DNA of 35,539 bases. Origin: Clostridiales bacterium. Its GTDB lineage: Bacteria > Bacillota > Clostridia > Christensenellales > UMGS416. The position numbers and the translations under genes are program-made. Below, piece after piece: positions 1 to 35,539 of the stretch (position 1 is its first letter; each line of letters begins with the position of its first letter). The notes under the pieces were generated by a model. It did not search any database. It had not been told where the DNA came from and worked only from the letters and a program-made list of their open reading frames with translations. The DNA lies in the NCBI GenBank assembly GCA_023139005.1, contig JAGLOK010000008.1, forward strand, positions 1-35,539, in the 5' to 3' direction.

Positions 1-676
1 TTATTTTATGAACTGTTTTGTAGATGGATCAGAACCCTATTATACGAGAGGATACTTTGCACAAGAAATGTATGGTATAAACAATACAAGCTTAACCGTT
101 TATGATGGTTATTTAGGGAGCAGCGGAGCTAGACTTAGACCGCTCAAGGCAGGCGAAACATATACTTTTAACATATGGGCGATTTATTATGGATCAAGCG
201 GAGACTCAATAAAATCCCGAACAGGATCATTTAGAATAACATTACTTGGAGAATCTGGTCTAGGAGAAGATCCAATAGAACCTCCAAATCTAAGTACATT
301 TTATGTTGAAAACGGGAAATTTCATTTTGCATTTGATAAAATAGAACATAGTGAGTTAGATTCCTACAATGTAGTTTATTCGAGCGTAGACAGTACTCCT
401 ATTGCTGGCGAACCTAATGTTAGCCTATTATACTCAGTTGTAAATTATAGTGATAACAGCAACAAATGGATTAACATTGAAAACATGGAGTCTGGTAAAA
501 CATACTATTTTAGCATAACGGCATATTATAAGAATGGTGCAAAATTAGGAGGCAATGTACGAACATATATCGTACCATTAAACTCCACAGCAGAACCGAC
601 TCCTGCGCCCACAACAGAACCGACTGCCGAGCCTACCGCAACGCCGACTACCGAGCCTACCGCAGCGCCGACCTAA
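1..676 (+). CDS. Secreted/surface FN3-like protein, 3' end only
   Basis: The reading frame is open to the left edge, so this is the C-terminal part of a longer protein; the first in-window ATG is at 8 but is not a convincing start. Two beta-rich modules are visible, about residues 1-80 and 92-190 counted from that ATG. Each ends in a fibronectin-type-III-like stretch (AGETYTFNIWAIYY, SGKTYYFSITAYY). The last 30 residues are a Thr/Pro/Glu/Ala repeat (EPTPAPT, EPTAEPT), a low-complexity linker common in clostridial exoproteins. The protein stops inside the linker with no LPxTG motif, membrane anchor or further domain. The family identity is by pattern only. A role as an extracellular or cell-surface protein is inferred; no catalytic domain is visible in this portion. 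Confidence 0.6.
   Translation, partial: YFMNCFVDGSEPYYTRGYFAQEMYGINNTSLTVYDGYLGSSGARLRPLKAGETYTFNIWAIYYGSSGDSIKSRTGSFRITLLGESGLGEDPIEPPNLSTFYVENGKFHFAFDKIEHSELDSYNVVYSSVDSTPIAGEPNVSLLYSVVNYSDNSNKWINIENMESGKTYYFSITAYYKNGAKLGGNVRTYIVPLNSTAEPTPAPTTEPTAEPTATPTTEPTAAPT
589..672 (+). repeat. Degenerate short tandem repeat encoding the PT-rich tail
   Basis: A GC-richer stretch of repeated codons for Glu-Pro-Thr and Ala-Thr-Pro units (gagcctaccgca, gccgactacc). It encodes the low-complexity tail of the preceding FN3-like protein. Repeats of this kind can change length by slippage. Confidence 0.6.
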
Positions 677-835
677 TCATTCTGTTTATGTGATTTTCAT
701 AAAAACATAGTCTTATAATAATTATTAGCAAAGATATTCCCCCTCGGACACATGTACTGACCCCAAAGAGAAATATATTAAAGCACTTTATTACACTATA
801 TATTAATACTTGTAATCTTATCGTAATTTTTTTGA

Positions 836-864
836 TTGACATTTGTAACAATTTCAGTTACCAT
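836..864 (+). promoter_or_regulatory. Candidate SigA promoter for the LCP gene
   Basis: TTGACA at 836-841, a 17-base spacer and TACCAT at 859-864. The -35 box is perfect and the -10 box matches four of six bases. It lies about 50 bases upstream of the LCP start codon, whose ribosome binding site is GAGGT at about 909-913. Confidence 0.45.
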
Positions 865-916
865 AACACATATGCATAATCCAATATATGTATAATCAAT
901 TAAATATGAGGTAGTC

Positions 917-2002
917 ATGAGCGAAGATACAAAAAAAATCATCAAGAAGAAGAGCCCAGTTAAAGTATTACTGGTAACTGTTCTTATCATACTGGTTGCA
1001 GCACTTGTTGGAATCGGTATATATATGTATTCCATATTGAATAATGCAAGCAAACTCGATGCGCCCAGTGAAAACGATATCATAGATATCATAAAAGAAG
1101 ATCAAAGCGAAACATCTGATCCTTCTCTTTCTACCGTGGATCCTGCAACGCTCACTACACCCGAGCCTACATTTACACCCATAACCAATGAAGACTTTGG
1201 TGTTATCAATATTATGGTCTTTGGCATGGACAACAGATACAACAAGAGTTTTTCCGGTCGTAGTGATGTCAATATCATTCTCACACTTGATACCAATAAC
1301 AATGAAGTACGTATGACATCCATCATGCGCGATACTCTCATATATCTTCCCTCTCAGGACGATTACAATAGAATAAATGCCGCCATCGTGTACGAGAAAG
1401 GCCCGGAAGGTGCGGTTGTCGCAATAGAAAAAGAATTCAACATTGATATCGACCACTTTATTATCTCCAGTTTCAAAGGTGTCAAAAATATTATTGACGC
1501 ACTCGGTGGTGTTCGTGTGCATGTCTCTCACGAAGAGGTCTGGCAGATGAATGGACTCATTCAAGAGATGAACAAAATATATGGATACAGTACCCACAGA
1601 AGTGAAGTCAATAGTTTCGGCTCAATACGACTCAATGGCATTCAATCGGTTGCATATATGCGTGTACGTAAAGAAGGTGGCGTCTTTATGCGCGACGAAC
1701 GGCAGAAAAAGGTCCTCGCTGCAGCCAGAGATGAGCTGTCAACCATTTCTTTAAGTGAATTGGATGACCTCATGAAGACCGTGTCCGACTGGGTTAAGAC
1801 AGATATGGATCCATTGCAGCTAGTCTCTATTACCAATCAACTCTACAAACTTCGAGAGGGCACCTTCAGAACAACACGCGCACCCTTTGATGACCATTAC
1901 GAAACAGCCAGGTACAACAGTATGGCCATTATCCAATATGATAAGGAATATACGTTGTCAGCAATGCATGACTTTATTTATCGAGGCATTGTATCTGAAT
2001 AA
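917..2002 (+). CDS. LytR-CpsA-Psr (LCP) family cell wall polymer ligase
   Basis: LCP proteins transfer undecaprenyl-linked anionic polymers such as teichoic acids or capsule onto peptidoglycan on the outer face of the membrane. The 361-residue protein has a Lys-rich cytoplasmic N-terminus, one membrane segment at about residues 16-40, a Ser/Thr/Pro-rich linker, and an LCP domain starting near residue 97 (INIMVFGMDNR). The typical arginine/aspartate motifs follow: GRSDVNIILTLD, SIMRDT, a GGVRVHV stretch, and an RVRKEGG...RDERQKKVL block that matches the family's C-terminal Arg motif. Length is normal for the family. The YqeK-like gene follows 64 bases downstream of the stop. LCP and YqeK genes are commonly neighbours in Firmicutes, near nadD and rsfS, so this pair looks like part of that conserved block. 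The exact polymer substrate cannot be told. Confidence 0.9.
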   Translation: MSEDTKKIIKKKSPVKVLLVTVLIILVAALVGIGIYMYSILNNASKLDAPSENDIIDIIKEDQSETSDPSLSTVDPATLTTPEPTFTPITNEDFGVINIMVFGMDNRYNKSFSGRSDVNIILTLDTNNNEVRMTSIMRDTLIYLPSQDDYNRINAAIVYEKGPEGAVVAIEKEFNIDIDHFIISSFKGVKNIIDALGGVRVHVSHEEVWQMNGLIQEMNKIYGYSTHRSEVNSFGSIRLNGIQSVAYMRVRKEGGVFMRDERQKKVLAAARDELSTISLSELDDLMKTVSDWVKTDMDPLQLVSITNQLYKLREGTFRTTRAPFDDHYETARYNSMAIIQYDKEYTLSAMHDFIYRGIVSE

Positions 2003-2066
2003 GTAGTATACTAAAGGGAGTAGCGTAAGTTGCTCCCGTTTGAAAACAGTTACTATTGGAGTCATC

Positions 2067-2645
2067 ATGAACATTACACAAAAGTTGAATTCAATATATG
2101 CATTGCTAGAGACGCACGAGAAGCTTAGTACAATCACCCATTCTAAGAATGTATCAAAATATGCTATTTCCATGTGCAATAACATTATCTATATGGAAGA
2201 TCAACTACGCCTTGCAAGTGCATTACATGATATCAGTGTAATCATCCCAAAGGAGAATTGGATCAAGGAAGCCACCTCATCCGGCATTCATATTCTTCCC
2301 GAAGAGCATGAACACCCTTTACTTCTACATCAAAAGCTATCCAAATCCATCGCAATTAAGAAATTCTATATCGCAGATCCAGAAGTTTTATCTGCTATCT
2401 CCTGCCATACAACACTAAAAACAACTGCATCAGAGGTTGATCTTATACTATTCATTTCTGATAAAATCGCCTGGGATGGTATCGGTATATCACCTTGGCA
2501 GTATCAAATGGAAGAAGGTCTGAAGCACTCATTACATGAAGCAGCATATCGATATATTGATTATCTAATCAACCGTAGTGATACCCTGGTTCATCCTAGT
2601 ATGCGAGAAGCATATCAATGGCTAAGTACTATTGTGAATCACTAA
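2067..2645 (+). CDS. yqeK: YqeK-like HD-domain phosphohydrolase
   Basis: This is an HD-superfamily protein resembling YqeK, which is known to hydrolyse diadenosine tetraphosphate symmetrically to ADP. Visible metal-site motifs are an early His (ITHSKNVSKYA), the HD pair in SALHDIS, and later His residues in HPLLLHQKLSKSIA and SCHTTL. A TTG start at 2040 is possible, but I prefer the ATG at 2067 because TTGGAG lies just upstream and the resulting 192 residues fit the family. It follows the LCP gene closely and probably shares its transcript. The HD motif is clear; the substrate is inferred from the family and from the LCP neighbour. The HD pair follows the first His at the usual family distance, so the fold assignment is fairly secure. 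Confidence 0.72.
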   Translation: MNITQKLNSIYALLETHEKLSTITHSKNVSKYAISMCNNIIYMEDQLRLASALHDISVIIPKENWIKEATSSGIHILPEEHEHPLLLHQKLSKSIAIKKFYIADPEVLSAISCHTTLKTTASEVDLILFISDKIAWDGIGISPWQYQMEEGLKHSLHEAAYRYIDYLINRSDTLVHPSMREAYQWLSTIVNH

Positions 2646-2674
2646 ATCTTTTCACACATCCAACTCTATCTGCG

Positions 2675-2721
2675 TTAACACATTCTTAACAATTTCATGA
2701 AAGCCTCACCATATTTATAAT
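2675..2721 (+). promoter_or_regulatory. Promoter with two 11-bp-spaced TTAACA boxes
   Basis: TATAAT at 2716-2721 is preceded by a poor -35 (TTTCAT, 2693-2698, 17-base spacer). Immediately upstream are two perfect TTAACA hexamers at 2675-2680 and 2686-2691, separated by 5 bases. This spacing and sequence match the direct-repeat PhoP box described for Bacillus subtilis (TTAACA-like hexamers about 11 bp apart, upstream of a weak -35). Activation by a PhoP-like regulator is inferred. Confidence 0.4.
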
Positions 2722-2765
2722 GCATACTTAATATATCTTAAATAATATGAAAGCGAGGAAATACA

Positions 2766-3377
2766 ATGAAAAAGAAATTATGGATTATCGTAGTAGCTGT
2801 CCTATTAACCATTGCGGTTGGAACAACAATAGCTTTTGCAGATGACCAAGGAGAATGGCGCGGTTTCAGACGTCACGAAGAAAGAATTACAGACTTAGTT
2901 GAAGATGGACTACTCACACAAGAACAAGCAGATAGTATCACAGCAGGTGATGCGCATATCGATGACTTCATCGACTGTGATACATTAGATGAAATGAGAC
3001 CTGAAGGCGGTCGTGGAATGCACGGCGAAGGAATGCCCGAAGAATTACTTGCAAAGCTCGTTGAACACGGACTACTCACACAAGAACAAGCAGATTCAAT
3101 CGCAGCAGGCGATGCACACATCAGTGACTTCATCGATAAAGAAGACTTAGAAGGTCTAAGACCTGAAGGTGGTCGTGGAATGCATGGCGAAGGGATGCCC
3201 GAAGAATTGCTTGCAAAGCTAGTTGAAGACGGAATGCTTACACAAGAACAAGCAGACAGTATCACAGCAGGTGATGCACACATCGACGACTTTATCGATA
3301 GAGAAGACCTTCCACGCAGAGGTGACAAGGGCGGTAAAGGCGGTCGCGGAAGAATGATCCGTGATACAGAAGAATAA
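2766..3377 (+). CDS. Secreted protein with 54-residue tandem repeats
   Basis: The 203-residue protein begins with a clear signal peptide (KKK, hydrophobic core, likely cleavage after TIAFA near residue 25). The rest is made of a 54-residue unit repeated about 2.7 times, at residues 44-97, 98-151 and 152 to about 181. Each unit contains LTQEQADSI, then AGDAHI-DDFID, and the first two have a Gly-rich RPEGGRGMHGEGMPEELLAK spacer. The protein ends in a Gly/Lys/Arg-rich basic tail. The LTQEQAD motif recalls the short helical repeats of YckD/DUF2680-type secreted proteins, but I do not recognise a defined family. The many Asp/Glu residues and evenly spaced His would allow metal binding; that is inference. 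RBS GCGAGGAAA. It is probably monocistronic, with its own promoter and terminator. Confidence 0.8.
   Translation: MKKKLWIIVVAVLLTIAVGTTIAFADDQGEWRGFRRHEERITDLVEDGLLTQEQADSITAGDAHIDDFIDCDTLDEMRPEGGRGMHGEGMPEELLAKLVEHGLLTQEQADSIAAGDAHISDFIDKEDLEGLRPEGGRGMHGEGMPEELLAKLVEDGMLTQEQADSITAGDAHIDDFIDREDLPRRGDKGGKGGRGRMIRDTEE
2895..3310 (+). repeat. 162-bp in-frame tandem repeat (about 2.6 copies)
   Basis: Copies begin near 2895, 3057 and 3219, and the third is partial. Long identical stretches occur at DNA level (for example acacaagaacaagcaga in every copy). This points to recent duplication or ongoing homogenisation inside the secreted-protein gene. Confidence 0.8.
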
Positions 3378-3391
3378 TCCTTGTATAACTA

Positions 3392-3428
3392 CAAAAAAGA
3401 CGTTTTGCAAAAGCAAGACGTCTTTTTT
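3392..3428. terminator. Bidirectional intrinsic terminator
   Basis: A 16-bp stem (AAAAAAGACGTTTTGC paired with GCAAGACGTCTTTTTT, one G:U) with a 4-base loop, flanked by A and T runs on both sides. It lies between the convergent repeat-protein and alkaline phosphatase genes and can serve both. Confidence 0.85.
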
Positions 3429-3436
3429 TGTTCTCT

Positions 3437-4897
3437 TTAGGGATAATAGATATCGATGATATTTTTAATTTTATGATAGATCATGGTATTGTCATATACG
3501 CCTTCAAATATCTTTGCATATCTGCCCAATGCATATACAGGAACATTCTTCTTGGAGTGCACAGTTGTGGTAAATCGCTCTCCTGCGATAGAGTTTATAA
3601 CATCAAAGATTATATCCATCACATCCGATGATGATGTTCGATTATAACAATAATCTTTAAATGCATCATATATCCGATTAGAATTGGTACTTGATACCCA
3701 GGTTGCATTTTGTGTGCCATCTGCATAGTCAAAACCAAATCTCCCAATGAGATATTCTTTCAAATTCACATATCCCGTGCTCAATCCTTTTTTCTTTGCA
3801 GACTTGATGTAACTATTCAAGCGACTGTACGATGTATCTATTGCATTAAATTGTTCATGATTGGATTGCCCATCGTATATGAACCCTCCGGTCTCATGGT
3901 CTGCAGTGATGATAATCATCGTCTCATCTGGGTGTTCATCATAAAAGTCAACAGCATAAGAGATTGCCTCTTCCATATCCAGCAATTCACTCACACCATC
4001 AGCCCAACTCCAATTATGCATCGCCCAGTCGATTTTTCCGGCTTCTGCCATGATGAAGAAACCACTATCACTATATAGGTTTTCAACAGTATGGGTGAGC
4101 AGGCTTGTAAGTGTCGATTGCGAACCGTCATTATCATTGACAAATGGGATATCCGCCAAATAAATTCCTTTATCTGCAGAAAATTCATCCCCACTGCCTA
4201 CGCTAGATATTTCAAATCCCGTACCCTTCGCCCATTTTCGCATCGTTGTTTTGCTAACTCCTGCGCTCGTATATCCACCTGCAAGCACATTCAACGGACT
4301 GGCTATTGCATCTTTGATGATTTCATCGTACATGCTCCGATTTTTTTGATGTGCATAAAAGCCTGCTGGTGTTGCATGGTCAATGGTAACAGTAGAGATT
4401 ACCCCTGTTTTTAAGTTTCGGGCTGCAATATATTCTATGAGGTTTTCAACTGATTTCCCATTGCTATCTACGCCAATTGCACCATCATAGGTATTGACAC
4501 CCGTTGCCAAACTGGTTGCAGCTGCACCCGAATCAGTTGCAGCACCACTTTCCAAGGTTGTAATGACCTCTCCTTTGCTTTCAAAGTCTAAAAAGCATAG
4601 CTGCCTATCCTCATTATGCATCAATATATCATTCGCAGCATCTACGATGTCAAATCCCATACCATCGCCAATAAACAAGAATATATATTTGATATCATAT
4701 TCAATCGGTATTTCAGTGGGTGTGGGTGCTGTGGTAGGTGTTGATTCAATGATTTGCACTGTAGGACTCGAAGTGTTTTCAATAATTTCAGAGTTTGTAG
4801 GTAAAATGTCTTCATTATTATTTTTAACTTCATACGAAATAAGCGAAAATGTAATAATCGCTATGATCACAACAACCAATAATACAATCTTCTTCAT
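3437..4897 (-). CDS. phoA: Alkaline phosphatase (PhoA family), membrane-anchored or secreted
   Basis: A metal-dependent phosphomonoesterase that releases phosphate outside the membrane. The 486-residue protein has an uncleaved-looking hydrophobic N-terminus (residues 4-20), a Ser/Thr/Pro linker (about 34-63), then the catalytic domain. All expected motifs are present: IGDGMG with metal ligand Asp78, TDSGAAATS with nucleophile Ser123, IDHATPAGFYAH, EAGKIDWAMHNW, TADHETGG, and a late His in TTVHSKKNVPVYA. Length fits the family. The gene lies 61 bases downstream of the EamA transporter on the same strand and may be co-transcribed. I see no Pho box directly upstream of it. The convergent repeat-protein gene does carry a Pho-like box, so phosphate control of this neighbourhood is possible but unproven. 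Confidence 0.93.
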   Translation of the reverse strand: MKKIVLLVVVIIAIITFSLISYEVKNNNEDILPTNSEIIENTSSPTVQIIESTPTTAPTPTEIPIEYDIKYIFLFIGDGMGFDIVDAANDILMHNEDRQLCFLDFESKGEVITTLESGAATDSGAAATSLATGVNTYDGAIGVDSNGKSVENLIEYIAARNLKTGVISTVTIDHATPAGFYAHQKNRSMYDEIIKDAIASPLNVLAGGYTSAGVSKTTMRKWAKGTGFEISSVGSGDEFSADKGIYLADIPFVNDNDGSQSTLTSLLTHTVENLYSDSGFFIMAEAGKIDWAMHNWSWADGVSELLDMEEAISYAVDFYDEHPDETMIIITADHETGGFIYDGQSNHEQFNAIDTSYSRLNSYIKSAKKKGLSTGYVNLKEYLIGRFGFDYADGTQNATWVSSTNSNRIYDAFKDYCYNRTSSSDVMDIIFDVINSIAGERFTTTVHSKKNVPVYALGRYAKIFEGVYDNTMIYHKIKNIIDIYYP

Positions 4898-4958
4898 GCC
4901 TTTGCCCCCAAATCAGCAGACGAACTGCCTTCTACATTATCCAATATATCCCTCGTGA

Positions 4959-5825
4959 TTACAAGTTGATCATCACAAGCGCAACAATAATCATGCAAAT
5001 CGCAACCAGTTGCTTTCTGGATGGAATTTCTTTGTAGAAAAGAGCACTTAGAAGCATCGCCAATATTATAGTCGCACCTGAGAACATCGGAAATACAATA
5101 AATGCAGGAAGTGCAAATAACGCTCTTATCAAGAAGGTTGCAGTCAGCATATTGGGGATACCTAAGAACAATCCAATAATGAATTCATTCTTTGTAATAT
5201 TCTTGATGCTTTTCATATCCTTCAAACTCGCCAATAATGCTGATACGAATATGAAGAATAAAAATATCATGCTATGGCTTTGTAGGCAGTACTTTTGAAA
5301 AAGTTTATTAGAAAAGTCGCCCATGCCACCGAACAAGAACAGGACTATCAGCACCGCATGGATCTGATTAAAGCGAAATGACTTGAAGTCAAAGTATGTG
5401 AAAAATATTGCAAATACTGATAAGCATATGCCCACTACCGCAAGTGCTTTTGGGTATTCACGCCATATGATAACAGACAGTATTATCGGAACGAGAATCC
5501 CCATCTTCCCAAATGCAGAAGATAGTGCAGCTCCACTTTGTCGTACCGCTTTCTGGAAAAAATAAAATCCAAGATAGTAAAACACACCACATACGACACC
5601 GATTACAGCAGATAATATGATGCTGTTCATCTCCACATCAGTTAAAGTTACACCAAATATCGCGCCTTGTGATTTACTGATAAAAAAGTTCGCAATGACT
5701 ATCACTACACACATCAAATAGTTCAATGTAATAATGGGTGGTTGTCTGCATTCTTTTTTCTGTGCCAATTTAAACAAATTAGGAATGATGGCACTGAGCA
5801 CGATGGCAATCAATAAATCAATCAT
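4959..5825 (-). CDS. EamA/DMT-superfamily transporter
   Basis: A 288-residue, almost wholly hydrophobic protein with about ten predicted membrane segments arranged as two similar halves, which is the drug/metabolite transporter (EamA) layout. The second half contains GGMGDFSNKLFQKY and ends with the typical FPMFSGATIILAMLLSALFYKEIPSRKQ block. Substrate cannot be predicted: family members export amino acids, metabolites or drugs. RBS AAGGAAG lies just before the ATG. A TATAAT (complement of 5853-5858) in the 60-base gap after tyrS suggests it may also have its own weak promoter. It is followed by the alkaline phosphatase gene. The length is normal and I see no frameshift. Confidence 0.85.
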   Translation of the reverse strand: MIDLLIAIVLSAIIPNLFKLAQKKECRQPPIITLNYLMCVVIVIANFFISKSQGAIFGVTLTDVEMNSIILSAVIGVVCGVFYYLGFYFFQKAVRQSGAALSSAFGKMGILVPIILSVIIWREYPKALAVVGICLSVFAIFFTYFDFKSFRFNQIHAVLIVLFLFGGMGDFSNKLFQKYCLQSHSMIFLFFIFVSALLASLKDMKSIKNITKNEFIIGLFLGIPNMLTATFLIRALFALPAFIVFPMFSGATIILAMLLSALFYKEIPSRKQLVAICMIIVALVMINL

Positions 5826-5885
5826 AGAACTTCCTTATCTTCATATCCTACATATTATACACTACTATTCATCTTGAGCCACCAA

Positions 5886-7058
5886 CTATTTCTGCCTGAT
5901 TTCTACAAATCGATTTTTCCCAAACTGCAATACGATCGGTTGTTCAACACACACAACAAGGTTCGCATTTTCTATCACTATCTGGTCGATCTTTATTCCC
6001 TTTCCGAGGATACATCTCCTCGCCTCTCCGTTAGATGATGCAAATCCTGCAAGTTTGATTAGCTCAATAATCGATATGCTCTCTTGCGTGATTTCTACTG
6101 TCTTTAGATTTTGAGGAACACTCCCTTTTGCTACTTCAATGTACCTTTGTTTTGCATTGATTGCAGCATTCTCATCATGATACATAGCAACAATCCGTTC
6201 AGCATATGCAAAGTGCGCTTCTCTGATATCTTCTTCAATCAACCCTTGTGCTTTAACTTCTTTGATATCAGTAGTCAACACAAAGTAATCCTTCAATATC
6301 GTATCCGGTATCTTCATACACTTTTCAAACATGCTATCTGCAGGCTCATCAATGCCGATATAATTATCCAGCGACTTACTCATCTTCTCCACTCCGTCAA
6401 GTCCTGCAATAATGGGATATGTGATAACTACTTGTTGCTTTTGACCATAGTGCACTTGTAGCGTTCTACCTACCAGCATATTAAATGTCTGATCTGTTCC
6501 ACCAATTTCAATGTCTGCATCGAGTGCTATGGAGTCATACCCTTGCATCAACGGATAAAATAACTCATGTAGTGAAATAGGTTGATTGCTCTCAAATCGT
6601 GTTTTAAAGTCATCTCGCTCCATTATACGAGCCAATGTGTATTGAGATGCAAGGTGTATTACATCCTTGAATTTCAGTTCATCAAGCCACTCAGAATTAT
6701 ACCGAATGGATGTCTTACTCGCATCCAGTATCTTTGTAACCTGATGGAAATATGTTTTCCCTGCCTCTCGAGTCTCCTCAAGTGTTAGTGCAGGTCTTGT
6801 TCTCGACTTCCCAGTCGGATCTCCAATCATACCGGTAAAGTCTCCGATGACAAACACCACTTGGTGTCCCAATTCTTGAAAGAGTCTTAGCTTGCGAAGG
6901 ATTACAGAGTGTCCCAAATGTAGATCCGGTCGACTCGGATCTGCACCCAGTTTGATGGTCAATGTTTTTCTCGAGTCCATTAGTAGGTCAAATTCATCTT
7001 CAGAATAAATGCCTACAGCCTCGCACTTGATTGTCTCGATGATACTTTGTTTAGTCAT
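5886..7058 (-). CDS. tyrS: Tyrosyl-tRNA synthetase
   Basis: Charges tRNA-Tyr with tyrosine in the cytoplasm. The 390-residue protein has the class I catalytic core with the HIGH-type motif HLGH at residues 47-50 and a perfect KMSKS at 225-229. The tyrosine/tRNA specificity segment has QGYDSIALDADIEIGGTDQ, and a C-terminal S4 RNA-binding domain runs from about 325 to 390 (ISIIELIKLAGFASSNGEARR...). The sequence style matches the TyrZ-like subgroup (HLGHSVILRKLRLFQ) rather than the E. coli-type enzyme; this is from memory of the families. ATG with RBS AGGAGGG. Upstream there is a promoter, a Tyr-rich leader ORF and a terminator, and no T-box. The EamA gene lies downstream. The gene is complete. 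Confidence 0.96.
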   Translation of the reverse strand: MTKQSIIETIKCEAVGIYSEDEFDLLMDSRKTLTIKLGADPSRPDLHLGHSVILRKLRLFQELGHQVVFVIGDFTGMIGDPTGKSRTRPALTLEETREAGKTYFHQVTKILDASKTSIRYNSEWLDELKFKDVIHLASQYTLARIMERDDFKTRFESNQPISLHELFYPLMQGYDSIALDADIEIGGTDQTFNMLVGRTLQVHYGQKQQVVITYPIIAGLDGVEKMSKSLDNYIGIDEPADSMFEKCMKIPDTILKDYFVLTTDIKEVKAQGLIEEDIREAHFAYAERIVAMYHDENAAINAKQRYIEVAKGSVPQNLKTVEITQESISIIELIKLAGFASSNGEARRCILGKGIKIDQIVIENANLVVCVEQPIVLQFGKNRFVEIRQK

Positions 7059-7086
7059 TTTACCCTCCTTTTTTTATTTTTTGATA

Positions 7087-7123
7087 ATAAAAAAGGCTTG
7101 AAGCCATTTAAGAGCCTCAAGCC
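7087..7123 (-). terminator. Leader terminator (attenuator) upstream of tyrS
   Basis: Read on the minus strand, GGCTTGA (7123-7117) pairs with TCAAGCC (7101-7095), followed by six T (7094-7089). It sits between the leader-peptide stop codon and the tyrS ribosome binding site, so it would stop transcription before tyrS unless prevented. A separate 8-bp stem with one mismatch (arms 7148-7141 and 7133-7126) lies directly ahead of it and overlaps the leader stop codon. Confidence 0.78.
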
Positions 7124-7142
7124 ATAGTTGGTTAATTTTAAA

Positions 7143-7229
7143 CTAACTCACAACAGTAAAAGCCCCCATACTATAATAATATGCGTAATAAAGAGATGTG
7201 TTATAAGTTTGTAGTGTGTTATTTTTCAT
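7143..7229 (-). CDS. Tyrosine-rich leader peptide controlling tyrS (28 aa)
   Basis: A 28-codon ORF with ATG at 7229-7227 and TAG at 7145-7143, preceded by AAGGA six bases upstream. Six codons are tyrosine (positions 9, 14, 15, 17, 18, 19), including a run of three TAT. The residues after the Tyr cluster are SMGAFTVVS. It lies between a good extended -10 promoter and an intrinsic terminator, in front of tyrosyl-tRNA synthetase. This is the arrangement of a ribosome-mediated attenuator, as known for pheM-pheST in E. coli: scarcity of Tyr-tRNA would stall the ribosome on the Tyr codons and change downstream folding. Base-by-base reading of the frame was done; expression and mechanism are inferred. 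Confidence 0.8.
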   Translation of the reverse strand: MKNNTLQTYNTSLYYAYYYSMGAFTVVS

Positions 7230-7255
7230 ATTGTATCCTTCAAAATAATATGGCA

Positions 7256-7284
7256 ATTATAGCATCAGTGTTACTTGGCTGCAA
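7256..7284 (-). promoter_or_regulatory. Promoter for the tyrS leader transcript
   Basis: On the minus strand, TTGCAG (7284-7279), a 17-base spacer and TATAAT (7261-7256), with TGC directly before the -10, giving an extended -10 motif. The predicted start near 7249 gives a leader of about 190 bases, ample for the leader peptide and terminator. Confidence 0.7.
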
Positions 7285-7415
7285 CAAAATATAATCATTC
7301 CTATAAGCAAATGACACTTTAACCACAAATTTGTTGCTTTCAGCGGAATATTTGCATCATTCGGACGCTTCATGATGGTTTTTAGCAAAACGTTTGAGTT
7401 TGACCACATTGGTCA

Positions 7416-7444
7416 TTGACCACACTGGTCTGCTATGCTAGTAT
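7416..7444 (+). promoter_or_regulatory. Promoter with operator-embedded -35 box
   Basis: TTGACC (7416-7421), a 17-base spacer and TAGTAT (7439-7444). The -35 is contained in the second GACCA-N3-TGGTC palindrome, so repressor binding would block polymerase. A second, similar unit is TTGACC at 7449-7454 with GATTAT at 7471-7476 (16-base spacer), again overlapping a palindrome. Confidence 0.5.
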
Positions 7445-7496
7445 GAGATTGACCGAGTTGGTCGGTAACTGATTATGTGAGAGAAATATTATTTCA

Positions 7497-7645
7497 AAAC
7501 TCACAAGCCATAACGTGTTTTGAAAAGCAAAAACACCGATTAACCACATTGGTCTGGAATGATTAATGTGATGAAATAATCTTCATGAAACTCACAAGCC
7601 ATAACGTGTTTTGAAAAGCAAAAACACCGATTAACCACATTGGTC
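7497..7645. repeat. 58-bp identical direct repeat, 91-bp period
   Basis: 7497-7554 and 7588-7645 are identical over 58 bases. The preceding 30 or so bases of each unit are similar but diverged. Each copy carries a short GTGTTTT/AAAACAC stem and ends in a TetR-type half-conserved operator (AACCACATTGGTC). Confidence 0.85.
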
Positions 7646-7677
7646 AGCTGTAAAGATGATCCTGAGAGGAAATTATT

Positions 7678-8307
7678 ATGGACTATACCCTAGCAAACAT
7701 AGATAGTGATAAAAAAGACAGAATAATTAACGCAGCAATCGAGGAGTTTTCACTCTATCCTTATGAAAAAGCATCAACTAATAACATTGTTAAGTCTGCC
7801 GGTATATCAAAAGGATTGCTGTTTCATTATTTTAAAAGCAAACAAGATTTATATGATAAGCTTGTCGGATTTGTTATAAACAAAATGTATGATGAAATTA
7901 CAGAGAAAATCGATTGGCATGAATCTGATATATTTGAAAGAATAAAACAGATTGCAATAATTAAAATGAAAATCAGCAAAGTATATCCAAATATGTTTGA
8001 CTTCATGCTCAAAGTTATATCAAGAAATAATGTGAAAAAACTTGAAGATAGTATAAAACTATATGAAAAATACGGAATTGATTTTCAATCAGTAATTGGC
8101 GATGTGTTTACCAAAAATATTGATTACTCAAAGTTTCGTGATCAAAGCACAATAGCCCAATCTATCAATGTAATTCGCTGGACGATCGAAAAATATGGTG
8201 AAGAACAAATACTTGCATTAGATGATATTCAGGATATGGATTTTGAAAAAGCAATAAATGATATGGATGAATATATTAGTATTTTAAAAAAGACCTTTTA
8301 TAAGTAA
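7678..8307 (+). CDS. TetR/AcrR family transcriptional regulator
   Basis: A 209-residue repressor. The N-terminal helix-turn-helix covers about residues 12-58, with the family pattern IINAAIEEF...ASTNNIVKSAGISKGLLFHYFKSK followed by DLYDKLV. The remaining ~150 residues form the usual variable all-helical ligand-binding domain, whose ligand cannot be predicted. RBS GAGAGGAAA before ATG 7678. The gene is noticeably more AT-rich than the transporter genes that follow. Five palindromic operators just upstream point to autoregulation. The ABC transporter operon starts 77 bases downstream on the same strand, so the regulator probably controls drug or toxic-compound efflux in response to its ligand. 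Confidence 0.92.
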   Translation: MDYTLANIDSDKKDRIINAAIEEFSLYPYEKASTNNIVKSAGISKGLLFHYFKSKQDLYDKLVGFVINKMYDEITEKIDWHESDIFERIKQIAIIKMKISKVYPNMFDFMLKVISRNNVKKLEDSIKLYEKYGIDFQSVIGDVFTKNIDYSKFRDQSTIAQSINVIRWTIEKYGEEQILALDDIQDMDFEKAINDMDEYISILKKTFYK

Positions 8308-8384
8308 GAACACAGCACAAAGTCGACCGAACAACCACACGATAAGAAATTATTTTAAATATTTGTTTTGAGAGGAGCAATTCC

Positions 8385-9239
8385 ATGATTACTGTTCAAA
8401 ATCTATATCATTCTTATAACAAGGATGACAACTATGCTGTGAAGGATGTCAGCTTTGAGATTCCCAAAGGTGAAGTCTTTGGTTTCCTTGGACCCTCCGG
8501 CGCAGGCAAATCAACCACTCAAGGAATTTTAACAGGTCTTCTGCAGTTGCAAAAAGGCAATGTAACGGTTGCAGGCTATGATGTTAAGGAAATCAAAAGA
8601 AAGATGTTCAACCAAATTGGCATGTCTTTTGAGCAGTCCAATGTATATAGCAAAATGACTGCAAAAGAAAACCTCAAGTTTTATGCAAAACTATTTGATG
8701 TTCCCACACGTGATCCAGATGAACTACTGGAAATCGTGGGACTCGAAGGCAAGGGAAAGATCCGTGCAGGAGAGTTTTCAAAAGGTATGAAGCATCGCCT
8801 AACCTTTGCTCGAAGCATGCTAAACAACCCAGAACTATGGTTCTTGGACGAACCCACAACAGGCTTGGACCCTGCGATTGCATCCGTTATCAAGGGCATT
8901 GTAAAAGAGCAAAATGAAAAAGGCGTCACTGTATTTCTAACAACCCACAACATGTACATTGCAGATGAATTATGTGATCGCGTCGCATTCATTATAGATG
9001 GTGACATACACCTCATTGATAGTCCCAAAAACTTAAAGCTTGAATATGGTGAAAGCAAAGTTGAAGTGGAATATGGCGATAACGGCAAATTGAAAACCGA
9101 GACTTTCTCAACGCTGGATGAAAAAGACAAGAAAAAACTTGCAGATATCATTGCAAAGCAAAATATCCAGACAATGCACACCAAGGAGGCAACCCTAGAG
9201 GAAATCTTTATCAAGGTGACTGGAAGGGAGCTGATTTAG
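8385..9239 (+). CDS. ABC transporter ATP-binding protein (ABC-2 type exporter)
   Basis: Hydrolyses ATP to drive the two downstream permeases. The 284-residue protein has Walker A GPSGAGKST at residues 36-44, a Q-loop region around NQIGMSFEQSN, a signature variant FSKGMKHRL at about 131-139, Walker B LWFLDEPTTGLDP with Asp155/Glu156, and a switch His in LTTHNM. The signature lacks the classic LSGGQ but matches the variant usual in ABC-2 and drug-export ATPases. The C-terminal 70 residues are the accessory domain often found in this subfamily. The stop is directly followed by the permease gene (1-base gap), so they are translationally linked. Confidence 0.94.
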   Translation: MITVQNLYHSYNKDDNYAVKDVSFEIPKGEVFGFLGPSGAGKSTTQGILTGLLQLQKGNVTVAGYDVKEIKRKMFNQIGMSFEQSNVYSKMTAKENLKFYAKLFDVPTRDPDELLEIVGLEGKGKIRAGEFSKGMKHRLTFARSMLNNPELWFLDEPTTGLDPAIASVIKGIVKEQNEKGVTVFLTTHNMYIADELCDRVAFIIDGDIHLIDSPKNLKLEYGESKVEVEYGDNGKLKTETFSTLDEKDKKKLADIIAKQNIQTMHTKEATLEEIFIKVTGRELI

Positions 9240-9240
9240 T

Positions 9241-10350
9241 ATGAAGTTATGGTCAAGTTTCGTTAAAGAGTTAACGATTGCATCAAGGGGCTTTTACTTC
9301 TATGTAGAGATTGCAATGGCAGCAATACTACTATTTGTACTGCTATTTGTTATTCCGAACAACTTTGATAACAAAGAGACTCAATACTTGTACTTAGAGT
9401 TTCCAAATGCACAGTCCCAGCAAATGTATATCGAATCATTTAATGACTTAGATGGAAAAGGAAAAACACCCGAAGATCCATTTAAAATTGACAAGGAAGA
9501 GATTAACTCTACTTTGTATGTCACCGAAGACAAGGAGATATATGTTTTCGACACTGAAGAAGATATGGCCAAGGTTGCAGAAAAGAAGCATAAGCTCGGG
9601 GTATCCATCAAGATGAATGAAGCAAATGAGTTGAACTATACCTACTACACACAGGGCAATGAGACTGAAAAGTTTAGTAATATATTAAAAATCATACATG
9701 GACCTGATGATGCACTGCTATACAAAGAGCTAGAAGGTCAACCGGTGAAAACCATTTCAACGGACTATGTAGTACTCAGCGACCGAGAAAATGTTCTTCC
9801 GGTGTTCTTGACATTTAACGGTTCACTGATGGGACTTTTCATCATGGCAGCCTATGTATTCCTCGACAAAAAAGAAGGCGTTATCAAAGCATACGCAATC
9901 ACCCCCTCTCCTGTATGGAAATATCTCCTAAGTAAGGTGTTGATTCTAACCGTCACTGCGCTGACTACATCACTAATATTGATATTGCCCATCATGGGCA
10001 CAAGAATCAACTATCTATTGCTAATTGTGTTCTTGATACCAACAGGATTCTTCGCATCAGCATTGGGACTACTGATCGCCAGCTATTTTGATGACATGGT
10101 CAAGTCATTCGGCGTGATGTATCTACTTATGATTGCAATGATGATGCCAACATTATCTTACTTTATCGCAAGCTGGGATCCAATGTGGTTAAAGTTTATA
10201 CCAAGTTACTACATCGTTTATGGATTTAAAGAAATATTCACCAAAGGCGACACCGGATTCATCCTGTTGATTGCACTGGGATATCTAGTCGTGTCCTCGA
10301 TACTGTTTGCTTGGGCAAACGCGCGTTATAAAAAAACGCTGTCGGTTTAG
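9241..10350 (+). CDS. ABC-2 type permease, subunit 1
   Basis: A 369-residue membrane protein with one N-terminal membrane segment (about residues 17-40). A large extracytoplasmic domain (about 45-190) is rich in Asp, Glu and Lys. Five to six membrane segments follow in the C-terminal half, starting at about 195. This is the usual ABC-2 exporter topology. It begins one base after the ATPase stop codon, and its stop (10348-10350) is 9 bases before the second permease. The two permeases differ in sequence and probably form a heterodimer. The substrate is unknown; the TetR regulator points to efflux. Both C-terminal halves follow the same segment pattern. Confidence 0.88.
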   Translation: MKLWSSFVKELTIASRGFYFYVEIAMAAILLFVLLFVIPNNFDNKETQYLYLEFPNAQSQQMYIESFNDLDGKGKTPEDPFKIDKEEINSTLYVTEDKEIYVFDTEEDMAKVAEKKHKLGVSIKMNEANELNYTYYTQGNETEKFSNILKIIHGPDDALLYKELEGQPVKTISTDYVVLSDRENVLPVFLTFNGSLMGLFIMAAYVFLDKKEGVIKAYAITPSPVWKYLLSKVLILTVTALTTSLILILPIMGTRINYLLLIVFLIPTGFFASALGLLIASYFDDMVKSFGVMYLLMIAMMMPTLSYFIASWDPMWLKFIPSYYIVYGFKEIFTKGDTGFILLIALGYLVVSSILFAWANARYKKTLSV

Positions 10351-10359
10351 GAGGTCTAC

Positions 10360-11367
10360 ATGTTTAAAAAAACGTTAACAATATTTAAGAGAGACTTGCA
10401 TGTAAGCTATAGAGATTTCATGTCGCTATTCATGATAGTCATCCCGATAATACTCGCATTCGCAGTCAATGCCTTTGCGCCCGGTATTGAAGATACCACA
10501 GTAAATCTCGTCTTTATCGAAGGCGAAAATACGGAGACTATCGCATACCTTGAAGACTTTGCAAAAATAACCAAAGTCAAAGACTACGATTCACTGGAAA
10601 AAAGAGTACTGAGAAGAGATAATATCGTAGGTTTTGTCGGAGAAGGTGAAGATGCTTATATCCTCACTCAAGGAAATGAACCTGAAGATGTGGTGATGTT
10701 TGCAAAGCTGTTAAAAACTTACTCAGAGTACGATAGAAAAGTTGAAGACTCAACAGCGATAATCAAAGACTTTGGAGTAAAAACTTCCCCTACAAAGATC
10801 CTTTGGGCCAACATGGGAATACTCCTTACCAGTCTACTTGCAGGCATGCTGATATCACTCAATATCGTAGAAGAGAAGATGGACAACACCATTAGCGCAA
10901 TCAACGTTGCACCCATTTCAAGGACAGCTTGGATATTCGGCAAAAGCATCATGGGCATACTCGTTGCACTGATAGGGTGTAGTGCCATGGTTTTGATATT
11001 GGGACTTGCAGGCACTGTAAACTTCCTACAACTACTTATCTTCGTATTCGTCTCATCGCTTATCAGTATCATGATCGGATTCCTAGAAGGTGTGAACAGC
11101 GATGATGTAATGACTGCAGTTGCAAGCACCAAGATGGTTATGCTGCCGCTTGCAGCCTCTGTTGCAGGATACGAGTTTTTATCAGCCAAATGGCAGTGGG
11201 TAATGTACTGGTCACCTTTTTATTGGGTATACAAAGGCAACCTATCGATATTAAATGGAGACTTTACTTGGCTTGAACTTCTATGGCATAGTGCCATTGT
11301 CCTCGGCATTGCAGCACTGGTATTTGCATATGTTGCACCGCGTATCAGAAAAGGCTTAGAAAACTAG
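10360..11367 (+). CDS. ABC-2 type permease, subunit 2
   Basis: A 335-residue membrane protein with the same layout as the preceding permease. It has an N-terminal membrane segment (about residues 21-40: LFMIVIPIILAFAVNAFAP), an extracytoplasmic domain to about 150, then about six membrane segments. The ABC-2 hallmark stretch IVEEKMDNTISAINVAPISRTAWIFGKS lies at about 168-195, just before the second membrane segment pair. RBS TAGGAGG lies upstream of ATG 10360. It is the partner of the upstream permease in a heterodimeric exporter driven by the ATPase at 8385-9239. No motif tells the substrate. Confidence 0.88.
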   Translation: MFKKTLTIFKRDLHVSYRDFMSLFMIVIPIILAFAVNAFAPGIEDTTVNLVFIEGENTETIAYLEDFAKITKVKDYDSLEKRVLRRDNIVGFVGEGEDAYILTQGNEPEDVVMFAKLLKTYSEYDRKVEDSTAIIKDFGVKTSPTKILWANMGILLTSLLAGMLISLNIVEEKMDNTISAINVAPISRTAWIFGKSIMGILVALIGCSAMVLILGLAGTVNFLQLLIFVFVSSLISIMIGFLEGVNSDDVMTAVASTKMVMLPLAASVAGYEFLSAKWQWVMYWSPFYWVYKGNLSILNGDFTWLELLWHSAIVLGIAALVFAYVAPRIRKGLEN

Positions 11368-11445
11368 AGATTACTACATATTCATTGTATAATATGTATA
11401 AATAGAACCTTATCAGATTACTTTATTAATGAAAGGAGAAGTATT

Positions 11446-11664
11446 ATGAACGGATGGGCAATAGGCGCATTACTAACTGGAATCTATGCTGTGGCAGTTG
11501 GAGGGCTTGCTCTTAAAAAGTCACCTGGACTTATCAAGATTGTTAAAATGAAAATGGGTAAAAAAATGACTGATGAGGGTGCAATCAAACTTAGCCTGGT
11601 CATGGCTGTAATTATGGCTGTAGCGTGCGTTGTGTTTATCGTACTCGCAGCAACAAAAGGATAA
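11446..11664 (+). CDS. Small two-helix membrane protein (72 aa)
   Basis: A short protein with two hydrophobic segments (about residues 4-22 and 49-68) separated by a basic, Lys-rich loop (KKSPGLIKIVKMKMGKKMTDEG). I recognise no defined family. A strong RBS (GAAAGGAGAAG) precedes the ATG and an intrinsic terminator follows, so it is very likely expressed. It lies 78 bases after the second permease. It may be the last gene of the TetR-controlled operon, or may have its own promoter (TATAAT at 11388-11393, without a good -35). An accessory role for the exporter is possible but not shown. Confidence 0.72.
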   Translation: MNGWAIGALLTGIYAVAVGGLALKKSPGLIKIVKMKMGKKMTDEGAIKLSLVMAVIMAVACVVFIVLAATKG

Positions 11665-11680
11665 AGCCAAACACAATCAT

Positions 11681-11712
11681 AAAAAGACGGAGTGTATACT
11701 TCGTCTTTTTTT
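11681..11712 (+). terminator. Intrinsic terminator closing the ABC operon
   Basis: AAAAAGACGGAGT pairs with ACTTCGTCTTTTT (13 bp, one G:U) around a GTAT loop and is followed by T-rich sequence. The T tract runs into an extended -10 motif (TGCTATGAT, -10 at 11717-11722) that may drive the next gene. Confidence 0.85.
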
Positions 11713-11754
11713 ATGCTATGATATATCAAATGTTAGATTTATTGGAGCACCACG

Positions 11755-12522
11755 ATGCATGATTTACATATCCATACCCATCATTCTTGTGATTCCAAGA
11801 CAAGTCTTGACAGCTACTGCAAAAAAGCGGTTGAATTGGGCTTGGAGTACATCTGCTTTACAGATCATATTGATTTTAACAAAGCGGACTATGGCTATGG
11901 ATATTATGATGCTTCACTCTTTTTTAAAGAATTCAATCCTCTCAAAGAAAAATATGTAGATAATCTTACCTTGTTGTGTGGTGTGGAGTTTTCAGAGCCA
12001 CACGTTTATCCAAAAGAATTTGAAATGTATCAAAAGATGCCATACGATTTCATCCTCGGTAGCATTCATTTTTGGGTTGATGATCTCTTTCCCACAAAAA
12101 TGAAAAAAAGCAATATTTCTGCAAAAACAGCATTCAATAGATATTGGCAGGAAGTATATGCAGCGGTATCCTTTGGTGGGTTTGATAGCCTTGCACACTT
12201 TGATTTTCCCAAAAGATACTACGGAGAGCTTTTATACTCAGAAAAGTCCATCATTAGCGTATGCAAGAAAATGATACGCAATAACATTGCAATGGAGATC
12301 AATACTTCAACACTCAGACAAGGACTCGATTGCTCCATGCCTGACAAAGCCTTGCTTGATATCTACAAGCAAGCAGGTGGAAGATATGTTACCTTTGGCT
12401 CAGATGCCCACAGTGTGCAAGAGCTTGGTGCAGGCTACCAGCATGCACGCTCCCTCATATCAGGCAATCTACAAAATGTTATCTATGTTCAACGAAGACC
12501 CATCAAGTGTTCATTGATGTAA
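11755..12522 (+). CDS. Histidinol-phosphatase-like PHP-domain protein
   Basis: A metal-dependent phosphoesterase of the PHP superfamily, HisK/HisJ type, which removes phosphate from L-histidinol phosphate in histidine synthesis. The 255-residue length is typical. PHP ligand motifs are all visible: HIHTHHS at residues 5-11, CFTDHIDF, GVEFSEP, GSIHF, SLAHFDF and FGSDAH with Asp217/His219. RBS TTGGAG lies upstream of ATG 11755. No other his genes are nearby, so the assignment to histidine synthesis rests on family resemblance only; related proteins act on other phosphoesters. It appears to be a single-gene unit following a terminator. Confidence 0.82.
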   Translation: MHDLHIHTHHSCDSKTSLDSYCKKAVELGLEYICFTDHIDFNKADYGYGYYDASLFFKEFNPLKEKYVDNLTLLCGVEFSEPHVYPKEFEMYQKMPYDFILGSIHFWVDDLFPTKMKKSNISAKTAFNRYWQEVYAAVSFGGFDSLAHFDFPKRYYGELLYSEKSIISVCKKMIRNNIAMEINTSTLRQGLDCSMPDKALLDIYKQAGGRYVTFGSDAHSVQELGAGYQHARSLISGNLQNVIYVQRRPIKCSLM

Positions 12523-12945
12523 TTAATCATCGCATCTGTACATATTTGTTTCTGCTGATTATTGTTCTTTTTCATAATTTAATACTATCACAAATCATTA
12601 AGCATCGCTTGATTTAGATTGTGCAAATACAAACAATATAAGAATCCATTAATATGTGCTTTTTTATACAACTTTTTTATACCGGAAAGCTTGACAGTGC
12701 TTTACTAAAGACTTAATATGTTAAGTAATATTGATAAAATATATATGTATATAGTGAAACTTGCTTTACTGAAGTCTACTCCCAAATGATAAAGCATGAT
12801 TTTACTACAATTTCGAGCTGTTACCTTTATCTTAAAACACAATAACGCTCCAAAGTATTTGTTTTCAATATACTAGTTAATAACTTTGATATAATTTCCA
12901 AAAATTTTTGGGTTTATATAAATAAATAGAAGAAGGTGAAGGTGA
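12523..12945 (+). other. 423-bp intergenic region: promoter and long 5' leader of the symporter operon
   Basis: No ORF or tRNA is seen. The right half would be an untranslated leader of about 220 bases after the promoter at 12691-12719. It contains an inverted pair TGCTTTA/TAAAGCA, with arms near 12772-12778 and 12800-12806. It also contains a second copy of a motif present in the promoter spacer (GCTTTACTrAAGwCT at 12699-12713 and 12773-12787). I recognise no known riboswitch class. A TATAAT at 12890-12895 lacks a fitting -35. Confidence 0.5.
12691..12719 (+). promoter_or_regulatory. SigA promoter of the symporter operon
   Basis: A perfect TTGACA (12691-12696), a 17-base spacer and TAATAT (12714-12719). 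The predicted start is near 12726. The spacer includes one copy of the GCTTTACTrAAGwCT direct repeat. Confidence 0.7.
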
Positions 12946-13230
12946 ATGGCAAAGGAATTAACAAAAAGCAAAGCCTATTGGTTTGCTACGCTTAAATTAT
13001 TGGGCGCTATCCTAGTTGTATGGATAACCGTTTCATTTGGCGCAAGCATTATATTTGTAGAGTTTCTCAACAAATTTAGTCTGGGAGGCTACCCCTTAGG
13101 TTTTTGGTTTGCACAGCAGGGTTCAATTTATGTTTATGTAATACTTATTCTCGTCTATCTATTCTTCATGGGCAAAATAGACAAAAAATATGACGTTCAT
13201 GAAAATATTGATGGGGGTTATGAAAAATGA
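12946..13230 (+). CDS. DUF4212 small subunit of sodium:solute symporter
   Basis: A 94-residue protein with two membrane helices (about residues 14-38 and 58-76) and the family pattern YWFATLKLLGAILVVWITVSFGASIIFVEFLN...LGFWFAQQGSIYVYVILI. DUF4212 proteins are encoded beside VC_2705-type sodium:solute symporters and are taken to be their small subunit. The stop overlaps the next start (ATGA at 13227-13230), which supports coupled synthesis with the large subunit. RBS GAAGGTGAAGG. Function as a required partner is family knowledge; nothing more can be read here. Its length is typical. Confidence 0.9.
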   Translation: MAKELTKSKAYWFATLKLLGAILVVWITVSFGASIIFVEFLNKFSLGGYPLGFWFAQQGSIYVYVILILVYLFFMGKIDKKYDVHENIDGGYEK

Positions 13231-15029
13231 GTCTACAAACAACAATTTATCTAGTAGTTGGCATAACTTTTGCATTATATATAGGTATTGCAATATGGTC
13301 ACGCGCAAAATCAACAAGCGACTTTTACGTTGCTGGAGGAAATGTACACCCGATTACCAATGGAATGGCTACAGCAGCAGGCTGGATGTCTGCAGCATCT
13401 TTCATCTCTATGGCAGGAATGATATCCTTCATGGGCTACGGCGGAAGCGTATTTCTAATGGGTTGGACAGGTGGCTTCGTGCTTCTTGCAATGTTCCTCG
13501 CTCCATACTTAAGGAAATTTGGTAAATTCACAGTTCCACAGTTCATAAGAGACAGATTCTATTCAAAATCAGCTTCAGCAGTTGCTGTTATTTGTTTACT
13601 GGTTGCATCACTAACATATATCGTCGGTCAGATGACAGGCGTTGGTGTTGCTTTTTCACGCTTTTTAGGTGTGTCCAGCAGTAACGGAATATTCATCGGA
13701 ATGGCAGTTGTATTTGCATATGCTGTATTCGGTGGCATGAAAGGCATCACATACGCTCAAGTTGCACAATATGTTGTCTTAATCATGGCATATACAATAC
13801 CCGCAATCTTTATTTCATTACAACTTACAGGCAATCCCATTCCTCAACTTGGTCTAGGTTCAAAAATGGTAGGCTCAAGCACTGAGCTTCTTGCTCGCCT
13901 AAACCAGATTGTAACCGATCTCGGATTCAATGAATATACGACAACGGGTACGGGGTCTAAGCTGAACATGGTATTGTTTACTCTTTCACTCATGATAGGA
14001 ACCGCAGGTCTGCCACATGTTATCATGAGATTCTTCACAGTTTCCACAGTCTCAGCAGCACGTAAATCTGCGCTGTGGGCATTGGTATTCATTGCTCTTT
14101 TATATACAACAGCTCCTGCTGTTGCAGCAATGGCAAGATACAATCTTCACACAACAGTCAATTCAGGCATCGAACAAAGTGCTGACATATTTGCAGAAGA
14201 ATCCAGCCTCAAGGGTGATGAACGTCCCGACTGGATGAAGCGCTGGGAAAATACAGGACTACTGGCGTGGGAAGACAAGAATAATGATGGAAGAATCCAG
14301 TATTATAATGATGAAACAGAAGATGCATCAGTACTTGCAAGTGCTAGCGAAGCAGGCTGGGAAGGCAATGAGCTTACAGTTAATAATGATATCATTGTGC
14401 TTGCAAACCCAGAGATTGCAATGTTGCCAAACTGGATAATCGCTTTGGTTGCAGCAGGTGGCTTGGCAGCTGCACTATCAACAGCAGGTGGACTACTCAT
14501 GGCGATATCATCTGCTATATCTCATGACCTTGTTAAAAACATATTTGCTCCAAAAATAACCGATAAACAGGAACTATTGGTAGGCAAAATCGCCATGGCT
14601 CTTTCGGTAGTATTTGCAGGATGGTTGGGGTTGAATCCTCCGGGATTTGCAGCGGGGACGGTGGCGCTAGCCTTTGGTATAGCAGCATCGACACTATTCC
14701 CTGCACTCATGCTCGGTATCTTCTCAATCAAGATGAATAAGTATGGGGCTATCTCAGGTATGCTTACAGGTCTATTCATAACATTGTTCTATGTGTTTGC
14801 ACACAAAGGCATATTCTTCATACAGGGCACACAGTATACAGATGCTTTTGGCGGACCCAACTTCTTCTTTGGCATTTCACCTGAAGCATTTGGAGCCGTT
14901 GGCGCATTTGTAAACTTTATTGTTGCAATCGTAGTCAGCAAATTCACAAAAGATCCACCTCTGGAAGTGCAGGAGTTGGTTCAAGCTGTTCGTATTCCTC
15001 GTACAGCAAAAGCAAAGGGTACAGAATAA
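13227..15029 (+). CDS. Sodium:solute symporter large subunit (VC_2705-like)
   Basis: Imports a small solute, probably a short carboxylate such as acetate, with Na+. The 600-residue protein has about 13 membrane segments in the LeuT-like SSS fold. Typical motifs near the N-terminus are AGGNVHPITNGMATAAGWMSAASF and GWTGGFVLLAMFLAPYLRKFG. Around residue 340-400 an extracytoplasmic insertion contains a DKNNDGRIQYY loop that resembles an EF-hand calcium site and is a feature of this subfamily. Substrate is inferred from relatives near acetate metabolism genes in Proteobacteria; no such gene is beside it here. The operon continues with a small membrane protein and a sensor-nucleotidyltransferase fusion. 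Confidence 0.9.
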   Translation: MSLQTTIYLVVGITFALYIGIAIWSRAKSTSDFYVAGGNVHPITNGMATAAGWMSAASFISMAGMISFMGYGGSVFLMGWTGGFVLLAMFLAPYLRKFGKFTVPQFIRDRFYSKSASAVAVICLLVASLTYIVGQMTGVGVAFSRFLGVSSSNGIFIGMAVVFAYAVFGGMKGITYAQVAQYVVLIMAYTIPAIFISLQLTGNPIPQLGLGSKMVGSSTELLARLNQIVTDLGFNEYTTTGTGSKLNMVLFTLSLMIGTAGLPHVIMRFFTVSTVSAARKSALWALVFIALLYTTAPAVAAMARYNLHTTVNSGIEQSADIFAEESSLKGDERPDWMKRWENTGLLAWEDKNNDGRIQYYNDETEDASVLASASEAGWEGNELTVNNDIIVLANPEIAMLPNWIIALVAAGGLAAALSTAGGLLMAISSAISHDLVKNIFAPKITDKQELLVGKIAMALSVVFAGWLGLNPPGFAAGTVALAFGIAASTLFPALMLGIFSIKMNKYGAISGMLTGLFITLFYVFAHKGIFFIQGTQYTDAFGGPNFFFGISPEAFGAVGAFVNFIVAIVVSKFTKDPPLEVQELVQAVRIPRTAKAKGTE

Positions 15030-15050
15030 TAAAAAATTAGTTATATTATG

Positions 15051-15083
15051 ACAGTGCAGATACCTATGTATCTGCACTGTTAT
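15051..15083 (+). terminator. Perfect 13-bp hairpin after the symporter gene
   Basis: ACAGTGCAGATAC and GTATCTGCACTGT form a perfect stem with a CTAT loop, followed by TTATTTAT rather than a clean T run. It may be a partial terminator or an mRNA-stabilising 3' structure that lowers expression of the downstream genes relative to the symporter. Confidence 0.65.
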
Positions 15084-15101
15084 TTATAGAAAGAAAGTTA
15101 T

Positions 15102-15434
15102 ATGAATATATATGTAGTATTAACTAGGTTAATGTTCTTGGGATTGTTTCCACTTTCAATTTTCTGGTTAAGGAGAGCGTGGCTTATCGGCATCAAGAAA
15201 GACTATTCCTATGTCGCACTCAAAAAAGGACTCCCTCCCGAAAATCCTAAAAAGTATGCCATCTTTTCTTTAGCAATTAATCTCATTGCAGGTCTCATAT
15301 TTGCAGCAATGATTCTTCTTGTAATCATCGTTGGACTCGACTATGAGATATGGACAGCAGTTGTCGGCACAACACTATGGACAAAGCTTTTCATTGAATT
15401 TATTTTGAGCAGACATGCTCATATGAAAAAATAA
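15102..15434 (+). CDS. Small membrane protein between symporter and sensor (110 aa)
   Basis: Three hydrophobic segments (about residues 5-23, 53-77 and 85-103) with basic loops (RRAWLIGIKKDYSYVALKKG) and a C-terminal RHAHMKK. I recognise no named family. RBS GAAAGAAAG is weak but correctly placed. It lies 72 bases after the symporter and 97 bases before the PHP-Cache-PAS-nucleotidyltransferase gene on the same strand. It may therefore be an accessory subunit of the transporter or a link to the sensor; this is inferred from position only. Confidence 0.7.
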   Translation: MNIYVVLTRLMFLGLFPLSIFWLRRAWLIGIKKDYSYVALKKGLPPENPKKYAIFSLAINLIAGLIFAAMILLVIIVGLDYEIWTAVVGTTLWTKLFIEFILSRHAHMKK

Positions 15435-15531
15435 TGTTATAATATACTTAGTTTGGATGTTTAAATAAGATTTTGTTGAACATCAATAGATTGTGATATT
15501 TATAATGATTTCGTATATCAAGGATTAAGTT

Positions 15532-18426
15532 ATGTCAAACAAACAGCAACAAGCTCTAAATTCAATATGGGATGAGGCAAATTTCAGTCATATTCATGTA
15601 GATATGCACTGCCATTCAACATTTAGCGATGGCAACATGTCCCCTGAAGAAATTGCAAAAAACTTGCACGATGCCGACATCAAATATGCATCACTTGTCG
15701 ATCACAACACACTTTCTGGATTGCCATCTTTTCGTCTGGCACTCGCAAAGTACTCAATAGGCTTTGTTTCAGGTGTTGAAATCACCACAGAACACAAAAA
15801 CCACTTTATTCATCTATTGGCATATGGATTTGATATCGACAATCCTGAGCTGAATTCTCTTTTCACCAAGAAGAAAAACAATAATGACGTTACGCGTTAT
15901 ACAACATTACATAGCTTTTTAACTGCGGGTGAAATCATTGAGCTTGTGCACAATGCAGGCGGTATTGTCTCATTAGCACATCCCTTGCAGACAGAACCGG
16001 ATAGAAGAAAGCTAAAAGTATTGATTAAAGAATTGCATAAGTTGGAACTGGATGCAATCGAAGCACTCTATGAAAGAAACACCACCGAAGAGAACAATGA
16101 AGTGTTGCAACTGGCAGAAAAGTATGCGCTAATAGCCACAGCAGGAAGTGATTATCACGCACAAAAAGAAACTCCGGGTACAACCATTACCGCAAAACAA
16201 TGGAATTCTTTTCGTAATGCATTACTTAAAACATCGTCAAATCTAGATCAAGAAACAGCGCTTCAAACCAATTTATATCTGAAAAAACCAAAAAATAAAT
16301 GGTTTTCTTTTATACTCAATATTTTCTTGCCCGCCTTTTTATCTTTGGCGCTATTCATCATCGCATTATTTGCTTTTTTACTCCCCTATTTTGAAAACAC
16401 TCTAATGGATAGAAAGCGTGAAAATATACGTCAGCTGACGCAAGTTGCATGGGGTGTACTCAATGAATCTGCACAGGAAGTAAAAAGCGGCGACTTCACC
16501 TTGGATCAAGCTCAAACAATGGCCAAAAATCGTATTGCTGCAATGCGCTATGGTACTGAAAATAAGGACTATTTTTGGATACAAGATACTTCACCTCGAA
16601 TATTAATGCACCCCTATAGAACAGATTTAAACAATCAGGATGTGTCCGATTTTGAAGATGCACAGGGTACTAAAATATTCGTCGAATTTTCAAATCTTGT
16701 ATTGGAAAAAGGTGAAGGATATTTCAGCTATGTATGGCAATGGAAAGATGACACAGACAGACTTGAGCCAAAAGAATCATACATCCGGCTATTTGAGCCA
16801 TGGGAATGGATAATCGGAACGGGTATATACATCAATGATGTACAAGCAGAGATAGCAAACCTTAGAAGCTATATTGTAAAGATCTCTTTAGCTGTCATTT
16901 CAATTGTTCTTCTTCTTTTGATCTACCTTATAAGACAAGGCATGTTGCTCGAGCAGTCTCGTGAGGAAGCAGAAAAGTTACTACTAGAGTCGGTAGATCG
17001 TTATCAAGCATTAAGCGAAGCTGCAACAGAGGGTGCTTTATTCATTTTTGATGGACGATGTCGATATGCAAATACCGTGATGTATGAGCTTCTTGGATGC
17101 ACACCGGATAAGATTGAACTATTGAATCTTCAGGATATTTTTCCGCAACTAAAAGCCAACAAACAATGGCTAAAGTCACTGGCTGCAAGCAATGAAAATG
17201 ATTCTTCAGGTGGTATAAACGGTGTCATCAGACGATGCGATGGCACACTACTTAGCTGCCATCTTTCAGTAAAAAGTGGGCTCAACAATGCTCAGTCTGG
17301 ATTCATGATATTAGTTCGGCGCTCAGTTGATCTAACAGAACACACCGGTGCGCATGTTGCCCTAAATCGTCTTTTACACATACCCAATAGCCTAGCTACC
17401 GACCTCGCTGATTCTATCAAGAACGCATACAATGTAGATGAAGTCGTAACATTGAGCAACAAGAAGTCGGACCTTGTAGTATCTTTACTTGAAAACGGTA
17501 CGTCTTCTATCGCAATTGCATACATGATATCAGTAATATCTGATTTAACAACACAGAAAATTATTAAGCTCAGTATCGATGAAATCGGGAAACCACCCGC
17601 ACCCTTTGCTTTCATGGCACTTGGAAGTCATGGAAGGCAATCGCAAACATTATTTAGCGACCAAGACAATGCAATCGTATATACGCTTACAGGAGACGAG
17701 GACAAAGAAGTTGTTCAAGCATATTTTTTAAGGCTTGCAACCATTGTGTGTGATGCATTGGAGCTTGCAGGGTTTGAAAAGTGCACAGGCAAGAAGATTG
17801 CAAGTAACCCCGAGTGGTGTAAACCCTTATCTATCTGGAAATCATACTTTACAGAGTGGATACGTAATTCCGAACCACAGCAGGTTATAGAGTTTAGCAT
17901 TCTGTTCGATTTTCGTACAGTATCAGGGGATGCAGAAATAGCATCAGAGTTACGTGAATTTATCTATTCAGAAATCAATGAAACACCTTTTTTCTTAACA
18001 CAAATCGCTCAAAATGCATTGATTTTCAAGACGCCTTTTAGGTTATTTGGAAACATCATGACCTCTGGAGGAAAAGATCATCCTGGAAGGATAGATGTGA
18101 AAACTCCTGCTATGGCGATTGTCACATTTGCAAGGCTTTATGCATTGAAAAATACCATTCAAGAATCAAACACACTTCTGCAACTTGATGCGATCAAAGG
18201 CTTAGGAATCATCTTAGACTCCAAGCACCGCGATATTGTTTTAGCCTATGAAACACTGATGCGACTTAGGTTATGGAACCAAGCGCTTGCTATTAAGAAA
18301 AACCAACAGATAGACAACTGGATAGACCCCGATCAATTGAGCGAGCTTGAAGAAGTTGTACTAAGAGAGTGTTTCAAAGAAATCGATGACTTCCAAAACA
18401 TGATTCAACAAGACTTCTTAGGATAA
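15532..18426 (+). CDS. PHP - Cache - PAS - DUF294 nucleotidyltransferase fusion sensor
   Basis: A 964-residue multidomain membrane protein. Residues 20-225 form a PHP phosphoesterase domain with apparent metal ligands intact (H26/H28 in DMHCHS, H58, E83, H150, GSDYH 205-209). A membrane helix follows at about 259-286. An extracytoplasmic single Cache domain covers about 295-440 (YFWIQD 347-352, PWEWIIGTGIY 423-433), then a second helix at 448-467. A PAS domain lies at about 490-600. Last comes a DUF294/GlnD-like nucleotidyltransferase with GSHGR 698-702 and SDQD 709-712, plus its C-terminal substrate-binding domain to 964. PHP and nucleotidyltransferase would both face the cytoplasm. DUF294 proteins are often encoded near DUF4212-type symporters; the PHP and Cache additions look unusual. 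The substrate is unknown. RBS AAGGA, ATG 15532. Confidence 0.88.
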   Translation: MSNKQQQALNSIWDEANFSHIHVDMHCHSTFSDGNMSPEEIAKNLHDADIKYASLVDHNTLSGLPSFRLALAKYSIGFVSGVEITTEHKNHFIHLLAYGFDIDNPELNSLFTKKKNNNDVTRYTTLHSFLTAGEIIELVHNAGGIVSLAHPLQTEPDRRKLKVLIKELHKLELDAIEALYERNTTEENNEVLQLAEKYALIATAGSDYHAQKETPGTTITAKQWNSFRNALLKTSSNLDQETALQTNLYLKKPKNKWFSFILNIFLPAFLSLALFIIALFAFLLPYFENTLMDRKRENIRQLTQVAWGVLNESAQEVKSGDFTLDQAQTMAKNRIAAMRYGTENKDYFWIQDTSPRILMHPYRTDLNNQDVSDFEDAQGTKIFVEFSNLVLEKGEGYFSYVWQWKDDTDRLEPKESYIRLFEPWEWIIGTGIYINDVQAEIANLRSYIVKISLAVISIVLLLLIYLIRQGMLLEQSREEAEKLLLESVDRYQALSEAATEGALFIFDGRCRYANTVMYELLGCTPDKIELLNLQDIFPQLKANKQWLKSLAASNENDSSGGINGVIRRCDGTLLSCHLSVKSGLNNAQSGFMILVRRSVDLTEHTGAHVALNRLLHIPNSLATDLADSIKNAYNVDEVVTLSNKKSDLVVSLLENGTSSIAIAYMISVISDLTTQKIIKLSIDEIGKPPAPFAFMALGSHGRQSQTLFSDQDNAIVYTLTGDEDKEVVQAYFLRLATIVCDALELAGFEKCTGKKIASNPEWCKPLSIWKSYFTEWIRNSEPQQVIEFSILFDFRTVSGDAEIASELREFIYSEINETPFFLTQIAQNALIFKTPFRLFGNIMTSGGKDHPGRIDVKTPAMAIVTFARLYALKNTIQESNTLLQLDAIKGLGIILDSKHRDIVLAYETLMRLRLWNQALAIKKNQQIDNWIDPDQLSELEEVVLRECFKEIDDFQNMIQQDFLG

Positions 18427-18443
18427 ATAATAAGTTTATATAC

Positions 18444-19586
18444 TTACCCATGGTCTTTTTCAAAGAAATCTGTTATGTCAAGCCACTCCATATAATCTTG
18501 TGAGAGAGTATCTTTTGAAATGCCAAGTATATCTTGTAGCACTTCCTTCATAGTTTCTATATTGTTTATTTCAAATTGTGGATTCGTCACAGAGTCGTTG
18601 AATGGCTTTTTCCCCGCTTCATAAAAGAGCGCCATTAGCTTGTCATGTCCATAGTTTTCTGTAATATATACCATATACATATACGATGCATTGTAGAAGG
18701 CACGCACAACTGCTGTCTCTGCAGTGCTCATATCTACTGACTCTAGATATGCAATCGATAGCTGTACCTGCTCTTTAGTGATGTTTGCAAGTAATCCTGA
18801 TTTGCTGTTTCCGTAGTAGGCACTCCCATCATGCATTGCAATGCCTTCAAACATCCATACCGGCAGATTATTGTTGCAGATGTTGATGGTGATATGATGC
18901 GCCATTTCATGCTGAAGCACCCCCGGATATCCGTCATAGCCCTCATGTCCTGTGTATATTTTGAGCGATTCATTAGGCTCTGCCCATCCGGTAAAGAGCC
19001 ATCCGTTTGAGGGAACGGTACGTTGCCTTAGTAGTTCCTGGTCATTAAATAGCTTGAGTTCATACTGCTCATCTGGGCTTTCTTCATAGATAGTTTTGAT
19101 GTTTTCATAAACCATATCCATCATCACACCAAATTCATCTGCCTGCGTTTCACCGTCCATATATTTGAGGACATATTGACCTTTGTCCATGATATTGAAG
19201 TTATAGCCACTGTCCACCCACTGATCATTTTCTTTCTTAAATAACAATGGATAATTAAAGTCATACACTTTATCCATAACATGTTTTTGAATAATGCTCA
19301 CAACAGCGGTTGTATCATCTTTAATGAGAATTTTCTCAATCTCTATTTGGATGTCTTGAATCTTCCCATTGGTCATCTCCTTGAACCATCTGCCCTGCTC
19401 ATTGTAGTAATATTCATTATCTTTAGTGACGGTTGACAAATATAAATCTAAGTCATCAGTACTCAATGCATCAAGCTTGGTCTGGATGTTATTTTCAATC
19501 GCCTTTTCAGGAAGTTGCGCATCTCTTATAGTACATGCGGAAAATATCAGCACGACAGCTACAAGCATGGATAAATATTTCATCAT
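18444..19586 (-). CDS. Lipoprotein zinc metallopeptidase (gluzincin, peptidase MA-like)
   Basis: A 380-residue protein with a lipoprotein signal (hydrophobic core, then FSAC with Cys18), so it is likely anchored on the outer face of the membrane. An N-terminal domain of about 150 residues resembles the helical/NTF2-like regions seen in such lipoproteins. The catalytic part carries HEMAHH, giving an HExxH zinc site (His226, Glu227, His230) with a possible third ligand Glu247 in WMFEGIA, the spacing usual for the peptidase MA/M1-like group. The substrate is unknown. The gene converges with the PHP-Cache fusion gene 17 bases away; no terminator was seen between them. The sequence runs clean from lipobox to stop. 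Confidence 0.82.
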   Translation of the reverse strand: MMKYLSMLVAVVLIFSACTIRDAQLPEKAIENNIQTKLDALSTDDLDLYLSTVTKDNEYYYNEQGRWFKEMTNGKIQDIQIEIEKILIKDDTTAVVSIIQKHVMDKVYDFNYPLLFKKENDQWVDSGYNFNIMDKGQYVLKYMDGETQADEFGVMMDMVYENIKTIYEESPDEQYELKLFNDQELLRQRTVPSNGWLFTGWAEPNESLKIYTGHEGYDGYPGVLQHEMAHHITINICNNNLPVWMFEGIAMHDGSAYYGNSKSGLLANITKEQVQLSIAYLESVDMSTAETAVVRAFYNASYMYMVYITENYGHDKLMALFYEAGKKPFNDSVTNPQFEINNIETMKEVLQDILGISKDTLSQDYMEWLDITDFFEKDHG

Positions 19587-19670
19587 ATCACCTGCTAATC
19601 AGAATGATTTTATTATATTCCGATACAATCTTAATGGCAAATCGACTATCATACCTTGCGAAAGTTTACA

Positions 19671-19698
19671 TTACAAAATCCATATATCGTGATATAGT
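19671..19698 (+). promoter_or_regulatory. Candidate promoter for the DsrE-like gene
   Basis: TTACAA (19671-19676), a 16-base spacer and TATAGT (19693-19698), about 35 bases upstream of the ATG. A full AAGGAGG ribosome binding site follows at 19720-19726. Confidence 0.5.
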
Positions 19699-19733
19699 AA
19701 GTAGTAGGAAGTATTCGTTAAGGAGGTCATATT

Positions 19734-20072
19734 ATGAAGAAGATAGCATTATTTGCATTCAAAGGAAATTCGATGTGTTTTGTACACGTCTTACTCAACG
19801 CAATTGACTTAAGCAGCAAAGAATACGATGTCAAAATCATCATTGAAGGCGAGGCGGTCACGCTCATTAAGGAGTTTGAAGAGTCGAAGAATCCGCTATA
19901 CAAAATGGCGAAGGAAAAAGGGCTCATCGACTGCATTTGCAAGGCATGCTCTGTGAAGCTTGGAGTCTATGAATACAATCAATCAGTAGGCATCCCCATC
20001 AATGGAGAAATGCACGGACATGTGCCCATGGCAGCATACACAGACAAAGGATATGAAATAATCACGATGTAA
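19734..20072 (+). CDS. DsrE-like small cytoplasmic protein
   Basis: A 112-residue protein with the DsrE/DsrF-like alpha/beta pattern: KKIALFAFKGNSMCFVHVLLNAIDL, then KIIIEGEAVTLIKEF and a Cys-rich segment IDCICKACSVKLGV. Family members include sulfur-relay subunits and many small proteins of unknown role. The two or three Cys in the CxCxxC segment could be redox-active, which is inference. It has the best ribosome binding site of the region. The stop is 10 bases before an alpha/beta hydrolase gene, so the two are co-transcribed. No sulfur-relay partner genes are nearby. It is complete and of normal length. Confidence 0.75.
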   Translation: MKKIALFAFKGNSMCFVHVLLNAIDLSSKEYDVKIIIEGEAVTLIKEFEESKNPLYKMAKEKGLIDCICKACSVKLGVYEYNQSVGIPINGEMHGHVPMAAYTDKGYEIITM

Positions 20073-20082
20073 AGGATATCAT

Positions 20083-20961
20083 ATGCCACACTTAAGCACA
20101 CAAACTACAGAAAAGATACTCAAGTTAATCAATCTAAAAAGCAATGGCCTCAACGAGAGACGGCCTTCTGCACGTGATGAAGCCCACGCAAGGCCACCCA
20201 AACACTTCTATAGAAAGTATCAGGTTAGAGAATATACGGTATTGAAGCACAATTGCTTTGAGCTGATTAATAAACCCGATGTTTCAACCCATATCATTTA
20301 TTTTCATGGTGGTGGATACAAAAAGCAAGCATCAACAGTAACCTGGCGGTTTGCAGAGAAATTCTTGAAGCAATATCCGTGCATGGTAACATGTGTGGAC
20401 TACCCTCTAGCACCCGAATATCAGTGCACTGATACTGTTAATATGGCACTACAGGCAACCAAGCATATCCAAAGCAACAATCCTGACAAAAAGATTGTAC
20501 TCCTAGGAGACTCCGCAGGTGCAGGTCTTGCATTGGTCATTGCGCAGCAACTAGCAAAAGATAAAGCAAGTAAGCAACCCGATAAAATCGTACTACTCTC
20601 ACCATGGCTGAATGTATCCATGACAGCACCCATATCTAAGCAACTGGATAAAAACGATTTAATTCTTAATATTGAACATTTACACGCAAGTGGTATTGCC
20701 TATGCAGGCAAGTTAGATACCAAAGATCCTTTATGCTCACCATTATATGGTGACTCAAAGGATGTAGGACCTATTGCGCTGTTTATTGGTACAAAAGATA
20801 TATTGCATGTCGATGCACTCAATTTTAAAAGCAAAGCAGAAATTGATGGATATGATTTATCCTATTATGAATATGAAGAAATGCAACATGACTTTGCGCT
20901 TCTACCGGTAATGCAAGCAGAAACCGCCATTAATGAAATGATTGCTTTTATCAAAAAGTAA
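20083..20961 (+). CDS. Alpha/beta hydrolase, hormone-sensitive-lipase type
   Basis: A 292-residue esterase/lipase-like enzyme. HGGGY (about residues 83-87) supplies the oxyanion hole of the HSL family. The nucleophile elbow is GDSAGAG (Ser in GDSAG). The catalytic Asp is in IGTKDILHVD and the catalytic His in EEMQHDF, so the triad is complete. A cytoplasmic location is inferred, as no signal peptide is seen. The natural ester substrate is unknown. It follows the DsrE-like gene by 10 bases and is closed by a terminator, giving a two-gene operon. The ATG at 20083 is preceded by AAAGGATATC, a plausible RBS. The length matches the family. Confidence 0.88.
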   Translation: MPHLSTQTTEKILKLINLKSNGLNERRPSARDEAHARPPKHFYRKYQVREYTVLKHNCFELINKPDVSTHIIYFHGGGYKKQASTVTWRFAEKFLKQYPCMVTCVDYPLAPEYQCTDTVNMALQATKHIQSNNPDKKIVLLGDSAGAGLALVIAQQLAKDKASKQPDKIVLLSPWLNVSMTAPISKQLDKNDLILNIEHLHASGIAYAGKLDTKDPLCSPLYGDSKDVGPIALFIGTKDILHVDALNFKSKAEIDGYDLSYYEYEEMQHDFALLPVMQAETAINEMIAFIKK

Positions 20962-21013
20962 TACTATATGCTTCGTTGCACTGTGTTTCATATACATCAA
21001 TTTCAACCCAAAT

Positions 21014-21052
21014 AAAAAAAGACTACAATTCAATAAATCATAGTCCTTTTTT
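21014..21052. terminator. Bidirectional intrinsic terminator
   Basis: AAAAAAGACTA pairs with TAGTCCTTTTTT (one mismatch) with A and T runs on either side. It separates the convergent hydrolase and L-fucose isomerase genes. Confidence 0.8.
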
Positions 21053-21062
21053 ATGCTAATTT

Positions 21063-22853
21063 CTATTTATATAATGGACCAAAATTGTCACAGCATCGAT
21101 AGTCTGCACCTTCAAGGTCTTTGGTTCCAAATGCTGCCCATGTAGTAGGTCTAAATATACGATCATCAGATACATTGTGCATATTCACAGGGATGCGTAG
21201 CATGGAAGCTAAGGTGATGAGTTGATCGCCGATATGTCCATATGAGAACGCACCATGGTTCGCGCCCCAATTGGCCATGACTGAATATACATCTTTGAAT
21301 GCACCATCTCCTGATACAATGGGTGCAAACCATGTCGTTGGCCATGTTTCATTGGTACGTTTATCCAACACATCGTGCACATCATCAGGAAGTGATACAG
21401 TATATCCTTCTGCAATCTGCAGCACAGGGCCTAAGCCATCAATCAAGTTAATGCGCGACATGGTAACAGGCATACCCCCTTCTGTCTTAAAGAGTGTGGA
21501 GTATCCGCCACCTCGGAAGTATCCAAGGTCACCATAGCAAAATGATGTTACATCCATTGTATTTTTAACATCTTCATCTGTGACGTCCCACCAAGATTTG
21601 ATAGCAGGCTTTCCATCGATTTTCTGTTTTCCGCTACCATCAAGTGCTGCAGATCCTGAGTTTATCAAGTGAATCAATCCATTTGCACCATTACCTGTGA
21701 GTGTATGTCCCGTGACTCTTTTAACAGCATCTGGGCTCCAATAGGTACGTACATCTGCAAATACTTGTGCACTTCCTGTGAGTAGATGTGAAAACAGCAT
21801 CACTACAGCATTGAGGTAATCATTTTCTGTTGCCATGATGTAGGGTTGACGTGTTCCATTCCAGTCAAATGAAGTGTTGAGCATGCCTTCCATGAAGTCT
21901 CCGTTAGGCATGAAGTCTGTCCAGTGGCGCTGTCCTTGGAATCCAGCAGCAATTGCACCATGACCCTGTGCTTCTTCTGCATAGCCCATGTCTGCAAGCT
22001 TTTGGTTACCTACCATCAAGTCCCTTGCAATCAATGTCATTTTGATGGATGTTTGGAGTGTTTCTTCCTTGTGCTCTTTTGTGTGTTGCACATCCTCTGC
22101 ATTCGGGTCAAGACCTATTTTGCCATTTTCCTTTACCCATTTATATGCCTTTTCGTATTCTTGCTTATCATAGATATCCAAATTGAGCCTTCTGATAAAT
22201 TCACTCATGTCAACGCTTTCAACACGCATTCCCAAGTACTTTTCAAGGAAATCAGGACTGACGATGGATCCTGCGATGCCCATGGATGTACCACCCATGG
22301 AGAGATAGCTTTTATTTTTCATCCATGCTACTGCAAGCCCGGATTTCGTAAAATTCAAAAGCTTTTGCTTCACATCTTCAGGTACTGTCGTATCCTCTGC
22401 ATCTTGTACGTCTTGTCCATAGATTGAAAATGCAGGAATGCCCTTTTGATTATGCGCAGCCAATACAGCTGCCAAATATACAGCGCCTGGGCGCTCAGTT
22501 CCATTGAATCCCCAAATAGCTTTGGGTGTTGATTTGTCCATATCCATTGTTTCAGAGCCATAGCACCAACATGGAGTCACTGTAAGCGATACGCCCACAC
22601 CTTCACGTGCAAATTTCTCAGCACACGCCTGTGCTTCTTTCACACCACCGATTGTTGTGTCTGCGATGACGCATTCAACTGCACTGCCATCGGGATGACG
22701 CAGATTACTAACAAGTAAGTCCGCAGCTGCTTTTGCCATGTTCATGGTCTGCACTTCAAGAGATTCTCGCACTCCACCGAGGCGACCGTCAATTGTAGGA
22801 CGTATACCGATTTTCGGTGCTGGGGCTTCAAAACGGTTTGATTTTTTTGTCAT
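21063..22853 (-). CDS. fucI: L-fucose isomerase
   Basis: Interconverts L-fucose and L-fuculose in the cytoplasm; relatives also act on D-arabinose. Using the ATG at 22853 the protein has 596 residues, the usual length. An ATG at 22871 lies inside the ribosome binding site region (AAGGAG) and is rejected. Family features are the N-terminal [21 protein letters not shown], the [14 protein letters not shown] stretch, [16 protein letters not shown], and Mn-site residues in the central and C-terminal domains ([15 protein letters not shown]). No fucK, fucA or fucose transporter gene is nearby. The divergently transcribed AraC-type regulator is the likely controller. Another sugar substrate is possible. 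Confidence 0.94.
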
Positions 22854-23093
22854 AATGATTCTCCTTATCATTCATTTAATATTCTAATACCACCGTTTGG
22901 TGACATTTAATTTGTCTTCTATCCAACAATGATAAGTTTTTAAAGATATATCTATCATCGAATACTTTTTCATCATATATTATTCCCCCCCACATTAAAA
23001 TGGAAAAACAACAACGAAACATGGATTTATTTGAATTAATCTATTATAATAATAGTATAATTATATCACTTTATTTGAGTGTAAGGCGGTAAT
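22854..23093. promoter_or_regulatory. Divergent control region between fucI and araC-type gene
   Basis: It contains an inverted repeat CACC-N4-GGTG at 22891-22902, close to the fucI start. A run of seven C lies at 22985-22991. For the + gene there are two TATAAT motifs, at 23045-23050 and 23056-23061. Neither has a strong -35 at ideal spacing; TTGAAT at 23031-23036 is the best candidate for the second, with a 19-base spacer. AraC-type sites could not be defined. Confidence 0.45.
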
Positions 23094-23906
23094 ATGCCAA
23101 TTTTAAGGCAATTTGAGTTTGATAGGTTTTGCAAATCAATCGATTTAAAGTTTATTGATAATGGACTTTTATTCGGGAACGATTGGAAGCATGATGACTT
23201 AAGTGCGCCATTTGCTAGGTTATATATTGTTTTAGACGGTAAAGGAATTATCATAAGACCCAATAAGCAAATAGCACTCGATGCGGGATACGCCTACATT
23301 ATACCTCCAAATTATAGCTTTGGATGCTATACTCCCAATCACCTCAAAAAGATATTTTCGCACTTTAATATAAATAAAACGTTCAGCACAGGGATTTTTG
23401 ATGGGGTAGACAAGGTGCTTAAGTTAAAAATTGATATAGCAAAATACTTAGAATATTATAATGCACTTGAAAACAAGGATTCCTCCTATTACTATGATAT
23501 TCAAGGGGATTTCACCAAATTAATCTTCAGATTTGTAAGTCACTTCAAACTTGATTCATTTGAAGATATTTATTTATCATTATCTCCCAAAATAAAAAAG
23601 CTATATCGCTTTATCAAAGATGACATAACAGCAAAGACAAGAACGAATGATTTAGCAAACTATCTAAACATTAGTCAATCAATGCTATCAAAAATATATA
23701 AGTCCGAAACAGGACATACTTTAAAATGGTTTCTACAACAAATACTCATACAAAGAGCACAGCTATTACTATTGACTACTTCAAAAAGTATAAAGGAAAT
23801 AGCTTATGAACTTCAATATAATGATGCATTGTATTTTTCGAGAGTTTTCAAAAAATGGGTTGGGGAGTCACCAACTGTTTATCGATCAAAAAACAAAGTT
23901 GTCTAA
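23094..23906 (+). CDS. AraC-family transcriptional regulator (divergent to fucI)
   Basis: A 270-residue protein. The N-terminal part (about residues 1-150) is a cupin-like effector-binding region, weakly conserved. The C-terminal domain (about 170-265) has the two AraC helix-turn-helix motifs: RTNDLANYLNISQSMLSKIYKSETG, then the second HTH in KSIKEIAYELQYNDALYFSRVFKKWVGESP. RBS AAGGCGG precedes ATG 23094. The divergent arrangement with L-fucose isomerase suggests control of that gene in response to a sugar; that is inferred. It converges with the serine dehydratase alpha gene six bases away. Confidence 0.88.
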   Translation: MPILRQFEFDRFCKSIDLKFIDNGLLFGNDWKHDDLSAPFARLYIVLDGKGIIIRPNKQIALDAGYAYIIPPNYSFGCYTPNHLKKIFSHFNINKTFSTGIFDGVDKVLKLKIDIAKYLEYYNALENKDSSYYYDIQGDFTKLIFRFVSHFKLDSFEDIYLSLSPKIKKLYRFIKDDITAKTRTNDLANYLNISQSMLSKIYKSETGHTLKWFLQQILIQRAQLLLLTTSKSIKEIAYELQYNDALYFSRVFKKWVGESPTVYRSKNKVV

Positions 23907-23912
23907 TAAAGT

Positions 23913-24794
23913 TTAATCTTCTCCAAATATTTCATCTCTCAATCTTTGTCCTGTTGGGGTGATTGCGATACCACCTTCTGAGGTTTCCTTATGTGCACTG
24001 GGCATGATTTGTGACACTTTGTTCATCGCCCACACTACCTCGTCAAACGGAATCACCGATGGAATTCCAGCCAATACCATGTCCGCTGCAATAAGTGCAT
24101 TGCTTGCACCCATACCATTTCTTTTAGCACACGGTACTTCAACCAATCCTGCAACCGGATCACATATGAGACCCATAACACTCTTGAGCGCGATAGCCGC
24201 TGCATCAAAAGCCATCTGTGGCGATCCTCCTGCCATTTCAACAACAGCTGCTGCAGCCATTGCAGATGCAGATCCTATCTCTGCTTGGCATCCACCGATT
24301 GCACCGGAGAGTGATGCATTCTTTGCGATAATTGTACCGACCATTCCTGCTGTAAATAGTGCATTGACACCATGTTTTTTCTTCATCTTCAGTGTTTCCA
24401 TCGCGGATATTATAACCGCCGGCAGTACGCCACACGAACCTGCAGTGGGTGATGCAACAATACGTCCCATCGAGCAGTTGAGTTCCATCACACTCAATGC
24501 GTATGCAACTGCTTTTGAGATAGTCGTTCCTGATAGTGGTTTATTCTTCTTTCTATACACCATGAGTTTTTTCGCATCATCTCTGAACATTTTGCTTCTG
24601 ATTTTTCTATCGTCCAAATCCAGTCCTGTATCGATTGATTTTTGCATCTGGGAAAAGTGCCTACCCATCTTCTCAACGATTTCTTCGCGACTAAAGCCAC
24701 TTTGCGCTTCTTCATAGGAAATAGCAACTTCCCATATTGGAACATTCTCTTTTGTACAGATTTCTATTATATCCAGCGAGTTTTTTATCATCAT
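23913..24794 (-). CDS. sdaAA: L-serine dehydratase, iron-sulfur-dependent, alpha subunit
   Basis: With the beta subunit it deaminates L-serine to pyruvate and ammonia, using a [4Fe-4S] cluster. The 293-residue protein has the family motifs NCSMGRIVASPTAGSCGVLPA, GAIGGCQAEIGSASAMAAAA and GLICDPVAGLVEVPCAKRN, which contain the cluster-binding Cys residues, and the C-terminal HKETSEGGIAITPTG motif. The ATG at 24794 overlaps the beta subunit stop (ATGA), so translation is coupled. A second Met follows immediately. This two-subunit form is typical of clostridia and other Firmicutes. The enzyme is oxygen-sensitive, which fits an anaerobe. Confidence 0.95.
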   Translation of the reverse strand: MMIKNSLDIIEICTKENVPIWEVAISYEEAQSGFSREEIVEKMGRHFSQMQKSIDTGLDLDDRKIRSKMFRDDAKKLMVYRKKNKPLSGTTISKAVAYALSVMELNCSMGRIVASPTAGSCGVLPAVIISAMETLKMKKKHGVNALFTAGMVGTIIAKNASLSGAIGGCQAEIGSASAMAAAAVVEMAGGSPQMAFDAAAIALKSVMGLICDPVAGLVEVPCAKRNGMGASNALIAADMVLAGIPSVIPFDEVVWAMNKVSQIMPSAHKETSEGGIAITPTGQRLRDEIFGED

Positions 24795-25477
24795 ATGACA
24801 CCTGCCTGCCGAAGACTATTGATGAATTTCACTTCTTGTATTTCATCTAATTCCTGTATTTTGTTGAGTATCTCCTCTTTTAATATCTCATCAACTTGAA
24901 CAATCAAGCTTGCCTGTGCGCCACGCAATTGACGAAATACTTTCATAAAAGCTATATTGATACCGTAGGCAGACAAAATAGTGGACACCTTTGCAATCAC
25001 TCCGGGCTTGTCAAAGTGCTTTGTAATCAACGTTGCATAGTCGCCATCAACTTCGACATCCGTTTGTCCGATTCTACTAATGAGTATTCTGCCACCACCT
25101 ACGGATGATCCAATGATTTGCTCACTAGTGTCATCTATCCCAAACAACACGATGCGCACACTGTTTGGGTGCACATCTCCTAGATCTTCTTTATAAAAAT
25201 TATATTCAATGCCTCTTTCTTGCACGATTTCAAAAGCCTTTCTTAATTTGCTATCATCAGGCTTAATCCGCATAATTCCTGCAAGTAACGCCCTATCTGT
25301 ACCATGTCCTTTGTAGGTTTTTGCAAATGATCCATGCAGATAGAACTCAACAGCAGTAATCTGCTTATCAAATATCTGCGTTGACAAATATCCGATTTTC
25401 GCAGCTCCTGCGGTGTGCGAACTTGAAGGTCCAATCATGACAGGACCTATCACATCAAATATACTGTTAAAGTTCAT
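24791..25477 (-). CDS. sdaAB: L-serine dehydratase, iron-sulfur-dependent, beta subunit
   Basis: The regulatory partner of the alpha subunit. The N-terminal domain starts with the diagnostic FDVIGPVMIGPSSSHTAGA. The C-terminal 75 residues (LITKHFDKPGVIAKVSTILSAYGINIA...) form an ACT domain that binds serine in related enzymes. A longer reading with ATG at 25522 (243 residues) exists. I prefer 25477 (228 residues), because the conserved family start follows directly, but neither start has a convincing RBS. The gene lies 66 bases downstream of the GNAT-like gene on the same strand and overlaps the alpha gene by four bases. Confidence 0.93.
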   Translation of the reverse strand: MNFNSIFDVIGPVMIGPSSSHTAGAAKIGYLSTQIFDKQITAVEFYLHGSFAKTYKGHGTDRALLAGIMRIKPDDSKLRKAFEIVQERGIEYNFYKEDLGDVHPNSVRIVLFGIDDTSEQIIGSSVGGGRILISRIGQTDVEVDGDYATLITKHFDKPGVIAKVSTILSAYGINIAFMKVFRQLRGAQASLIVQVDEILKEEILNKIQELDEIQEVKFINSLRQAGVI

Positions 25478-25543
25478 CGAATTACCGTTTCTAAATGCAT
25501 TTACATCTATCCCTATACTCATTGTCTAGCTTGGTTCATTTTA

Positions 25544-26680
25544 TCATACATGCATTTCATCTACAATTAAGCTTTTATCATAAATCCTATATGTTTTCGT
25601 ATAATACATCCCTAACTTTTCAAGCGCATTTCGAATTCTGAAATTATCTTCTAGGATGTAGTTTGCTTCCATTCGTACATTCTTTTTAACCAGATGTCTA
25701 TAGAGGTTAATATACATCAGTGCATCGAGTGCTTTGCCTTGATATTCAGGAAGCGCTGCAAGTCCATACAGTCGATAGTCGCGTAGTTTCTTTACGCCAA
25801 ATAACAGTTTCGTCCATCCAAATGGCAATACTTTCCCGCGAATTTTTTTCAATATCACATTAATGTCCGGGAATCCCAAGCAATATCCGACTGCCTTTCC
25901 ATCATCTTCAACGATCCATACAGCATCCGGGTCTACGATGAGCTTTAGTTTGCGCAGCATGTCTTCCATTACAGAAAGTTCCAATGGGACATACCCCCAG
26001 TTGTCTTTTAGTGCAATGTTTGTAATCTCCCAGATCGCATACGCATCCTTTTTTATATTTTTCATATTGATGCGACGAATTTTGATTGTAGAATTACGTT
26101 TCATGAAGCTATCATAGAAGGTCTCATATCTTTCAGGGAGTGTGTATCCCTTCAACAAATCTATTTCATACACCAACAAGTCCTTTGATTTTTCATATCC
26201 AGTATCTGTGAAGAAATCATGGTAATATGGTGGATTCCATGGTGACATGAACATTGGTGGACTTTCGTATCCTTCAAACACAAATCCCCAGTTTTCTGCA
26301 ACCGGATGTATCGGTCCTCGGATGATATTCATCCCCTGCTTTTTTATCCAAGTTTCTGCAACATCCATCAACAGCTTCCCGGCTTCTTGATTGTCAATGC
26401 ATTCAAACGCTCCGAAAAAACCCATCTTGGTTTTGTAAAATTTATTGTGATTAAAGTCAACATATGCAATGGTGCGACCAATCGGCTGGTTGTCCTCATC
26501 TACCAATAAAAAAAGCTCAAAGTCTGAATTTTTTAGTATTGGGTTGGTTTTTCCGCTGTAAGCTCTTTTCTCCTCCATCCAGATCGGCGGTACATAGCAT
26601 GGATGGTCACCAAATAGAATCTTTGGTATCCGTACAAATGCTCTCATCTGTTTATTTGTTCTTACTTTTACTACCTTCAT
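25544..26680 (-). CDS. GNAT-like N-acetyltransferase family protein
   Basis: A protein of about 378 residues, taken from ATG 26680 (RBS GGGTGG). A start at 26707 has no RBS. It is read as two GNAT-like halves: the first contains FLLVDEDNQPIGRTIAYVDFNHNKF and GFFGAFECIDNQEAGKLL, and the second contains AVWIVEDDGKAVGYCLGFPDIN and LYGLAALPEYQGKALDALMYINLY, with an acetyl-CoA loop-like stretch. This matches a group of conserved bacterial proteins usually annotated only as GNAT or hypothetical. The substrate is unknown. It lies upstream of the serine dehydratase genes and may share their transcript. It is divergent from the second AraC gene. Confidence 0.75.
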   Translation of the reverse strand: MKVVKVRTNKQMRAFVRIPKILFGDHPCYVPPIWMEEKRAYSGKTNPILKNSDFELFLLVDEDNQPIGRTIAYVDFNHNKFYKTKMGFFGAFECIDNQEAGKLLMDVAETWIKKQGMNIIRGPIHPVAENWGFVFEGYESPPMFMSPWNPPYYHDFFTDTGYEKSKDLLVYEIDLLKGYTLPERYETFYDSFMKRNSTIKIRRINMKNIKKDAYAIWEITNIALKDNWGYVPLELSVMEDMLRKLKLIVDPDAVWIVEDDGKAVGYCLGFPDINVILKKIRGKVLPFGWTKLLFGVKKLRDYRLYGLAALPEYQGKALDALMYINLYRHLVKKNVRMEANYILEDNFRIRNALEKLGMYYTKTYRIYDKSLIVDEMHV

Positions 26681-26777
26681 TCTTTCCACCCTTTTTATAA
26701 TATTCATTAAAAAGCTTATAATATATTTCTACACAAATTATATCACAACACTATTTTGTTTTACAAAAAGTGTTCTC

Positions 26778-26806
26778 TTGTAAAATCTCATTATTAGCGA
26801 TACAAT
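26778..26806 (+). promoter_or_regulatory. Promoter of the second araC-type gene, giving a leaderless mRNA
   Basis: TTGTAA (26778-26783), a 17-base spacer and TACAAT (26801-26806). The -10 box ends six bases before the ATG at 26813, which places +1 at the A of the start codon. No Shine-Dalgarno sequence is present. Confidence 0.6.
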
Positions 26807-26812
26807 TGTACT

Positions 26813-27715
26813 ATGGATATAGTTAAAGATATAGATATCTTGAAAGCATCAGAGAAGCTGTCTTTACTGGAGCTCAATTACAGCTTGGGCGCTTTTGATA
26901 TAGAGATTTTTTGGTTTCGTATCATGGAGAAAAAGGATGACTGGCATATTGTCAGGCATACTCACTCTTCTTACGAATTACACTATGTTGCAAAAGGAAA
27001 TTCTCTGGTGGTATTAGATGATAATGAGTTTGTAGTGAATGAAAATCAATTCTATATTACCAAACCTCATGAGTACCATCGACAAAAAGCATTCAATAGT
27101 CCCCAATATATTGAGTACTCGATTAATTGGTCCATCAATCTTAATGATAATGCAGATCAAGAATCTGGATTTCTATATCACCAGCTGAAAAATACACAAT
27201 GTGCACCATATAATGATAAAAATGGTGTATGTGGACTAATAGAATGCTCACTAAAGAGTGCGTTTTATGAGAAATTTGGTTATTATAATGAAATTAAGCA
27301 TTATATTGTCCTGATTCTAATTGCAATCACAAAAACTATTAGTCTTGATGCACTTGAAGAGTATGATATTCCTCATAAGCAAAAGAAGAATGATCTTAGA
27401 TTTCTCAAGATATCTCAATACATCAATGAAAACATCGCAAGTCCAATAATGACAAGTGATATTGCAAGCTATATTCATCTTTCTGATAAGCAGGTAAGTC
27501 GGATAATCAAAGCAGAAACAGAGCTTTCAACCAAACAGTATATTAACTTGTTAAAGCGTGACAAAGCCAAAGAATTACTAAAAAATACCGAATACAGCGT
27601 AAAGCAGATTGCAGGTATGGTTGGCTTTTCAAGTGAATACTACTTCAATAAGTTTTTCAAAAGAGAAGAGGGTTATCCTCCGGGAAGGTATCGAAACAAT
27701 ACATTACATGTCTAA
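26813..27715 (+). CDS. AraC-family transcriptional regulator with cupin sensor
   Basis: A 300-residue protein. Residues 40-110 look like an AraC-type cupin (HIVRHTHSSYELHYVAKGNSL, then VVNENQFYITKPHEYHRQ), the sugar-sensing arm of many regulators. The C-terminal 100 residues carry two helix-turn-helix motifs (SPIMTSDIASYIHLSDKQVSRIIKAE and EYSVKQIAGMVGFSSEYYFNKFFKREEGYPPGRYR). No obvious target operon lies downstream; the GNAT-like gene is divergent. The ATG has no ribosome binding site and follows a -10 box by six bases, so leaderless translation is predicted. The effector is unknown. It is complete and of usual length. Confidence 0.88.
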   Translation: MDIVKDIDILKASEKLSLLELNYSLGAFDIEIFWFRIMEKKDDWHIVRHTHSSYELHYVAKGNSLVVLDDNEFVVNENQFYITKPHEYHRQKAFNSPQYIEYSINWSINLNDNADQESGFLYHQLKNTQCAPYNDKNGVCGLIECSLKSAFYEKFGYYNEIKHYIVLILIAITKTISLDALEEYDIPHKQKKNDLRFLKISQYINENIASPIMTSDIASYIHLSDKQVSRIIKAETELSTKQYINLLKRDKAKELLKNTEYSVKQIAGMVGFSSEYYFNKFFKREEGYPPGRYRNNTLHV

Positions 27716-28005
27716 AAATGATAAGTATTCGTCTGATATAAGTATTTTTATTTAATACTACTTCATCTATAATAAGTATATCCATAAACAGAATTGCATG
27801 ATTATACAAACATAGCGATTAAAAATACAACAAAATGAAAGCACTTACATAATCGAGAAACCTAGTGTGTAATTACCAAAAGTAATACGTGAAATAGTTT
27901 TGAACGATGAACCTTATATAGAAAGACTTCTACAAATAGATATAAGCTCAAGTAAGGATCATCAGAATTGATACCCCCTAGAATTTGAGGGCTAGGGGGT
28001 TCATA
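27716..28005. other. 290-bp intergenic region with 3' hairpin
   Basis: No complete gene is seen. An open stretch on the + strand at about 27875-27973 encodes about 33 residues (VIREIVLNDEPY within it) and could be a decayed gene end, but it has no start codon or RBS. A strong hairpin near 27973-28000 closes the region. Confidence 0.35.
27973..28000 (-). terminator. GC-rich hairpin after the FtsJ-like gene
   Basis: ACCCCCTAG pairs with CTAGGGGGT around a 10-base loop. It lies just after the methyltransferase stop on the minus strand. The following sequence has little T run, so it may be a weak or mRNA-protective terminator. Confidence 0.55.
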
Positions 28006-29064
28006 TTATCTAATTATATTTCTCTTTAGCACAATAGTCACTTCTGACTTGTTAGACGGAAGTTGGCGCACTCCACTAATTATATATTCTTTTTCTAATA
28101 TTTTTATTGCTGTCTTTAGTCTCTTGTTATATCCCTTCTTAGGCAGTTTAGCTGTGAATATTCCACATCCTTCGCTATGCAGATGTTTTGATGCTTCATT
28201 CATAATACGGGCAGACTCTCTGCAATCAAGTATCATGTCATTGACGATAATATCAAATGCTTCTGTATTGTCTTTTAAGAATGTTTGTGCTGTCATCTGC
28301 ATGTATACCACGTTTTTATGATTTAATATCTCATATTGTAGCATCGCAGGATCAACCGCCCACACTTTATATCCTCTGTCATATAGTGCTTTGGTCCATC
28401 CACCGGGGGCTGCACCAATATCTAACGCCTTCTCCCCTTCGATATTTATCTCAAAGTGCTCAATGCATTCTACAAGCTTATATTCTGCCCTATTAATTTC
28501 TTTAGAATAATGCACTTTGCCGCATGTCCATTTACTCAAGTTTTCTTTCGCAGTGGATATCCCAACATAGAAGAATGCACCTTCTACTGCAATAGATATC
28601 ACGTAATATGGATTTTTTGTATCAAGTGTATTTCCTTTTCTTGCTATGCTGTCTGATGTCCTTTTATTGATATCAAATGTGCTCAATTCTATTTCACTGC
28701 TAAATATCGTTGTTTGTACAGAAAAAGTTTTACCAACAGTGAACTCCCCACATAGACTTGCTAAACTTTCTGCAAATAGATCAAAGTTGTCAATTGCAAA
28801 AACATATTGTATCGGGAATATATGCTGAATATATATAGGTGGATGTTGCTTGAGATTTCGGTAAAATGCTTTCATCCCATCCGGCAGATAAACAATCGCA
28901 CTTTGTGCATTGAGCCACTTTACAAGCTTTGCACCTTCTTGCAATGCAAGTATTTCATTGAATGCAGATTCAAATGTATATATGTTGCCTGAAAAAACAA
29001 CATACTGCTCCTGCCGTTTTTCAAGAGTCTCGGTGAGGTTTTGAAATAGTGTTTCTTTATTCAT
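28006..29064 (-). CDS. RlmM/FtsJ-like 2'-O-ribose RNA methyltransferase
   Basis: An AdoMet-dependent methyltransferase of the FtsJ/RrmJ fold, 352 residues. SAM motif I is ALDIGAAPGGWTKAL (Asp215 to Leu228). The catalytic tetrad K-D-K-E is complete: Lys196 (RAEYKLVE), Asp276 (VNDMI), Lys306 (FTAKLP) and Glu341 (KSEVTI). About 190 N-terminal residues form a separate RNA-binding-like part, as in RlmM, which modifies 23S rRNA C2498 in E. coli. The target here is not known. No SD precedes the ATG, and a TATAAT ends six bases before it, so a leaderless mRNA is predicted. It is flanked by hairpins on both sides and appears to be a single-gene unit. Confidence 0.85.
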   Translation of the reverse strand: MNKETLFQNLTETLEKRQEQYVVFSGNIYTFESAFNEILALQEGAKLVKWLNAQSAIVYLPDGMKAFYRNLKQHPPIYIQHIFPIQYVFAIDNFDLFAESLASLCGEFTVGKTFSVQTTIFSSEIELSTFDINKRTSDSIARKGNTLDTKNPYYVISIAVEGAFFYVGISTAKENLSKWTCGKVHYSKEINRAEYKLVECIEHFEINIEGEKALDIGAAPGGWTKALYDRGYKVWAVDPAMLQYEILNHKNVVYMQMTAQTFLKDNTEAFDIIVNDMILDCRESARIMNEASKHLHSEGCGIFTAKLPKKGYNKRLKTAIKILEKEYIISGVRQLPSNKSEVTIVLKRNIIR

Positions 29065-29070
29065 TTTGAT

Positions 29071-29099
29071 ATTATATCATGAATTTGTTTAGATAAAAC
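29071..29099 (-). promoter_or_regulatory. Promoter of the FtsJ-like gene, giving a leaderless mRNA
   Basis: On the minus strand TATAAT occupies 29076-29071 and ends six bases before the ATG at 29064, so +1 coincides with the start codon. The -35 is weak: GTTTTA at 17-base spacing, or TTGTTT at 19. No ribosome binding site lies in the gap. Confidence 0.5.
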
Positions 29100-29131
29100 A
29101 AAAGGAGGGTGATTCCTCCTTTTATCTAAAC
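29087..29131 (-). terminator. Terminator closing the Mrp/MinD/thioredoxin gene block
   Basis: On the minus strand AAAAGGAGG and CCTCCTTTT pair around AATCAC, followed by TTTTGTTTTAT-like sequence. Outer arms GTTTAGAT/ATCTAAAC extend the stem with a 4-base bulge. It stands 19 bases after the mrp stop. Confidence 0.8.
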
Positions 29132-29149
29132 CTATCAAAATATTCTATT

Positions 29150-29974
29150 TTACTTTTCAATCTTATCAACCACATTTTCTAAGAAATCAAAATTTAGTAA
29201 TTCAATTAATCCCTTATCACATGCAGTCGCTATCTTTGTATCTATAGGAATCTTGGAATATGTATCAATATCATGCTTATCTGCAATTTCCTCAATAGTA
29301 CTTGTTCCAAATATATCATGGCGTATGCCACAATCGGGACATTGATAATATGACATATTCTCTACCAATGCAAGTATGGGAACATTCATCATATTCGCCA
29401 TCATCGCAGCCTTTTCAACAATCATTGATACCAGCTCTTGTGGAGATGTTACTACAATGATTCCTTCAATGGGTATGGATTGAAACACTGTGAGTGCAAC
29501 ATCACCAGTTCCCGGAGGTAGGTCTACAAACATATAGTCGATATCTTTCCAAATCACATCAGACCAGAATTGCTTCACTGTCCCTGCAATTAATGGACCA
29601 CGCCACACAACAGGATCTGTATCATTTTCAAGCAACAGGTTTATCGACATGATCTCAATACCGGTTTTACTGGCTACCGGAATCAATCCACCATCAATAC
29701 TTATCGCTTTTTTCTTCAATCCAAAGGCTTTCGGGATAGAAGGTCCTGTGATATCTGCATCAAGTATTGCTGTCTTATATCCACATCGATTCATTGCAAC
29801 TGCCATCAAAGATGTAACTAATGATTTTCCAACTCCACCCTTACCACTAACAACCCCAATGACTTTTTTGACATTACTTAATTCATGAAGATCAATCGCG
29901 AATTCGTTTTTTTCTTTTCTATCTTCGCATTCTTGACTGCATGCGCCACAGTCCTGATTACAATTTTCACTCAT
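29150..29974 (-). CDS. mrp: Mrp/NBP35-type iron-sulfur carrier ATPase
   Basis: A P-loop ATPase that binds and delivers [4Fe-4S] clusters, 274 residues. A Cys-rich N-terminal extension (C5, C9, C12, C16) resembles that of Nbp35-type proteins. The deviant Walker A is GKGGVGKS at 44-51. The family stretches DADITGPSIPKAFG, WRGPLIAGTVKQFW and VDLPPGTGDVALT follow, and the bridging CPDC motif that holds the shared cluster is in YYQCPDCGIRHDIFG. It is the last gene of the redox/Fe-S block, 21 bases after the NifX-like gene. A cytoplasmic cluster-transfer role is family knowledge. It is complete. The client proteins are not known. Confidence 0.93.
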   Translation of the reverse strand: MSENCNQDCGACSQECEDRKEKNEFAIDLHELSNVKKVIGVVSGKGGVGKSLVTSLMAVAMNRCGYKTAILDADITGPSIPKAFGLKKKAISIDGGLIPVASKTGIEIMSINLLLENDTDPVVWRGPLIAGTVKQFWSDVIWKDIDYMFVDLPPGTGDVALTVFQSIPIEGIIVVTSPQELVSMIVEKAAMMANMMNVPILALVENMSYYQCPDCGIRHDIFGTSTIEEIADKHDIDTYSKIPIDTKIATACDKGLIELLNFDFLENVVDKIEK

Positions 29975-29995
29975 ATTATGTTTCCTTATTATTTA

Positions 29996-30334
29996 TTAAT
30001 GATCGCAAGCATTATCCCCTGCAACCAAGGTTCCTTTGAGATATTTCTCCACTATTGTCTTTGGTGAATCCAGCGGTGCACCAGTCCATACTTTTATGCC
30101 ATTTTCTTTAAATAATCGCTGTGCGCTTTGTCCCATGCCACCTGCAATAATCAAGTTTGCTTGATTTTGCGAGAGCCACCTCGGCAGGACTCCTGGTTCG
30201 TGTGGTGGTGGTGTTAGCTTAGTCGTGCTTAGGATTTGTTTTTCTTCTTCATCCACTTCATACAGATAAAACTGTTGACAGTGACCAAAGTGCAAACAAA
30301 GCTTTTCATCTGCTACCGGTATTGCTATTTTCAT
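29996..30334 (-). CDS. NifX/NifB-type dinitrogenase iron-molybdenum cofactor domain protein
   Basis: A 112-residue protein of the NifX/VnfX/NifB-C-terminal family, seen in IAIPVADEKLCLHFGHCQQF at the start and in LIIAGGMGQSAQRLFKENGIKVWTG. In nitrogen fixers such proteins carry the FeMo cofactor. In many non-fixing anaerobes close relatives are encoded beside MinD-like ATPases, as here, and their role is unclear. No nif genes are present. The HFGHC and GDNACDH segments offer His/Cys ligands. It overlaps no neighbour: 14 bases follow the MinD gene stop and 21 bases precede mrp. A cofactor-carrier role is inferred. Confidence 0.85.
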   Translation of the reverse strand: MKIAIPVADEKLCLHFGHCQQFYLYEVDEEEKQILSTTKLTPPPHEPGVLPRWLSQNQANLIIAGGMGQSAQRLFKENGIKVWTGAPLDSPKTIVEKYLKGTLVAGDNACDH

Positions 30335-30348
30335 TTTTTTGCTCCTGC

Positions 30349-31221
30349 TTATATAATTTTGCTCATTAATTTCTGAGCAAGTTCTTCAATACATTGTGTT
30401 GTTTTCCCGTTAGAGTATTCAACGATGCTCTTCTTTTGAACTTGTGCTCTTGTGAATGCTGTATCATAAGGGATTTCTCCAACCAATTCTACGTCAAGTA
30501 CTTTGATTCTTTTCTTGATTGTTTGAGTCAATTCTTCATTAATGTCGGATTTATTAATACATACATATGTGCTAATTCCAAAGTGTTTTGCAAGTGCAAT
30601 AATGCGTTCCATATCATGGATTGCAGATAGTGTTGGCTCAGTAACAACAACAACACAGTCAACACCTGTAAGTGATGCAATGACAGGACATCCAATGCCG
30701 GGAGGACCATCAATTAATATAATGTCTTTCTTTTGATTTTTTGCGATTTTGGTTGCATATCCTCTTATTTCACTAACCAATTTCCCAGAGTTTTCTGCAC
30801 CAATTGCAAGCTTTGCATGCACCATTGGTCCATGTCTTGTGTTTGAAAAAAACCATTGTCCGCAAAGACTCTCAGGAAATTCAATTGCCTTTTGAGGACA
30901 CATCCATATGCATACTCCACAGCCTTCACAGTCAATGGCATCAATACATAGTGTTCCTTTGTTCCCTACTTTCACAGCATCAAACTTACAAACGTTCAGA
31001 CACATACTACATTGCGTACAGTCTTTTTGTAGGATATGGGCTGTATGTCCGCTGATAAAATCAAAGGTTTGCTGTACTTCTGGTTTTAAAATCAAATATA
31101 AATCTGATGCATCCACATCACAATCTACAAGAACAAGGCTTTCAAAGTATGAAGCCAAAGAAGCTGTGATACTGGTTTTCCCCGTACCACCTTTTCCGCT
31201 AACGATGAGTATTTGCTTCAT
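30349..31221 (-). CDS. MinD-like P-loop ATPase with inserted ferredoxin domain (copy 2)
   Basis: About 290 residues from ATG 31221 (RBS AGAGGTG), with P-loop SGKGGTGKTS. Two [4Fe-4S] ferredoxin motifs are inserted between the ATPase halves: CTQCSMCLNVCKFDAV and CEGCGVCIWMCPQKAI. DGPPGIGCPVIASLTG follows. These ferredoxin-MinD proteins occur in pairs in anaerobes and are thought to act in metal-cofactor or Fe-S handling; no precise reaction is established. An upstream start at 31245 would lie inside the preceding gene and lacks an RBS. The gene overlaps the end of the paralogous upstream gene by 23 bases, so they are translationally linked. Confidence 0.85.
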   Translation of the reverse strand: MKQILIVSGKGGTGKTSITASLASYFESLVLVDCDVDASDLYLILKPEVQQTFDFISGHTAHILQKDCTQCSMCLNVCKFDAVKVGNKGTLCIDAIDCEGCGVCIWMCPQKAIEFPESLCGQWFFSNTRHGPMVHAKLAIGAENSGKLVSEIRGYATKIAKNQKKDIILIDGPPGIGCPVIASLTGVDCVVVVTEPTLSAIHDMERIIALAKHFGISTYVCINKSDINEELTQTIKKRIKVLDVELVGEIPYDTAFTRAQVQKKSIVEYSNGKTTQCIEELAQKLMSKII

Positions 31222-32053
31222 AAACACCTCTTGATATCTCTGCAATAATTTGTACTAGCTGATTTTTTAAGCTTGGCACAACAGACAGTATCGAGCCTCC
31301 ATTGGAATATGCCTTCGCAATACCAATGTTTTCAGGAATTTCAAGCAGAATATCGATTTTCTTTTTTCTCAAATGTTCTGTGATTGATTTTTCTGATATT
31401 CCACATCGATTGACGATCACTCCCATTGGAATGTTCATCTTCTTGATGGTATCAATAGATATCAGCAAATCATTTAATCCAAACAAACTGTCTTCTGTTA
31501 CCAATATGACATAATCCGCATTGCTAACTGCCGTTACCAATGGACATGCATTGCCGGGTGGACAATCAATGATATTGATTATTTTTGATTTGATATGCTT
31601 TTTTACAGCACGAATCACTGGTGGTGACATTGCACGCCCTACATCCAGCTCTCCTTGAATCAAGGTAATGCCATCTGTAGTACTTCTTTTTAACTTCCCG
31701 ATTTGCATATCCACTTCACTTATAGCTTTTTCCGGACACACCAATTTACAGCCACCACAGCTATGGCATAGTTCATCAAATACCATGACTTGCTCTTTAA
31801 TCACAGCCAAAGCATTAAATTCACATATCTGTGCACATCTACCGCATAAAGTGCAGCTGTTTTTTGCTATCTGTGGTACTTTAACATATACATTTTCTTT
31901 TGTTTCATTTTCAGTATTGAAGAAGATATGTGCATTTGGTTCCTCAACGTCACAGTCCAGCAGTTGTACTGGCTTTTCCAAGGCTTCAGCCAACGCAGTA
32001 GATATAGTGGTCTTTCCTGTCCCACCTTTCCCTGAAGCTACAGCAATTATCAC
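31199..32053 (-). CDS. MinD-like P-loop ATPase with inserted ferredoxin domain (copy 1)
   Basis: 284 residues with a GTG start at 32053 that overlaps the DUF89 stop (GTGA). P-loop SGKGGTGKTT is at residues 7-16. Ferredoxin motifs CTLCGRCAQICEFNAL and CHSCGGCKLVCPEKAI follow, then DCPPGNACPLVTA. It is a clear paralogue of the next gene (shared P-loop, ferredoxin insertion and order), so the two arose by tandem duplication and may form a heterodimer. The start choice rests on the GTGA overlap and the fit of the P-loop to the first residues. Function is inferred from family and neighbours only. Confidence 0.86.
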   Translation of the reverse strand: MIIAVASGKGGTGKTTISTALAEALEKPVQLLDCDVEEPNAHIFFNTENETKENVYVKVPQIAKNSCTLCGRCAQICEFNALAVIKEQVMVFDELCHSCGGCKLVCPEKAISEVDMQIGKLKRSTTDGITLIQGELDVGRAMSPPVIRAVKKHIKSKIINIIDCPPGNACPLVTAVSNADYVILVTEDSLFGLNDLLISIDTIKKMNIPMGVIVNRCGISEKSITEHLRKKKIDILLEIPENIGIAKAYSNGGSILSVVPSLKNQLVQIIAEISRGVYEANTHR

Positions 32054-32925
32054 AGTAGGACCTCATCATATGCTTGGAGTTTATTCATTGTTGTCATCAA
32101 CCAGTCACCAACGCAGTAACCATAGCGTTGTGCAATTGTACTGCATTTTATCTGTGTGAGAAAGTATATATTTCTATCAACTTGGTTTAATGTTTCAAAG
32201 TTTGCCTGCCCTTTTGCGATGATCACATCTGCTTGATTATAGATATTCATGAACTCCTCAGAACACTGGTTAAGTAGTGTGCCGGGTGCATCAGTACCGT
32301 TTGATATTATTGTACAGAAAGCATCTAGGTTATCTTCTACTGCATCTTCTATTGTTGCATCATTAATTACCGGAGCTCCTCTTACAGCAAAATATAGATT
32401 GTTGTGATTGATAGTTTCGATAAAAAGTTTGTCCAAAACAATTTCTCCTGCATTATCTCCAAGATAAAGAATCGTTTTTGCATTATTTAAAGCATTTGTA
32501 AATTGCCCGTAATCAAAAATCGCAAATTCATGATTTGAGATATCTTCTAATTTTCTGTTTATTGTTGCAACATCATTTACGGCAAGGTCTATAACATTTC
32601 CTATAGCAGCAATTTTAACCGCAGAAGAAAGGGCATCATCCGCTTTGGTAACTTGTTCTTTTAGATACGGATACATACCAAGAGCCAACTTTTGTGAATC
32701 CTGCTTAATTTTTTTATATGGATCTTTGTTAGAAGTAAGTTCTCTTATAATTTTATGAATCTTTACAGCCATTTGCGGAGGAGAGGCCTCAAAAGAAAAA
32801 TCCGGAATGATTTTACAGACTTCATCTATAATTTTCTTCTGCAACTTCTCATCAGCACCTGTAATTCGCGCCGATTCAATTGTCTGTTTTAAAAAACAGG
32901 GGATGCAATCCAAATGAGTTTTCAT
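32050..32925 (-). CDS. DUF89 (ARMT1-like) metal-dependent phosphatase family protein
   Basis: A 291-residue protein. The N-terminal CIPC pair (Cys7, Cys10) is typical of one bacterial/archaeal DUF89 subgroup. The conserved core LYLGDNAGEIVLDKLFIE matches the metal-binding DNAGE motif of the DUF89 family, whose studied members are damage-control phosphatases acting on abnormal sugar phosphates. VIIAKGQANFETL is a second conserved block. Its natural substrate is unknown. Its stop overlaps the GTG start of the first MinD-like gene, which places it in the same operon. RBS AGAGGAA lies upstream of ATG 32925. The length is normal. Confidence 0.85.
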   Translation of the reverse strand: MKTHLDCIPCFLKQTIESARITGADEKLQKKIIDEVCKIIPDFSFEASPPQMAVKIHKIIRELTSNKDPYKKIKQDSQKLALGMYPYLKEQVTKADDALSSAVKIAAIGNVIDLAVNDVATINRKLEDISNHEFAIFDYGQFTNALNNAKTILYLGDNAGEIVLDKLFIETINHNNLYFAVRGAPVINDATIEDAVEDNLDAFCTIISNGTDAPGTLLNQCSEEFMNIYNQADVIIAKGQANFETLNQVDRNIYFLTQIKCSTIAQRYGYCVGDWLMTTMNKLQAYDEVLL

Positions 32926-32966
32926 TCTATAAATTCCTCTTTAATTAAACCTATAATCAGTTCCAT
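32922..32966 (-). CDS. Possible 14-codon upstream ORF coupled to the DUF89 gene
   Basis: ATG at 32966-32964, with a good AGAGGG ribosome binding site six bases upstream. It encodes 14 residues (MELIIGLIKEEFIE). Its TGA at 32924-32922 overlaps the ATG of the DUF89 gene (ATGA). It could be a translated upstream ORF that couples initiation, or a chance ORF. There is no codon bias that suggests control by one amino acid. Confidence 0.3.
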   Translation of the reverse strand: MELIIGLIKEEFIE

Positions 32967-33010
32967 TTTTAACCCTCTTAACTTTTACTTTAAATTTTAA
33001 TCCATCCCAA

Positions 33011-33463
33011 TTATGAATAATCAATAATTAATTTCCCATGAAGATGGTCTATTTCATGTTGCAATACTCTTGCCAAAAGTCCTTCGGCTTCTATCTGAAC
33101 ATTTTTCCCTTTCTCATTTAGTCCTTTTACTATAACTTCATATGACCTTTCTATTTCAACAGTAAAATCCGGTATACTTAAACAGCCCTCTACCATTTTA
33201 TCAACTCCCCTTACCTTGATAATTTCAGGATTGGCTAATTTTATAGTTTTTTCTTCAACTTCCGCAACAATTAATTTTTCCGATATGCCAATCTGTGGAG
33301 CAGCTAACCCAATACCATCAAAACATTTCATGGTAAAAAGCATTTTTTTGAAAAGTTCCGTTTCTTTATCGGTAATCTCTTCCACCCCAATAGAATTCTT
33401 TCTTAAGATTTTATCAGGATACTTTTTTATTACTAATGATTCTATATCATCAATTTTCCTCAT
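33011..33463 (-). CDS. def: Peptide deformylase
   Basis: Removes the formyl group from the N-terminal Met of new proteins, using Fe2+ or another metal. All three motifs are present in 150 residues: GIGLAAPQIG (residues 50-59, Gln57), EGCLSIP (Cys94 metal ligand) and QHEIDHLHG (His136, His140, Glu137). The length is at the short end of the family but complete. RBS AAGGT lies in the tail of the radical SAM gene, whose stop is 4 bases upstream. It is not next to fmt or pri, where def often lies; here it is linked to radical SAM, thioredoxin and DUF89 genes. A second, housekeeping def elsewhere in the genome would be expected. Confidence 0.94.
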   Translation of the reverse strand: MRKIDDIESLVIKKYPDKILRKNSIGVEEITDKETELFKKMLFTMKCFDGIGLAAPQIGISEKLIVAEVEEKTIKLANPEIIKVRGVDKMVEGCLSIPDFTVEIERSYEVIVKGLNEKGKNVQIEAEGLLARVLQHEIDHLHGKLIIDYS

Positions 33464-33467
33464 AACA

Positions 33468-34244
33468 TTAAACCTTACCTCTTCTTTTTAGTGTATCTTT
33501 ATTGCTTACCGGCTTAACCTTCTTAATTTCGGCTTCATAAACAGATACTACATTTAAACCTTCAAAGTATGTTTTTATTTTATCTAATTCTTGTTTAGGC
33601 AAAGGATTTACCCTACATGGTCTAAGTGGCGTGTTTATTTGAACTTCGTCAGGATTAATCTCTCTTGCTATTCGTGCAATTTCACTTGCGTGTTTTTTAT
33701 TCTGCTCTATAAACATTATCTGTAAAGCTAACTTTCCCTGATAACCTTTTTTAAATTCTCTTATCCCTTCTAAAATACTCTTAAATTTTATTGCTTTAGC
33801 AGACCTATTAATTTCTTGTAAAGATTCCGTAGAAAAAGCATCTAATTTAGCTACTACAAAATCCGCCAAGGATAGCTCTTTCTTTACCTCATCGTTATAT
33901 AAGAGAGTTGAATTAGTCAAAACTGCAACCGGAACCTTACGACTTAATTTTATTGCTTTTATTGCCTCTCCTAAATTTTTCGCCAAAATTGGTTCTCCTC
34001 TTCCGGAAAAAGTAATATAATCTATTTTTGTATTAGGCATTGATTCCAATTCTTCAATAACCTTTCCAACAGGAACATAAATCTTCCTTTCAACCGTATA
34101 TTTTACCGCAGAGCCAAGCTGACAATAAACACAATTAAAATTACAAATTTTTTCTTTCTGTGAGAGCAAATCTATACCCAAAGAGCTTCCTAATCTCCAA
34201 GAAGGCACCGGACCATAAATATAATTAAATACCTGTTTCATCAT
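33468..34244 (-). CDS. Radical SAM protein (COG0731-like)
   Basis: A 258-residue radical SAM enzyme. The cluster-binding CxxxCxxC is CNFNCVYC (Cys34, Cys38, Cys41). SAM-binding features follow: TFSGRGEPILAKN (the GGE-like motif), VAVLTNSTLLYN and DFVVAKLDAFS. The start YIYGPVPSWRLGSSLGID resembles the wybutosine-synthesis-like COG0731 family found in many anaerobes. The reaction is not known. It lies between thioredoxin and peptide deformylase and ends 4 bases before the deformylase start, so it is co-transcribed. Whether it modifies a protein or a small molecule cannot be told from the sequence. Confidence 0.86.
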   Translation of the reverse strand: MMKQVFNYIYGPVPSWRLGSSLGIDLLSQKEKICNFNCVYCQLGSAVKYTVERKIYVPVGKVIEELESMPNTKIDYITFSGRGEPILAKNLGEAIKAIKLSRKVPVAVLTNSTLLYNDEVKKELSLADFVVAKLDAFSTESLQEINRSAKAIKFKSILEGIREFKKGYQGKLALQIMFIEQNKKHASEIARIAREINPDEVQINTPLRPCRVNPLPKQELDKIKTYFEGLNVVSVYEAEIKKVKPVSNKDTLKRRGKV

Positions 34245-34289
34245 CTAACTCCAAGGTTTTCTGGCATTGTAAATCCGATAAATAAATCA

Positions 34290-34619
34290 TCATTTTCCCT
34301 CTTTAATATAGGGTTTAATCATGTTTGCAATTTCTGTTTCAGAAACCGCTCCAATACTTTTACCTACAATTTTACCGTTATCAAATACTACCAAAGTTGG
34401 TATACTCATAACTTCATATTTTGCAGCAGTATCAGAGGCTTCATCTATATTGGTTTTGCATACTTTTATTTTGCCTTCGTATTCTTTGGCTATTGATTCT
34501 ATTGTCGGCGCAAGCATCTGACACGGCCCACACCATTCAGCATAAAAATCCACCAAAACAGGCAATTCTGATTCCAATACTTCTTGTTTAAAATTTACAT
34601 CTGTTATCTTAATTTCCAT
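34290..34619 (-). CDS. trxA: Thioredoxin
   Basis: A 109-residue thioredoxin that reduces disulfides in the cytoplasm. The active site is WCGPC (Cys30, Cys33) in VLVDFYAEWCGPCQML. The cis-Pro segment MSIPTLVVFDNGK and the C-terminal GAVSETEIANMI are typical. The reductase gene trxB lies at the window edge, separated by a membrane protein gene, so trxB and trxA form one redox module. The stop of the upstream membrane gene is 17 bases away. RBS GAGGGTG. The protein is complete and of normal length. Confidence 0.95.
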   Translation of the reverse strand: MEIKITDVNFKQEVLESELPVLVDFYAEWCGPCQMLAPTIESIAKEYEGKIKVCKTNIDEASDTAAKYEVMSIPTLVVFDNGKIVGKSIGAVSETEIANMIKPYIKEGK

Positions 34620-34636
34620 TGTAACACCCTCTAATT

Positions 34637-35269
34637 CTATTTTTTACTTCTTCTCACAAATAACAGCGGAAACACAATATCGCTTACACAACACGGGAGC
34701 AAAACCGCAATAAACAAAAACAAGCCAATTATTGAATATAAAAACCATTTTAAAGACCCACCACCCAATGCCATAATGATATGGAATAAGGAAGCCCACG
34801 TACTAAGCAACACATGCCCAGCGTGCGGGAATTTTGTCTTTGGCCAAAAATAAGCTGTAATTATTCCCGCTATAGCCAATGGGTTTACCAACCACCATTT
34901 CTCAATAAATCCCAAATGAATGCCTCTATTAGGCATATTTAGCATTACTTCACCTATATAGGGAATAATTGAATCGCTCAACGTAGCGATACCCACCGAA
35001 CCTATATAACCAATAATGAGTAAAATCCAAAGATTGCATTTGCCGCTTATACATTTGCCGCTTATGCGCTCACATGTATGGAGTTTATACATAGATGCAG
35101 TAACTAATGCGCTTAAAAACACATGTAAAGGATGGAGCACATAAAATATATTATATGAAACTTTATAAGATAATTTTAGCGAAACCACCATAATAACTAT
35201 TCCCGTAATCGCTCCAAAGGTAGTAAAAGAAGCATGTTCTTTTAATTCCGCCAAAATTTGTTTAAACAT
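34637..35269 (-). CDS. Membrane protein of unknown function between trxB and trxA
   Basis: A 210-residue protein with about six hydrophobic segments (about residues 16-32, 40-60, 78-98, 128-146, 152-172, 180-203). It contains a Cys-rich loop (CERISGKCISGKCN) and a C-terminal LLPCCVSDIVFPLLF. His residues lie in or near membrane segments (LHPLHVF, FPHAGHVLL, LFHIIMALGG). I recognise no family. The position between thioredoxin reductase and thioredoxin, and the Cys/His content, suggest membrane redox or metal handling, which is inference only. RBS AGGAGAACG. It is complete, with spacing of 51 bases to trxB and 17 to trxA. Confidence 0.68.
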   Translation of the reverse strand: MFKQILAELKEHASFTTFGAITGIVIMVVSLKLSYKVSYNIFYVLHPLHVFLSALVTASMYKLHTCERISGKCISGKCNLWILLIIGYIGSVGIATLSDSIIPYIGEVMLNMPNRGIHLGFIEKWWLVNPLAIAGIITAYFWPKTKFPHAGHVLLSTWASLFHIIMALGGGSLKWFLYSIIGLFLFIAVLLPCCVSDIVFPLLFVRRSKK

Positions 35270-35320
35270 TCGTTCTCCTATATTTTTATATATGACATTT
35301 TACACAGTTTTTCTCATCTC

Positions 35321-35539
35321 TTACTTCAATTTATTTATACAATCTCTCGCCGATATTGCTGCAATAGTTGCCTCTCCGCAGGCAACATCTATCTGGCGAA
35401 CTTTCTTTGAACGCACATCTCCTACTGCATAGATGCCGTCGGTTTTTGCCTTCATATCATCATCTGTCTTGATGTAATCTGCTTTGTCCATATCAACAAG
35501 ACCCTCTAAAAACATAGAATTAGGCAAAAATTCTACAAA
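35321..35539 (-). CDS. trxB: Thioredoxin reductase, C-terminal part (cut by window edge)
   Basis: Only the last 72 residues or so are in the window; the frame stays open to base 35539. The visible part contains the FAD-binding GIYAVGDVRSKKVRQID motif and the C-terminal GEATIAAISARDCINKLK, both typical of NADPH-dependent thioredoxin reductase. FVEFLPN just inside the edge matches the family's GxxPN segment. The redox-active CxxC and NADPH-binding part lie outside. It is the first visible gene of the block that runs leftward to mrp, with trxA two genes downstream. Confidence 0.9.
   Translation of the reverse strand, partial: FVEFLPNSMFLEGLVDMDKADYIKTDDDMKAKTDGIYAVGDVRSKKVRQIDVACGEATIAAISARDCINKLK

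Follow-up and report, generated by a model that had tools for sequence, protein, structure and literature searches.

A candidate ribosome-mediated attenuator with tyrosine codons upstream of a backup tyrosyl-tRNA synthetase gene in Clostridia

The Bacillota serve as the textbook example of synthetase-gene control by the tRNA itself, through T-boxes. In E. coli, pheM-pheST is composed of a leader peptide with a high content of the cognate amino acid, a terminator and the synthetase gene, and its antiterminator is formed by codon-proximal RNA and the 5′ arm of the terminator. The E. coli PheRS is the only PheRS of the cell. Attenuators were predicted for trpS and leuS in Streptomyces, and that of pheST was cited for Gammaproteobacteria; according to the same study, no synthetase gene of Firmicutes is known to be under classical attenuation (Seliverstov et al. 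2005, PMC1262725). The uORFC-8-2 motif lies upstream of cysS in Rhodobacterales, and a leader with Phe codons precedes aroF in Acholeplasma (PMC8632094). T-box control of tyrS has been described in Enterococcus durans (PMC3315439). Searches of the open-access literature turned up no attenuator with tyrosine codons.

The locus considered here lies upstream of a tyrS gene in the window (the whole stretch of DNA that was analysed, 35,539 nt, from a Clostridiales bacterium). It shares the leader peptide, the terminator, the position before a synthetase gene and the composition of the antiterminator with pheM-pheST, the system to which the original prediction had likened the arrangement, but the amino acid is Tyr instead of Phe, the E. 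coli system belongs to Gammaproteobacteria, and the TyrRS is best seen as a backup enzyme. The predicted Streptomyces systems would likewise place synthetase genes of Gram-positive bacteria under classical attenuation, but in Actinobacteria and with Trp and Leu; uORFC-8-2 likewise has a leader ORF, in which cognate codons stand in tandem, and a terminator before a synthetase gene, but is an alphaproteobacterial element with Cys. The T-box leaders of tyrZ and tyrS in Bacillota, which are used by close tyrZ relatives, would have in common with this locus the type of gene, the Tyr-tRNA charging signal and antitermination of transcription. They differ in that uncharged tRNA is bound directly, with no leader translation, and none was detectable in the window. 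From the sequence and from folding models, we consider it very likely that a classical ribosome-mediated attenuator senses charged tRNA-Tyr at this locus and controls the backup TyrRS.

The extended −10 promoter, AAGGA Shine-Dalgarno (SD) sequence, 28-codon ORF with six Tyr codons, stop codon and intrinsic terminator that the original prediction placed before tyrS were all found as described (Table 1). The −10 hexamer is perfect and is extended by the TG, and the −35 hexamer is poor (3/6), which explains why the promoter is missing from the consensus-scan listing. Transcription is predicted to start at approximately 7249. The leader ORF, which has its own SD sequence, lies between promoter and gene, and its Tyr codons are codons 9, 14, 15, 17, 18 and 19 (three of them consecutive); the first (7205-7203) is ahead of the sensor run, and the stop codon is at 7145-7143. 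Between the ORF and the gene, the terminator hairpin (7123-7095) has a free energy of −17.7 kcal/mol, a stability reached by none of 200 shuffles, and its U-run consists of six U.

Table 1. Coordinates of the tyrS leader, its alternative folds and the downstream gene in the window.
Feature	Position	Strand	Description	Basis
Promoter	7256..7284	(-)	−35-like TTGCAG 7284-7279, TG 7264-7263, −10 TATAAT 7261-7256	Sequence reading
SD sequence of leader ORF	7238..7242	(-)	AAGGA	Sequence reading
Leader peptide ORF	7143..7229	(-)	MKNNTLQTYNTSLYYAYYYSMGAFTVVS, ATG to TAG, 28 codons	Sequence reading
Sensor codons	7173..7190	(-)	TAT TAC GCA TAT TAT TAT (Tyr14, Tyr15, Ala16, Tyr17-19)	
Region 2, antiterminator 5′ strand	7159..7168	(-)	UGGGGGCUUU; inside leader ORF, right after Tyr run	Folding
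Antiterminator inner hairpins	7122..7156	(-)	7156-7153 with 7125-7122; 7147-7141 with 7137-7131; overlap leader stop codon	
Antiterminator 3′ strand	7109..7118	(-)	GAGGCUCUUA; overlaps terminator 5′ arm at 7118-7114	Folding
Intrinsic terminator	7089..7123	(-)	5′ arm 7123-7114 (region 3), 3′ arm 7104-7095 (region 4), U-run 7094-7089	
Second tyrosyl-tRNA synthetase (tyrZ-like)	5886..7058	(-)	390 aa, SD AGGAGGG	NCBIfam TIGR00234, 331 bits

The same genome (G000) encodes another TyrS (G000:C283), which is 27% identical to the TyrRS of the window. Both types of TyrRS were present in all six genomes with leaders that were searched whole (G000, G002, G421, G428, G534 and G417; in G428 the second type is split in two fragments), and likewise in G476, the genome of locus L004. 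The presence of a housekeeping TyrS in every leader genome searched whole is the reason for which we regard the window TyrRS as a backup synthetase of the tyrZ kind, not as the housekeeping enzyme. The window type is rare in the order (4 of 396 genomes) and scattered across the class (36 of 391 genomes). A gene for an EamA-family transporter (4959-5825) begins 60 nt after tyrS with no visible terminator between them, and the two may be co-transcribed.

The upstream regions of related TyrRS genes were extracted, oriented and compared. The layout of the window was found in six relatives (57–63% protein identity, from at least five families), in which an SD-led ORF with 3–5 consecutive Tyr codons is followed by a terminator; the Tyr-rich ORF of the original prediction is thus conserved together with its terminator. 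The leader peptides are MIYFISTTAYYYYYSKSHTFELLVMQ in L001, which belongs to a genome of the same family as the window, ..VSYYYGNRPWLLLL in L003, ..VIYYYLPVYPNRPGLLRPFSRG in L123, ..VSYYYGDRLGLLLQK in L128, ..NMYYYNYYYLNRLGLLLS in L130 and ..YVYAYSYYYGSGLG.. in L131. In all seven loci, the 5′ arm of the terminator pairs with the RNA just past the Tyr run. Most of the other related TyrRS genes had either a T-box or no recognised leader upstream. A DNA pattern for the leader core had only two exact matches in the 391 genomes of the class, both of them tyrZ leaders (G428 and G417); one further match, inside a gene, was taken as chance.

These peptides bear on the possibility that the ribosome is stalled by the leader peptide itself or by a ribosome-bound antibiotic, as in erm or hflXr leaders, the Tyr codons being incidental. 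The peptides of L003, L128 and L130 end in a sequence like YYYGNRLGLLL, which could be an arrest motif, and such leader-peptide attenuators are known in Bacillota (PMC6310831). However, this end is not common to the window (SMGAFTVVS), L001 (SKSHTFELLVMQ) and L131 (GSGLGSPL), the peptide varies outside the Tyr run, which is conserved together with the RNA pairing, and the controlled gene makes Tyr-tRNA. We therefore regard an arrest peptide or a drug-induced stall as improbable, and sensing of Tyr-tRNA as the preferred reading.

The antiterminator of the window starts 4 nt past the Tyr run and occupies half of the 5′ arm of the terminator, so that the two folds are mutually exclusive. Its free energy (7169-7108) is −16.6 kcal/mol, and 7 of 200 shuffles were as good; it relies on many G-U pairs, and in the window alone the pairing is weakly above chance when compared with shuffles (P = 0.05 for energy, P = 0.16 for the fraction of the arm held). 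The original prediction had instead paired GGGGGCTT with the 3′ arm of the terminator. This candidate was rejected, since folding favours the pairing of 7168-7159 with the 5′ arm (7118-7109), as in the other six loci. The small hairpin that had been noticed near the leader stop codon does exist and overlaps the stop codon, but it is the tip of the larger antiterminator.

Because a MAFFT alignment of the leaders misaligns the terminator arms, pair statistics were calculated per locus, by pairing the RNA after the Tyr run against the 5′ arm of the terminator. The best duplex started 4 nt after the Tyr run in the window, 17 nt in L001, 5 nt in L003, 13 nt in L123 and 7 nt in each of L128, L130 and L131. 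Dinucleotide shuffles of the RNA between the Tyr run and the terminator served as control. Summed over the seven loci, the held fraction of the 5′ arm was 5.69, and none of 1000 shuffled sets was as high (mean 2.01, maximum 4.34). The Fisher combination over the seven loci (P = 2e-7) is optimistic, because the loci are homologous and the rows not fully independent. When the pairing partners were swapped between loci, 388 of 5040 arrangements gave sums as good, which is mildly significant and indicates a modest co-change of sequence.

The effect of the ribosome was evaluated with a folding model, by asking what fraction of the 5′ arm region 2 holds while region 4 has yet to be transcribed. Across the seven loci, this predicted fraction was 0.72–0.98 when the A site lay at the first Tyr codon of the run and 0.72–0.91 when it lay at the last, versus 0–0.08 when the ribosome was at the stop codon (72% and 8%, respectively, in the window). 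In the model, the antiterminator can form when the ribosome is at the sensor codons but not when it has reached the stop codon. The trpL and pheM leaders of E. coli MG1655, run with the same script, yielded 0.71–0.75 at the sensor codons versus 0–0.14 at the stop codon, so that pheM, folded by the same procedure, gives the same pattern as the window and agrees with the likeness to pheM-pheST originally proposed. Without a ribosome, region 2 was protected in L001, L128, L131 and the E. coli controls. In the window, L003, L123 and L130, which have no strong protector hairpin, it was not, and the antiterminator would be expected to form even then; pheM, unlike the window, has such a hairpin when untranslated. 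A protector hairpin, which causes termination when the leader is untranslated, is an accessory and not a defining trait of attenuators. The predicted effect of a loss of leader translation differs accordingly between the two sets of loci. Full-length folds favoured the terminator in nearly all cases, E. coli trpL and pheM included (window, −22.3 kcal/mol for the terminator versus −16.6 kcal/mol for the antiterminator); since the terminator wins at equilibrium, the switch must act during transcription, by kinetic folding.

A further explanation is the chance coincidence of a constitutive promoter, a leaky terminator and an AT-rich stretch that is not translated and whose Tyr codons are fortuitous. 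The region is indeed AT-rich, and the antiterminator of the window taken alone is weak, as given above. Nevertheless, when the 300 nt upstream of tyrS were shuffled by dinucleotides, an SD-led ATG ORF with YYY arose in only 3 of 4000 cases, the layout is repeated in six relatives, and the pairing over seven loci exceeded every one of the 1000 shuffles. Of 88 further regions upstream of related TyrRS genes, only one had an SD-led YYY ORF, which resembles the end of a longer gene. A chance origin of the Tyr-run ORF at this locus is unlikely, and we give very little credence to the explanation as a whole, again favouring attenuation through Tyr codons.

T-boxes were searched for with RF00230 (stem I with its specifier loop and the T-box antiterminator). 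In this group the gathering cut-off misses true T-boxes at 66–81 bits, and E-value mode was therefore used. No leader locus matched at E 0.01, and four tyrZ relatives matched in the same scan at 66–81 bits, which agrees with the initial reading that no T-box is visible before tyrS. That a missed T-box binding uncharged tRNA controls tyrS, as is usual in Bacillota, is hardly credible: nine T-box matches do lie elsewhere in the genome, and T-boxes occur in many tyrZ relatives, but the scan found none in the window or the other leader loci, and the promoter-to-gene span is only approximately 190 nt and is occupied by the ORF and the terminator. T-box control of the window tyrS is excluded as far as sequence allows. 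No other Rfam family was found at the window leader either; the trpB ncRNA motif RF04312 scored 23.4 bits (E = 0.94) against a gathering threshold of 59. One TyrRS of the same protein group (L116, genome G343) is under a T-box and is the sole TyrRS found in a 1.2-Mb genome.

The regulation that we infer for the cell would run as follows. Transcription would start near 7249, and the Tyr-rich leader would be translated while it is being made. With ample Tyr-tRNA, the ribosome would reach the stop codon and cover, or have disrupted, region 2 (7168-7159), the terminator would form, and most transcripts would end near 7089. With scarce Tyr-tRNA, either under tyrosine starvation or because the housekeeping TyrS fails or is inhibited, the ribosome would stall at Tyr17-19 and leave region 2 free. 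Region 2 would then pair with 7118-7109 before region 4 is made, which would give the antiterminator its kinetic preference, block the terminator and allow tyrS to be transcribed. Under this model, sensing of Tyr-tRNA by ribosome stalling explains every part of the leader. The ribosome-mediated attenuation originally predicted is supported by the layout kept in six relatives, the antiterminators formed in seven loci, the lack of a T-box match and the pattern shared with pheM and trpL.

The protein tree had 70 rows. The TyrRSs of the seven loci with attenuator-type leaders and that of L004 all fell within a group of 13 rows (support 95), of whose other members four have no recognised leader and one has a T-box; in the neighbouring group of 49 rows, 31 were T-box rows. 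A strict clade of these eight TyrRSs was rejected (p-AU 1e-4), and the tree therefore requires loss or transfer. Directly upstream of tyrZ in L127 lies a group II intron match (2687-2767), on a contig that ends approximately 1.3 kb upstream; L130, a congener of L127, has a Tyr leader, and loss of the leader in L127 is plausible. In L004 (2887-2961; the same locus as L125), a Tyr-rich ORF, MYMYRNYAPIDCYIIDSYINADRG, has no terminator and ends inside the SD sequence of the TyrRS gene, an arrangement suggestive of Tyr-leader control at the level of translation.

We think it somewhat probable that, in one lineage of Clostridia, a translation-dependent attenuator took the place of the T-box of a backup TyrRS, as the first classical attenuator of a synthetase gene in Bacillota and, within the literature searched, the first for tyrosine, with the window, L003, L123 and L130 dispensing with the protector hairpin. 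If so, a lack of leader translation in these four loci would leave the gene on, not off. An E. coli-style switch would thus operate in a group where synthetase genes normally use the T-box, with both devices on close relatives of one gene and T-boxes kept elsewhere in the window genome: a natural experiment in how one sensor of tRNA charging replaces another. The sensor would be tied to a backup enzyme, whose induction is to be expected on failure or inhibition of the main TyrRS.

Two further observations concern the surroundings of these genes. At 24 tyrZ loci (e.g., L014, L024, L035 and L064), from many Clostridia, a small conserved ORF (MTQxFxMKxIIxGFFYExSY..) with a strong SD sequence lies approximately 100 to 20 nt before tyrZ, mostly past the T-box terminator. 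Differences at its codon positions 1, 2 and 3 numbered 333, 308 and 511, a pattern that suggests translation; the ORF may encode a small protein or act as a second leader that contains Tyr. In the window, five TGACCA-N3-TGGTCA palindromes (7400-7646) precede a divergent tetR gene (7678-8307, + strand) and an ABC exporter operon. The window has 7 matches to this palindrome versus 1.6 expected (none of 100 shuffles had as many), and some copies are carried by two 91-nt direct repeats (7447-7628). The array is likely a set of TetR operators.
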